Assembly: GCA_025526915.1 (NCBI GenBank)
Contig: JAHLKH010000133.1
Location: forward strand, 1-64,000
DNA length: 64,000 bases
Source: Entophlyctis helioformis
Lineage: Eukaryota > Chytridiomycota > Chytridiomycetes > Chytridiales > Chytriomycetaceae
Reading direction: 5' to 3'
This document shows, piece after piece, positions 1-64,000 of the stretch. Made by a program: the position numbers and the translations under genes. Numbering within the stretch: the first letter of the stretch is position 1; the number at the start of each line of letters is the position of its first letter. The notes under the pieces are model-generated. The model worked only from the letters and a program-made list of their open reading frames with translations. It made no database searches and had not been told where the DNA came from.

Positions 1-983
1 GCCTCTGCGATACGCGCCGAGGCATCAGCCGCAGTTGTGCACGCGACCGACGTGCCGGCCCTGTTGCGCAGCGGAAGCACTTGGCACGACAGGGTAGCGG
101 CACAGGGCGTCGAGACGAACACGCCGTTTGCGCATTGGCCGACCGAGCCGTCTGCGAGACACACCACGAGACCGTCTTGGCCGGCACACGAGGCTTTGGC
201 CTTGAGCGATGATGCCCTTTGCTGTCCTGCCTGCGCATCGCGACCATTCTGGCAGCGGAAGGGCGTTGCACCAATCCCGGCACCGGAACCAGCACCGGCA
301 CCATCACTGGCAGGCTTGCTGGGATTGCCTGCTGTTGTGGCAGGCTTGGCGTCCTTCTTGGGCTTGTCTCCGCCCGTGTCCGTCTTGGCGTTCTTGCCGC
401 CATTTCCAGCCGGCGGAGGCGGAGGAGACGATGGAGAAGCCGTGCCACCAGTCTGGACAGCCGCGCGGCCGACTGCAGCGAGGTTAGACTGCACTTGCGC
501 AGCATTGGCCGATGCGGCGGCCGCCTGCTGGGGCGGGAACGCAGGCGGGCTCTTGCATGCGGGATCCTGATCCTGTCTGAGCCCAAGCAGCTGTGCATTG
601 CGGGGCGGACGCTCGCAGATGGCCGAGCATGGGTTGGGCACCGAGTTGCGCTCATGCACCCTGAACTGCTGAGCGAGACGGATGAAGCGTGCGCGCTTGG
701 TCGGGTCGGTGACGCCCTTGTTGGCCAGGTCGATGAAGCCGTCGGCAGCGTCTTGCTGGTCGCACGGGCCGGCATTGGCCAGGATGGTCGAGATGGCAGC
801 GCCAGAAGCGGTCGGGCATTCGCCGGCGTTGAAGGTGGAGCCAACACACACCGAGTCGTGAATCTCGGCGAGGATGGCCTTGAAGGCGGGGTCGTTTTCG
901 TTTTGGAAGCGAGCAGACACGAGGGCGGGGCAAGAGAGGGCAGCGACGATCAGGCCAGCGACAAAGGCGTTTGTGAGTGTCAT
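1..983 (-). CDS. Secreted cysteine-rich protein with CBM19-like chitin-binding tail (3' end outside window)
   Basis: The frame is open from the ATG at 983-981 to the window edge, so the C-terminus is missing. It begins with a clear signal peptide (MTLTNAFVAGLIVAALSCPA, then LVSA). A cysteine-containing globular part of roughly 150 residues follows, then a low-complexity Pro/Gly/Ala/Lys linker, then a C-terminal module with six or more cysteines spaced like carbohydrate-binding module family 19 (C-x-DGLVVCLADGS...C.NGVFVSTPCA..LSC...VAC). CBM19 binds chitin in fungal chitinases and wall proteins. The protein is therefore probably exported and attached to chitin, either its own wall or a host/substrate. 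No catalytic domain is visible in the part present. The signal peptide and the reading frame are direct observations; the CBM19 assignment rests on the cysteine pattern only. Confidence 0.6.
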   Translation of the reverse strand, partial: MTLTNAFVAGLIVAALSCPALVSARFQNENDPAFKAILAEIHDSVCVGSTFNAGECPTASGAAISTILANAGPCDQQDAADGFIDLANKGVTDPTKRARFIRLAQQFRVHERNSVPNPCSAICERPPRNAQLLGLRQDQDPACKSPPAFPPQQAAAASANAAQVQSNLAAVGRAAVQTGGTASPSSPPPPPAGNGGKNAKTDTGGDKPKKDAKPATTAGNPSKPASDGAGAGSGAGIGATPFRCQNGRDAQAGQQRASSLKAKASCAGQDGLVVCLADGSVGQCANGVFVSTPCAATLSCQVLPLRNRAGTSVACTTAADASARIAE

Positions 984-1676
984 GACGGTGCGGAGAGTTG
1001 TGGTTGCTGAGCAGTGGTGCAGACGGAATGGATGGGCGGGCGGGGGCCGTGCGGCCTTTTATGGCGGCTGCGGCGAGGCGGAGGAAGAGGAAGAGGAAGC
1101 TTGCGTGTGTGCGTGTGCACTGTGTGTGCGTGTGTGCGTCCATTCATCCATTCATCCAGCGAATGCATCCAGCGAATGCATCCGGCGCACTCATGCTGAC
1201 ACGCCCCGCTGCGGCCGCTGCCCCCGACTCTGGCCGGCACACAGCCACAAGTGCACGTTCCGCCCGCTCGTGCCATCTGTCCGTGCCGTCTGTCCGTGCC
1301 GTCCGCCCGCCGTCTGCCGCCCGTTGAGAGGGCGGGGTCCCCAGACCAGATCATCACCGTGTGTCTGGCCGGCTGGGTGGCGTCCTCGCGGCGGACGCGT
1401 CGTGTGGCGCGCGCTGGCTGATTCAATCACGGTGGCGCCACAGACTGTTCCCTGTGCGAGCTGAGCTGAGCTGAGCTGAAGTGTGGCTGGGCAGTGCTGG
1501 GCAGTGCTGGGCTGATGCACACGAGCCAGAGCTGGATGGACAGAGATGGATGGACAGAGGGCCAAAGCGACTTCAATTCAGGTGCGCAGTGGAGGGCTGG
1601 GAGGGCTGGGAGGGTGTGCAGACACACTGGCAGGCAATCAGTCAATCAATCAACGGCTGGTGGGCAAGCATCGTCA
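984..1676. other. Intergenic region, promoter of the secreted gene plus simple repeats
   Basis: No supported gene. It holds the upstream region of the gene at 1-983 and the 3' flank of the transposase-like gene. Visible content: a GT/GC-rich microsatellite near 1104-1139, a direct repeat of a 13-15 base unit (CCAGCGAATGCAT) near 1155-1182, and an AGCTG pentamer array near 1459-1479. Confidence 0.5.
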
Positions 1677-3677
1677 TCAGATCGGCACGGGGGCGTTTCG
1701 CGCCAGGCCAAGCAGCTTGCGCAGCACCTTTCGTCGCTTCTTGAGCCCCTCGTCGTCATGCTCGATCACGTTGCCTGCCTTGTCAAACGTCTTGGCGGTC
1801 GCGTGCTCGGCCTCGCCAGGCTGTCGCCGGGGGCTACTCGAACGGGCACAGGCAGCCTCGCCGTCGGCACCGCCCTGCGTGCGCAGACTGCCTCGTCGGC
1901 TGCCGTGGCTGCTGGCCGCATCATTGGTGTCTTCAAGGCCGAGATCGTCCATGCCGTCCACCAGAGTCGCGGTGCTCTCGCCAAACGCTCTGTCGAGCTG
2001 AGGCGTCTCGCTGTCCGAGCCCAGCGTCCAATCAAACGATGCAGTGTCGCCAACCGCCAGGAGGAAGTTGTGGAGCGCGCAGCAGGCAAGGACCCATTGA
2101 GACGCAAACTCGACGTTGCTGGTCGTTTGGATGTTGATGTGCAGATCCGTCAGACTCCTGAAGCGTCCCTTGAGCGTCGACACGCACGTCTCAAACACGT
2201 CGTATACATCCACCCATTTGGCATTGAACTGCGCAGCGACGGGAGGCAGCAGCTGGTGCGGCTTCTGTTGGCTGTCCTGCGGTCGAAGCTGGTCGTCTGG
2301 CGATGGCCCGTCATCGTCGTCCAATCGGCTGGCATTTGCACTGATCGCAGCGGCTGGCTCCGACAGCGACGCCTTGTTGGATACCCGTGGGAAAGCAGGC
2401 ACAACGTGCACGAGAGCAGGGAACTCGGCATCCGCCAGGACATACTCGCCGCCTTCAAAGAACGACTTGGCTTCCTTCATGAGCTGCGACTGGGCAAGCA
2501 GATTCGCCTTGCTCTGGTCGATAGGCGCGCCGATCTGCGCGTACTGGATCCGCCCTTCATCGTCGCAGACGAGCAGACCCGAAATCCCAAACTTGCCTGC
2601 GCGCGTCCCCTTGTAGCCTTCGAGAGACGGTGGCACATACGTGTGGAACAGAGTCGTGCCTAGACATCCGACGCAGTCCTGGAAGGCTGCAATCTCGGCC
2701 AGACCTTTCTTGATCTCGTCTTTTCGCTTGGCGAGCGGCCATGACAGATGCTCAATCTGCAGCGACTCGATGATGGCAATAGTGACTCGCTCTGTGATGC
2801 GCGTCAGAGCCTCGACGCCGACTTGGTGCTTCTTGATCAGCAGCTGAATGCGTGCCTCCTTGCCGCAGGTGCCGAACCGCTCGAGCGTGATGACGAGCTG
2901 GTCGGCGATGCTCATGTTGCCCAGACTTGCGGCCGTGGCACCGGACGCGATGATGGCCGTGACCGCAGCGTTGCTCAGCGTGGATGACGTGTACCCGTGC
3001 AGATTCGGGATATGGTGGGCATGCGCATTGTGGCCGTAGTTGTGGTGCTGGTTGGCATGGTGCGTGTAGGCAAGGTGTTGCTGGTGAGCGTAATGCGCGT
3101 TGGCGTTGCTCGCGGCGCTGGGTGCATTGTGGGCATTGCCGGCCTTGGAGTCGCTCGAGCAGACGTCAAAGACAGGGTGCGAGGAGATAAGCTCCAGCAG
3201 GGTGTCGAACGACTCTCGGGACATGCGCATGGTGTCTGCAAACTGGTCGTCGCTGAGCTTTGCCAGAGTCTCGTACGATGCACACGTGTGCTGCTGTTGC
3301 TGCTGTTGGTGCTGCTGTTGCGACGACGTCCCCTGGTGGTGGCTTGGCTGCTGCAGCGTCTGTGCATGGGCCGGCGGCGGCTGCGGCGGTGGGTCTTGCA
3401 CACTCGCTGGCGGCTGCTGGGCCAGCGCTGTCCTTGAACCGCGCCGGCCGACCCGTCCAGCATGCTTTTTGGTGGCGGCGGTGGCTACCGCACCAGCACC
3501 TGCCCCGACACTGGATGGCTGAGCACCAGCAGTGCCCACGGCGCTCGCATAGGTTGGGTCGGTGCCCTTGGCCGGCTGGGCAGCGTGGCCGTCTCGCAAG
3601 TCTCGGCTGTCTCGCCGTCGGCGTTCGTTGCGGAGCATGTCTGGCACCGTGTGGTTGCTACCTTGGAAGCGAACCAT
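1677..3677 (-). CDS. Harbinger/HARBI1-type DDE transposase-derived protein
   Basis: A 666-residue open frame without introns. The N-terminal ~130 residues are basic and Gln/His-rich. From about residue 150 comes the helical region typical of Harbinger nucleases (SRESFDTLLELISSHPVF), then the RNase H-like nuclease core. Candidate DDE residues are the Asp in AAFQDCVGCLGTT, the Asp in GEYVLADAEFPAL and the Glu in VFETCVSTLKGRFRSL. The last block plus CALHNF are hallmarks of the DDE_Tnp_4 family. The core is interrupted by a ~70-residue low-complexity insert between the second Asp and the Glu. No terminal inverted repeats or target-site duplications were noticed and the flanks are ordinary genes, so this may be a domesticated copy or an immobile remnant. 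Whether it still cuts DNA cannot be told from sequence. Confidence 0.8.
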   Translation of the reverse strand: MVRFQGSNHTVPDMLRNERRRRDSRDLRDGHAAQPAKGTDPTYASAVGTAGAQPSSVGAGAGAVATAATKKHAGRVGRRGSRTALAQQPPASVQDPPPQPPPAHAQTLQQPSHHQGTSSQQQHQQQQQQHTCASYETLAKLSDDQFADTMRMSRESFDTLLELISSHPVFDVCSSDSKAGNAHNAPSAASNANAHYAHQQHLAYTHHANQHHNYGHNAHAHHIPNLHGYTSSTLSNAAVTAIIASGATAASLGNMSIADQLVITLERFGTCGKEARIQLLIKKHQVGVEALTRITERVTIAIIESLQIEHLSWPLAKRKDEIKKGLAEIAAFQDCVGCLGTTLFHTYVPPSLEGYKGTRAGKFGISGLLVCDDEGRIQYAQIGAPIDQSKANLLAQSQLMKEAKSFFEGGEYVLADAEFPALVHVVPAFPRVSNKASLSEPAAAISANASRLDDDDGPSPDDQLRPQDSQQKPHQLLPPVAAQFNAKWVDVYDVFETCVSTLKGRFRSLTDLHINIQTTSNVEFASQWVLACCALHNFLLAVGDTASFDWTLGSDSETPQLDRAFGESTATLVDGMDDLGLEDTNDAASSHGSRRGSLRTQGGADGEAACARSSSPRRQPGEAEHATAKTFDKAGNVIEHDDEGLKKRRKVLRKLLGLARNAPVPI

Positions 3678-4277
3678 TATGCAACACCCGGTCGCTCATG
3701 ATGCGTGGCATGCACCTGCACGCGTCTCGTGATCTGGCGCATCAAGAGCCAGACCGGAGCGTGCGCGGCCGGTGCTGTCCAAGACCGCCACGGCCGCTGC
3801 GTCCAGCATGGGCAAGCCAGCGACGTGCCCATCGTCCATCAGCAAGGCTCTGCAGTGGCTGGGTGTGCCGCGCTGCTGCGTCTCGGATCTGGCGCATCTG
3901 GACTTTCTCTTCCAGCCCTGTCATGCACGCGATCAGCCAGCCAATACGCCTACAGCTTGGCCGGCTGAGAAGCTGGACACAGAGACTGTTCACTGGCACG
4001 AAAGGCCTGCCATGGAGCACTGCGATGCCTTGTGTGAGGTGTGCGCCGTGTGATCTACCCATTTGTACCTGTAAGAGCAGCAGCAGTGACCGCAATACGC
4101 CCCAGTTGGACGGCGATCATAAAGTGTCTGCAACAGCCGCAGACTGTGAGTGTAGCGAGCATCTCAAGGCTGTGGCGATGAGCAATGGGTCTCGCAGTAC
4201 CTTGTCGGCAAGGGCATCTCGATGTCGCTCAAATGAACGTGCGCGACTGCTCTTGCCTGCCAACTCAATCAGCAACC
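3678..4277. other. Divergent intergenic region between the transposase-like gene and NDUFA7
   Basis: About 600 bases separating two divergently transcribed starts (3677 on minus, 4278 on plus). Overlapping frames of about 100 codons exist on both strands, but none shows a recognisable domain or splice-supported structure. Taken as shared upstream sequence. Confidence 0.4.
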
Positions 4278-5314
4278 ATGTCGATGGTCGCCAACTTCAT
4301 CAAGCGCCACTTTGGTGGTCTTCCCAGAAGCGTCAAGGAGCTGCAGTGGATTTACAGAGTTGTACGTCCTTGTCTCTAGCCAGCCCAGCCTGCTCTGCTG
4401 CCTATGCTGCCTCCGCCACACACTGCGGCGCTCGGCACCTGGGCACCTGGGCACTTGCGCTGTTCATGATTCGGCCCACTGACAACGTTGACCATCACAA
4501 ACCTGCCCTTTGGCCGCTGTCCTGGCTGGCGGCGACTGTGCGTCCAGAACCCCGACTCGGAAGGCAGCGCACCACAGGTATGTCGCTACTGTCGCCATGG
4601 CCATGACTGCCCTTGCAGCTGTCCGGCGGCCTCGTCTCGCCGCCTGACTTGCACTTGGCTCACCCCACGTTTGGCTGCTCACTGCCGTCAACCTGGCAAC
4701 CTCTCGCTGCATCACTAGGCCAAGGAATACAGAGTACCGGCTCCAGGGTATGTGCCGCACTCGACAGAGTGGTTGCTTGCTGGCAGGCTGCATCGGAAAG
4801 CACCTGCGGATTGCATGGCTGACCACTGGCTGCCTGGCACGCTGACAGCTCGCAGCCCGAGACCTACGTTGGCCCCAAGAACCCTCAAATCTCCAACATC
4901 CAGTACTTCAAGCGTGACACCAGACGCGCATTCCCACAGACGGTCGTCTTCAGCCAGAGCGACCTGCAGAAGGCTCTCCCTACCCCCTCGGTCCAGAGGT
5001 GGGTTGGCGCACTCGTGCATTTGCTCTTGAGCCAGCACGTACTGAGGCGATCTTTCAATGGTATGCATCGCGGCCCATTGCTGTCTGGGGGAATTCGTGG
5101 ATGGCACTTGATGGACGCATGCACACATGACTGCCAAACCGATGTACCGTTTATCTTCGCCAGCATTGCTGCTGGTGAGGGTGCTGTTAACGCCGGCATC
5201 AAGTCAGAGTTTATGCCGCCCATCATCAACAACCGCTACCAGTACAAGCCCTCGGCGCCTCACCTCAAGGCCGATGCCTCAAACCCCGAGTTCTGCATCC
5301 GCGGTTTGTCGTAA
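4278..5314 (+). CDS. NDUFA7: NADH dehydrogenase 1 alpha subcomplex subunit 7 (complex I B14.5a/NUZM-like)
   Basis: Five exons give a 147-residue protein: 4278-4361, 4548-4577, 4719-4747, 4849-4998 and 5164-5314 (sum 444 bases). The diagnostic stretch is YVGPKNPQISNIQYFKRDTR followed by RAFPQTVVF. It matches the core of mammalian B14.5a, where a VGPSHKLSNNYY-type segment precedes a charged R-R motif. The N-terminus (NFIKRHFGGLPRSVKELQW) is the short amphipathic region found in this subunit. It is an accessory subunit of mitochondrial complex I facing the matrix; it carries no redox centre. The second exon was placed from reading phase and its AG acceptor and is the least certain. The stop codon TAA at 5312-5314 lies inside a perfect splice-donor hexamer (GTAAGT at 5311). 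A matching acceptor about 55 bases downstream would give a longer C-terminus, so the 3' end could be alternative. Confidence 0.7.
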
Positions 5315-5468
5315 GTCCAGCGGCCATCGAGTGGCTTGCCCAAGGATTCCATTTGGCCAAACACAGATATCTCAACGGCAGGATGCGCGTCTGTTGCCGA
5401 TGCCCTCCCTGTCACCACACGACAATGAAGCACAGGTCGATCACATGCACACGCTGCAACCTTTTCTT

Positions 5469-6418
5469 TCAGCGTCCAGGATCATGGAAGCACGCTGCTT
5501 GGGCTCCAGCGATCGATCGAGCGAGCAGTCGCGCAATGTCTTTATTGCCAGCATGTGCAATGGTCCAGTCCGTTACGCACTCTGTGCCGTTGGCAAGCAG
5601 CCACTTGATGGCGTGTTGGTGGCGAAACCGTGCTGCATCGTCCACTGCCTCTGGCCGACAGCATCTTGATGACGTCGAGAGATCCAGACCAGGCAGCATG
5701 GCTAATAAGGCTTGTTGAGCCCGTGAGATGAGATCGTTGTCCAGCATGTAATCGAGGAACGCCGGGTGATCGCCTTCGACAGCAACTTCGGCGAGGTCTT
5801 CGTGTGGCACGAGTGGAAGGCAGTCGAGCCACATGTGCCGCATCGGGATCGTACACAACCCATCGCGGATGCTGTTGAAACGATACTCGCAGTCGTAGTA
5901 GGGAAAGCGTGCATACAACTAATGGTACATGCTGCGGCTGCTGACGTGCTCAAAGTCCTCGGGAAGCAGATCGACGTTGGGAAGCAGAGCAAGGTCGCCC
6001 TGCCAGTCCATCTTGAACGCTTCGACCCACAGCGCTCGCTTGGCAGCGTTGTCCATCTTGGCGACATCGAGATGGCCGCACAGCAGCTGCGTGAGTGGGC
6101 CAGCATGCACCAGAATCTTGGCTTGCAGCTCGTGCGGATACAGCGTCCACCAGTCGGTTGCCTTGACGGCACGGCCAGCCTGGAGCCGGGCAGCCTCGGT
6201 GTAGCGGCTGCTGGACGGGCCAGCTGTGACAGCGGCATCCACAGGGCACGGCTGTGGCTGTTGGTGCGGCTGCTCGACAGACGGCTGTTGGTGCAGGTGC
6301 AGTGGCAGGAGACGCACAAGAGCAGCGAAGCGACGCACGAGGTCTGTGGGCCAGCAGCCACAAGAGCGTCTGTCACAGCAACCACAGTGCCGTGCAGCGT
6401 CTGGCTGTCCACGGCGTC

Positions 6419-6451
<33 letters not shown>

Positions 6452-6499
6452 CAGTCGTCTGTTGTCTGCGTCGTCACTCGCTGGCATCACTTGGCTCAT
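5469..6499 (-). pseudogene. Decayed F-box-like/ankyrin family member
   Basis: This is related to the three ankyrin gene types elsewhere in the window but broken. From the ATG at 6499 the frame starts with a poly-Ser run, then the homologous part continues in another frame (LYPHELQAKILVHAGPLTQL, the F-box-like block; then AFKMDWQGDLALLPN). An in-frame TAG at about 5919-5921 follows SSRSMYH, where the intact paralogs read SRSMYGRLCKRFP. After the stop the homology resumes (LYARFPYYD...IPMRHMWLD), with at least one further frame change near 5700. The ankyrin array is almost lost: only fragments such as AIKWLLANGTE and the family tail (DIARLLARS) remain. Two frame changes plus a stop make a functional product unlikely. 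Confidence 0.7.
6422..6450. repeat. CTG/CAG trinucleotide run
   Basis: About nine GCT/CTG units. On the minus strand this encodes the poly-Ser run at the start of the decayed ankyrin gene. Confidence 0.9.
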
Positions 6500-6654
6500 T
6501 TCGGCTGATCTGCGATGTGATGCCGAGATGTGCGACAAGGACAAGCCGTTCAGTTGTCTGATGGTGATGCTGGTGCACAGCGCACTTGCTTCCTCGACGA
6601 GTCGCACACTGCCATGCATGTTCCGCCAAGTCCACCAACAGTGATACGCAACCA

Positions 6655-6720
6655 TACGGCATGCCTTGTCTGTGCATGTCCCACATTCCCATGTGTTGTG
6701 ATGGCACTTGTTGGACGATC
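6655..6720 (+). mobile_element. Short LINE-derived segment upstream of the ankyrin gene (antisense)
   Basis: The string around TGTCCCACATTC...GTTG.(A/G)ATGGC(A/G)C resembles, at about 80%, the complement of part of the LINE C-terminal relic at 8640-8690. The same segment lies upstream of the right-arm ankyrin gene near 51175-51240. Weak, short evidence. Confidence 0.35.
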
Positions 6721-6773
6721 GCATCGAGTGGATCTTGTCCTGTCAGCCACAAAGCGAGCAAGCGGCTGTGACA

Positions 6774-8265
6774 ATGCAGACGACGCAGACGACAGACAAC
6801 GCAGACGCAGACGCAGCAGCAGCCAGCGACGAGCAGCCGGCTGTGGTCGAGCTGGTCGTTGGAGCGAGTGGCAGCCAAGCCGTCGAGCCAGGACAGCCAG
6901 GACAGCCAGCAGCAACGACCGCACAGCCAGACGTGCCTCGTTATGTGGTGCCGCCAGCCAGCGGCGACCTTGCATACGGACGCAGCCACTGGGACGGCAA
7001 GCCCGCCGAGATCCACGCCATGATCCTCAAGGCAGCCGGCCCCTCACCCTCTTCGTCAACGGCCTGCTCGGCGACAAGCGCCGCATCGACTACTGGACGA
7101 CGCTTGAGCTGTGGACCGAAGCGTTCAAGACGGACTGGCAGGGCGATCTGGCGCTGCTGCCTGATGCTTGGCTGATGGCCGGCAACGGACTGCTGCTCGC
7201 ACACTCTCGCTCCATGTACGGCCGTCTGTGCAAGCGCTTTCCTCGGTACACCGAGCGCTTCTGTTCGGTATTCGACGAATGCCGTAACGACTACTTTCGA
7301 TCGTTTGATCGCGATACCCACGACAGCCGCCGGCTGCTTCTCATTCCCATGCACCACGGCTGGTTCGATCTGATCGACTATTCGTTTCCGATCACACTCA
7401 CTCACATGGCCATCCGCTTTGGATTCCTCGATCTGCTCAAGCATCTCGACGACAAGTACAAGACACTCCAACGCTGGATGGCCAAGCACGGTCCGACAAG
7501 CGAGTACTGGCGCGGCGCAGTTGATCAAGCAGCGAAATACGGACATCTGGACGTTGTGCAGTACTTGTTTGATCTCGGTGTGACGCGATGCACGACAAAG
7601 GCGATGGATTGCGCGGCTGCCAACGGACATCTGCACGTTGTCAAGTGGCTGCATGCCAACAGAACGGAAGGATGCACGACACGTGCCATGAACTGGGCGC
7701 TGCCAACAACCATATGCATGTCGTCAAGTGGCTTCACGAGAATCGGACAGAAGGATGCACGCGCAATGCCATTGATCGGGCGGCTTGCTACGGCCACCTT
7801 GATATCGTCAAGTGGCTGCATGCCAACAGGACGGAAGGATGCACGAAAGTGGCAATGACCAATGCTGCAAAACATGGCCATCTGGATATGGTGCAGTTTC
7901 TCCACGAAACTGGCCGTCAAGAGTGCACGTCGGACGCACTCAATGCCGCCATCAGCAATGGGCACGTGGACGTCGTCAAGTACATGCACTCCAAGGGCAG
8001 CCGCGCATCTCATGGCGCCATCGATCTGTTGCGCGAAAAACGCAACGCCGTGATGATGCAGTGCTTGGTGGATCACGGGTATGGCTTTGACGCCAGAACA
8101 CTCAACCGCGCAAAGACTGTCGAGATCGCCAACATTCTCCTCGGCAGCCTCACGCTGGCACGGGCACAGGCGCTGCTTGATGAAGTCAACCGAGGAAACC
8201 CCAACAAGCTCATCATCAAGCGACTCGAAACGACCATCCAGAAACTGCAAGCGTCGAGCAAGTGA
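6774..8265 (+). CDS. F-box-like/ankyrin repeat protein ANK1, left copy (two frameshifts)
   Basis: Start ATG at 6774, stop at 8263-8265. It aligns throughout with the right-arm copy (49620-51112). Here one base is missing near 7040 (GGCCCCTCACC against GGCCCGCTCACC) and one near 7698 (GGGCGCTGCC against GGGCCGCTGCC). Restoring both gives 498 codons, the same as the other arm. The N-terminus is Asp/Ala-rich. An F-box-like block follows (KPAEIHAMILKAAGP, LTLFVNGLLGD), then a conserved middle region (DWQGDLALLPD, HSRSMYGRLCKRFP, HHGWFDLIDY). About seven short ankyrin repeats of 27-28 residues come next (pattern EGCT..AM..AA..GHLHVVKW plus LH.NRT), then a tail with DIANILLGS-type sequence. The likely role is an adaptor that binds proteins through ankyrin repeats, possibly with an SCF ligase; that is inference. 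Intact only if the missing bases are sequencing errors. Confidence 0.75.
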
Positions 8266-8409
8266 TGGCTGTGATGCTCGGCGGCTGTCCAATGGATAGC
8301 CAGGACTCGCTCATTGGAATGAAGATGTGATGGTGATGTTTGTGAGAGTGTTGAGATCATGTGATTGCATGGCACGCCCAGCCAGCCATGGCATAGGCTC
8401 GTTGGCAAA

Positions 8410-8912
8410 TCCCACAGGGTCCCTTCCCTACAGCGCGCCGTTTGTGTGCCCAGAGCTCCAACTGGATCACCACAAGTGACGCTTGCAGGAAGTCCGCTAA
8501 ACCCACCATAGCCAACCCATCACCCTCGAAATTCCGCATCTGCTCCGCATTGAATGCTTCGCCCCACGTCCCGCCAAGGACTAACCCCACATCAAGTTTA
8601 CCACGTCAGAAACAATATGTACAAGATCGCCGCGTATCTGTGGGTGTCCCACATTCTCGTGCGTTGCAATGGCGCGTGCTGCTGCGAACCGTGCGTCCAA
8701 ACCGCGCTGCCCATGCGCTGTGCGGATAGCCACGATCCGCTCCTCTGTGCACTCGAGCGCAAAATGCGCAATCTCCAGCGTGCTTCCCAGATCCTCGCCG
8801 CACATGATGCAGCATGAACCGTCGCCAAACGGGTGGGCTGGGTCAAGCAGGTTGGCATTGATGGCGCGGCGAGCAGCGTGGATGCGCCCACACGAGGCGT
8901 GATGCATGGCAT
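8410..8912 (-). mobile_element. LINE retrotransposon C-terminal relic with CCHC zinc knuckle
   Basis: The minus strand encodes ARRAINANLLDPAHPFGD followed by a knuckle (CCIMCGEDL...HFALECTEER). This is the cysteine/histidine pattern found at the C-terminus of non-LTR reverse transcriptases. In this copy the frame is interrupted after NLMWG and continues in another frame (LGGTWGEAFNA). The right-arm copy (48980-49459) is open through this point. No reverse transcriptase core is attached, so it is a 5'-truncated remnant. Confidence 0.55.
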
Positions 8913-9014
8913 GGTCGAGAGCAGCGTGAAGAGACCAAAAGGAAAGCGAGCACGCAGCAGCTGTGGATGGCGTGAGATGCAAAACAGATGCGGCTCAAGG
9001 CAGCCATGGCGAGC

Positions 9015-9018
9015 AAAA
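9015..9018 (-). terminator. Pol III terminator of tRNA-Val
   Basis: TTTT on the minus strand directly after the discriminator base of the tRNA. Confidence 0.7.
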
Positions 9019-9092
9019 TGGTTTCATCCGGGATCGAACCGGAGACCTCCTGTGTGTTAAACAGGTGTGATAACCGACTACACCATGAAACC
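9019..9092 (-). tRNA. tRNA-Val (anticodon AAC), left arm
   Basis: 74 bases including the discriminator A. The acceptor stem GGTTTCA pairs with TGAAACC. The anticodon arm is CCTGT-TTAACAC-ACAGG, giving AAC (Val, GTT codons). The T arm is CCGG-TTCGATC-CCGG. No intron. An identical copy lies in the other arm at 48800-48873 on the opposite strand. A TTTT terminator follows immediately. Confidence 0.95.
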
Positions 9093-9270
9093 ACCTGTTG
9101 GTCGGTTTTTCGCTCATGTCAGTACCATTGCTTCACTGCCACACACAAAACAACCAGCCAGCAAGGCAAGCAATCCAGCCCAGATCAACAACGGCCCGTC
9201 TGCTCTGCTGCCTGCCATGCAACGCTCTGCTGCTCCATTCCCGCAAAACCAAGACTTTATTCGCTGCTGC

Positions 9271-10710
9271 TCAGCCAACAAAGGCAAAGTTGCCCAGCAT
9301 GCGCTGGATCAACAGCTCGTTCTTGGTCAGCCGCGCCTCGTGGATCATGGCCGCGCGTCGCTCGTCGCTCAGCCCGTCCACCAGCATCGCAACAATCTCT
9401 GCGCTCGCTGCGCCACGCACTGCGCCGAGCGTGAATCCCTCCTGCCTGTGATCCACCAGGAACCGCACCACGTCCACCCATCCCTCGCGCGCCGCCATGT
9501 CCAGCGCATACGTGGTGCAGCCCTCTGTGCGGTGCTCGTGGAGGTACCGCACCACGTCCAGGTGCCCGTGTGCCGCCGCGCGATCCATGGCTTTGCGCTG
9601 GCACCCCTCGCGTCGGTGTGTGTGCAGGAACGCCACCACGTCAAGCAGACCATGCTCGGCTGCATCGTTCATGGCGTCCACAGTGCATCCCTCGGTGCGA
9701 TGCAGGTGCAGGAACTCGACCACGTGCAGATGGCCGTTGCGTGCGGCTGCGTCCATGGCATACTTGGTGCATCCCTCGGTGCGGTGCAAGTGCAGGAACT
9801 GGACAACATGCAGATGGCCGTGCTCGGCAGCCACGTCCATGGCTTCGGTCGTGCAGCCCTCTGTGCGGTGCTCGTGCAGGAACCGCACCGTGTCGAGGAA
9901 CCCGCCCTTGGCGGCCCAGTTCATCGCCTTGACCGTGCAGCCGTCCGACCTGTTGGCGTGCAGCCACTGGATGACGTGCAGGTGGCCAAGGAACGCTGAG
10001 CGGTCGATGGCGCGCGTCGTGGCGAGGGCCAGCTCGGGTCCCATCGAGTGGATCACCTGCACCACATCGAGATGGCCGCTGCTGGCTGCCAGGTCCAGTG
10101 CGCGGCCGTTGCCAGACACGGACAGCGCCGCATCCAGATCGGCAAGCTGCAGCAGCCGCGGGTCCGAGCGGACGAGCAAGTGCTCGAGCATGGCTGCGTG
10201 GTTGTTGCGGATGCATCGCAGACCCACGGCGACCGGGTTGGCAAGCGACACAAGGTCGGTCCATACATGGCGGAGCGGCACGTCGTCGAGGAACGGCTGC
10301 TGGCGCGGGTCCGGGAAGCGGGCACGCAGCCGGGCATACATGGACGGCGTCGACGCACGCATCATGTCCTCGAGGCCAAGCCGGTGGTCGGGCAGCACGG
10401 CCAGGTCGCCCTGCCAGTCCAGCTCGAGCGTGTCGACGAGCACGGCGCAGCGCGTGGCTGGCGGCAGGTCGGCGGCATCGCCCAGCCGGCCGCTCAGGAA
10501 GTGCGTGAGCGGGCCGGCACGCACCAGCACCATGTCGTGCAGCTCCCACGGCAGCTTGTCCCAGTGCGAGGCTCCGAACGGCAGCGGCGGGTCGTTGTGC
10601 ACGTCTGTCATGTCTGTCTTGGCTGTCTTGGCTGTCTGGGCTGTCTTGGCTGTCACGTCTGTTAAAGTACTGTTGGGCAAGTGCCAGATCCAGCGATTGA
10701 AGCGATTCAA
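9271..10710 (-). CDS. F-box-like/ankyrin repeat protein ANK2, left copy (intact)
   Basis: Uninterrupted 479-residue frame; a later Met (about residue 34, MTDVHND) is an alternative start. The N-terminal F-box-like block is KLPWELHDMVLVRAGPLTHF, the best F-box match of the family (LPxEL...). The shared middle block follows (LELDWQGDLAVLPDHRLGLE, STPSMYARLRARFPD). From about residue 205 come eight or so short ankyrin repeats of 27-28 residues with the consensus EGCT..AMD.AA..GHLHVV.F plus LH.HRT. The C-terminal tail is SAEIVAMLVDGLSDERRAAM. Only a few substitutions separate it from the right-arm copy (47188-48627). Probably a protein-protein adaptor; an SCF link is inferred from the F-box-like block and has not been shown. 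Unlike ANK1, both copies are open. Confidence 0.85.
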   Translation of the reverse strand: MNRFNRWIWHLPNSTLTDVTAKTAQTAKTAKTDMTDVHNDPPLPFGASHWDKLPWELHDMVLVRAGPLTHFLSGRLGDAADLPPATRCAVLVDTLELDWQGDLAVLPDHRLGLEDMMRASTPSMYARLRARFPDPRQQPFLDDVPLRHVWTDLVSLANPVAVGLRCIRNNHAAMLEHLLVRSDPRLLQLADLDAALSVSGNGRALDLAASSGHLDVVQVIHSMGPELALATTRAIDRSAFLGHLHVIQWLHANRSDGCTVKAMNWAAKGGFLDTVRFLHEHRTEGCTTEAMDVAAEHGHLHVVQFLHLHRTEGCTKYAMDAAARNGHLHVVEFLHLHRTEGCTVDAMNDAAEHGLLDVVAFLHTHRREGCQRKAMDRAAAHGHLDVVRYLHEHRTEGCTTYALDMAAREGWVDVVRFLVDHRQEGFTLGAVRGAASAEIVAMLVDGLSDERRAAMIHEARLTKNELLIQRMLGNFAFVG

Positions 10711-10790
10711 TCAATCAGCAGTGGCAGTGCTTACGAGTGCTTGTGTGAGTGGCGGGATCTATGACACATGTGTTCATTGGCATGGGCAGA

Positions 10791-10846
10791 GGGACGGCGC
10801 AAGGGACAGCACAAGGGACGGCGCAAGGGACGGCGCAAGGGACAGG
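10791..10846. repeat. 12-base tandem repeat (GGGACGGCGCAA)
   Basis: Four to five imperfect copies lie just 3' of the GPI-protein stop codon. The mirrored region in the right arm (about 47050-47110) carries a different number and arrangement, so the array is length-variable between arms. Confidence 0.75.
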
Positions 10847-10849
10847 CGA

Positions 10850-11577
10850 TCACAGCAGCAGCAGCGCCATCGAGCCAAGGCCGAGTGCTGCTGCTGCGCC
10901 GACCAGCGCAGCCGAGCCAGCCGGGCCGGCCAGCGCCGCGTTGGGCTTCGAGGCCGTGCCCTGCGTGCCACCAGACCCGCTGCCGACCGTGACGCCGGCC
11001 GGGGGCGGGGCCGGCACTGCGGCGCCGGTCGGTGCGGGCGCTGCGGCCGCGGGCGGGAGCGACGGCCGCACAGACGGAAGGGCCGACGGCACGACCGACG
11101 GGACCGCAGAGGGCACGGCCGACGGGACGACCGAGGGCACGGCAGAGGGCACGGCAGACGGCACTGCAGACGGCACGGCTCCAGCAGCCACGCACACGCC
11201 GGCCGTGCACGACAGGCCGTCCTGGCACGGAGGGCCGACGGCCGGCACGATCGAGCAGATGTCGCCCAGGCCGCCGGGCGTCCTCGATGCGAGCACGCAG
11301 ACGTTGCCGACGACGGGGATGGTCTGGCAGGCGAGCGGGGCCGCACAGGCGGGGTCGTTGGTGCCGCCGCACGGCGAGCCGATGGTCTGGGCAGAGACTG
11401 CGCCTGCTGGAGTGCAGCGAGTGTCAGCGGGTTGTCTGGTTGCAAGTCTGTCTGTCTGTCTGTCTGCTAGTATGGCTGGCTGGCTGGCTGGCTGGCTGGC
11501 TATGGGCGAGGCATGCAGGCAGCAAGCGACGCACCGAGGGCGGCTGCAAGCACAGCAAGCGACGGCGACCAGTGCAT
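10850..11577 (-). CDS. GPI-anchored cysteine-rich surface protein, left copy (intact)
   Basis: Two exons, 11577-11535 and 11403-10850 (597 bases, 198 residues). The intron has a GTGCGT donor and contains TCTG and GCTG tetranucleotide arrays. The protein starts MHWSPSLAVLAAALGAVSAQ, a signal peptide. A ~75-residue module with eight cysteines follows (GSPCGGTNDPACAAPLAC...GNVC...DICS...GPPCQDGLSC..GVC). Next is a repetitive PSAVPS/PSVVPS stalk and a C-terminal hydrophobic stretch ending ALGLGSMALLLL, as expected of a GPI-attachment signal. The product is likely a cell-surface protein of unknown ligand; the disulphide-rich module is not assigned to a family here. The right-arm copy (46321-47047) has a one-base frameshift in the stalk. 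Confidence 0.75.
11447..11502. repeat. TCTG and GGCT tetranucleotide arrays
   Basis: About six TCTG units followed by about six GGCT units, inside the intron of the GPI-protein gene. The same arrays occur mirrored at about 46400-46452. Confidence 0.85.
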
Positions 11578-11751
11578 GCTTGGATCGGTGTTGGTGTTGG
11601 TGGCGGTGATGCCAAACAAGCAATCGTCGCTGTTGTTGTTGTCAAAGCGTGTCTGTGCAAGTGGCTTGTGCAAGTGGCTTCAAACAGAGCAGAGCAGAGC
11701 AGAACTGAGCATAACATAACAGACAGGGCACGCCAAAAGGCTCCGCTCGCT

Positions 11752-12767
11752 TCACAGATCGCCGCGCTGGTGCATCAGCGCAAGCGCTGCAAGCGCCTTC
11801 ATGTCCCGCGTCGACCGCCACAGATCCTCGAGCCTGACCAGCTTGAGCTTGATGCGCTCGCCCTCGTCTCGCAGCCCCGTCTCGCGTCCCTCGAGCTCGC
11901 GTATCTGCTCGGCCGGCAGCTCCTTCTCGCACAGAAACAGCCGGATGAACTCGTCGCACCCGCCGGCGCTCGGATACAGACCCGCCGTCGATGGGTCCCA
12001 GTCCGCGTCCGGGATCGCGGCGTCGTCGAGCGTGCGGTACGCCGTGAGGTCGACCAGGTCCGTCGATGCGATCGTGATGCCGCACTCTTCCTGCAGCTCC
12101 TTGGCCGCCACGCCGGCAAAGTTGGCGTCGCCGTCCAGCATGCCTGCCGGCAGCGCAGTCTCTTCCAGCAAGCCGATCGGCACTCGCGGCTGCACGGTGA
12201 GCACCACCCATCGCTGGCCGTCTGGTGCTGCTGGTGCTGCTGTCGATGCTGTCGATGCCGTCGTTGCTGCAGGTGCACTGGCTGCTGGCTTGGACGCTCG
12301 CACGATCAGCAGCACGGCAACGGCACCGCCGCGACAAAACACAATGCCTGGCAGCGGTGGCCCGGTCACAGCCGGCTGGCTGTCCTGGCTGTCCTGGCTG
12401 CCTTTGCCAGATGCACTCGCAGCACCAGCAGCACCGTCGATCCACCGCATGTCTGCGTGGAACTTGACGAACCCCAGCCGCCCGTGCCCGAAGAAGTCCA
12501 CGTCGGTGACCTGCACGCCGGCAACGTGCACCCGCCTGCCCACGGCCGTCGACTCGAGCTGCTGGCCCAGCCGGTGCGTCCACGCCTGGAACGGCCCAAA
12601 GGCGAGCACGCTCGGCAGCCACGGCGCCAGGTCGGCGTGTCGGGCGGTCAGCGGCACGGTGAAGCGGCCGAGCCGGACCGTGTGCGTCTGTGTGTGCGTC
12701 TGTGTTTGCGTCTGCGTGTGCGTCTGTGTCTGCACGGCCGCCATTCCTGCTGCCGTGGCCGTCGTGG

Positions 12768-12802
<35 letters not shown>

Positions 12803-12831
12803 ATGGCACGGCGGAATGCGCGACAGATCAT
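11752..12831 (-). CDS. Nudix hydrolase, NUDT14/ADP-sugar diphosphatase-like, left copy
   Basis: 360 codons from the ATG at 12831 (MICRAFRRA...), or 351 from the Met at 12804. A poly-Ser run and a Thr/Gln-rich stretch precede the domain. The Nudix box lies at about residues 250-275: GMLDGDANFAGVAA then KELQEECGI. As in plant NUDT14-type enzymes, the box has the GMLD start and an alanine where the classical box has its first Glu; the catalytic EE and the second-helix Glu are present. Such enzymes hydrolyse ADP-sugars or UDP-glucose to sugar-1-phosphate and a nucleotide, in cytosol or plastid. Same length and almost the same sequence as the right-arm copy (45067-46146). It is divergently arranged with the WD40 gene, with only 137 bases between the starts. 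Confidence 0.8.
12771..12801. repeat. CTG/CAG run (poly-Ser in Nudix protein)
   Basis: Ten GCT/CTG units encoding the Ser run after MSSS on the minus strand. Confidence 0.9.
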
Positions 12832-12968
12832 CTGCAAGTCGCTGCTGCAAGTCGCTGTTGCAAGTCGTAGCTGGCGGAGTTTGCCGAGCAAGGACGAGTG
12901 GCTGCACACGAACGAGGCTGCAGAGCACACACAAGCACACACACACACACATACGAACACGCAGATCC

Positions 12969-14528
12969 ATGCACATGCTGTCCACAAGCACAAACTCGTA
13001 CCGGCTCACGGCGCTGCTGCTCGTGCGCTCGTTCCTTGCCGACCACGGCCTGTCCAGCACGCTCGCCGCCCTCGAGGCAGAGGCGCCCGAGGCGCTCGCC
13101 ACCGCCGCCCGCTCGCCGCCCTCGAGGCAGAGGCGCCCGAGGCGCTCGCCACCGCCGCCCGCTCGCCGCAACCACCGACAAGCCGCTGGTCGCTGTGCTC
13201 GAGGATCTGGACAACGCATCGCTGCACGAGCGCATGGGCCAGCTGCTGTTCCAAGGGTGTGCACCGCTGTGTCTGGGCCTGCGTGTGCCTGCCCGTGCCT
13301 GCCTGTGCCTGACGCTCTGCCTGCCTGCCTGCCTGTTGCTCGTCCAAGCCGCCTCGACCAGGAGCTCGAGCCCAAGCCGGCCGAGCTGCCGCTGCCGCTG
13401 TCGCCGCCGCCGCCGCCCCGCACCTTCCACGGCATCCACGCCGCCAACATCCTGTCGCTCGCCACCGCCACGCTGCCCGCCGCCTGCTTCCCGTCGCACG
13501 CCCTGCCCGGCCCGCTCGTGCACGCCATCCTCACCGGCTCGTCCGACCGCACGCTGCGCATCTGCGACGCCTCGTCCGGCCAGCTGCTGGCGACGTGGGC
13601 CCACCACGCCTCGCCGATCCTCTGCGTCGCCGTGTACCCGCCGCGGCCCACGCTCGTGGCCACGGCCGGCATGGACGGCGCCGTGCATCTGGTGGATCTG
13701 GCCGCCGCGCTGCCCGGCACGCCGCTCGCCTCGTGGAAGGACCACGCCAAGTACGTGACGCGCGCGGCTTTTACAGCAGACGGCCTGTGGCTCGCCACGG
13801 CTTCCCACGACCGCTCGCTCAACCTCTACTGCAACACGGGCACTGTCGCTGCACCCGTGTTCACCCGATACCGCAGCATGCCGTTCAAAGGCGTTGTCGA
13901 GTCCATGTGTTTCTTGCCCTCGTCATCGTCGGCGTCATCGTCGGCGTCAGCAAGCACATGCACCCACACGCTCGTGGCAGGCATCCGCGACGACAACTAC
14001 CTGCACTACATCGACCTGGCCGGCGACTCCGAGCCCGCCGTCACACGCGTGAACCTCAACGCCAACAACGACGACTGGGTCTCGTTCACGCCGCTGTGTC
14101 TGGCACCGTCGCCGAGCGGATCGCATCTGCTCGTGTACACCGACGCCAAGGCGGGCCGCCTCATCATCTACCAGACACGCACGTCGCGCGTGGTGCGCAA
14201 CCTGTGGGGCGTCGAGGCGGACGGCATGTCGCAGCCGAGCGCCGTGTGGAGTCCGAGTGGACGCCACGTGTTTGCATCGTCCGAGGATGGCGCGGTTGTG
14301 GTGTACGACGCGGGCGATGGACGGAGGCTGGGGCGGCTGGAGGGCCACGAGGGCGTGATTCGGAGCATGGTGTTTGATGCAGAAGAGCATGCTGTTGTGA
14401 CGTGCTCCTATGACCTGACGGTGCGTGTGTGGCCAATGAGCAGCAGCACCGACAACAACAACAGCGTTGGCTCTGAGGTCCATGAAATGCAGCATGTCGA
14501 CACCGAGACGTGTGCCATGGACCTGTAA
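12969..14528 (+). CDS. LisH/WD40 repeat protein, left copy (frame broken by a 50-base tandem duplication)
   Basis: Two exons, 12969-13256 and 13349-14528 (stop TAA). Residues 8-40 form a LisH-like dimerisation helix (SYRLTALLLVRSFLADHGLS). A 50-base unit is duplicated in tandem at 13071-13169 (the second unit lacks one base), giving a net shift of one frame before VLEDLDNASLHERM. With one unit removed the model is 473 codons. Exon 2 encodes WD repeats: ILTGSSDRTLRICDASSG, TAGMDGAVHLVDL, WLATASHDRSLNLY, HVFASSEDGAVVVYD and TCSYDLTVRVW. Exon 2 is open here, whereas the right-arm copy is frameshifted in exon 2. WD40 proteins with LisH act as scaffolds; no specific complex is recognised. The repeats and the duplication are visible directly; the function is unknown. 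Confidence 0.7.
   Translation: MHMLSTSTNSYRLTALLLVRSFLADHGLSSTLAALEAEAPEALATAARSPPSRQRRPRRSPPPPARRNHRQAAGRCARGSGQRIAARAHGPAAVPRVCTAVSGPACACPCLPVPDALPACLPVARPSRLDQELEPKPAELPLPLSPPPPPRTFHGIHAANILSLATATLPAACFPSHALPGPLVHAILTGSSDRTLRICDASSGQLLATWAHHASPILCVAVYPPRPTLVATAGMDGAVHLVDLAAALPGTPLASWKDHAKYVTRAAFTADGLWLATASHDRSLNLYCNTGTVAAPVFTRYRSMPFKGVVESMCFLPSSSSASSSASASTCTHTLVAGIRDDNYLHYIDLAGDSEPAVTRVNLNANNDDWVSFTPLCLAPSPSGSHLLVYTDAKAGRLIIYQTRTSRVVRNLWGVEADGMSQPSAVWSPSGRHVFASSEDGAVVVYDAGDGRRLGRLEGHEGVIRSMVFDAEEHAVVTCSYDLTVRVWPMSSSTDNNNSVGSEVHEMQHVDTETCAMDL
13071..13169. repeat. 50-base tandem duplication inside WD40 exon 1
   Basis: The unit beginning CTCGAGGCAGAGGCGCCCGA occurs twice here but once in the right arm (near 44786-44835). 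The second unit is one base short at its end. Confidence 0.9.
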
Positions 14529-14692
14529 TGTCTTTCTGTGCACACCGGGTAGCAAGTGAACGCAGAACGGAATGTGAATTGATAGTTCCATTGCTGCTAT
14601 AAAATGAGACAATTGATGAGGGAAGAATGCGAATGTTGGTTGGAGGGGAATGTTGATCGTGCATGCAAGACCACACAAAAGGTCGACTGTGC

Positions 14693-16697
14693 TTATGCAG
14701 ATGCACTTCCGGGCGACGAAACGGGCGAAGCAGCAGCAAGGCGTGCGGCAGTGTGCTTGTCGTGCATGAATCGCAGGAAGGGCTCGACACCATACGCAAG
14801 GTAGTGAGCGCGGGGCGTCGACAGAGAGTAGAAGAGGTGGTTGGCGTTCTGCATGGCATTACATGGACGTGGCTGTCAGTTGTCTTTGCAATTGACGAGC
14901 ATGTGTGATGATTGTCTTACAGGAAGCTCAATGTAGCAGAGAGGCGTCTTGACCACCAGCTTGAACGTCTTGGCAAACTCGCGGACATGGGTGATGGGAG
15001 CAAGCGTGTCGCCACGGCCACTATATCCAGAACGAGGCAGCCGGGTCAGTAAAGCGGGATGCAGGGACTGAACGCAGAAGGAAAGACGTACTGGATAATC
15101 ATAAAGGGAGGCAGCTGGAGGCCAGCCTTCTCTTCGGCCGATGACGAGTCAAGGTGCATGCGGGTCTCGGCATCCTTGAGGCGGCGCGTAGGGCTAGCCT
15201 CGCGGAAGAACGCCTCGTCCTGGTCGCCCGACACCTCGCGAGTGAACCACGACTTGAGGTTGAAACCAAAGTGGTTCTTGAAGTTGGTGAGGTCGTAGAC
15301 ACCGCTGATGGCAACAACGGCCTGGACGGACGTGTCGACAGACTCGAAGCCAGGCTGGTACTTGGTCTCGCTGGCAGTGAGGGCAACCATGGTGGCGAGG
15401 TGTGCGCCAGACGAGCAGCCGGCAAGGGCGATGAACGATGCGTCGCCACCGTAAGTGGCGATGTTGGCGCGAACCCAGCGGATGGCACGCTTGACGTCAG
15501 AGATGTGGGTGGGGTAGTTGACATTGGGCGACAGTCTATAGTTGACAGTGACGATCACATAGCGCTTGAGGGCCAGGTAAGGTAGCAGCGGAGGGCGGAC
15601 CTCCTTGGAGCCGCTGCGGTACGATCCACCGTGAATGTAGATCTGCGGGGGAGAGCGAGCGTCAGCCAGGGCAGCGGACAGCAGGCATTCCTGGGCAAGC
15701 AAGCAAGCAGAGATGCGTACGAGAACAGGACGGTTCTTGGGGTAGCTAGGGTGGTGGTAGACATCGAGCGACAGACGGCCCTTGTTCTTTTCGCCAGCCT
15801 CCTCCAGCTCCTCGGCAGTGGCGTAGCAGACTGCAACACAGCAGATTGATGGCAGATCCGGGTGCGGGTGAATAGCGCGGTGTCAGCCAATGTGCACCAA
15901 GACAGCATCCCCAGATACAGAGAGGGCGGGCCGGTGTTGGCCAGCCACGAAGCCACGAAGCCCTGCGGCCGCGCAGCTTGTAGATGTTCATAGCACAGGG
16001 CAGACGGACGGCACCAACGTACTGTTCTCGTGGACGACCACATTGCGGGGGCGACACCTCCCAAAGCGGATTGAGCAGACGGAACCAGAACGAGATGCTG
16101 CGGATGCACGATCATTCCGAGTCCGTGGCGGTTGGCCCAGGCACGGCGTGCAGAGGGGCAGCAGGCGAGGCGGTCGATCAGCCAGCCAGCCAGCCAGCCA
16201 GTCAGCCAGTCAGTCAGTCAGTCAGTCATGTAGGCAGGCAGTCAGGGCACAGGCCAGGCGGTGCCATTGAGCCGCGGAAGGGGGCCGGGCCCGGCAAGAA
16301 GGCCGGGCAAGCAGACATACGTGAAGAAGAGCGGCGGATCGGTCGAAGTAGCGTCTCTGAACTCCTTTGTGCGCTCGTAGATGGGGAAGCGGGCAAAGAA
16401 GGCCTGCAGGAACAGGCCCCACAGCGCGAGCATGAGGGCGATGTCGGTCCAGTAGGCCGCAGCCATGCCGGGCAGGGCAAACAGGCCGCAGGAGCCGGCG
16501 TAGTAGGCCAGAGCGACCTTTGCGAGCAGCAGCGCCTGTGGAAACTCGGTCACGAGCGTGGAGAGCAGGGCCAGACGGGCACGGGACACCTGGCGCGGCA
16601 CGACGGCTCGGACGGCTGGGATGTAGGCAAAGGCCGTGACCAGGCAGATGGCCGTGAACAGGATGTTGACGACGTAGGCGACGCCAAGAGCGAGCAT
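14693..16697 (-). CDS. Membrane-anchored alpha/beta hydrolase (esterase/lipase-like)
   Basis: Six exons: 16697-16321, 16097-16015, 15830-15721, 15642-15092, 15020-14921 and 14848-14693 (1377 bases, 458 residues). Exon 1 encodes several membrane segments (MLALGVAYVVNILFTAICLV; WTDIALMLALWGLFLQAFF). The hydrolase domain follows. It has the oxyanion-hole motif YIHGGSYRSGS, the nucleophile elbow AGCSSGAHLA (Ser in G-C-S-S-G), an acid in HGRGDTLAP and the catalytic His in NANHLFYSL. This is the BD-FAE/HSL-like family order, so a complete Ser-Asp-His triad is present. The substrate is unknown; the N-terminal membrane helices suggest an endomembrane-bound esterase. The border of exon 2 is the least certain (donor GTGCCG chosen by phase). 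The intron between exons 1 and 2 holds a CAGC/CAGT array. Confidence 0.7.
16179..16228. repeat. CAGC/CAGT tetranucleotide array
   Basis: About 12 tandem tetranucleotide units in intron 1 of the hydrolase gene. Confidence 0.9.
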
Positions 16698-16954
16698 GAG
16701 GTGCGGTGGGGGGCGGTGGGCGGTCGGCGGGCTTGTCGGTGGTGCGGGAAGTGCGGGAAGTGCTCAGCAAAGACGGCGCCCCTCAAAGCCCTCGGCGACA
16801 CGGATCACCCGATGAGCAGCGCGGAATCACGTGAGCGCCGCTGTCTTTATTGCCGGTACCGTCAACGTGCTCGGCGGGCATGCGATCGGGCCTGGCCAGG
16901 CACCTATTCTTCTGCCCCTGCTTCCGCCTTTGCTTCTTATCCTGCCTCTCTCGC

Positions 16955-18205
16955 CTACTTCTTCTGCGGGCTCAGAATGCCCTCGAGTTGCGTCTGCATT
17001 GCATTGCATCCGTGTCAGCTCTCGACCAAGCAGCCGTGCAGATCGCGTCAATGTAGGCGGCTTCCTCACCTTGAGCTGCACGTTGGTCTTCTTGAGGAAC
17101 GCAATCTCTTCCGCGTGCTTGCGCTCCTCCATCGCCCGCCGCTCGCTCTCGCGCTTCTCGATCGCCTCGCACTTGGCCTTGAGCTCAAGCACGGTCTGCT
17201 CAAGCTGGCGCTTCTCGTCTTCAAGCTCCTTGATCTGCAAGTCCATGTCCATGCCATGCCATGTCGTGGTGTGATGTGTCAGTGCTCAGCCATCCACTCC
17301 ATCCTGTCATCGCCTGCGTGTACGTCAACATCTTGCTGACCTTGTTCTCCATATCTGCCTTGCCTTGCTCCGCCTGGAGCGCCTTGCGCATGCCAAATGC
17401 AACACTGCTCTCGTAGAGCGTCTGGTAGGCTGCAATCGACATGCGGATCTCGTCGCGAACACGAAGAAGCAGCAGGCCACGCTCCTGGCAGCTGATTGTG
17501 ACTTGCCGAATGAGTTCATCTGCACACCCATTGCGCCAGCGTCAACGCCATCGTCAACATCATCGCCAACATCATCGCCAGTCATGAAGTCAGTTGGCTG
17601 CTGCGTGCCCAAACACCGGCATGCTTGCAGAGGGTGCTGCCTTACCGAAACATTGGCTGTAAAGCTCGCGGCGCACTGGACAGATGCCCGTCTCGCGAGC
17701 CTGGCGCTTCTGCAGCATGTGATCGAGCTGCTCCTGCAGGTTGATGACGTCCAGACGAGTCGCTGGCGTGCTGGACACCTTTTGCACCCACAGCTGGCCC
17801 GTCTCCTCCCACTCCCTGCACCAACATCACACGGCAAACACGTCAGCCAGCACTCCTCAATTGCCCACGACGGACAGACGCGACAAGTGACGCGAAAACA
17901 ACCACGGCAGGCAAGCGAGCACGAGGGCAGCAGCTGGCGCACCTGGGCGGCAAGATAGAGTTTAGAATGTCTTCGGTCTGCGTCGGCGACTTGGCACGGC
18001 CCTTGTCGTCGACTGGCGGCAGCTTCTTGGGTCCGCCAGGCAGCTTCTTGAGGTCCTGGCCGCCCGGTCCTGCTCCTGCTCCGCCGGCTGCCTTTCCGCC
18101 TGCGCCGCCAGCACCGGCGCCACCGGCCGCGTTCTTGGCTGCTGCATCTGTCCGCGATACCAGCACGGGGTTGTCATATCTCACGAGCGAGTGAGCGGGT
18201 GTCAT
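16955..18205 (-). CDS. DNALI1: Axonemal dynein light intermediate polypeptide 1 (inner-arm p28)
   Basis: Five exons: 18205-17943, 17815-17646, 17519-17341, 17234-17070 and 16993-16955 (816 bases, 271 residues). Family signatures occur in order. LVRYDNPVLVSR lies at the N-terminus. ILNSILPPREWEE, VSSTPATRLDVINLQEQLD and QARETGICPVRRELYSQCFD follow. AAYQTLYESSVAFGMRKALQ and KCEAIEKRESERR come next, and the end is TQLEGILSPQKK. The length is close to animal and Chlamydomonas p28. The second half is a coiled coil. The protein belongs to single-headed inner-arm dyneins of motile axonemes. Its presence implies flagellated zoospores. A glycine/alanine-rich insert (residues 25-50) is the only lineage-specific feature. 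Confidence 0.93.
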
Positions 18206-18370
18206 CTTGTGTCAATCTGCTGTTTCTGGTGCGTGTGTCTGCTAGTTGCTTGCTCCTGTATGTGCGTCCGGCTCCTTGTGAGACAACGGCAGCTGCTTTG
18301 GCAGATGAGACTTTAAGAATCGAGTGTGGACAAAAACGCAGAACATTCACGCTATTCATTTCACAGTGTG

Positions 18371-21300
18371 TCAAAGCCGCAGGTCTCTGCGGATGGATTC
18401 AGCCGTCGCCATGTCCCGCAGATGCTCTTCCTCGAGCCGCTTGATCTCGGCAGAAGATCCCGTGGACGTTGATCCTGGCGCCGACGAGTGCAAGCGCCGT
18501 TTGCCAGACGGGATGGGCGGGAACCGTGTCAGCGATCCCGACAGACTCGCAGAGGCTGTTTTGGAAGACGATCGCGAAGCAGCAACCGTCACTCTGCCAG
18601 CAGTATCCCCAGCATCAACTGCTGTCGCACTGCCTGTGGATGGCTGGACTGACGTGTCCGATGCAAGGGCTGCTGTTAACGCTGTTGCTGATGCAGACGC
18701 AGATGCAGACGTCGATCCTGGCTTGCGGATATTGGCTGCATACGACTTCATCTTCTCGCGCTTGGCCGCTGCCTCTGCGAGCTGCTCGGCAACCGCATTC
18801 CGAGTCACGATGAGAGGCAGCCGTGTTTTAGTGCTGCTCTGCGTTTTGTGATGGTCATCGGGCCGCACAGTCAGTGCAGGTGTTGCCGACGCCGTCCCGG
18901 TTGTTGCTGAAGATGGCGAGAACGTTGCGGATCCTCTGCGATCAGTGCCACTCGGCTGTGCAGCATAGTTGCCCTGGTGATGTACCGTCGATACGGGCAT
19001 GGCTTGCTGCAACCGCCTTTCACTTGCACTCTGGTCGTGGGCAGCCGATGCAGACGCACCTCGATGCTGATTCTGGGAGACCAGCTTGGACTCGCTGTCC
19101 AGGGCCATCTCATTGAGCGGTGTCGAGGGAAATGGCGATCCGGCTCGACTGGGCACCTTGGCGCCTTGACCACCGCTGGTGCTACCGCCCGGTCGCGCAT
19201 TCATCGCTAGTGACCTGACGCGTTGGCTGTACTCCTTTTGCCTGAGCCGTTTCTCCATCTGCGGCATACATGCGCGGTGGGGGCGAATGGTGCATGGACG
19301 TGTGCCAAATGTAAATGGTTAGAATACGGATACATTCGTTCCACAATCAGCAACAGAAAGAGCACGTTCATGTGCGCGAGCTACGCACCTTGGAAAGATA
19401 CTCGTCGCTCTCTTTGTCCGGCCCAAGACCACCAAGCTTCCAGCTGTCCATTGACGGTGCAACTGGTGCTGCTGATGCTGCTGATGCTGCTGTCGCTGCT
19501 GCTGCTGATGCCACGGCTGGCTTCTTCCGCGTCTCTGGCACGGATCCGTTAACATTCCCTTGCTGCTGTTGCTGCTGTTGCTGTTGCTGTTGCCTGTACC
19601 CAGCAGATCCAGTAGCTGAAACACCAGTCGAGCTCGGGAGTTGCGGCTCGCCTAGTGCAACAGTTGCAGCAGGCACGAGTGCCACATCTTGCAGCGAATG
19701 TACTGGCGACTCTCCCGACGCCCAGTACTCGGTGGTCACAGGATCGGGCTCAGCCGTCGACAGCCGCCATAGCCGCGTGCCTCCCACGCCTTGTTCGTAA
19801 ACTCAATCGCCGTCGTATTCGCATCCCCGCTGCCATCGTCATCCACAATTCTCGTGTCACCGAGGGGACTGGAATCTACAAGAGGCACTCCTGATGCAGT
19901 GTAGGCACTTCCGTGGTGCAGGCTCCCATGTGCGAGAACGCGTTCGTCCATCATATAGGCTTGTGGCTCCAGCTCGTCGGAATCATCCACGCTGTCGTCA
20001 TCATCGTCGTCGCTTGCTTTGCCGACATCGTCGCCACGCAGACCCGGCTGTCTTCGCCGTTTCGGAGCAAGATGCGGCGCTGGCCGTGCTTTGGTCGTAA
20101 CCGTCTTTGGCGCAGTCGTGGTTTCAGAGTGCCAAGGTGCGACGGCTGCCGGTGTGGGCATGCGGGTGATGCTCTTCCGGATCGGCAGCTTGGGTTGTTG
20201 TTGCTTGACCGTCAGAGGTTTGGCTGCAGGTGTGCTCATGTACTGCTTGGTGTTGACATACGACGCGTTGAATGTGTTGTTTGGGATCGACGGCGGAAGG
20301 TTGCGCATGTACGGGTAGTGCTGCGGGGTTGGCTGGAACCCGTACTGCAGATACGAGCCAAACGCCTCGCCATTAGCACCGACATAGCCCGGAGCACCTC
20401 CCATTCCAGGGCTGCTGTTGATCCCTGCGTTGGCGCCAATGATTCCGTTGGACAGATTGACAATGCTGCCGCCTGTCGACACGCCATTTCCAGCACCAGG
20501 GCCGGTATTGCTGCCCACGCCGCCATTTCCAGCCCCCAGACCACCGCTTCCAGCTGCATTTCCTGCCACTCCGCCTCCATGCGAGTATCCACCGTGCACG
20601 AGTCCTTGTCCAGAGCCCGGCTGTGCTGATCCTCCGCCGCGCGAGTATCCACTGGCGTTGCCGCCTGGCGTACCGCTCCACGGTGCATTGTACCGCCGTC
20701 CATCGCGGGAGACCGGCCCCGGATTGCCGCCATTTGTAGTCGCCATGCCTCCGTTCGGAGGAGCAGCACTCGCACCGCCAGCAGAAGCAGCGCCGCCGTT
20801 TGCAGATGCCGACGCCATCCCACCGCGATGCTCGCCAATCCTCGGTCCACCGCCACTGGCATCCAGCACAGAAAACACACTGCTCCGATGCCGCGTGTTC
20901 TGCAGCGGCAAATGCAGCGACATCCCGCCACGGCCGCCGACATCATAGTCCACCAGCTTGAACGACACGCGCATCGCACTCGTCTTGTCCTTGACGTCCT
21001 CGCTCTCGTCTTCGCGCGCATGTCTTGCATCGCGTTCGCGGTCAATGCCAAACGCCGCCGCCTCGTACAGCTTGTCTGCGGCGTACACCGGCTCGATCAT
21101 GCGCGTCAGCTCGCGTAGCATGGCAACCTCCCAGACTGTCCATTCGCGGATACGGCGCAGCATGTTAGCCTCGAGCTGGGTTGTGCCAATGGCCGAGACT
21201 GCGTAGCTGTAGGACAGCGGCTTGGACGATGTTGTTGAGAGTGTGGCTGCTGGTGCTTCGATGATGAGTGTTTCGGATCGGTCGCGGTCGTCTGTCTGGT

Positions 21301-23588
21301 ACTCGCGTTGCTGCTGCTGCTGCTGCTGCTGTTGTTGTTGTTGTGTGTCTTTGGTATGAGGCGTGGCTGCGTTTGCTTGTTGCGGTGGCCATGGCTGACC
21401 TTTGGATGGCGAGGCGGAGGAGGCTGCATTCAGGTTGGGCTCGGATGCACCGATCCATGCGCGTGGCGCAGCAGTGAGATTTGATGCCGCAGGTGGTCCG
21501 GCGCGGCTTGGGGGAGCAGCAGAAGGCATTGGCAGGACCATTTCGGCATCATCGTCATCAAATGTGCCGGTCAAGTGGTTCCGCCCGACCAGATCGCTGT
21601 TGGGAATGGACACGATGATGCTGGACGCTTCCTCTCCCGTCTGCGGCCTTGAGATCTGAGACGGATCATGTCTCGATTCGTCTGTGCCACCGTCAGTGCC
21701 TCTCGCTGCGTCTGTGCGGCTGACACTGCGTTTGATGTTGGAATCATGGCTGGATGCTCCTGGATTTCCCGACACGCTTGAAATCTTGCCAGTGAGTAGC
21801 GGTGCCATGGGCGGCTTGTCATCGTATCCAATCGCGCGATAAATGCCACCCGCGCCACCCGATGCGTCGGCTCGCCCGCCGTCGCTCGACAGAGACCCAG
21901 CGGGCACTGCAACGATTGGTGTATTGATTCCCACAGCTGCGTCTCCTGCACCGCCTCCTGTAAGCCCAACACCGCCGCCATTGTCGCGCTTTGCTGCGGC
22001 TTCCGATTCCAGAGCCGTCTGTCCGCCCTCAGAGGACAGCAACGCCGACCCAGACTCGCCAAACAGCTGTTGAGCCTCTGCGAGAATAGCGCCAGACTCT
22101 GCCTGTGACGTGCGCGACAGCAGTTGGCTGTATTTTTGGCTGCGCTGGCGTTGCAGCATGATCTGCTTCGAGTTTTGCGGGCCCTTGAATCTCTGCAGCC
22201 GGTTTTTTGGTGGCGACGAAGCCGACTGCAAGATCGGCCCTGCCAGTGATACCGCTGCGACTGGTGCCGCAGTTCCAGCCGGCGTCGGAGTGACGGACTG
22301 AGAAGCAGCCGTTGATGCGGAGGCTGCGTTGGGTGTGGATGGCGCTGGCGCTGATGGAGTTGAGACGGTTCTTGTCGGGCTCATGGCGTTGCCGTGCGGA
22401 ATGATGCGGTTGTTGAGAGGCACGGCGGACGCGTCAGACTCCAGCTGCTGGATGGTATCTGATCGCGGCACTGTCCTCTGTCCACCTTGTTTGGATGCCA
22501 TCCGCGTATTGGCAGTTGAGTGGGGTTGTCCGACAGCGGTGGCTGGTGCAACTGTGGTGGACATGGAAGAGGGATCCCCTACGAGCGTTGCTGTGCTCCC
22601 TGCCTTTGACGCTACGAGTGCGGCCGACGATGCCGACTTGGACACGGAAGCCGATGCACTCAGTGACGATGGCAGCGATAGGTTGGCAGCAGATGACGAT
22701 GCAGTCAAGAGTGACATTGACGAGGATGGGCTGGACGATGTGAACACAGCAGTGGCAGTCGCAACGGCAGCCGCAGTGTTGGCCACCACAGCAGCCGCGA
22801 CCTCTGCGTCCATCTTGTCATGATCGCTGCCCATGTGCCCATGTGTACTGCGGCTCCCGCCACTCGCATCTTTGGCCCCGCCGATGCCTGCCGAGAGGAG
22901 AGAATGCGTGCTTGGCGAGTAGGCCGGATGCTGTTTCATGAGCAGCGCCATGTTGGTGGTCGTCATTGCAGCCGACAATCGCGCCTTGTCTGCAACTGAT
23001 GCCATGGACATTGAAGCCGCTAGTCCTCCCGCCGAGTCATTCAGCCCAGACGCACTCTGCGCTGCATTCGACACGCCGCCGCCCATCCCACTCAACGCAA
23101 CCGTCGCAGCCGAGATGGTGCCGGGCTGGACGGCCATGCCAGATCCAGCTGACCCGTTAGAGTGGCTGACCGGCTGCCGGCCGTCAGGTTTGGGCATAAA
23201 CCGCTTGGCGACAATCGGCAAGTTGCGGCGCTTGAAGGGCTTGACAAACGGCGCTGCTTCCCGATCGCCCGTGTTGCCGCCCTGCGGGTCGGTGAAGGTT
23301 GCTGAAGTGAGCGGCACGGTGTTGCCGTCTTTGGTCAGGATGCCAATCTTGGTGCCGATCTGAAAGCCGCCGCCACGGCCACCACCGCAACAGTCCAGAA
23401 TGCGCGTCAGCACCGTTTGTTTCGTGGCTGCCTCCTGCCCAGCTACTGGCGGGCAGGCATTCAACAAAGACAGAGACAAGCAGACATATCCATGCAATGG
23501 CAGAAAGGGTTCGCTCTACCTTGGCCAGAAAGGCATCGTGGGCAGCCGTTGCCTCAAAGACTGTCTTGTGTGTCGAAGGCGTGGACAT
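18371..23588 (-). CDS. Very large low-complexity protein of unknown function
   Basis: Exon 1 (23588-23520) encodes MSTPSTHKTVFEATAAHDAF then LAK. After an intron with its acceptor at 23435 a ~1,230-codon exon begins EAATKQTVLTRILDCCGGGR and includes GTKIGILTKDGNTVPL. Most of it is Ser/Ala/Gly/Thr-rich. Ordered-looking parts are few: RIREWTVWEVAMLRELTRMI with PVYAADKLYEAAAF, and SFKLVDYDVGG. There is an acidic run of Asp near 20000 and a conserved-looking NASYVNTKQYMS. Near 19760 the frame changes without a convincing intron, perhaps a missing base, and continues into a Gln-rich segment. A final exon starts at about 19256 (MEKRLRQKEYSQRVRSLAMN) and ends at 18371. I do not recognise the family. 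It lies next to flagellar DNALI1, but no functional link is shown. Joining both parts into one gene is inference from frame and spacing. Confidence 0.5.
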
Positions 23589-23897
23589 GAGATGCCGCGC
23601 GACTGTGATTCGCGCTCTCGAAGCGGCGCAGATACACGAGTGCTGTTGTTTGCCGATACTGGCTGCGAGTGGCTGGCCAAGCCCGAGACCGACAGTGGCA
23701 GTGGGGGGTATCAACCGAGAATGGCCGTCACAGGCTGGTCGCCGCTCGAGTCCTGTGCTGCTCCTGCTTTGCTTTCTGTGCAGCTCGCGACCGACAAACG
23801 ACAGCTGCAAGGCTGGCAAGACTGCAACGAACGCGGCAAGATATCTTGTGCGAGATGACGTCAATACATCCCTCTTTCATTCGATACTCTGCTTCCT
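23589..23897. other. Intergenic: upstream of the large gene, 3' flank of CDC20
   Basis: About 310 bases. The minus-strand frame here stays open but has no recognisable domain. No RNA gene seen. Confidence 0.4.
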
Positions 23898-26243
23898 CTA
23901 ACGGATCGTCATGCGAGAATAGGCCTTGGTTAGCACATCGTCCATGGCATGGCCGTCAGACCCAGACGGTCCAAGACCAGATTTGGGCAAGCCGCCGGGG
24001 ACGCCGCCGGGACCCGCGCTGCCGCCCTTGCCCTTGGGTGCCTCGAACACTTTCCAGAACTTGAGGCTTTCGTCGCTGGCGCTCGACGCAACCATCTGGC
24101 CATCGGGGCTCAGCGTCGTGTGCAGCACGCGCGACTCATGGCCGGCCAGATCGGCAATCTTGGTCAGCGACGGGTATCCCCAAATGGACAGCTGGTTGTT
24201 TGGGAAGCCGTGAGAGGTCAGAAACTCCTTGTACTGGCGCGACCAGATAATGGATGTGACTTGGGATCCCGTGTGGACCGACGACACCTTGCCGGACGTT
24301 GTCGTGTTCCAGAAGTGGACGGTCTGGTCCGATGAGCCGCCGCCTGTGGCAAGTAGGTTGAGTTGCCAGGGACACCATGCAATAGCCTTGCGCCATTGCA
24401 TCAACACATGCGTCAGTCGGCAGTCGAGGGCAGCCCAGAGCAGTCCAAGGCAGTCGAGGGCAGTCATGAAACGGCTATCCATGTTCAGCAACGTCTCACC
24501 TTGACAGCTGCCATATGGTCCGACTTTGTGATCCTCGGTGTCGTTGATCGCACATCCCAGATGTTGACCAGGTTGTCATTGCCGCCACTGGCAAGCATCT
24601 GGCCATCGGGCCGCCACTCGAGACCACACACTTCAGACGAGTGGCCAAGCAGCTCGGCGACCTTGTGGTTGGCCACGCGGACGTCATGATGCCAGATGCT
24701 GCCGTCACGAGCACCCGCCGACAGAATGTGCTTGTCCCACGATAACACACCAACACGGCTGTTCCGCCCACGCATGGTGCGAACCTTGGACGACGAGTCC
24801 ACGTCCCAGATCTGCGCATCGCCCGCGCTGGTGGCCACTGCCAGATGCGATCCGTCCAGAGTGAACTCGACCGACGAGATGTAGTCGTCTTCGCCCGTCT
24901 GGCAGAACTCTTGTACGTTGCCCGTGTCGGCATTCCAAATGTAGACAGTGCGGTCGAGAGCGACGGCGAGCTGGTTCTTGGACGACCATCGAGCAGGTTG
25001 AGGTAAAAGTCGTCCACCAAGCCTGGCGCATCAAGCACCTTTTCGGGGCACGTTGGGATGCGGCGCTTGGCAACGCGGTGGTTGGGCTGCCGAAGAGGAC
25101 GCTGCCATGTTGCGCGCATGTCCGTCCTGTCTGCTTGCGGCGGCTCGAGGCTGAATGTGAGGATGCGCTGATCGAGAGCAACGCCGCACGACTTGGCAAG
25201 CTGCTCCTGGTATGCCATGGTTTCGGGATCGAGCGACTGGGGTCGTTCGATGGTGTCTTTGAGGCTGCTAAAGTGGGATGCTGCCATGTCCATCGTCTGG
25301 CGGTTTGGAATGAATCGGTCGTACTGGCGGGACGCGTCCAAGCAACCCAGATGGTCAGCAGCATACAGACAGCGGACAGACGTGTGCACAGTCAAGGGAA
25401 CAAGAGGGCCACAAGACTCACCGTGGTCACCTTGGCCTTGGAGCGCCTCATGCCAGGGCTGATGACAACAGCGCCGATGCCATGGTGCTGGACAGTCTGC
25501 TGCTTGAGACGTGGAAGCAGGCCGCTGCCTACGCCGGGTCCAGCGAGTCCGTTGATGTCCGCTTTTGCAACCAAGCCAGCGAGCAGCTTGGGCGAGTTTG
25601 CCTTGACGGGCGTGCGCGCCGAATGGACGACCCGACCGAGAGTAACGCCGTTGGACAGCATCGCCGCCGTCTGCCTTGAGCTGAGTGCGAGGCTGGGCGA
25701 GCCCTGGCTGCTGCTGCTCCCGCTCCCGCTCCCACCATGGGCGGCAGAGGCACTGCCGTGGACAAAGCCGCTGGCGCCAGTCGCGCTCGAGATGATCGTG
25801 CTCGCGCCGCGTTGGGGAGTGCGCAGCTGTGCGCCGGCCGTCCGAGAGGCAAACGGCCCGTAGGTGGTTGGGCTGCTGGTAAGCGGTGCGCCGGCCGAGG
25901 CAGCGAGAGAGCCGCTGGCTATGGAGGCCTCGAGCAGGCTGCTGAACGACGTCGACGACGCCAGCGACGACGAGCGCAGCGAGCTCTTGACGGGCGTCAT
26001 GGCCAGCTGCTGGCTGCTGTTGCTGTTGTCACACAGCTGCAGCTTGGACGGACTGCCTGCCGCTGAGCCATAGCCACTGCAGCTGGCGCTGTACAGCTGC
26101 CGCTGCTGGCCCGCAGGGGACGACAATGGCGACATGCGATGCACGCTGGACTTGACGGCGTGGGCCTTGAGCCTGCGGCCGGCCCGAGGGCTCAGCAGCC
26201 GCGAGGTGTCGATGAGCGTGTCTGCACGGGGACTCGCGGTCAT
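23898..26243 (-). CDS. CDC20: CDC20, WD40 activator of the anaphase-promoting complex
   Basis: Three exons: 26243-25422, 25323-24500 and 24386-23898. Restoring one missing base near 24987 gives 711 residues. Exon 1 is a long Ser-rich N-terminus. Exon 2 opens with the C-box YDRFIPNRQTMD, followed by KVLDAPGLVDDFYLNLLD. Here GATGGTCG should read GATTGGTCG (LLDWSS), after which the WD repeats continue (LAVALDRTVYIWNADTG, SAGARDGSIWHHDVR, LASGGNDNLVNIWDVRS, NLLATGGGSSDQTVHFW, LSIWGYPSLTKIADLAGH, ASSASDESLKFWKVF). The protein ends SRMTIR, the Ile-Arg tail that docks on APC3. The FIPNR-x-x-MD wording favours Cdc20 over Cdh1. It recruits D-box/KEN substrates for ubiquitylation at anaphase. Cdc20 is normally essential, so the frameshift is more likely a sequence error than gene loss. 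Confidence 0.9.
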
Positions 26244-26551
26244 GGCGGGCTGTTGTGGGAGCACCCGAAAACCGCAGCGTGTCCGAACACGGCGGTTGAA
26301 CGTGGATCGCGACGAGATGGTCGCCAGCAGAGCGATCTGACAGGAGCCTGGTGGTGGATGTGCGCACGGCGTCTTGTAGTATCTTGCACTGTGCGTGCGT
26401 CTTGCCTGCGCTGTGCATCCACTGTGCAGCATGCGCTGTGCAGCATCGGCCATCGCCAAAGCAGTAAAATGTCAATCAATACAGACACAGGCGTGACAGT
26501 GCTAGCATAGTATATAATGGCCCTGCAGTCGAAAAACGCAAGAAGCGCCAA
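26244..26551. other. Intergenic between CDC20 and tRNA-Glu
   Basis: Contains the CDC20 upstream region and an AT-rich TAGTATATAAT stretch at about 26509-26519, about 30-40 bases before the tRNA. No gene seen. Confidence 0.4.
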
Positions 26552-26623
26552 TCCTCGATGGTCCAGTGGTTAGGATTCCACGCTCTCACCGTGGCGGCCG
26601 GGGTTCGATTCCCCGTCGGGGAG
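26552..26623 (+). tRNA. tRNA-Glu (anticodon CTC)
   Basis: 72 bases. The acceptor stem TCCTCGA pairs with TCGGGGA plus discriminator G. The anticodon arm is CCACG-CTCTCAC-CGTGG, giving CTC (Glu, GAG codons). The T arm is CCGGG-TTCGATT-CCCCG-like. No intron. Confidence 0.95.
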
Positions 26624-27043
26624 CTTCTCTTTTGCACATCGCGGCTGTGGACCAGACAAGCCTACTTTTGCCATTGTCGCCAAGCACTCTCTTTTTTGTC
26701 CGTACAGGCATGCGTCCATGACAGCCATGGATCGATCGCCAAGGCGGCACTATGGATGCTCAAGACAGCCCAGCCTCATTCGCGATCTGGTCTTTGGCCC
26801 GCGACGCTCGGAAGGCGATCGGCTCCCGATGCTTGCTCGCATAGGCGGCATGCACACGTCTTGGTGGACTGGGCGATCGCGCAGCGACAGACCTGCTGCC
26901 AGCGTCACTTGCAGCGTGCCGGCCAGAGCTCGGGGCAGCCATTGGAACAACGAACGAGCGTGTTTCAAAGCGTTTTCAAGTTTTTCCAAACTCGCCCGCC
27001 AACACGCCGACACGCCAGCACCCGCAACCCGCCTGCAAGCGCC
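26624..27043. other. Upstream region of the FRAY-like kinase gene
   Basis: About 420 bases between tRNA-Glu and the kinase ATG. Open frames here have no recognisable homology and no supporting splice structure. Probably promoter and 5' UTR. Confidence 0.4.
26630..26633 (+). terminator. Pol III terminator of tRNA-Glu
   Basis: TTTT seven bases after the tRNA 3' end. Confidence 0.65.
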
Positions 27044-30000
27044 ATGCCCAACTCACAACCGCAGCAGCAGCAGCCGCAGCAGCCGCAGCATCCCGCCGCG
27101 ATGCAGGCGACCGATGACACGGCATCGGCGTCGCCCGGGCGGAGACGGTCCATTGCCGAGCGTGCCACGGCGGCGCTCGAGGCGCGCTTCCCCACGGCTG
27201 CCGGCAGCCTCGCCCGCCGTATCTCTTCCAAGACGAGCTCGTCCATGTCGCTGCATGGCGCCGGTGGAGCCCCGCAGCAGCGTCAGGGCCAGCAGGGCCA
27301 GCAGCAGGGGCACGGGCAGGGCACGGCCTTCTCTCCGCAGCATGTGTCGGGCGGTGCCAGCTCGCTCACGACCAGCAGCATGCCCAATATCTACACGGCG
27401 GCGGGCTGGACGGCTGCGAATGGCCCGCTCGGCTCCACGGCGTCCATCAGCGAAGAGGCGAGCTTCTCCATGGGCCCCGAGGACTACACCCTCGGCCAGG
27501 TCATTGGTGCGTACCTGCTGCATTGGCACCCTGCCGTCGATGCGTGCGCCAATCGGCCTGCCGTGCGGCCGCTGCCTCTGTTGCCGGACAGCAGCGGCCT
27601 GCTGCCACCGCCTGCCACCGTCTGGCCCCTCCTGCCACCTCCTGCCATCAGCCTGCATCGGCCGGCCTGCTGCTCAAAGCCGCCGAATCACGCTGATGCA
27701 CACCTGCCGTCGTGCGTCATCGCCCGATCGTCTGGGGCCGGCACTGACTCTGCCATGCTTTCCTGCCGCTCGATGCTGCGTATCATCCGTCTGCGTGCTG
27801 GTCTGGGTCTTGCCTCCGCCCGCTCCATTTGGACCCTTACTCTTGGCCTTCATGCCCGCTTACGTTGCACACGGATCCCGGCTCTTGGCGCCACCATCTC
27901 TGCGCGAACCATTTGCGCGGCCACTCTTACTTGACAACGAATGCGCCAACGACTATTTTGCTCGCCAGGCCAGGGCTCGTCAGCCACTGTCTATACGGCC
28001 GTGTACAAGCCCTTACAGAAGCAAGTCAGCATCAAGGTCATTGATCTGGACCTCTTTGAACGAAACCAGATCGACGAGCTGCGGGTAACTCTTCTGGCTT
28101 GCCTTGGCCAAGCAGTGCCCGGTTTGCTAATGCCTGCTGTCGCACGCCTAGCGCGAGATCCAGATCATGTCTCTGTCCAAACACGTCAACCTGCTGCCAG
28201 TCTACGGCTCGTTTGTGAATGGCTCCAAGCTCTTCATTGTCACGCCGTTCCTGGCTGGTGGATCCTGCCTTGACATCATGAAGACGTCGTTCAAGGACGG
28301 CTTTGACGAGCACTCGATTGCAGTCATCCTCAAGCAGGCCCTCCAAGGCCTGGATTACCTCCACAAGAACGGCCTCATCCACCGCGACGTCAAGGCAGGC
28401 AACCTGCTTCTTGACAAGGACGGTCTTGTCCAGCTGGCCGATTTTGGCGTCAGCTCGTCCCTCATGGACTCTGGCGATCGTCGCGGACTGCGGAAGACGT
28501 TCGTTGGCACGCCGTGCTGGATGGCGCCAGAGGTCATGGAGCAGTCTGGATACGACTACAAGGCCGACATTTGGAGCTTTGGCATCACCGCGATCGAGCT
28601 TGCCTATGGCCATGCCCCTTACGCCAAGTTTCCGCCGCTCAAGGTGCTCATGCTGACGCTGCAGAATGAGCCGCCGACGCTCGATCGCGATATCACCAAG
28701 AACAAGTACTCCAAAGCGTTCAAGGAGATGATCGACAGCTGTCTCAAGAAAGATCCTGCCAAGCGGCCCACCGCAGAGAAGCTCTTGCAGCACGCGTTCT
28801 TCAAGTCTGTCAAGAAGAACAGCTATCTTGAGACCAGCATCTGTGCAAGCATGGTGCCCATCACGCAGCGCCAGCACTTACACAGTATGTCTTGCAGGCG
28901 TGTGGCTGGTTGACTGGCGTGCGCTGACATTTTACTGTTTTCCAACAACAGAAATGCCCGCCTTGCAAAGCAACGCACCGGCCGAGACGACGCACGAGTG
29001 GGACTTTGACGACGAGTCCTCGGAGCAGTCTGTCCCTGCAGTGACGGCATCTCTGCCCGTGGAGGGTTCTGACGCCGCTCCAGTGGCGGCACCTGCGCCA
29101 GTGCCTCGTGGTAAGGATCTGGCGGTTGCGGCCAGACCTTCCAGCGTGTCGTTTGCCGACGCACCCGTGATCAGTCTCTCGACCTCTGAGGAAGGTGCTC
29201 AACAGCCGCAAGCCCGGAAGAGCCGCTTTGTGATTGACGGAAGATCGGGATCCACACACTCACAGAGCGATGCGACACCGGCATCCACGCCGCCGGACCA
29301 TCCGGCCACGGCCAATACATCCCAGCCTGGATCGGGCTCGCTTGCACTACCTGCCAGTTCGGCTCTCAGCAGCGTTGCGAACGCACAGTCGTATGCTTCA
29401 CCAACAGCATCAATTGCAACCATCCAGGCCGGCGAAGTCAAGAAAGGCCGCTTCAGCATCCTGGAGTCGGGTGCAACGTCCTCAACGTCGTCAGCACCTA
29501 CACCAGCAGCACCCCAGCCTCCCGCACAGCAGCCTTCTGATGCATCCTCAATCACGCAGATCCCAATGACGCAGTCACCCTCTGTCACCTCCAATGCCAG
29601 CTCAAGTCCTGGCGAGGGCCAGGTGCCCACATGTACGTTCCAGAGTAACCAGTTGCTCGCATGCAGCCTTGCGCTAACGCATCCGGCATTGTGCTTGATC
29701 CAGTGGAACGCAAGTCGGGCCGGTTTGCCATCCAAACGACCATCGCCGGTGCATCTGCAACGGCGAATGCAAATTCCAACCAGCCAGGAGTCCAGCTCCA
29801 GCAGCAATCATCGCAGCAGTCTTTGCTTTCTCAGCAGCAGCAGCAGCCAGCGCGTCTCCAGCACCAGTCATCCACCGGATCGGCATCGTCAGGCAACGAG
29901 CCTGCCAAGTTGACGCGCAAATTCACCGTGTCTTCGGAATCAAGCAGTCCTTCTTCGCCCGTCGCCTCGGGCACATCTGCTCTTGGATCACTGCCCGTTC

Positions 30001-30856
30001 CGTCCGGGGCTGGCGCGTCTTCAGCAGCAGCAGCAGGTTTGTGCGCATTCATTCATACATCCATTGCCCATATGTGACATGAGCAGTGCATGCATTGGCT
30101 ACGCACCACTAACTTGTGCTTGTGATGATCGGCGGCTTCTACAGACAAACGTGGCAGATTCCACATCTCGTCGTCTATCGATAACGTGTCTGGTGAGTGA
30201 CTGGATTCGCGTAAATCCTTTAGCTCACACGGGCTTCGTCCGGCCATCTGCCGGGCTCGCCACTCACACTCGCATACATGACGCGCATTGCAACGCAGCC
30301 ACCGCAAGTTTCCCTGGCGACCCGAGCGAGTCGGGCAGCACTATTCAGCGTGTTCAGCGGGCCGGTCTCCTTACGTCTGCCCTTGCACCGTTCCCGACAG
30401 ATGGCGCTGCACAAGACCGCTACGACACTCTGCTGCGCGTGGCAGAAGCACAGCGTCATGTGATTCAAGAGGTGTTGCCCATCCTAAACCGACACGGCCT
30501 GAATCCGTTCCATATGTCCCAGGGAGACGATACGCACAACCGCGCCAACTCTTATTCAGCAGATGTATGTGTAACCGTTTGAGACTCCTCGGCCATCATG
30601 TTCGCGTGGCCAAGCATCATGACTTACTCTTCATGGCTCCTCCGTATGCCAGACACAGCATGCTGTACCGCGCACGAGCGAGGCTTCACAAATCGACGTT
30701 GACCTGCGACTGACGGCCGCGATGCGCGAACTTCAGGCGCTGCGAGTGGAGAATGACGCGCTCCGCAAGTCGCTTGCTGGCATGCAATCCTCGGCTGCTC
30801 CTGCGGCTGCCACGGCCAGCTCATCGCCATTGAGACATGCCAACACGAGGTCATGA
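27044..30856 (+). CDS. STE20-family (GCK) kinase, FRAY/OSR1-like with repeated GRFxI motifs
   Basis: Eight exons: 27044-27506, 27969-28084, 28152-28884, 28952-29632, 29704-30036, 30145-30192, 30299-30564 and 30683-30856 (2814 bases, 937 residues). The N-terminus is Gln/Ser-rich. The kinase domain occupies about residues 150-430: glycine loop IGQGSSATVYTAV, the ATP-binding Lys in VSIKVIDLDLFE, LIHRDVKAGNLLL, ADFGVSSSL, and the activation segment FVGTPCWMAPEVME. It is therefore catalytically complete and of the OSR1/SPAK/FRAY type. The long disordered tail carries four related short motifs, KSRFVID, KGRFSIL, SGRFAIQ and RGRFHIS, and ends in a coiled coil (LTAAMRELQALRVENDALRK). The animal CCT domain is not seen. 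Plant FRAY-like kinases share a GRFxV-type tail and a C-terminal coiled coil, from memory of the family. The substrate is unknown; osmotic/ion signalling is a reasonable guess. Confidence 0.88.
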
Positions 30857-31109
30857 TCTCGTCCTGTGCTTTTTCTACCTTGTCTCCCGCCGCCATCCAT
30901 GCCATCATGTGTCCTATCTCTCATCAGCATGCACATCGCAACATTCTGCATTCTTTGCCTGAATTGAAGCCGCATACCTACTTGCTGATTGCATCGCTGT
31001 GCTGGCAGTCCGCCCATATCGTTGTGACGACAGCCGACCGAACCACAGCCAGCCGAGGCACGACGGAAGCGCCACAAGAGCGATCCATCTTGTCCGACTG
31101 GTCGTCAAC

Positions 31110-34100
31110 ATGTCCAAGACCGCGACCGTGTTTGTCCTGGATGTGCGCTCTTGGATGCGGGCCGAGCGGGTCAGGGCCGAGGGCGACGCTGACGGCCTCT
31201 TGCATGACGCTGCCCTCGATGAGGAGGGCCCGCTTGAACCGACGTTCTCCGAGCATGCCCGCAAGCTGGTGGCGCTCAAGCTACAAGAGTTGGTAGGCAC
31301 CCGCAGGTGTTGGTCGTCATCGTGTGCTGTGGAGGGTTCGCCGTGGTCGGTGCTGGGGCCAAGGGAGGGCTGACGGCGGCGAGTGCACCTGTCTGGACTT
31401 GCGCAGATTATCGCTGGCCGCAAGGGCGACCATGTGGCTATTGTGCTCGTCGGCACTCAGGGTCTGTGCTGCTGCTTGCTCGCACCTGCCGGGTTGCCCA
31501 GCAACGCCTTTGACTGACTGCGAGCGTGCCTCGCCACACGGGCATCATCTAGGAACAAGCTACTGGAACGGCGGCACGGCCGACGGCGGCGGATCGCTCG
31601 ACTTTGAGAACCTGACGGTCCACGACTACGATCCCGACCAGCCGCTCATGCGCATGCCAAACATCGGCTCGCTCAGATGCGTTCTGGACGACACGCAGCA
31701 GGTCTGCACTCGTGGCGACAGTAAGTCCGGCGGGATGCATCTGCAGATCCTGGCACGCAGAGACCAAGGAGTCTGCTGCTGACATCCATCCTGGCCTGCA
31801 GTTCTGGAGGGCATCCTGCTTGGGATATTTCTGCTCAAAGCGCACTGCCAGAAGCTCAAGTTCACCAAAAAGATACTCGTGCTCACGAGTGCGGGCGGCA
31901 GCCTGACCGCGGACTTTGTCGATCCGATCATCGGACGTGCACGTGAACTGGCGCTGGACTTTCAGATGATGTGGGTGGCTATATGGGTGGTTCATGCGAT
32001 GGGTTGGTTAGCGGGCTGACTGTGCTGACGTGTGGCCAGCGGGTATGGGTTCCCGGAGCCGGGCGACACGACCGATCCAGACAAGGTACGTGTCGCGGCT
32101 GGTGATCAGCACGGGTAGAAGACCAGGTGCTTACTGGCGAGTGCGTTGGGCTGGCATATTGACAGACGGCCAATGCAGAGACGCTGCGGGCTCTGACACG
32201 CAGCATCCCGTGGCCGGGCCGCGCAAGCGACGATGACATCAACGAGGTGGCGAGTCCCAGGGAAGCCATGGAGAGCATCGACCGCCTCAAGCGCAAGCAG
32301 GTCAATCCGGCCGTGCTGTTCAAGGGCGACTTGACGTACGGCCTCAACGACATGCAGATCCCGATCCGTGTGTACTCCAAGACGATGGAGGCCAAGGTGC
32401 CGTCGGCGAAAAAGTACTCGGGAGTCGCGGATAGCGTGCCGGTTTCGGAGCGGCCTGCGTACGGGTTCGGCGACGTGACGGTCAAGACGACGTACAAGTT
32501 TGTGCACACGGATGATGTGGAGGCTGCGGCTGCTGCGTCGTCGTCAACGGGCGGTGATGCTCGAGCTGGTGCGCCGGAACGACGGGAACATCCTGACGCC
32601 CAGGAGATTGGCGAAGAGACTGAGGAGCACGAGAATGGCGGTGTGCCCAACGCAGACGACAACAAGCCCATCAACGCGTTCCGGTATGGCAAGGCGCTTG
32701 TGCCGTTTGCTGCCGAAGACGAGAAGGCGGCCAAAGTGGAGACGGCCAAGTCGATGAAGATTATCCGTTTTGTCAAGGCGTCGACTGTGAGCATCGTTTT
32801 TGGCCACGCATGTGCCGAGCATGTGGCACTAACTCGCAGTGCACGCTGACAGATCCCGAGACACTACTACATGGCCAACACGCTCGTGGTCATGCCGGAT
32901 ACGGCGTTCGGCCACGCAGCCAAGATGTTCAGCACGTTCATTGAGAGTCTGTTTGAGAACCAGGCGGTGGCCATTATCCGATACTGCCGCATTGCCAACG
33001 CCGCACCCAAGATTGGCGCGCTGGTGCCGCACAAGAAGGGGTACGGCCTGTACACGACGCTGCCGTTTGCCAACGATATCCGCGTCCTGTCGTTTCCGAG
33101 TTTCGAGTACTTGACTGCGGACATGCCGGTTGCTGGCCATGGCGGGCGTGATGGCGGGCGTGATGGCGGACGTGAGAGTGAGCGTGCGGGAGCGGACGGA
33201 GCGCAGCGGCTTGCGGCGTCCATGTCGATGGCACCGTCAACAACAACACGGTCAGCGTCCGGCATGCCGTTGAGTGGATCGGCAGCCCCTGCAAGCTCTG
33301 GGTTTGCTGTGCCGTCCAACCGCGTGTCGCAGGGCGTGGCTGGAACGCAGGGCTCGACCGACACGGACGAGACTGGTGCCGAGCGGCGTGTCAAGCATAA
33401 GCTGCATACGCGCACAGTGGCTGCAGCGGATGCGCTCGACGCCATTGATGCGTTGATCGACACGATGGATATATCTGCCGCGCACCTGACGTGAGTTGAG
33501 CTGGGCAGAACATGCCCGTTGGTGTGTGCTTTGGCATGCGCTGATGCAGACGTCATTCCAGGCACAGCTTCAATCCGAAACAAGTGTTCAATCCGGTCCA
33601 GCAGTACCTGTACGAGTGTGTTGTGCATCGGGCCGTGCATCCCGAGTCGACCGAGCTGCCGCCGCGTGCGCCGCGCGTCGTACGGCTTGTCAATCCCGAC
33701 CCCGAGGTTGTTGCGCAGGCTGCTACGGCGGCAGAGAAGCTCAAGCAAGCGTTTGGCGTTGAAAAGGGTACGTGCATGGCGAATGTGGTGGCGGCGGCAG
33801 TGTCTGGAACACTCACGCGCGTGTGGCATCGGGTGCAGTCGTGGTGGACGACAGCAAGACGGCGAAGGGGATCTGGGCAGACCGTGCTGCGCGTGCAGCC
33901 GCTGCTCTTGCGGACGGCCGAGGCGTGGATGCTGATGGCCACGCGGCCACGCAAGCGACTGGCGGCGGCGCGGACGAGCCGGCTGCCACTCTGATGGGTC
34001 TCACGCAACGCGTGGTGACTGAGATCAGTGCCGTTGACCCCGTCTCGGACTTTCGGCAGATGCTGTCACGCCGGCCGGATGACCCGGACACGGACATGGT

Positions 34101-34652
34101 GGATCTGGCCATGCAGCAGATGGCTGCCATGATCACGCAGCTGATTGCCGAGTCGTTGGGATCGGCGTTCTACCCAAAAGCCCTGGACGCGCTGCGGTCG
34201 CTGCGGGAAGAGTGTGTGCGGCACACAGAGAGCGGCCGGTTCAACGCCGTGCTCGTGCGCCTAAAGACGGAGCTTCTGGCAGGCGGCAGTGCGGGTGGCG
34301 TCATGGAACGCCATAAAGCGTTCTGGGACGTTGTCGTGGATGCTGGTGTCACGCTCGTGTCGGTAGACGAGTCGCATGATAGCACCGTGACGGCCCAGGA
34401 GGCGGTTGATGTGAGTGCATGCACTGGCGTGGCTTGGTAGTCGTTGTCGGGCGTGCTGGTGACTGACGGTGCTTTGTATGCAGTTCCTGGCTGTTGCTGT
34501 TGCCGAGGGTGAGCAGGAGGCTGCTGCGTCTCCGCCCGTGGAAGATGTGGACGACCTGGTAAGCGCGGACACGAGCAACGGCTGCGTGGTGCACGCGTCT
34601 TGGTGGTGGACACTGACATGCGTTGGCGTGGCAGATGGACTTGATGGACTGA
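31110..34652 (+). CDS. XRCC5: Ku80 (XRCC5), with C-terminal DNA-PKcs-binding region
   Basis: Eleven exons: 31110-31292, 31407-31461, 31553-31720, 31802-31970, 32040-32085, 32166-32786, 32853-33490, 33562-33767, 33839-34410, 34484-34558 and 34635-34652 (2751 bases, 916 residues). The N-terminal vWA domain starts SKTATVFVLDVRSWM and contains VAIVLVGTQ and KILVLTSAGG. The Ku core includes VNPAVLFKGDLTYG, IPRHYYMANTLVVMPD and KKGYGLYTTLPFANDIRVLS. A Gly/Arg/Asp-rich insert (GRDGGRDGGRE) breaks the core's end. The Ku arm (HSFNPKQVFNPVQQYLYE) follows. Residues ~700-880 form the Ku80 C-terminal domain (AVDPVSDFRQMLSRR ... FWDVVVDAGVTLVSVDE ... VTAQEAVDFL). The protein ends VEDVDDLMDLMD, like the DNA-PKcs docking peptide of animal Ku80. 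It pairs with Ku70 to bind DNA ends in non-homologous end joining. Confidence 0.93.
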
Positions 34653-34773
34653 ACTGCCAGACGGCTCTTGCGTTCTGTGGATCCATGCTTGCTTTCATTA
34701 AACGCATCCATCCACAAACATTACTACAGACACTGCATCTCTACATACAAACACGCGCAGAGTGCCTGTTGGA

Positions 34774-37700
34774 TCAGACCGACTGCGGCTGGTCGGCATC
34801 ATCCGCAAACAGATCGGGCCGCTGCTCTTTCCAAAACGCCGCCACACTGGCTTCGACTTGGTGCATCTCCTTCCACTTGAGCCACTGCAGCACCTGCCGC
34901 ACGAGCAGCCCCTCCACAGGGATTCCAAGCCGAACAACGCCGGCCGTCGCGACCTCCATGGCCTCGTCGACCCTGCCCCACCACACCAGCACGCGCACAA
35001 ACGTCCATACATCGCGCTCGCTCGGAACACCGCCAATACCGCTGCAGTCTGTCTCGCCGTCCGTCCACTCGGCCCACAACCGGCGCGTGTGGGTCTCGTC
35101 ACGGGCATAGATGCCCATCTGCTCGAGAAGCAGGGCGACAGTGGACGGTGGCACGGACCCTGCGCTCGCAGTCCGGAGCATCGTCCAGATATCAAACAGC
35201 AGGTCACCGCGTCGTTTGTCGGCAATGTGCCGCACGGCAGCGTCCACGAGAGGCCAGTCTGTCCAGGTGCCTGCTTGCAGCGCGTGGTTGAGCAGTGCCG
35301 GTACCGGGTGGGGAGACGGGGCCGCCGCCGATGGCGATGACGGCGTGTCGGTGTCTGACACGGACTGAAACAGACACGTGAACAGGAGCGGAGCCGTTGG
35401 GAGACGCGGCATGATGACATGCGGGCCGTGTTGAAGGATTGTGGCTGTGATGGTGTGAATGATACCAAGAAGCGGAGCGGGGATCTGCGGGGCTACGGGA
35501 GGCGGGGCGATTGCCACGCCGGGCGGTGACGGCGCAAAGCCAGCAGCCCTGAGGGCAACATGGGACGCAGACGCCAGGACCCACGACAGGCTCTCCTCGG
35601 CGTTGATGAGATGGGCTGGGTCGATTGGAGCGGCTGGATCAGCACCCGTAGCGGCGACATGGCGCACAGCATGCATCGTGTCCGCGCGCTTGTTCACCAG
35701 ATCCGCAAGTAGTACCGTGCAGGCGGCCGCAGCGGGCTCCCAGCCGCCAGCCGCCGCATGCACAAACAGCCGCACAAGCCGCGCGTACATGGACCGTTTG
35801 AGTTGCATCACACGCCCGCTCGTGATGTCGCCAACAACGCGCATCAGAGCATCGCCGTCGCCCAGTCGGATACACATCTGCAGCACCGAGACGACTGTGC
35901 GGTCTTCGGGCACCATGCGCGACGCCATCATCGAGTCGTACAGCTGCAGCCCCTGGCTCTCGCGGCCGCGCAGTCCCTTGCACACACGGATGAGCTGCTG
36001 GTACGCCCTGCGGTCGGGCCGGAGGTCCTGCGACCCCAGATTGCCAAACAGCTGGAACGCGGCGCGGTGCTGGCGTTTGCGCATGTACGATGCCATGACG
36101 GTCGAGTACGTGGCGACGTCTGGTGGCGACTTGGCGTCTGCAGAGCCAAAATAGGACTCGAACCAAGCACGGCCGGCCCGCAGACCAAAGGTGCGGAACG
36201 TGTGCTGCATGGGTATGGTGTCGGAGACGAGGGTGCGCACGGCAGATGGGGACACGCCGGAGAGACGCTCAAAGTCCGAGTCAAAGGCGGTCAGGATTCC
36301 GTCGTAGGAGTCGATGGGCAGCATGGATCGGCCCGACTTGGATAGCATGGCAAGGGCATCAACATACGCCGAGCTGCCGATCACATCCATGCTGGACCCT
36401 TGGCTCGATCTGCCGTCGAGATCAGCCTGCTGCTGCGGGTCCGAGTCTCCCATCGCAGGCCGGTCGCCACGAAACTCGAGCAGACCCTGGCGCAGGATGC
36501 TGTATGTGAACGCGTCGGGGTGGTAGCCATTCGATATCATGTAATCAAACCACCGCAGCATATCCGCGAGCTGGCCGCGCCGTGCGTATCCGTGGATCAT
36601 GACGTTGAACACCTGGACGCTCAGACCCGCCTGGCCGTGGATCCATTTCGTGAAAAACGATTCTGCAGCCTCCATTGCAAGCACGTCGCGGCTCTTGGTG
36701 AACGCCGCCAAGAGAGCCACGAGCATCGGCAGGCTTGGCTGCAGGCCGCGGCCAAGCAGCTCGCGAAAGACGGCAAAAGCGTTGTTGGTGTCGGCGTGCA
36801 TGGCATGCGCGTGGATGAGTATCGCGTACACATCGAGGTTGGGCACATGACCGTCGTTGCACATGGACTCGTAAATGCCAACTACACTCTCGCGGTCCTC
36901 AAGGAGGAGGTAGGACCGCATCAGCGCGATATACGTGTCGCGGTCGAGCGGGATGCCCAGGCGGTTGACAAGAGCGTCGATGAGCTCTTGGACGAGCAAG
37001 GCGTCATGGTCGTGTCGGGCTGCGGCAACCAGCATGCGGCGGTAGAGCCGGGCAGAGAGGTTTGGATTGGCCATGCCGGCCAAGTCGAGGCTTTGGAAAA
37101 ACTGTTTTGCTTCTGGGAATCGCGCAGGCGAGGAGCAAAGGTATGCGAGTTTGGCGTTGATGACCTCTGGATTCGAAGCTTCAACAGGATGACGGTCAGC
37201 AAAGTCCTGGATCAGAGATGCAAGGTCTTGGCTGAACGAGGCCGTCGGTGTGTCCATCTGGGTGCCCAGATCTGACTGGTTACGAGCCTGTTGGACAAGA
37301 CGCATGGCGGCTGATGCGACTGCTATCGCGGGAGCGTCTGGAGTGATTGAGTGGGTATGCATGGCGCGTAGGATGATGGCGGCTGTTTGCCATCGATCAG
37401 ACGCAAGGTGCTGGCGAATAAGAGGCGATAGGTGCTGGGCAGCAGAGGCGCCTGTTTCCAGAATTAAGCTGTTGACTGCAGCTGCAATGGCGTCTGCTTG
37501 TGATAAAGAGGTGGTATAGTCGTGTGACGAGGCCGACGGCGGCTCGGTGTGTTGGCGCAGCAGAATGGCGCGAGCCTCTTCGGATAAGAGCAGGTGTTGC
37601 GGCGAGAGGGACGCACCCAGCATTTCCAGCTCCTGCTTGACGATCCAGAAGCGGTCTGCGTTGACACGGTGTGCGTTGATGCCAGGCGTAAGGTCGTCCA

Positions 37701-38532
37701 GAATGGCGCGAAGCCTGTCCATTAATGCAGCGCGATCGACCGCAGGCTGTGGATCGTGAATGTCATGTGCCCTTAAGTCTGCAGATGATAGCTCTGGACT
37801 TTCTTGCTTTGTGGCGAGCGGCGGCTGGATCATGAGAGCGAGAAACGAACGCCAGGCAGCGTCGCAAGTGGCAAGCCGATCCAGCCGGGCATTCGCATCG
37901 GCTGCAGATGAATCGATGGTCGAAGCAGGAGGCGATGGATCTAGAGTGCTGAAATGGCGGATATGCTGCCGTTGAGTGCATGGCTGCTGGTGGCAAGGAT
38001 GCATTGCGAGGGCTGGACGAGCCGAGGCAGCCGAGGCAGCCGAGCAGGACCATCTGGACAGGAAGAAATGTAAGGCACTTGAAAGGCATATGAAAGGCAT
38101 ATGGGCATGTGCAGATGAATGGCGGGAAAGAGAAGAGGCAGAAGAAGCAGAAGAAGCAGAAGAGACCCACCTGCGGGTGTGTATGGATGCGCCAGGTGGG
38201 GCCTGTGCAGTCTGTGCAGCGGATGGATGACTGCGACAAGTGTGCAAGAGTGACGGCAATGGGCGAGAATGCGAGGACGGACACGCAGCGAGCAGCGACG
38301 AGGCGAGCGACAGCAGAAGCACGCCGCTGGGCGGCAGTAGCGAGCGAGCTGCCTGTGATGCAGAAGGTGCAGGCGTGGCATGCGGTGCAGCCGCGGCATG
38401 TGGTGCAAGAGGGGCATGTGGGGCAGGCCGGCCCGTCGACAGTCGGGCCTGAGTGATCTGCGCGGGCGGGCAGCTCCAGAGCAGCGGGTGCAGACACGGC
38501 GTGCGGCAGGAGCGGCGGGCAGACAGAGGCAT
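34774..38532 (-). CDS. Pentatricopeptide repeat (PPR) protein, probably mitochondrial
   Basis: An open frame that reads uninterrupted for more than 1,250 codons. The start at 38532 (MPLSARRSCRTPCLHPLLWS) is chosen because it opens with an Arg/Ser-rich, acid-free leader like a mitochondrial presequence. Other possible starts are the upstream Met at 38769 and MHPCHQQPCTQRQHIRHFST near 38005. The central part carries degenerate 35-residue PPR units, for example DTYIALMRSYLLLEDRESVV, NLDVYAILIHAHAMHADTNN and VQVFNVMIHGYARRGQLADM, then FTYSILRQGL. PPR proteins bind organellar RNA in mRNA maturation or translation. It is convergent with Ku80 (121 bases between stops) and divergent from the guanylyltransferase gene. 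The N-terminal 200 codons are low-complexity and may include an unrecognised intron. Confidence 0.8.
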   Translation of the reverse strand: MPLSARRSCRTPCLHPLLWSCPPAQITQARLSTGRPAPHAPLAPHAAAAPHATPAPSASQAARSLLPPSGVLLLSLASSLLAACPSSHSRPLPSLLHTCRSHPSAAQTAQAPPGASIHTRRWVSSASSASSASSLSRHSSAHAHMPFICLSSALHFFLSRWSCSAASAASARPALAMHPCHQQPCTQRQHIRHFSTLDPSPPASTIDSSAADANARLDRLATCDAAWRSFLALMIQPPLATKQESPELSSADLRAHDIHDPQPAVDRAALMDRLRAILDDLTPGINAHRVNADRFWIVKQELEMLGASLSPQHLLLSEEARAILLRQHTEPPSASSHDYTTSLSQADAIAAAVNSLILETGASAAQHLSPLIRQHLASDRWQTAAIILRAMHTHSITPDAPAIAVASAAMRLVQQARNQSDLGTQMDTPTASFSQDLASLIQDFADRHPVEASNPEVINAKLAYLCSSPARFPEAKQFFQSLDLAGMANPNLSARLYRRMLVAAARHDHDALLVQELIDALVNRLGIPLDRDTYIALMRSYLLLEDRESVVGIYESMCNDGHVPNLDVYAILIHAHAMHADTNNAFAVFRELLGRGLQPSLPMLVALLAAFTKSRDVLAMEAAESFFTKWIHGQAGLSVQVFNVMIHGYARRGQLADMLRWFDYMISNGYHPDAFTYSILRQGLLEFRGDRPAMGDSDPQQQADLDGRSSQGSSMDVIGSSAYVDALAMLSKSGRSMLPIDSYDGILTAFDSDFERLSGVSPSAVRTLVSDTIPMQHTFRTFGLRAGRAWFESYFGSADAKSPPDVATYSTVMASYMRKRQHRAAFQLFGNLGSQDLRPDRRAYQQLIRVCKGLRGRESQGLQLYDSMMASRMVPEDRTVVSVLQMCIRLGDGDALMRVVGDITSGRVMQLKRSMYARLVRLFVHAAAGGWEPAAAACTVLLADLVNKRADTMHAVRHVAATGADPAAPIDPAHLINAEESLSWVLASASHVALRAAGFAPSPPGVAIAPPPVAPQIPAPLLGIIHTITATILQHGPHVIMPRLPTAPLLFTCLFQSVSDTDTPSSPSAAAPSPHPVPALLNHALQAGTWTDWPLVDAAVRHIADKRRGDLLFDIWTMLRTASAGSVPPSTVALLLEQMGIYARDETHTRRLWAEWTDGETDCSGIGGVPSERDVWTFVRVLVWWGRVDEAMEVATAGVVRLGIPVEGLLVRQVLQWLKWKEMHQVEASVAAFWKEQRPDLFADDADQPQSV

Positions 38533-38769
38533 GCGTGGCCGTGGACTGCGTGTGTGCTTATAGGATGGCTGCGTGGCTGCGGTGTGCGTGCTTATAGTAT
38601 CAGAGCCTCTGGTCGGTCGCTGCTGCCGAGTGCTGCCGAGTGCTGCCGAGTGTTGGTCGTGCAGTGGGGCAAGATCCTCTTCCACCGCACTTCGCGACCA
38701 CTTTCCTTGAACGACAACCACAACAGCGACAGCAACGACCATAAAGACCACACCGCCTACGCCCTGCAC
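38533..38769. promoter_or_regulatory. Likely bidirectional promoter, PPR gene / capping enzyme gene
   Basis: Only 237 bases separate the two divergent starts. Contains a threefold direct repeat GCTGCCGAGT at about 38622-38652. No known factor site is assigned. Confidence 0.4.
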
Positions 38770-39183
38770 ATGTCCAGCCCCGCATCACAGCTGGCGCTGC
38801 AGCAGCAACCGCAACACCAACAGCAGCACCAACAGCAGCACCAACAGCAGCACCAACAGCACCAACAGCAGCAGCCGCAGCCGGCCAATGTCCAACAGGG
38901 CCAGCCCCACGGCCAGGCCCAAGGCTCGGGCGCCGTGGCGGTCGGGCTGCCGGTCGAGGCCGCGTACGCTGCCGAGCTGCGTGCAAAGGCCCGCGACCTG
39001 GCCGCCTGCTCGCTGGACGGGTGCGTCTGCCCTTCTGTGTCTGCTTCTGCCCCATCTGCATGCGTCACTGCCGCCGCCACGAGGCAGCCAGCTCGTATCT
39101 GACGCATGTCTGTCTCTTGCTGCCGTCTGTCTCACTGCTGTCTCACTGCTGTCTCACTGCTGCTGCCTCGCCTGCCTCGGTCG

Positions 39184-39222
<39 letters not shown>

Positions 39223-41744
39223 CCAACAGCTTTCCAGGCGCAGAGCCCGCCTTCTTGGACCAGTCGCACCTCGGCCTGCTGGCCTCCACAGACTACTTTG
39301 TGTGCGAGCGTGGCTGGGGCAAGCGCGTCCTGCTCCTGCTCTGCGTCACGCCACAAGGTCCCGCTGCCTTTCTGGTCCGTGCCATGCTGTGTCTCTCGCC
39401 ATCTGTACCTGTACCTGTCTTCATCTGTCTGCATCTGTCTGCCTCTGCCTGTCTGTCTGCATCTCACTCTTTCGTCTCGTGCAGCTCGACAAGACCGGCA
39501 CGTTGCACTACAACCAGATGACCTTTCCGCAGACGGTCAACTCGCCAAACAACCACAACGGCACGCTCATCGACGGAGAGATCGTACTCTACCCTGCGTC
39601 GGCAGATGTGCGTGCACGCTTTGCATCCAGCCACTGCTCTGCTTTACGCTGCTCGATTCTGCTCTCCCAGGCTTGGTCTGGCACCGCATGCTCACCGACT
39701 TTGCCTCTCACAGAAACCGGCCCAACGCGTGTTCGTCGCGTTTGACCTGCTGGCCGTCAATGGCGTGAGCGTCACCCAGCGCTCTCTCAACACGCGGCTT
39801 GGTGTAAGTGCCCTCCCGTCTCTCGCCATGCTGCGTTTCTGCTCTCCATCTCACCTCTCTCCGTCATCAGATTGTACAGCAGGACATTATCCTTCCCCAC
39901 AAGTCGCATCTTCAGAAGCATCCAGAGTTGCTGCCGAACCTGCCATTCAAGTAAGCGCCGAGCGGCACATCCACCACGCTTTAGCCTGCAATCTCACCAG
40001 TGCATTCGTTCATTAATTCATCCATCCGTGCATGCAATTCTGACAGAATCGATCTCAGGGAGCAGCAAAAGTCGTATGGTCTGGGCCTGGTGCTCAGCCA
40101 AATGAGCGCAAGAAAGTCGCCCAGCATTGGCCTAATATTTACCCCTGTACGCGCTCCATATACCCCTGGAAAGAACCCCAAGCCCATCAAGCTGTACGTT
40201 TGCTCGGAAACTGTTGCTAGTTCTAGCCAGACTGACCGTGCCTGCAATCGCTACCGACGGACAGGCTCAAATGGATCTTTCCTGAATGCCGCTTTGCGTG
40301 CTTCAAAATCAAAACCATCTGGGACAAGGAGCACAAGCCGCACTATCAGCTGTTTCTGGCCGATCGCTCACAGTACAAGTACCATGACGATTTGAGTCCA
40401 GAGCCTGAGCTCGCCCAAATGCAAGTTGATGCTGGTTGGTTGCGTATGCCAATCAATCCATCCAATTAACGCGATAAGCAGGTGGCGGCAGTCTGGGCCG
40501 GATGGGAAGATTGCAGACTTTCGATACGACCCGCATTGGCAGACGCTCATTTGGGAGCACGGCTACGCTGGAAACTATCGGGAGGGTGGCTGGCGATTTG
40601 TAAAATTTCGGTAAGCAGCAAGTATCTGTGACCTGTCAAGTCGATGGTAGCCATGTGCCTAATCCTTGGAGAAACAACAGTGCCGATAGAAAAGTCGCAG
40701 ACGACGAGCGCATGTTCAAAGAGTATTGGCCAAGCATAAGGGCGCAGTGACACGCGAAATGGTAAGCGAAGGTGCCGTTTGGATGCTATCCGTTGTGTTT
40801 TTTTCTGACAGGACGGCGACCATAGCTTGAATCGCACATTGATGTTATTCGGGCCAACTGGAAGGCACGGGAGAAGCGGCCTCCACAGTCTGGTGCACCC
40901 GATGCCAGGTTGGTTGCATGCGCATGGATCGCCTCTTTTTGCCATGACAATCAACCACTGACATGTTCTGCGTCACATCAGGCCAACACTGGGAGGGCAG
41001 GACGAGCAGTCGGCCACACAGCTTCTGACGCCATCCATAGCATCAGCTCAGCCGCCCGGAACACCCGTGTATCCACATCCATCTGAGCTTTACCGCAGAA
41101 CCTCGTCGATTAATGGAGATGGGCTCGGTCTCATGCCGGCATCATCCACGTCGCCAACATCCTCAACTGCCGCAGGACCAGTGACTGGCGGCCCGCGTTC
41201 CGAAGCTGTCGGCCCCCCTCCTCAACCGCAACACCAACCACAGCCGCATGTCCAGCACCAGCCTTCCAATCCCAACATCCAGTCTCCAAGAAGCCACATG
41301 CCAGGACCGCCGCCTACGTTGCAACGGTCAGATAGCAACCACAGTGTGCACAGCAGCAGGAACACAGCCAGCGTTGCTGATCGGTCGTTTGGCGATGATC
41401 CAGCTCATGCAGCACACCAGTCGCCCCAGCGTCCTCTGCTGCAATCGCAGTCTGTCACAGATCTAGCGACCGTGGCTTCTCCCTCTGTCCAATCTCGGCC
41501 TGCATCGGCATTCCCATCGCCGCGGACAGCGCATGCTGGCAATCAGCCACATTCTCAACATGGGCGGCAGTCGTCCTTTTCAGAGGCATCGTTTCCTGTG
41601 CCTCTGCGCCATCCCTCGCAGTATGCGGCAAGGCCCAGCACACCTGGAGTGTCAACCCCGGCTGTTGCCAACGCGACTTTGACCCAATCTCCATTCCAGC
41701 AATCGACGCCCTTGCCTTCATCGCAACATCAGCAGCAACAGCAA

Positions 41745-41775
<31 letters not shown>

Positions 41776-43319
41776 AGCAGCAGCAACAGCAGCAGCAAGA
41801 GGAAGAAGAAGAAGAGGTTGTCGAGGAAGAGGAAGAGGTCGGCGGTGGATACTCCCAGGCAATGCAGTCTGCTGCGGGCCAGGCGTCTGGGCATACTGGA
41901 TATGGTATGGCAAACGCAGTGTATGGCGCCCCCCCAAGCGGACACGCCAATGGGCAGCATCAGCATCGGATCTCCTCAGCATCGGGCATGGCTACTTCCT
42001 ATAACAACCAGCAGTACACGCAGCCAATGTATGAGAATCCCACCGCACAGCCGCATCAGCCGCATCAACCGCATGTGTATACCTCTGGTTACGGACATCC
42101 ACAGTCGGCAACTGCTCAAAGCCCACAGATGCCGAGCGCTTCCGTCGGCCACCAAGGCTCTGTCATGTACGCGCAAGGGCAAGGAGGGAATAACTGGCCG
42201 GCCGGCCATCCTCCTCCACTTCCGCCCCATCACCACCAGAGCCAACAGCAGCAGCAGCAGCAGTATCACCAACAACAACAGCAGCAACAACAACACTACC
42301 AGTCTCCATCCCTCGCAATCTCGCCGCGCTCAAAAAGCAGTCGCATCAGTCCATACCCGCAAGACGCGCACACTGCTCGATCTGATGTTGACCCAATCCT
42401 GTCGCGACATCCTCGCAAAATGTCTGGATTGGCCATCTCAACGCTCGACCCATCCACGTATCCACCACACTCTTGCTCAGAGTCTCCTGTGGCAGCCAGT
42501 CGTCCAGGCTCTTCCGCACATACCAATGGTCAGCAGCACCATCACGCATACCCGCATTCAGGCTCGTCCGATCCATCCTCGGCATTACAGTCCAACGCGC
42601 CTACGATAGAGTCGATTGCTGCCAAGGCAGGGCCTGTCCGACTGTCCACACCTGACCACCAAACGTCTCGGCAGCATGCACAACCTGGTATGGCGCAAGA
42701 TCCGTCTGCACCGGCCGTGTTCATTCTACATGGTCCTCGAGTCGGTCATAGCGGATCGGCTGGAGAACATGGTGGCAGTACAGAGACCCGCAGCCAGCCG
42801 CACGCAACGCAGCCCGGCCATGACGGTCAGTTGTATGCCACGGCGTCGCAGCACAATCAACAGCCTCGACAGGATGGCGGCCAAGACAACGACGATGTTG
42901 AAAGTCCGCTCTCTGATGTCGCTCAAGCACGGTATGCACCCGATCAGGCGCACTTGGATGCAGGAGGCACACATAGACAGTCTGTCCCCCCGCCGCCCAT
43001 TCCCCAGCCCGGCTCCATTCTGGGCAACCTGGACTCGACGCTTGTGCCTGCGCTCAACACGAACCGCCACCTGGGCATGGGACCGCGTCGCAGCAGCATG
43101 GTCATGGCGATTGACGAGATGAGTGGCCCGGACACGGATGCTGTCCATGGGCAGACAGACGGACCGGCGCTGGAGCCACGGCCAGTGGCAGCAGCGGCAA
43201 CTGCTGGAAGCAAACGCGACTGGCTTGCACTTGTACTCAACGACGCGGATGTTGATGATGAAGAAGACATGTTTGGGCCGGGAGCTGCCAAGGCACCACG
43301 GCTACATCCCGACCAATAA
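38770..43319 (+). CDS. mRNA capping enzyme (RNA guanylyltransferase) with long Gln-rich tail
   Basis: Eleven exons: 38770-39020, 39230-39374, 39485-39607, 39714-39803, 39871-39950, 40047-40193, 40265-40420, 40482-40610, 40681-40761, 40826-40908 and 40982-43319. Adding one missing base near 40723 gives 1,207 residues. Nucleotidyltransferase motifs occur in order: HNGTLIDGEIVLYP (III), FVAFDLLAVNG (IIIa), GLIFTPVRAPYTPG (IV), KLLKWIF (V) and WRFVKFRADRK (VI). There is no triphosphatase domain, the fungal arrangement. Motif I, normally K-x-D-G after VCE, reads DYFVCERGWGKR, so the lysine that carries GMP is not at its usual place. A ~700-residue disordered tail rich in Gln, Ser, Pro and His follows, ending DDEEDMFGPGAAK. 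Intron 7 (40421-40481) begins GCAAGT, a GC-AG intron. The enzyme caps nascent pre-mRNA in the nucleus. Confidence 0.88.
38812..38880. repeat. Gln/His-coding tandem repeat (CAACAGCAGCAC units)
   Basis: A 12-15 base unit repeated four to five times near the capping enzyme N-terminus. Confidence 0.85.
39186..39227. repeat. CA dinucleotide microsatellite
   Basis: About 20 CA units directly before the acceptor of intron 1 of the capping enzyme gene. Confidence 0.95.
41730..41799. repeat. CAG/CAA run (poly-Gln)
   Basis: More than 20 consecutive Gln codons in the capping enzyme tail, followed by a Glu run. Confidence 0.95.
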
Positions 43320-43380
43320 TGAATCGCTCGAATAATCCTTTATAGACATTGTCAAAGATATGCTTGTCCAAGTTTGCCAA

Positions 43381-44930
43381 TCACAGGTCCATGGCACACG
43401 TCTCGGTGTCGACATGCTGCATTTCATGGACCTCAGAGCCAACACTGCTGCTGCTGTTGTTGTTGTCGGTGCTGCTGCTCATTGGCCACACACGCACCGT
43501 CAGGTCATAGGAGCACGTCACAACAGCATGCTCTTCTGCATCAAACACCATGCTCCGAATCACGCCCTCGTGGCCCTCCAGCCGCCCCAGCCTCCGTCCA
43601 TCGCCCGCATCATACACCACAACCGCGCCATCCTCGGACGATGCAAACACGTGGCGTCCACTCGGACTCCACACGGCGCTCGGCTGCGACATGCCGTCCG
43701 CCTCGACGCCCCACAGGTTGCGCACCACGCGCGACGTGCGTGTCTGGTAGATGATGAGGCGGCCCGCCTTGGCGTCGGTGTACACGAGCAGATGCGATCC
43801 GCTCGGCGACGGTGCCAGACACAGCGGCGTGAACGAGACCCAGTCGTCGTTGTTGGCGTTGAGGTTCACGCGTGTGACGGCGGGCTCGGAGTCGCCGGCC
43901 AGGTCGATGTAGTGCAGGTAGTTGTCGTCGCGGATGCCTGCCACGAGCGTGTGGGTGCATGTGCTTGCTGACGCCGACGATGACGCCGACGATGACGAGG
44001 GCAAGAAACACATGGACTCGACAACGCCTTTGAACGGCATGCTGCGGTATCGGGTGAACACGGGTGCAGCGACAGTGCCCGTGTTGCAGTAGAGGTTGAG
44101 CGAGCGGTCGTGGGAAGCCGTGGCGAGCCACAGGCCGTCTGCTGTAAAGCCGCGCGCGTCACGTACTTGGCGTGGTCCTTCCACGAGGCGAGCGGCGTGC
44201 CGGGCAGCGCGGCGGCCAGATCCACCAGATGCACGGCGCCGTCCATGCCGGCCGTGGCCACGAGCGTGGGCCGCGGCGGGTACACGGCGACGCAGAGGAT
44301 CGGCGAGGCGTGGTGGGCCCACGTCGCCAGCAGCTGGCCGGACGAGGCGTCGCAGATGCGCAGCGTGCGGTCGGACGAGCCGGTGAGGATGGCGTGCACG
44401 AGCGGGCCGGGCAGGGCGTGCGACGGGAAGCAGGCGGCGGGCAGCGTGGCGGTGGCGAGCGACAGGATGTTGGCGGCGTGGATGCCGTGGAAGGTGCGGG
44501 GCGGCGGCGGCGGCGACAGCGGCAGCGGCAGCTCGGCCGGCTTGGGCTCGAGCTCCTGGTCGAGGCGGCTTGGACGAGCAACAGGCAGGCAGGCAGGCAG
44601 AGCGACGAGCAATGGGCAGGCAGGCAGGCAGAGCGTCAGGCACAGGCAGGCACGGGCAGGCACACGCAGGCCCAGACACAGCGGTGCACACCCTTGGAAC
44701 AGCAGCTGGCCCATGCGCTCGTGCAGCGATGCGTTGTCCAGATCCTCGAGCACAGCGACCAGCGGCTTGTCGGTGGTTGGCGGCGAGCGGGCGGCGGTGG
44801 CGAGCGCCTCGGGCGCCTCTGCCTCGAGGGCGGCGAGCGTGCTGGACAGGCCGTGGTCGGCAAGGAACGAGCGCACGAGCAGCAGCGCCGTGAGCCGGTA
44901 CGAGTTTGTGCTTGTGGACAGCATGTGCAT
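43381..44930 (-). CDS. LisH/WD40 repeat protein, right copy (frameshift in exon 2)
   Basis: Mirror copy of 12969-14528. The start at 44930 gives MHMLSTSTNSYRLTALLL. Exon 1 lacks the 50-base duplication of the left arm and reads on correctly into KPLVAVLEDLDNASLHERM and LLFQG. The intron is longer than in the left arm because a GGCA array with an extra unit lies at 44578-44640. In exon 2 one T is missing near 44145 (GGCTTTACAG against GGCTTTTACAG), so the frame breaks after KYVTRAA. Downstream WD repeats are otherwise as in the left copy, with two extra Ser codons near the end. The stop is TGA, formed by the first base beyond the duplication border, where the left copy has TAA. Function unknown, a scaffold-type WD40 protein. 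Confidence 0.68.
44578..44640. repeat. GGCA tetranucleotide arrays
   Basis: Two short GGCA arrays separated by about 15 bases in the WD40 intron. The left-arm intron has only one. Confidence 0.85.
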
Positions 44931-45066
44931 GGATCTGCGTGTTCGTATGTGTGTGTGTGTGTGCTTGTGTGTGCTCTGCAGCCTCGTTCGTGTGCAGCCA
45001 CTCGTCCTTGCTCGGCAAACTCCGCCAGCTCGACTTGCAACAGCGACTTGCAGCAGCGACTTGCAG

Positions 45067-45095
45067 ATGATCTGTCGCGCATTCCGCCGTGCCAT

Positions 45096-45130
<35 letters not shown>

Positions 45131-46146
45131 CCACGACGGCCACGGCAGCAGGAATGGCGGCCGTGCAGACACAGACACAGACACAGACACACACGCAGAC
45201 GCACACACAGACGCACACGGTCCGGCTCGGCCGCTTCACCGTGCCGCTGACCGCCCGACACGCCGACCTGGCGCCGTGGCTGCCGAGCGTGCTCGCCTTT
45301 GGGCCGTTCCAGGCGTGGACGCACCGGCTGGGCCAGCAGCTCGAGTCGACGGCCGTGGGCAGGCGGGTGCACGTTGCCGGCGTGCAGGTCACCGACGTGG
45401 ACTTCTTCGGGCACGGGCGGCTGGGGTTCGTCAAGTTCCACGCAGACATGCGGTGGATCGACGGTGCTGCTGGTGCTGCGAGTGCATCTGGCAAAGGCAG
45501 CCAGGACAGCCAGGACAGCCAGCCGGCTGTGACCGGGCCACCGCTGCCAGGCATTGTGTTTTGTCGCGGCGGTGCCGTTGCCGTGCTGCTGATCGTGCGA
45601 GCGTCCAAGCCAGCAGCCAGTGCACCTGCAGCAACGACGGCATCGACAGCATCGACAGCAGCACCAGCAGCACCAGACGGCCAGCGATGGGTGGTGCTCA
45701 CCGTGCAGCCGCGAGTGCCGATCGGCTTGCTGGAAGAGACTGCGCTGCCGGCAGGCATGCTGGACGGCGACGCCAACTTTGCCGGCGTGGCGGCCAAGGA
45801 GCTGCAGGAAGAGTGCGGCATCACGATCGCATCGACGGACCTGGTCGACCTCACGGCGTACCGCACGCTCGACGACGCCGCGATCCCGGACGCTGACTGG
45901 GACCCGTCGACGGCGGGTCTGTATCCGAGCGCCGGCGGGTGCGACGAGTTCATCCGGCTGTTTCTGTGCGAGAAGGAGCTGCCTGCCGAGCAGATACGCG
46001 AGCTCGAGGGACGCGAAACGGGGCTGCGAGACGAGGGCGAGCGCATCAAGCTCAAGCTGGTCAGGCTCGAGGATCTGTGGCGGTCGACGCGGGACATGAA
46101 GGCGCTTGCAGCGCTTGCGCTGATGCACCAGCGCGGCGATCTGTGA
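45067..46146 (+). CDS. Nudix hydrolase, NUDT14/ADP-sugar diphosphatase-like, right copy
   Basis: 360 codons from the ATG at 45067 (MICRAFRRA), same length as the left copy; Met at 45094 is an alternative. The frame is open throughout. It holds the poly-Ser run, the Gln/Thr dipeptide stretch (order of QT/HT units differs from the left arm), the substrate-side region GRLGFVKFHADMRW and the Nudix box GMLDGDANFAGVAA-KELQEECGI. As in the other copy, the sequence after the box (GGCDEFIRLFLCEKEL) matches NUDT14-type ADP/UDP-sugar hydrolases. It is divergent from the WD40 gene, with starts 136 bases apart. Since both copies are open, dosage of this enzyme is probably doubled. Confidence 0.8.
45097..45127. 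repeat. AGC run (poly-Ser in Nudix protein)
   Basis: Ten AGC units, the mirror of 12771-12801. Confidence 0.9.
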
Positions 46147-46320
46147 AGCGAGCGGAGCCTTTTGGCGTGCCCTGTCTGTTATGTTATGCTCAGTTCTGTT
46201 CAGTTCTGCTCTGTTTGAAGCCACTTGCACAAGCCACTTGCACAGACACGCTTTGACAACAACAACAGCGACGATTGCTTGTTTGGCATCACCGCCACCA
46301 ACACCAACACCGATCCAAGC

Positions 46321-47047
46321 ATGCACTGGTCGCCATCGCTTGCTGTGCTTGCAGCCGCCCTCGGTGCGTCGCTTGCTGCCTGCATGCCTCGCCCATAGCC
46401 AGCCAGCCAGCCAGCCAGCCAGCCATACTAGCAGACAGACAGACAGACAGACTTGCAACCAGACAACCCGCTGACACTCGCTGCACTCCAGCAGGCGCAG
46501 TCTCTGCCCAGACCATCGGCTCGCCGTGCGGCGGCACCAACGACCCCGCCTGTGCGGCCCCGCTCGCCTGCCAGACCATCCCCGTCGTCGGCAACGTCTG
46601 CGTGCTCGCATCGAGGACGCCCGGCGGCCTGGGCGACATCTGCTCGATCGTGCCGGCCGTCGGCCCTCCGTGCCAGGACGGCCTGTCGTGCACGGCCGGC
46701 GTGTGCGTGGCTGCTGGAGCCGTGCCGTCTGCAGTGCCGTCTGCCGTGCCCTCTGCCGTGCCCTCGGTCGTCCCGTCGGCCGTGCCCTCTGCGGTCCCGT
46801 CGGTCGTGCCGTCGGCCCTTCCGTCTGTGCGGCCGTCGCTCCCGCCCGCGGCCCAGCGCCCGCACCGACCGGCGCCGCAGTGCCGGCCCCGCCCCCGGCC
46901 GGCGTCACGGTCGGCAGCGGGTCTGGTGGCACGCAGGGCACGGCCTCGAAGCCCAACGCGGCGCTGGCCGGCCCGGCTGGCTCGGCTGCGCTGGTCGGCG
47001 CAGCAGCAGCACTCGGCCTTGGCTCGATGGCGCTGCTGCTGCTGTGA
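46321..47047 (+). CDS. GPI-anchored cysteine-rich surface protein, right copy (frameshift)
   Basis: Mirror of 10850-11577. Exon 1 starts at 46321 (MHWSPSLAVLAAALG). The intron holds the CAGC and CAGA arrays. Exon 2 resumes with AVSAQTIGSPCGG and the eight-cysteine module. One G is missing near 46853 (GCGGCCCAGCG against GCGGCCGCAGCG), which shifts the frame in the stalk after RPSLPPAA and destroys the C-terminal GPI signal in this frame. The original tail sequence (ALGLGSMALLLL) is still present in the DNA up to the TGA at 47045-47047. Without the base the protein would be secreted rather than anchored. Sequence error or real divergence cannot be decided here. Confidence 0.65.
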
Positions 47048-47187
47048 TCGCCTGTCCCTTGCGCCGTCCCTTGCGCCGTCCCTTGCGCTGCCGTCTTCTC
47101 CGCTGTCCCTCTGCCCATGCCAATGAACATGTGTCATAGATCCCGCCACTCACTCAAGCACTCGTAAGCACTGCCACTGCTGATTGA

Positions 47188-48627
47188 TTGAATCGCTTCA
47201 ATCGCTGGATCTGGCACTTGCCCAACAGTACTTTAACAGACGTGACAGCCAAGACAGCCCAGACAGCCAAGACAGCCAAGACAGACATGACAGACGTGCA
47301 CAACGACCCGCCGCTGCCGTTCGGAGCCTCGCAGTGGGACAAGCTGCCGTGGGAGCTGCACGACATGGTGCTGGTGCGTGCCGGCCCGCTCACGCACTTT
47401 CTGAGCGGCCGGCTGGGCGATGCCGCCGACCTGCCGCCAGCCATGCGCTGCGCCGTGCTCGTCGACACGCTCGAGCTGGACTGGCAGGGCGACCTGGCCG
47501 TGCTGCCCGACCACCGGCTTGGCCTCGAGGACATGATGCGTGCGTCGACGCCGTCCATGTATGCCCGGCTGCGTGCCCGCTTCCCGGACCCGCGCCAGCA
47601 GCCGTTCCTCGACGACGTGCCGCTCCGCCATGTATGGACCGACCTTGTGTCGCTTGCCAACCCGGTCGCCGTGGGTCTGCGATGCATCCGCAACAACCAC
47701 GCAGCCATGCTCGAGCACTTGCTCGTCCGCTCGGACCCGCGGCTGCTGCAGCTTGCCGATCTGGATGCGGCGCTGTCCGTGTCTGGCAACGGCCGCGCAC
47801 TGGACCTGGCAGCCAGCAGCGGCCATCTCGATGTGGTGCAGGTGATCCACTCGATGGGACCCGAGCTGGCCCTCGCCACGACGCGCGCCATCGACCGCTC
47901 AGCGTTCCTTGGCCACCTGCACGTCATCCAGTGGCTGCACGCCAACAGGTCGGACGGCTGCACGGTCAAGGCGATGAACTGGGCCGCCAAGGGCGGGTTC
48001 CTCGACACGGTGCGGTTCCTGCACGAGCACCGCACAGAGGGCTGCACGACCGAAGCCATGGACGTGGCTGCCGAGCACGGCCATCTGCATGTTGTCGAGT
48101 TCCTGCACTTGCACCGCACCGAGGGATGCACCAAGTATGCCATGGACGCAGCCGCACGCAACGGCCATCTGCACGTGGTCGAGTTCCTGCACCTGCATCG
48201 CACCGAGGGATGCACTGTGGACGCCATGAACGATGCAGCCGAGCATGGTCTGCTTGACGTGGTGGCGTTCCTGCACACACACCGACGCGAGGGGTGCCAG
48301 CGCAAAGCCATGGATCGCGCGGCGGCACACGGGCACCTGGACGTGGTGCGGTACCTCCACGAGCACCGCACAGAGGGCTGCACCACGTATGCGCTGGACA
48401 TGGCGGCGCGCGAGGGATGGGTGGACGTGGTGCGGTTCCTGGTGGACCACAGGCAGGAGGGATTCACGCTCGGCGCAGTGCGTGGCGCAGCGAGCGCAGA
48501 GATTGTTGCGATGCTGGTGGACGGGCTGAGCGACGAGCGACGCGCGGCCATGATCCAAGAGGCGCGGCTGACCAAGAACGAGCTGTTGATCCAGCGCATG
48601 CTGGGCAACTTTGCCTTTGTTGGCTGA
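47188..48627 (+). CDS. F-box-like/ankyrin repeat protein ANK2, right copy (intact)
   Basis: 479 residues, open throughout, differing from the left copy (9271-10710) by only a few residues (for example ASQWDKLP for ASHWDKLP, HVVEFLHLHRT for HVVQFLHLHRT in one repeat, MIQEARL for MIHEARL). The N-terminal F-box-like block is LPWELHDMVLVRAGPLTHFL. The conserved middle domain follows, then about eight ankyrin repeats of 27-28 residues. Both copies of this gene escape the frameshifts seen in their neighbours. Its role is presumably as a protein-binding adaptor; partners are unknown. Confidence 0.85.
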   Translation: MNRFNRWIWHLPNSTLTDVTAKTAQTAKTAKTDMTDVHNDPPLPFGASQWDKLPWELHDMVLVRAGPLTHFLSGRLGDAADLPPAMRCAVLVDTLELDWQGDLAVLPDHRLGLEDMMRASTPSMYARLRARFPDPRQQPFLDDVPLRHVWTDLVSLANPVAVGLRCIRNNHAAMLEHLLVRSDPRLLQLADLDAALSVSGNGRALDLAASSGHLDVVQVIHSMGPELALATTRAIDRSAFLGHLHVIQWLHANRSDGCTVKAMNWAAKGGFLDTVRFLHEHRTEGCTTEAMDVAAEHGHLHVVEFLHLHRTEGCTKYAMDAAARNGHLHVVEFLHLHRTEGCTVDAMNDAAEHGLLDVVAFLHTHRREGCQRKAMDRAAAHGHLDVVRYLHEHRTEGCTTYALDMAAREGWVDVVRFLVDHRQEGFTLGAVRGAASAEIVAMLVDGLSDERRAAMIQEARLTKNELLIQRMLGNFAFVG

Positions 48628-48799
48628 GCAGCAGCGAATAAAGTCTTGGTTTGCGGGCAAGGAGCAGCAGAGCGTGGAATGGCAGGCAGCAGAGCAGACG
48701 TGCCGTTGTTGATCTGGGCTGGCTGGCTGGCTGGCTGGTTGTTTTGTGTGTGGCAGCGCAGGAGTGGGAGTGACATGGTCGACCAATCGACCAACAGGT

Positions 48800-48873
48800 G
48801 GTTTCATGGTGTAGTCGGTTATCACACCTGTTTAACACACAGGAGGTCTCCGGTTCGATCCCGGATGAAACCA
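48800..48873 (+). tRNA. tRNA-Val (anticodon AAC), right arm
   Basis: 74 bases, identical to the copy at 9019-9092. Anticodon loop TTAACAC. Confidence 0.95.
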
Positions 48874-48877
48874 TTTT
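48874..48877 (+). terminator. Pol III terminator of tRNA-Val
   Basis: TTTT immediately after the tRNA. Confidence 0.7.
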
Positions 48878-48979
48878 GCTCGCCATGGCTGCCTTGAGCC
48901 GCATCTGTTTTGCATCTCACGCCATCCACAGCTGCTGCGTGCTCGCTTTCCTTTTGGTCTCTTCACGCTGCTCTCGACC

Positions 48980-49459
48980 ATGCCATGCATCACGCCTCGT
49001 GTGGGCAGCATCTACACGGCTCGCCGCGCCATCAATGCCAACCTGCTCGACCCAGCCCACCCGTTTGGTGACGGTTCATGCTGCATCATGTGCGGCGAGG
49101 ATCTGGGAAGCACGCTGGAGATTGCGCACTTTGCGTTCGAGTGCACAGAGGAGCGGATCGTGGCTATCCGCACAGCGCATGGGCAGCGCGGCTTGGACGC
49201 ACGGTTCGCAGCAGCACGCGCCATTGCAACGCACGAGAATGTGGGACACCCACAGATACGCGGCGATCTTGTACATATTGTTTCTGACGTGGTAAACTTG
49301 ATGTGGGGGTTAGTCCTTGGCGGGACGTGGGGCGAAGCATTCAATGCGAGACTTGAGGCTGATGGGTTGGCTATGGTGGGTTTTGCGGACTTCCTGCAAG
49401 CGTCTATTTGGGTGTACCGGTCTGAGCTCTGGGCACACAAACGGCGCGCTGTAGGGTAA
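48980..49459 (+). mobile_element. LINE retrotransposon C-terminal relic with CCHC zinc knuckle, right copy
   Basis: An open 159-codon frame. It contains the knuckle (CCIMCGEDLGSTLEIAHFA then FECTEER) and continues through NLMWGLVLGGTWGEAFNA to a stop after KRRAVG. The left-arm copy breaks at NLMWG, so this one is better preserved. No reverse transcriptase domain is attached, which fits a 5'-truncated LINE. It lies between tRNA-Val and the 3' end of ANK1. Confidence 0.55.
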
Positions 49460-49619
49460 GGGTACCTGTGGGATGGCTGCCAACGAGCCTATGCCATAGC
49501 TGGCTGGGCGTGCCATGCAATCACATGATCTCAACACTCTCACAAACATCACCATCACATCTTCATTCCAATGAGCGAGTCCTGGCTATCCATTGGACAG
49601 CCGCCGAGCATCACAGCCA

Positions 49620-51112
49620 TCACTTGCTCGACGCTTGCAGTTTCTGGATGGTCGTTTCGAGTCGCTTGATGATGAGCTTGTTGGGGTTTCCTCGGTTGAC
49701 TTCATCAAGCAGCGCCTGTGCCCGTGCCAGCGTGAGGCTGCCGAGGAGAATGTTGGCGATCTCGACAGTCTTTGCGCGGTTGAGTGTTCTGGCTTCAAAG
49801 CCGTACCCGTGATCCACCAAGCACTGCATCATCACAGCGTTGCGTTTTTCGCGCAACAGATCGATGGCGCCATGAGATGCGCGGCTGCCCTTGGAGTGCA
49901 TGTACTTGACGACGTCCACATGCCCATTGCTGATGGCGGCATTGAGTGCGTCCGACGTGCACTCTTGACGGCCAGTTTCGTGGAGAAACTGCACCATATC
50001 CAGATGGCCATGTTTTGCAGCATTGGTCATTGCCACTTTCGTGCATCCTTCCGTCCTGTTGGCATGCAGCCACTTGACGATATCAAGGTGGCCGTAGCAA
50101 GCCGCCCGATCAATGGCATTGCGCGTGCATCCTTCTGTCCGATTCTCGTGAAGCCACTTGACGACATGCATATGGTTGTTGGCAGCGGCCCAGTTCATGG
50201 CACGTGTCGTGCATCCTTCCGTTCTGTTGGCATGCAGCCACTTGACAACGTGCAGATGTCCGTTGGCAGCCGCGCAATCCATCGCCTTTGTCGTGCATCG
50301 CGTCACACCGAGATCAAACAAGTACTGCACAACGTCCAGATGTCCGTATTGCGCTGCTTGATCAACTGCGCCGCGCCAGTACTCGCTTGTCGGACCGTGC
50401 TTGGCCATCCAGCGTTGGAGTGTCTTGTACTTGTCGTCGAGATGCTTGAGCAGATCGAGGAATCCAAAGCGGATGGCCATGTGAGTGAGTGTGATCGGAA
50501 ACGAATAGTCGATCAGATCGAACCAGCCGTGGTGCATGGGAATGAGAAGCAGCCGGCGGCTGTCGTGGGTATCGCGATCAAACGATCGAAAGTAGTCGTT
50601 ACGGCATTCGTCGAATACCGAACAGAAGCGCTCGGTGTACCGAGGAAAGCGCTTGCACAGACGGCCGTACATGGAGCGAGAGTGTGCGAGCAGCAGTCCG
50701 TTGTCGGCCCTCAGATAAGAGTCAGGCAGCAGCGCCAGATCGCCCTGCCAGTCCATCTTGAACGCTTCGGTCCACAGCTCAAGCGTCGTCCAGTAGTCGA
50801 TGCGGCGCTTGTCGCCGAGCAGGCCGTTGACGAAGAGGGTGAGCGGGCCGGCTGCCTTGAGGATCATGGCGTGGATCTCGGCGGGCTTGCCGTCCCAGTG
50901 GCTGCGCCGTATGCAAGGTCGCCGCTGGCTGGCGGCACCACATAGCGAGGCACGTCTGGCTGTGCGGTCGTTGCTGCTGGCTGTCCTGGCTGTCCTGGCT
51001 CGACGGCTTGGCTGCCACTCGCTCCAACGACCAGCTCGACCACAGCCGGCTGCTCGTCGCTGGCTGCTGCTGCGTCTGCGTCTGCGTTGTCTACTGTCTG
51101 CGTTGTCGTCAT
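49620..51112 (-). CDS. F-box-like/ankyrin repeat protein ANK1, right copy (one frameshift)
   Basis: Mirror of 6774-8265; ATG at 51112 (MTTTQTVDNADAD). One base is missing near 50907 (CATACGGCGCAGCC against CATACGGACGCAGCC), between the N-terminal part and the F-box-like block. Downstream the frame is open to the stop, including the point near 7698 where the left copy is broken. With the base restored it is 498 codons. The block KPAEIHAMILKAAGP-LTLFVNGLLGD, the middle domain and about seven ankyrin repeats are all present. The segment MDWQGDLALLPDSYLRADNG differs from the left copy (TDWQGDLALLPDAWLMAGNG) by a cluster of changes that stands out against near identity elsewhere. Confidence 0.75.
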
Positions 51113-51265
51113 CGTCACAGCCACTTGCTCGCTTTGTGGTTGTGAGGACAAGATCCACTCGATGCGATCGTCCAACAAGCGCCATTGCAACGAACGAGAA
51201 TGTGGGACATGCACAGACACGGCATGCCACGGTGCACAGTGTGGCTGGAGTGGTAAGCTTGGCGG

Positions 51266-52084
51266 GACACGGCGACGCACACGCTGCGCACCGGATGCAG
51301 GCACCTCTCCACCCCACTGCATGCGTGCTGCGCGACACTGCAGCAAGCGACCAACGCGACCAGCAACGCGATCCTTGCCACAGCCATCATCCACGTCATG
51401 CAAGTCGAGCGATGCATCCACCACATTCATCCCACAACCAGCAGCTGCTGTGACGACTGGCCCTTCAAAGCAACCACTGGCATACTCTACATATCGAGGG
51501 CCGAAGAGGCAGGGTTACCATTCTAGTGAATACGACCATCCCTGTCTCAACAATTCGCCTTCTCTTTTGGTCGCTTCTGTTTTGCTTGTCCCAATGCCAT
51601 GCTCTGTGCACCATGACTTGATCTTGGCAGTTTGCACATGTGCGATCTGTGCTGCATACCATGTTCTTCGATCTCAGAAGCCATCGAACACAAACTCCCC
51701 GATTCCAACGATCCCGCCGCTCTCGCCGCGCTCGGTTACGACGACGATCTTCTGGCTACGTTTAGGACCATCCGAGTATCTACAAGAATCGACCAAGTGT
51801 ACATAACGCTCCTCGGCGGAGGAGTTCTATCCGGTGTTGCGGACATTACAGAGTCTTGGCTCTGTGGTGACCAGCAACAAGTCAATGCACCTGGGGACGT
51901 GCGTCCACTCGCCTCGCGAATGTGCGCATTTCTTCAGGCTGCCCATGGTCTGTTCCAGCTTACGTTATGGATACATCACCGTGGACGTGTCGGACCAGGG
52001 GGATGACATAACTGAGGGATCTACGCACGGCCTAAAGCTCGAAAGGGTATGGCATCTAGTGTCTTTGCGCCTCAATCAACATCT
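51266..52084. other. Right flank of the inverted repeat, with a possible permease-like fragment
   Basis: The plus strand at about 51690-51780 reads EHKLPDSNDPAALAALGYDD then DLLATFRT. This vaguely resembles the start of fungal amino acid/GABA permeases (ALGYxxELxRxF). No membrane segments follow in frame, so at best it is a remnant. The rest is the 3' flank of the esterase-ABCG gene. Confidence 0.25.
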
Positions 52085-55000
52085 TCATTGCTTTCTGCTG
52101 TCATCATCAGCCTGCTTGGCAGATCGGCGAGTGCGACGCAGCCAATGCCACACCTTGGACAACTGCGCATCACGCAAGAGCAGCACAAGTTGCAGGCACC
52201 TGAGCAGCATCCACAGGCCCACAACCACAGCGACAGCCCTGTCTGGACTCATGTGCTCTAGACGCGCTTGCTCAATCACAAGATCGCCAGTGTGCGCACG
52301 ACACTCGGACTGGTCGGCGTCGAGCACAATACAGGTGCCGGCACCTGCCATGGTCGCGCGGATGAGCGGAGAGAGCATCCAGTACATGGGGTTGATGTCC
52401 TGGATCCACGAAACCAGATCGTACAGCGCGGTGTCACCGCGTTTGATCCAGAGGCCAGACGTCATTGTCACGACCGCCTGGAGCAGGAACGAGATGCTGA
52501 GGGCCTCGGGCCGGCTGAGCCGTGTGCCGTAAATGAGCGTGTACAGCGAGACGATGGTGTTGTAGTACATGACGATCAGGGTGATGATCGTGGCGAAACG
52601 GAGTGCTGACCCGGAGACACCTAGCAGCGTGTAGGCGAGGATGCCTGCGATCGTGGCCTCGAGCGACGACGTGGCGGTCTCGTAGATGGTGCGGTGCAGG
52701 AAAAAGGCTGCAAAGTGCACAGAACCGTTTGCGAGATCGTAGTTGAACACATCGCGGTTGTCATAGTAGTCGGATGGGATGCTGATGTTCTTGAGAGCAG
52801 CGAGTCCGATGCATGCTGAGCCACAAGGGTCACGTGTTAGTGTCTGCTTCATGTCCTGCCGTGCCATGTGTTGGCATGCCATTCCATTTGCATGTGTGTC
52901 ACGACTCACCAAGAGCAAGACCCTTGATCTGCAGCGTCAGTGTGATCATGTCGGATCCGGGCCGGCGCTGCAGGAACCCGATAACCAGTGTTGCGCCGAG
53001 CGTGAGGAACAGCATGAACAGCTTGCGCAGGAGGGGACGCTTGCGCCACCATCGCGCGTTGATGACAACCAGCTGGCCGACGGTGCCTATGCGCGGGCCG
53101 TTGTACAGCGACTGGATCGACATAGACACCATGCGGCTCAGCGTCCTCTTGGAAGCAGAGGGTTCTTCGCTCGACGGGTTAGAGCGGGAGTCCTTGTCGT
53201 CGTCCTTGGACATGTCGAGTGTTGAGCGGTCGTCAGAATCGTGGCAGATAGTCGCCGCGAGGCTTTCAACGCCGGATGAAGATGATCGGCCCATGGAGTT
53301 TGTGTGGCAACTGGTGCTCGTTGACCGCGATGCGAACCATGACGAACCGAGCGACACCGCATCGCGGATCTCGGCCTTTGGGATCGCGGCAATGATGTCC
53401 AGGATCGCGTCGGCAGGATTGAGGTATACATCGGCGTTGCCTTGGTCGGCTGCGTCTTGGTCGGCTTGCTGATCGTGCTCGTGTTGCTGTTGGCGATTCA
53501 TGGCAAGCGAGAGCGTGGAGTGACTGCTGGGTGCATGCTGCACGGCCTGAGCGAAGCGGATGCACTCCTGCGGATCGCCCTTGAACAGCAGACGTCCCTG
53601 TGCGAGCAGGATCATGTCTGTGAACAGATCAAAGATCTCGCGACGTGGCTGGTGGATCGAGACGATGATGTTGTATCCCTGCCGCGAAAGCCGCGACAGG
53701 ATGTGCATCACCTCGAGTGACGATCGTGCGTCCAGACCCGATGTCGGTTCGTCTGCAGTGGAGAAGGGGCAAGTGTGAGCAAAGGACGAGATGCAGAGGA
53801 CCTGAAGCAAAACTCACCGAGGATCAAGACACTGGACTGCTTGAGAAGCGCGACAGCAACAGCCATGCGACGCAGCTGGCCGCCAGAGATGCCGCCTTGT
53901 TCTCTGCCGCATCTTGGATCACGACATCAGCACACGATGTGAGACCGAGCAGCTCGAGAATGTGAGAGACGCGTCGCGTGAGTTGTCCAGCTGGAGTGCC
54001 GGCGGGCAGTTCGAGCTTGGCGTAGGACAGCAGAACCTCGGTGGGAGTGAGGCCGGTGAATGGCGGGTTGTGTTGAGGCACAAAACCAACAATGCGCTGG
54101 AACTCCTTCGCCGCCATCTTGGACAGGCGTCTGCCGCCATAGTAGATGTATTGCTCGGCTTCGGGATGCACCGAACGACGTGCGAGCTGGATGTTGAGCA
54201 GTGCACGAGGAGAGTGTCAGCAACACATTCAACCGTTATGCAAAAGCACGAGTCAGCCTACCAGGTTCATCAGCGATGTCTTGCCTGCACCACTCGGGCC
54301 GATGAGAGCCGTCAGCGATCCAGGTGCACACTCAAACGACAGATCGTCCAGAATGGTCTTGACGCTCTTCTTGGCGCTGACCACAAACGTCAGATGGCGA
54401 CACTCGACGGATACGGGTATTGGCTGGAAGTCCATCAGAGAACTAGACATTGCCACATCCGAGCCAATGTTGTTGTTGCGGGCGGTGATGTCCTCGTCCT
54501 CGTCGTCGTCTTCGTCGTCTGCAGACAGCAAAGACGGTTTGGTTGTCTTGAGGGGCTTCTCTTGGAGGAGCAGAAACTCGAGACGCTGCGAGTACCACTT
54601 TGCAAAGACGAGAATGGCGACTTGGACGATGCAGATCAGGATGAGGATCAACCAGAACGTGATCATGATGGGCAGCGAGATGATGGCCGAGTCGGGAAGA
54701 CTGACCGTGACTGGCGGCTCGTATTCGTAGGGAATGGTGTCCATGAGGTCGCAGCGCGACTTGAGGGGGTGGCTTGGCTCAATGACGACGGCCGGTGCGC
54801 TGCTGGCTGATGAGACGACCGTCGGGAACCGTGCGACAGGGAACGCGGTGGCTCTGCCACCGTCGGCTGCGTCAAAGGGAGGCCATGAAGGAACAGGCAC
54901 TGTAGCTGCGAAAGGAGCCGGGATGTTGGGATCGCCATTGTACATCAGATTGGCGGCGTACTGGCGGAAAGCAGCCGACACGCGAGCGCCGTGCGCATCA

Positions 55001-56617
55001 GACGGCGACCGAAGGAACAGCGCAAGATCCGTTGTGTGGCACGCATCGCTGTCGCAGAGCCTGCCAACAGGATCGTCGAACGTGCTCGTCCACGGCGTTT
55101 CCCAAAAGTACGAAAACACACGGGTGGCGTTGGGAGGACTGGGCGAGGCTTGCAGACGACGGACGCTGCGCTGCGGTGCACAGACAAACAGATGGTCCGA
55201 CTCGATGCGTGCAAGACGAGGACCGAAATCGTCGCCAAGAGGGCCGTGGTCCAGTCCCGTGTCGGCGTAGGCACGACGGACGTCTTCGCCGCGACCAGGA
55301 AAGACGGCATCAACGGCAACCGTGTAGATCGGCTGCGGCAAGCCAACTGTAGACATGCTCCTGAGAAAGTACGATGTCTCGTTGGCCGTCGCGCCGAGCA
55401 TGACCTTCAAGCCGGCCATGATGTTGGCATTCTCGAGAATCTGGATGGGGTGCTGTGGGATGACTGTGCCGTCAATCACGGCAGGCAGCGACGTGTCCAG
55501 CGAAGGTGTGTGCGACTTGTCCTTTGCAATGGCCTCGATGGCGTCCAGCAGCTCGCGCGTCGTTTTGGATCGCATGCATGCAGCCAGAGCGGCTGGATCG
55601 GTGCTGGACGTTGCGCACCCGACTCGGCCCGACAGCTCGGTCGTGTCGGCTGTGGCACGGGCTGGAGACCGAAGGGCGACTGCAGGAGGCGACATGAGAA
55701 TGAGGCTGCGGAATCGAGACTTTGTGGTCGGATCGGCCATGTGGACGAGGGCAGACATGGCACCAGCCGACTGGCCGGCGAGCGTCATCCTGGAAGCGTC
55801 GCCGCCGAACGAGCGGATGTTGAAGCGGATCCATTCGATGGCCAAGCGCTGGTCGAGAATGCCAAGATTGACGCCGGAGTTGGCGAGGAGCGAGGAGCCT
55901 GGGAAGCCAAAGATGCCGAGGCGGTAGTTGAGAGTCACGACAATGGACTGCGTGGCATTGGCGAGCTCGGCAGCACGCAGGGCAGGCATGTCGGCGCTTC
56001 CCTGCCATCGTGGCATGCATTGCAGAGCATGAGTGAGGACTTGCAGTTCAACAATACCAAGGTCGCGCGCCACAGCCAAGCGTATTGTGCACACACCTGC
56101 TCGAACGAGCCGCCATGGATGAGCACGAGCACCGGGAGAAGCGCTGCATCGGAGCGAGGCGCAGCAATCGCACCGATTGCATTGGCCGCACGCAGCTGTC
56201 CGGGCGTGCTGAAGGGCGTCCACACGTTGAGCGAGAGGCAGTCCTCGTCCATGTCTTGCGGACAGAACATGGAGACCTGGCGACAGATCTGCGGACAGGC
56301 GGGACGGGGAGTGAGGGCAGAGAACGGCGTTGAGAAGGTGGCCAGGGGTATGGGCTGCGACCAGCGGGCGGCTTGTGCGTAGGGGATGCCGACAAACGAG
56401 AAGCCCTCTGTGGCGGAGCGGCCGCCAGTGATCCTGGATGGGGATATGAACGCGCAGAGTGTGAGCAAGCAGCACTGCCGACCCAGCGTGGAGAGAGCAG
56501 ATGCAAGACGTACATGCCGGCCGCAGCGTCGACGGTGATCATCTCTGTCGGGGGAGGTGCGGCCAGAGCGCTGCCTGCAATGGCAGCCACGGCCACAATG
56601 ATCCGAATGGGCAGCAT
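52085..56617 (-). CDS. Carboxylesterase (type B)-ABCG transporter fusion protein
   Basis: Six exons: 56617-56514, 56433-56097, 56001-54262, 54186-53818, 53752-52910 and 52815-52085. With one base restored near 53896 (GGCGGC read as GGGCGGC) they total 4125 bases, 1,374 residues. In order: a signal peptide (MLPIRIIVAVAAIAGSALAA); a type-B carboxylesterase with oxyanion hole LIHGGSFEQGSA, nucleophile elbow LAGQSAGAMS, Glu in ATANETSYFL and His in DACHTTDLALFL, so the triad is complete; a single membrane helix (IMITFWLILILICIVQVAIL); an ABC ATPase with Walker A IGPSGAGKTSLMNL, signature GGISGGQLRRMA, Walker B VLILDEPTSGLD and switch His VSIHQPR; then an ABCG membrane domain with about six helices. 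The layout recalls yeast Adp1 (ectodomain, helix, ATPase, membrane domain), but with an esterase ectodomain. The phases of exons 3 and 4 join the two halves in one gene. It probably acts at the plasma membrane or a vacuole-like membrane; substrate unknown. Confidence 0.85.
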
Positions 56618-56865
56618 GGTGTTGGGAATGTGTGGTGTGTGGTAACGGGGATGGCTGGCTGGCTGGCCGATGTGTGCGACCTGAGCCCAGACGATGGAAG
56701 CGATGGGGGGTTGACGATCTGAGGGGCCCGTGGAGAGCTGGGGCATCTCGATCATATATGCCGAGACCATCGTGGCGCTCCGCACGGGTCATCGACTTCG
56801 TATGCCCGACCGCCATTGACAAATCAACGGTCGTGGCACTGTTCATTGTTCCATAATCGGCCATT

Positions 56866-57440
56866 GTGCGTGTCGCCAAGCTCCAACGCACGTGGACCAT
56901 CACAGAACACCTCGATCGCTTCCGTTGCGGTCAGGAGGCGGTTGCGCAGGTCTGTGTTCTCGTCGACATCATCCAGCGGCGGCGTGCACGCAAGCTGCCC
57001 ACGCATGCAGCATTCATTGACATCAAGAAGGCATTCGACACGGTGCCGATCGGCGCACTGCTGTGGAAGCTGCACAAGATGGGCATCTCATGCCACGCAC
57101 GTACGAGTTCCTCAAGGCGCTCTACACGTCATCCACCGCATGTGCACGATCAGGCAATGTTCTTGCTGAGCCATTCAGCGTCAGGCGAGGCGTCCGCCAA
57201 GGCTGCCCGCTATCTGGCCTCTTGTTCAACCTGTTCCTCAACGACAGCCTCGATGGTATCCCTGAGATCAGCCATCCCTGCCGTGGCAGACGGCCATGGC
57301 ATCCGTGGGCTGATGTTTGCAGACGATGTGGTCATTCTCGCAGAGTCTCATGCAGCATTGGCAGCCGCTGTGGAAGTCGTGGCGGCATGGGCGGACAAGT
57401 GGCAGATGGCGTTTGGTGTCGACAAGTGTCGCATCACGTC
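56866..57440 (+). mobile_element. Broken non-LTR (LINE) reverse transcriptase fragment
   Basis: Reverse transcriptase motifs appear in order but in two frames. Motif A is AAFIDIKKAFDTVP, motif B is RRGVRQGCPLSGLLFNLFLN and motif C is GLMFADDVVILAES, followed by AAWADKWQMAFGVDKC. At least two frameshifts are needed, so it is dead. It ends at CATCACGTCTTCATTCCAA, a string that also occurs in the 3' flank of ANK1 (about 8322 and 49560). The relic is thus fused to ankyrin-gene flank sequence. Confidence 0.85.
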
Positions 57441-57474
57441 TTCATTCCAACTACGAGCCTTTGCGATCCGTTCA

Positions 57475-59142
57475 TCACGTGCTTGACTCTTGTAGTTTCT
57501 TGATGGTCGACTCGAGTCTCTCGATGGTGGCCTTGGAAGCATTCCTTCGGTTGGCTTCTGCGAGCAGCGCCTGTGCCCGATCGAGTGTGAGGCTGCCAAG
57601 GAGGATGTTGGCGATGTCGGCATTCCTAGCGCATTCGAGTGCTCCGAGCCCAACCGCGTATCCGCAGTCTAGCAAGTACCGCAGCATCTCAATATGACCC
57701 CATCTGACTGCCGTCTCAACAGCATTGCTTGATGCACGAACGCCTTTCGAATGCATGTACTTGACGACGTCCATCTGTCCACGCATGATGGCGGCATCCA
57801 TTGCGGCGGGCGTGCACTCCACTCTGCGGGTCTCGTGGAGCCACTTGACCACATGCAGACGCCCACACTGCACAGCATGTGCCATCGCCTTTTGGGTACA
57901 TCCTTCCGTCCGATTCTCGTGGAGCCACTTGATGACATGCAAATGTCCAAATATCGCCACAGAATTCATCACATAAGCCGTGCATCCTTCCGTTCGATTC
58001 TCGTGGAGCCACTTGACAACGTGCAGATGACCATTTCCAGCAGCGTTATTCATCGCAGCAGTCGTGCATCCCTCGGTCCTGTTGGTATGCAGCCACTTGA
58101 CGACATGTAGATGGCCGTTTCGAGCTGCGCCGTCCATCGCAGAAGTCGTGCATCCTTCCCTTCTGTTCTCGTGTAGCCAGATGACAACATGGAGATGGCC
58201 ATTTCCAGCAGCAGAGTCCATGGCTTCAGTCGTGCATGACACGCCAAGACTAAACAGGTACTGCACAACATCGAGGTGTCCGTATAGGGCTGCTTGGTCA
58301 ACTACGTAGTGCCAGTACGGGGTTGTCGGATCGTGCTTCGCCATCCAGCGTTGGAGAGTCTTGTACTTGTCGTCGAGATGCTTGAGCAAGTCAAGACAGC
58401 CAAAGTATATCGCAATGCGTGCGAGTGCGATCGGATACGTAAAGTCGATCAGATCGAACCAGCTGTGCCGCATGGGAATGAGAAGCAAGCGACTGTGATC
58501 CATATAAACCAGATTGCGCGATTCGTCGTAGGTGTTGTTGGCTGCGTCGTATCCCGCATAGAAGCGCTCGGTTTGCTCAGGAAAGCGCTTGCAGAGACGG
58601 CCGTACATGGAGCGAGAGTGTGCGAGCATCAGTCCGTTGTCGGCCGACAGCCAAACGTCAGGCAGCAGAGCCAGATCGCCCTGCCAGTCCATCTTGAACG
58701 CATCGGTCCACAGCCGCAGTGTGGTTGCTTCGTCGAGTGTGGCCTTGTCGCCGAGCAGGCCGTTGACGAAGAGGGTGAGCGGGCCGGCGTGCTTGAGGAT
58801 CATGGCATGGATCTCGGCGGGCTTGCGGTCCCAGTGGCTGCGTCCGTATGCAAGGTCGCCGGTGGCTGGCGGCACCACATAGCGAGGCACAACTGGCTGT
58901 GGTGTCGTTGCTGCTGCTGCTGCTGCTGCTGCTGTCTTGAGTCGCTTGGCCGGCGGCTGCTCTTGCGGCTGTCCTGGCAACCCTGGCTCGACGGCTTGGC
59001 TGTCACTCGCTCCAACGACCTGCTCGACCACAGCCGGCTGCTCGGCTGTGCTCTGCAGCTGGCTCTGCAGACTGCGCACTTGCTCGTCGCTGGTCGTTGC
59101 TGCTGCGTCTGCGTCGTCTGTCTTTCGTCGCCTCAGCTGCAT
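57475..59142 (-). CDS. F-box-like/ankyrin repeat protein ANK3 (intact)
   Basis: 555 residues from the ATG at 59142 (MQLRRRKTDDADAAATTSDE); the frame stays open a further 29 codons upstream. This is the intact relative of ANK1: KPAEIHAMILKHAGPLTLFV, FKMDWQGDLALLPDVWLS, HSRSMYGRLCKRFPEQTERF, and then nine or so ankyrin repeats of 27-28 residues (GHLHVVKWLHENRTEGCT). The tail is ADIANILLGSLTLDRAQALL. An alanine run and a basic PPAKRLK motif precede the F-box-like block, the latter a possible nuclear signal. It has one to two more repeats than ANK1. It is a protein-binding adaptor by analogy; the 3' end touches a LINE reverse transcriptase relic. Confidence 0.85.
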   Translation of the reverse strand: MQLRRRKTDDADAAATTSDEQVRSLQSQLQSTAEQPAVVEQVVGASDSQAVEPGLPGQPQEQPPAKRLKTAAAAAAAATTPQPVVPRYVVPPATGDLAYGRSHWDRKPAEIHAMILKHAGPLTLFVNGLLGDKATLDEATTLRLWTDAFKMDWQGDLALLPDVWLSADNGLMLAHSRSMYGRLCKRFPEQTERFYAGYDAANNTYDESRNLVYMDHSRLLLIPMRHSWFDLIDFTYPIALARIAIYFGCLDLLKHLDDKYKTLQRWMAKHDPTTPYWHYVVDQAALYGHLDVVQYLFSLGVSCTTEAMDSAAGNGHLHVVIWLHENRREGCTTSAMDGAARNGHLHVVKWLHTNRTEGCTTAAMNNAAGNGHLHVVKWLHENRTEGCTAYVMNSVAIFGHLHVIKWLHENRTEGCTQKAMAHAVQCGRLHVVKWLHETRRVECTPAAMDAAIMRGQMDVVKYMHSKGVRASSNAVETAVRWGHIEMLRYLLDCGYAVGLGALECARNADIANILLGSLTLDRAQALLAEANRRNASKATIERLESTIKKLQESST

Positions 59143-59422
59143 TGTCACGCCTGATTGCTCGCTTTGTGGTTGTCTGGACAACCAACACAAATGACGCGTG
59201 GGAACTTGAGGCATCAACCAACACACCATACCAACAAGCCCATGTCATGGCTGGTGGAGCGTGCTGTGCGGGCTTTTATAGTGAAGTATGCATATCCATG
59301 GAAGGAACACCGCGGCTGTATCGTACTGATGGCAAGCCAATCGAGACATGCTGGATGCAGATCGTTGTGATTCCCGCCAGTCAGCACGGCTCATATACTC
59401 TACCATTTTCGATTTTTCCGAT

Positions 59423-59495
59423 GCCCTCCTAGCTCAGTTGGTAGAGCGTGCGGCTTTTAACCGCAAGGCCGTGGGTTCGAGCCCCACGGAGGGCG
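59423..59495 (+). tRNA. tRNA-Lys (anticodon TTT)
   Basis: 73 bases. The acceptor stem GCCCTCC pairs with GGAGGGC plus discriminator G. The anticodon arm is TGCGG-CTTTTAA-CCGCA, giving TTT (Lys, AAA codons). The T arm is GTGGG-TTCGAGC-CCCAC. No intron. Confidence 0.96.
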
Positions 59496-59501
59496 TCGCC
59501 G

Positions 59502-59517
59502 TTTTGAACTTTTTTTC
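59502..59517 (+). terminator. Pol III terminators of tRNA-Lys
   Basis: TTTT at 59502-59505 and a back-up run of seven or more T at 59511-59517. Confidence 0.75.
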
Positions 59518-59580
59518 AAATTCGTGCACAACCTCTGCGGCATTCGGGACCGAAAGTTTCCGAGCATCCGATCGACAGAA

Positions 59581-61340
59581 ATGCCCAGCACATCATGCGC
59601 AGACTCGACACTCATTCACCAGGCGGCCGCACACACGGCAGGGGCGGCGGCCTCTCCACCGTCGTCCGCATCCAAACGGCGGATGCTTGCACCACGGCCA
59701 GACGCCGACAACTCGGCAGCCACTCGCCCAGCATACCTCCCGCTTGCCAAGCGTCCTCGCCCATCCCCGGCACAGCCTTGGTCGGCGTCGTCGAAATGGC
59801 GGCATGCCCATTCGCTGTTCATGCCACCCATTCAAAATCGCCAGCAGCCCGCCAACTCTGCATGGCACAGCCTGCCAGTAGCAGTGTCAGCAGACGCCAT
59901 GGCGGGAGTGCAGCCCGGTGCACAAGCGCAGCAGCCGGCCCTGAAGGCATCGCCCCGCCGCATCCGGCCGCCGAATGCATTCATTCTCTACCGCCGAGAC
60001 CACCTCCACCTGCTCAAGCACACCAACGTCGACAGCCGTGGCCAGTCTCGGGTCCTGGGCGAGATGTGGAAGAAGGCTCCGCAGAGCGTCCGTGACGAGT
60101 ACACACAGCGTGCACAAGACGTTGCTGCTGGGCTGGCTGGCTCAGCTGGCTCAGCTGGCCCTGCGGTGCAGGGCGACACACACGCCAAAATTTCCCCATC
60201 GTCGCCATGTGCCGAATTGGACTCGGTTGTCCAGACCACGCCGGTCGCAGACCGTGCCCGTCTGCCGCCGCCCTCCGCGCTTGGTCAGCCTGGCGCTTTC
60301 CCGGCCTGCACCAGGGCGGGTGGGCTCTCCGTTGACGACACCAGCGAGGACGCCGCCAGCAACATCTGCAACGCAGACGGCCACGACGTTGAGCTTGCGC
60401 CGCTCGGCATGGCCAGGGCCGCCAGCAGCAGCAGCAGCAGCAGCAGCACTGCGTCGAGCATAACAAGCTACACCACTCTGGCGCTTTCTGATCGCACGTG
60501 CGATCGCCGGGCGGATTGTGCACCGAGCACTGCGTCACCTGTGCCGCTACTCGGCTCGACACAGACGAGCGGACCAACTCAGCCATGGGTGATTGGTGCC
60601 GCCGAAGCGCCAAAATTTGTTTTCCGATCGTGGATAGGTAGGACGCCACGTTTGGTATAGCGGATAATGGGTCCTATCGCTGACTGCGTGCTCCGGTGTT
60701 TGTACATGCAGGTGCACGTTCCAACGGCCAGGCCAATCAGCCGCCAGCGCAACAGCAGCTGCGATCGGCCCGACACAAGACCAGCCGGCCTGTCAATGCC
60801 CAGTCGCTGTACGAGGCAGACAAGCGCCAGGACATCCAGCGCCACCTGGCCGACATGTCCTCGCTCTCGCAGCCAGAGTTGCTAAACGGTCCAGTGCCGT
60901 GCTTCATGACGGTCGAGCAGGAGATTGCCGGCATCGCCGCTCAGATGTGGCTGGCAGAGACGGATGCCGTCAAGAACGCCTACCACCGCCGCGCAGCCGA
61001 GCAGCAACTTCAGCCTCTGCCGATCACCCCCACAGCATCCTCGCTGGACTGTCCCCCGAAGACGCCTTGCCCAACACCCGCCTCGCCATCCAGTTCGGGA
61101 TCATCCAGTTTGTTGTCCTCGCTGCAGACCGTGCGCTCCATGCCGGCCACCACGCCGGCCAGACTCGACCAGTTTGCCAGCACAACCATGGATCTCTTTG
61201 AGTTGCTTCAATCGCCGTCGCCCATGGCTGTCACGCATGCCGACTTTGCCGTGTGCGACCCGACCCCGTCCAACAGCGACCACCGACCGCCACCCAGCGC
61301 GTCCAACCCCACCCCGCCACGCCATCTGTCGTGGTTCTGA
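59581..61340 (+). CDS. HMG-box transcription factor, two HMG-like boxes
   Basis: Two exons, 59581-60637 and 60712-61340 (1686 bases, 561 residues). The first box, at about residues 122-180, has the sequence-specific (MATA/SOX-like) wording RIRPPNAFILYRRDHLHLLK, SRVLGEMWKKAPQSVRDEYT. After a long Ser/Pro/Ala region, exon 2 encodes a second, divergent box-like segment: RPVNAQSLYEADKRQDIQRH and IAAQMWLAETDAVKNAYHRR. Fungal mating-type and related regulators use this kind of first box to bend DNA at ATTGT-like sites. No neighbouring mating-type marker genes (SLA2, APN2, sugar transporter, helicase) are seen, so calling this a sex locus would be speculation. Likely a nuclear regulator. The intron has a GTAGGA donor and a GCAG acceptor. 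Confidence 0.82.
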
Positions 61341-61472
61341 ACCGTTCCATCCATCATTCCATCCTCAGCACAGTACCGACATAGACCTGGATCAATAAAG
61401 ATTTCATTCCTGCCCAGCCACCAGCCACCACAGACACCACAACCATCATCAGCACATCAAGCCGCACGGCAT

Positions 61473-63951
61473 CTACTGCTTCTTGCCAGACTTTTGCTCC
61501 TTCTTGAGAAGAGCCACCTTCTTCTGCTTGAGGTTGTTGGCCGCATCCGCCTTGCGCTTGTTGCCAAACTGCATCTTGTTGTACAGGCGGAGGTGCTTCT
61601 TGCTCATCAACATCTTGGCCATCTCCTTCTGCTCGGCCTCTTCCTTCTTGGGATCCGCCGACACCTCGCCCTTGCTGCCCTTGCCGGCAGCCGGCTTGCG
61701 CTTCTTGGCTGCAACCGGCGCGTCGGTCTCGGCATTGGCATCGGCATTGGCATCGGCATCGCCAGCGTTGTACTCGCTGTAGTTGATGCCGGCAGCCTCG
61801 GCGTCGAGCTCGGCCTGGTGTGCGGCCTCTTCGTCCTCCTCCTCGACGGCAGCGGCAGCCTCGGCCGCCATGACCGCGTCGTCGTCGACAAGCTCGACAG
61901 CCTCGCCGCCAGCCTCCTCGGGCACGTAGTCGCCCTCGCGCACCGTCACAAACGGCGACAGGTGGGGCGGCAGCGTCTCGCCCGGGTGGTAGCCGGCCGT
62001 CTTGACCAGCTTGCCGGCGTTGATCGAGTCGTACACCCACTGCGGCTGGATGTACTCGCGGCCGGCAACGCGCTCGGTGCCGACGGGCAGCTCGCCGACG
62101 CTCGTCACGGGACGGTCGACAATGTGGTGCGTGATGCGCGGGTCGTCGATCGTGTACGGCGACCCGACACCAGCCGTCTCGTCCCAGCCCACCTGGCCGC
62201 CAAGCGCCTTGATGACAAACTCGAGCGAGTACCGGGGCACTTCGCGCGAGAGCCAGAACACGCACGACGCAAACAGCGTCTGGCCGTTGCCGCCAGCAGC
62301 AGCGGCGCGCTTCGATGTGGCGGATGTGGCGAGCGTCGGCACGGTCTCCTCGACCGACGTGGGGTTGACCACAGGCATGGGCACGTCCATGTCCATGGCA
62401 TCAGCATCGTTGTCCTCGTCCTCGTCCTCGTCCTGGCCGTTGGATTGGCTGGCACCGTTCTCCTCGCCGTCCTGGATCTTGGACAGCTTCTTCTTGAGCG
62501 TCTTGATGCGCTTGGCAGACTGCTTGACCTGCTCCGACTCGGATGCCGTCAGCGCGGACAGCGCGCTGGACGTGGCAGCAATCGACTGCACAACGCCGCT
62601 CTGGTCCTTGGACTCGAGGATAAAGGCGGCGAGACCGCCAGCGTTGGCGTCGCGGTCAAGGTCGATCTTGGGAGGGTACACGAGACCAAGGTCCGAGTAC
62701 AGCTTGTAGTTGACAAAGCCAAGGAGCGTCTCGTACAGCTCGAGGAAGGTGCCCATGACACGAAAGTCAACGTCAGAGGGAACCTATGCGGATGGTTCCA
62801 GTCGCGAGTTGCGTGTCAGCCGGATGTCCACAGCAGCCCAGAGCAGACAGGACGGGCGGCACACATACGGCCTGGGAGAACTGGTAAGGGGTGATCCAGG
62901 TGATGTCCTGGCCGCGGATCTCGGCCTGGTAGTAGATGCCCTTGATGGACAGGAACACGCGCTTGAGAGAGCCAGACATGAGGACAAAGTGCTGGAACTC
63001 GGCGCTCAGACGCTGGCACTCGCGAATGTGTGCAGCCGGGATCTTGTCGTCCACCGGCAGAGTGGCAAACAAGAAGATCATGGACAGCGCATCGTCGAGG
63101 TCGCGCAGAGCATCGACAAACGTCGGGTACCTTGAAGCGGCAAGGCGCAACTCGAGTCAGATCCAGCAGAAGCACCGGCATCCGCAGCGATCGCTGCTCG
63201 CGAGCCAGACGAGACCTACCGCTCCTTGACAATGTGATCGAGCGTGTACTCGGGGTGGGCCTCGCGCAGGGTCTTGACGACCGAGTACTGCTTCTTGCCA
63301 ATGGCCTTGCTGATCTTGCGGAGATGCACCTTTTGCTCACGGATGACCTGCAGCACCGGCTCGTGGAGCAAGAACTGGATGTCCTTGCGGTAGTAGTATG
63401 TGCGCAGCGCCGTCGAGCCCTTGGTGACGGCGCGCTTGTTGCGGGGCTCGACGGGGTAGATGCCCTTGAGAATGCACAGACGGCTGCAGTCGCAGCGATC
63501 CGTCCACAGCGCCGTCCACAGCGCCGTCCACACACACATGGTCATCGTGCGGCCGTTGAGGGAGCAGCCGTTTTTTTTGTTGGTGGTTTCGGCGGACGGC
63601 AGGCAGGCAGGCAAGCGTCAGCAGTCGGGCCGGGCACGGCGGCAGGCATGGCGACGCCGCCTCGCCAGAGCGCCGACGGGCAGCGGCACCACCCGAAGCA
63701 GGCGACGGGCACGCACCGGAACTGGGCCAGCGTAATCTGCAGCTTGCGGATGGCCTGCGAGCGGGCCATGTACTTGACGGCATTGCCGACCTCGCCCTGT
63801 GTGCGGCCGGGCGGTGCGATTCCAGCGGGCCAGCGCCGCAGAGCGCAGCAGGCGGGCAGATGCAGCGGTCAGTGCCTGCGGGCCGGGCGGCTGCGCATGC
63901 CGCACCCGCTGCCGACGTTGAACCACGCACCTTCTTCTGCTTGGTGCCCAT
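61473..63951 (-). CDS. PES1: Pescadillo homolog (PES1/NOP7), 60S ribosome biogenesis
   Basis: Five exons: 63951-63931, 63796-63717, 63483-63220, 63130-62869 and 62783-61473 (1938 bases, 645 residues). The start is MGTKQKK, as in most orthologs. The Pescadillo N-terminal domain includes [68 protein letters not shown] and [20 protein letters not shown]. The BRCT domain ([20 protein letters not shown] ... [11 protein letters not shown]) lies at about residues 385-480. Acidic and Lys-rich segments follow, ending EQKSGKKQ. It acts in the nucleolus in the PeBoW complex (with BOP1 and WDR12) for pre-rRNA processing. Complete in the window. The first exon is only seven codons. Confidence 0.95.
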
Positions 63952-64000
63952 GGCGTGCGCTCGATTGTCTGAATGTGCGGCAAGCCCAGCCTCGTCGCTG

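What the first reader, a model, noticed from the sequence alone, without database searches (positions are those of the whole stretch)
52085..56617. Carboxylesterase ectodomain fused to an ABCG transporter
One multi-exon gene encodes a signal peptide, a type-B carboxylesterase with Ser-Glu-His triad and oxyanion hole, a membrane helix, a complete ABC ATPase and an ABCG membrane domain. The exon lengths close in frame (1,374 residues) once a single base is restored. The helix and the start of the ATPase (Walker A) lie in the same uninterrupted 1.74-kb exon as the esterase, so this is not two adjacent genes mis-joined. Topology predicts the esterase outside (or in a lumen) and the ATPase in the cytosol. 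A plausible idea is coupled hydrolysis and transport of an ester: cleaving a lipid or xenobiotic ester as it leaves or before it enters. Yeast Adp1 has a comparable ectodomain-ABCG layout without an esterase.
Basis: partly seen in the sequence, partly recalled or inferred. Interest (0 to 1): 0.87.

Follow-up and report, generated by a model that had tools for sequence, protein, structure and literature searches.

The report
Esterase fused to an ABCG transporter
A fungal gene family joins an ester-cutting enzyme on the outside of the cell to a complete membrane pump in a single protein, which suggests a pump that chemically processes its own cargo.

Summary
One stop-free 1,740-base exon of the window encodes most of a type-B carboxylesterase (PF00135, 179 bits), a membrane helix and the Walker A start of an ABC ATPase (PF00005, 26.8 bits, cut-off 25). 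Further exons add the rest of the ATPase and an ABCG-type membrane domain. The same genome holds two further fused loci: a 96% identical copy (C27) and a diverged paralogue (C258, about 70% DNA identity). C258 is unbroken, with 7 exons and 1,451 aa, and bears both catalytic motif sets. Between window and C258, dS is about 1 and dN/dS 0.28, below 1 in all 8 pieces compared. So the fusion is old and kept by selection, not a gene-model artefact. As assembled, the window copy is frame-broken in exon 4. The genome looks like a zoosporic fungus. Coupled hydrolysis and transport of a lipid-like ester is the best reading but is inferred; substrate and direction are unknown. Six paper searches found no such fusion described, but the protein database could not be searched, so its distribution is open.

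The parts
56514..56617 (-). Exon 1: start codon and hydrophobic signal peptide (MLPIRIIVAVAAIAGSALA..)
   Evidence: the corresponding part of C258 has a hydropathy peak of 2.46 at residues 27-45
56097..56433 (-). Exon 2: N-terminal part of carboxylesterase with oxyanion-hole motif HGGSFEQ
   Evidence: PF00135 positions 26-116, 72.7 bits
54262..56001 (-). Exon 3, 1,740 nt open: esterase with Ser (GQSAG), Glu (ANETSYF) and His (CHTTD); then a membrane helix (about 54684-54601), an acidic linker and the ATPase start with Walker A GPSGAGKT
   Evidence: COesterase 179 bits and ABC_tran 26.8 bits in one open reading frame; helix and linker read
53818..54186 (-). Exon 4: ABC ATPase middle (Q-loop FVPQ); frame broken as assembled at the signature motif
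   Evidence: the exon is open in L009 and L011
52910..53752 (-). Exon 5: end of ATPase (DEPTSGLDA, SIHQP H-loop, NPADAILD), low-complexity cytosolic linker, first membrane helix of the transporter
   Evidence: 77% identity to C258 over residues 178-250 of the ATPase query
52085..52815 (-). Exon 6: ABCG-type membrane domain and stop codon
   Evidence: PF01061 40.1 bits, cut-off 26.9; 56% identity to C258 and 92% to C27
52044..56667 (.). Extent of the 96.1% identical dispersed duplicate at C27 (L009:2604-7219); flanking DNA unrelated as far as fetched

Best explanation
It is a real single-chain enzyme-transporter. A signal peptide sends an acetylcholinesterase/lipase-type carboxylesterase to the outside or lumen, one helix anchors it, and a cytosolic ABC ATPase followed by a membrane domain of about six helices forms an ABCG half-transporter that should work as a dimer. 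Most likely two esterase domains sit over the outer mouth of the ABCG dimer. There they hydrolyse a lipid-like ester (sterol, fatty-acyl or xenobiotic ester) that the transporter delivers, or whose product it takes in. Shown: domain order, one reading frame, catalytic motifs, purifying selection on the parts tested. Inferred: surface location, dimer, coupling, substrate class.
For: One open exon spans both enzymes. A diverged paralogue C258 has the same order and an unbroken 1,451-aa frame. Over the pieces compared between window and C258 (8 of 9 pieces, 915 codons, not the whole gene), dS is 1.05, dN 0.29 and their ratio 0.28; by piece 0.23 and 0.25 (esterase), 0.43 (helix and flank), 0.17-0.36 (ATPase), 0.23-0.31 (membrane domain). 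C258 has S243/E374/H491, HGG 151-153, Walker A 760-767, SGGQ 873, LILDEP 893, SIHQP 927. Ser and Glu align with acetylcholinesterases in all 5 printed PDB alignments, His in the 3 that reach so far; that these are the catalytic residues there is recalled. The ATPase's best PDB chain is an ABCG (8wtm, 5.4e-35). In the window copy no K or R precedes the helix closely and several follow it, as expected for esterase outside.
Against: No transcript, protein, localisation or activity data. Three of the four assembled copies (C133, C27, C116) have frame breaks, at different places; whether these are sequencing errors or decay is not settled. C258 versus C116 shows 3 non-synonymous and 0 synonymous changes in the 627 codons compared, too few for a ratio. 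In C258 two K lie before the helix too, so the charge rule is weaker there. The structure prediction failed (pLDDT 31), so the active site and its place over the transporter are unmodelled. The ABC2_membrane score is modest (38-40 bits), and the PDB match covers the ATPase only. The protein database could not be searched. dS near 1 is close to saturation, so the ratios are rough.
Confidence: 0.5

Rival explanations
1. Presentation model, like Dictyostelium TagC: the transporter part serves mainly to bring or expose the enzyme at the cell surface, where the esterase acts on free extracellular substrates; the two activities do not share a substrate.
For: For TagC a paper states that ABC transporter activity is necessary to present its protease domain (PMC3743828, passages). 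The chain layout here is comparable.
Against: TagC is of the ABCB family with a protease, another enzyme and subfamily. No data on trafficking here.
Confidence: 0.2
2. Anchor model: the ABCG is an ordinary lipid or drug exporter that gained an ecto-esterase as a passenger; the esterase digests environmental esters and is merely tethered.
For: The same genome has ABCGs with other ectodomains (C52 cysteine-rich, C89 EGF-like, both by my reading; ABC domains) and unfused esterases on C18, so an ectodomain swap is easy to imagine.
Against: The fusion persisted in both paralogue lineages to dS about 1 with all compared parts under constraint, which favours some benefit of linkage.
Confidence: 0.2
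3. Gene-model artefact: two adjacent genes wrongly joined, or an assembly chimera.
For: Three of four assembled copies carry frame breaks.
Against: The end of the esterase, the helix and Walker A share one open exon in both the window (1,740 nt) and C258 (1,292 nt), on different contigs and at 57% protein identity.
Confidence: 0.03
4. The window and C27 copies are decaying pseudogenes, and only C258 works.
For: Each has a frame break as assembled. In one short ATPase piece the two differ by 2 non-synonymous and 0 synonymous changes.
Against: Window versus C27: dN/dS 0.27 over the 932 codons compared (42 synonymous, 35 non-synonymous changes), and in the helix piece, which is out of frame in C27 as assembled, 3 synonymous and 0 non-synonymous changes, so the breaks are recent or are errors.
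Confidence: 0.35

Closest known systems
Fungal ABCG7 group / yeast Adp1 (ABCG with EGF-type ectodomain)
   Same: Ectodomain and ABCG in one chain; a group 'characterised by a presence of EGF domain' with unknown function is listed in PMC4692070 (table passage). That Adp1 belongs to it, and its exact layout, are recalled; the word Adp1 does not occur in that text.
   Different: Ectodomain here is a carboxylesterase with catalytic motifs; no EGF match.
Dictyostelium TagA/TagB/TagC serine protease-ABC transporters
   Same: A serine hydrolase fused to an ABC transporter; TagC's protease acts at the cell surface on a signal precursor (PMC3743828, passages)
   Different: Protease, not esterase; ABCB family, not ABCG.
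[quoted passage not shown]
   Same: Another enzyme-like domain fused to a fungal ABC transporter (PMC4692070, passage)
   Different: Different enzyme and subfamily.
Acetylcholinesterase / bile-salt-activated lipase / other type-B esterases (PF00135)
   Same: Sequence family, triad and oxyanion motifs; best PDB kin are acetylcholinesterases, with bile-salt-activated lipase also matched
   Different: Those are not parts of a transporter (recalled).
ABCG transporters (plant ABCG16 and ABCG25, human ABCG2, ABCG1, ABCG5/8, yeast-type CDR1)
   Same: ATPase before membrane domain; best PDB kin of the ATPase
   Different: No enzyme ectodomain (recalled).

Membership tests
Type-B carboxylesterase (PF00135) | Whole-domain profile match | tested here: met
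   262 bits over profile 7-476 of 515 in C258; 179 bits in window exon 3 alone
Type-B carboxylesterase (PF00135) | Ser-Glu-His triad and HGG oxyanion motif | tested here: met
   Motifs in C258, in the window and aligned to acetylcholinesterases (Ser and Glu in 5 of 5 printed, His in 3 of 5)
Type-B carboxylesterase (PF00135) | Ester hydrolysis | not testable with these tools
   needs an enzyme assay
ABCG transporter | ATPase N-terminal to membrane domain | tested here: met
   ABC_tran 743-900, ABC2_membrane 1164-1362 in C258
ABCG transporter | Closest solved kin by sequence are ABCG | tested here: met
   Top chain is ABCG16 (8wtm), then CDR1, ABCG25, ABCG2; ABCA3 (3.6e-31) ranks above ABCG1, ABCG5 and ABCG8; ABCB are lower; only the ATPase part aligns
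ABCG transporter | Complete set of ATPase motifs | tested here: met
   Walker A, signature, Walker B and H-loop present in C258; in the window copy the signature motif is frame-broken as assembled
ABCG transporter | Six membrane helices | tested here: inconclusive
   Hydropathy only: about six peak clusters between 1174 and 1441 of C258; no usable structure model
ABCG transporter | Dimer and ATP-driven transport | not testable with these tools
   needs experiment
ABCG7/Adp1 group | EGF-type ectodomain | tested here: not met
   Before the helix of C258 Pfam finds only esterase/alpha-beta-hydrolase families
Dictyostelium Tag proteins | Serine protease domain plus ABCB-family transporter | tested here: not met
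   COesterase and ABCG kin instead

The most novel reading that the evidence does not exclude
An esterase-gated importer: the ecto-esterase frees the alcohol or acid moiety of a lipid ester (for example a steryl or wax ester of an algal, pollen or other substrate) right at the mouth of an ABCG dimer that then moves the product inward. This would be nutrient processing and uptake in one polypeptide, kept in two old paralogue lineages of a zoosporic fungus.
Probability: 0.15. Interest if true: 0.82.

Novelty: new variant of a known kind. Interest (0 to 1): 0.6.

Why it matters
Enzyme-transporter fusions are an unusual way to learn what a transporter carries: the enzyme constrains the cargo to something bearing an ester. 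The fungal ABCG group with an EGF ectodomain is listed as of unknown function (PMC4692070, table passage), and the family described here gives a catalytic handle (mutate the serine) to test cargo processing directly. If coupling holds, it would extend the idea of cargo-processing ABC transporters from peptide signals (Tag proteins) to lipid or xenobiotic esters and to the ABCG subfamily.

Tried and rejected
Rejected: two adjacent genes or a chimeric assembly (one exon, several contigs, diverged paralogue). Rejected: the window and C27 copies as alleles of one locus, because only the gene segment is shared and the fetched flanks are unrelated. C258 and C116 (99.3%) are probably one locus assembled twice or two alleles, so I count three loci, not four; that is a judgement.

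Led nowhere: structure prediction of window exon 3 with 3 companion rows gave pLDDT 31 and was not used. Scans of viral contigs and genome contigs with one C258 exon found no relative (2 and 12 pattern matches, none confirmed), which says little since the latter holds bacteria and archaea and the former viral contigs. Paper searches for an esterase-ABC(G) fusion: searches listed 0 papers; some searches listed 4, 5 and 1, judged by title and abstract start only, none of them on such a fusion by that look. Searches were context searches (fungal ABC inventories, Tag proteins, a guess at the organism, sterol uptake); the guess at the organism gave nothing. PMC4692070 has no occurrence of 'esterase' in its main text. 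The PF00135 match at window 15370-15660 (47.8 bits) reads as another alpha/beta hydrolase, apart from the fusion.

Dropped from the dN/dS count: the middle esterase piece (1 of 9) for window and C27 because my anchor did not fit them; 4 of 9 pieces of C116; and the stretches outside the anchors, such as the end of exon 4, the acidic linker and the cytosolic low-complexity linker.

Full report
What is there. On the minus strand, from 56617 to 52085, lies one gene of six exons with GT-AG introns. Exon 3 (56001-54262) is 1,740 nt without a stop and encodes, in order, an esterase with Ser, Glu and His motifs, a hydrophobic helix, an acidic linker and the start of an ABC ATPase with Walker A. Pfam scores both enzymes above their curated cut-offs in this single exon: COesterase 179 bits (27) and ABC_tran 26.8 bits (25). 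None of 2,000 Markov sequences of the same composition was open. Exon 6 scores as ABC2_membrane, 40.1 bits. The exon sum is 4,124 nt, and as assembled the frame breaks in exon 4 at the ABC signature motif. I treated the pieces of this copy apart.

Relatives in the same genome. The genome held is 29.6 Mb in 482 contigs. PF00135 gives 13 matches, which I assign to: the window gene (2), C27 (2), C258 (2), C116 (2), two tandem genes on C18 (4), and one other hydrolase piece in the window (1). PF01061 gives 32 matches, among them C27, C133 and C258 next to their esterases. C27 is 96.1% identical to window 52044-56667; no other part of the 9.9 kb fetched matches the window at E 1e-10. C258 matches the window gene in five stretches of 68-71% DNA identity, and C116 is 99.3% identical to C258 over 5.3 kb, up to its contig end. 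In C258 the seven exons join without change into 1,451 aa with COesterase 262 bits, ABC_tran 91 bits and ABC2_membrane 38 bits in order; it too holds the end of the esterase, the helix and Walker A in one exon of 1,292 nt. The two tandem C18 esterases show no ABC part in the 9.9 kb read; the exon compared is 29% identical to the window exon.

Selection. All 8 pieces of window versus C258 are below 1: esterase N-part 0.23, esterase C-part 0.25, helix and flank 0.43, ATPase 0.18, 0.17 and 0.36, membrane domain 0.23 and 0.31. The ninth piece (middle esterase) was not compared there. C258 versus C116 has 3 non-synonymous and 0 synonymous changes in 627 codons, too few to weigh. The fused frame has therefore been kept since before the two lineages parted. 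dS near 1 is rough. The frame breaks: window in exon 4, C27 around the esterase tail, helix and linker, C116 in the ATPase part. Yet in the helix piece the window and C27 differ by 3 synonymous and 0 non-synonymous changes, so if that break is real it is recent. Sequencing error is the simpler reading, but it is not proved.

Enzyme parts. In C258: HGG at 151-153, Ser 243 in GQSAG, Glu 374, His 491; Walker A 760-767, SGGQ at 873, LILDEP at 893, SIHQP at 927. In the five PDB alignments printed Ser and Glu face Ser and Glu of acetylcholinesterases in all five; His faces His in the three that reach so far, in a stretch of low alignment confidence. The ATPase's best PDB kin are ABCG16, CDR1, ABCG25 and ABCG2; ABCA3 comes before ABCG1, ABCG5 and ABCG8; only the ATPase aligns. 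Hydropathy at threshold 1.3 shows a signal-peptide peak (27-45), one peak at 645-663 and about six clusters between 1174 and 1441, and also marginal peaks inside the soluble domains at 170-190 and 877-895. The charges around the helix (none positive just before it in the window copy, several K and R after it; in C258 two K before it as well) fit esterase outside and ATPase in the cytosol. Structure prediction failed.

Organism. Chitin_synth_2 gives 36 matches, best 689 bits (the family also rings in 4 of 14 prokaryote controls), and the radial-spoke family gives 4 matches, best 225 bits (0 of 14 controls, which hold no eukaryote and so say little). That radial spokes mark flagellated cells is recalled. 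This fits a zoosporic (chytrid-like) fungus; the species is not identified.

How it most likely works. A dimeric ABCG with two ecto-esterases at its outer face, acting on an ester that passes or whose product passes through the transporter. Shown: architecture, motifs, constraint. Inferred: location, dimer, coupling, cargo. The sterol or fatty-acyl ester idea rests on esterase kin (acetylcholinesterase, bile-salt-activated lipase) and on sterol uptake being among the listed roles of fungal ABCG1-5 (PMC4692070, table passage); that yeast Aus1 and Pdr11 are the sterol importers is recalled, and the listing was seen only as titles and abstract starts. The rivals are a TagC-like presentation role (PMC3743828, passages) and simple tethering.

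Novelty. Ectodomain ABCGs, enzyme-ABC fusions and this esterase family are each known. An esterase-ABCG fusion was not found in six searches of the paper library, but subscription papers and the protein database were out of reach, so the architecture may already sit in annotated proteomes without comment. I rate it a new variant of a known kind.

Noticed in passing
window 49623-51386 and 57478-59244, minus strand: Two similar ankyrin-repeat open frames (WLHENRTEGC-type repeats) flank the fusion gene on both sides.
   Followed up: partly
window 56857-57483, plus strand: A reverse-transcriptase fragment (RVT_1, 50.7 bits) lies directly upstream of the gene.
   Followed up: partly
window 52044-56667 versus L009:2604-7219: The 96% duplicate begins and ends within about 50 bases of the gene, and an upstream GGCT-type tandem repeat differs in length between copies; how such a tight dispersed duplication arose is unexplained.
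   Followed up: partly
L011:887-1351, minus strand: Downstream of the C258 copy lies a small ORF weakly like Polyketide_cyc2/lipid transport (26.6 bits, just below the 27.4 cut-off).
   Followed up: no
L010 (C18:156500-166400): Two tandem unfused esterase genes with apparent signal peptides lie before a myosin-like ORF (my reading), with a chitin synthase match about 2 kb further on.
   Followed up: no
L013 (C52) and L015 (C89): Other ABCG-like genes of this genome with different ectodomains: cysteine-rich on C52, EGF-like on C89, both by my reading (ABC2_membrane_7 94 and 50 bits).
   Followed up: partly
window 15370-15660, minus strand: A second alpha/beta-hydrolase piece in the window (COesterase 47.8 bits), with an HGGSY motif, not linked to a transporter as far as read.
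   Followed up: no
window 34777-38784, minus strand: A 1,336-codon open frame with pentatricopeptide repeats.
   Followed up: no
window 26552-26623 and 59423-59495: Two tRNA genes.
   Followed up: no
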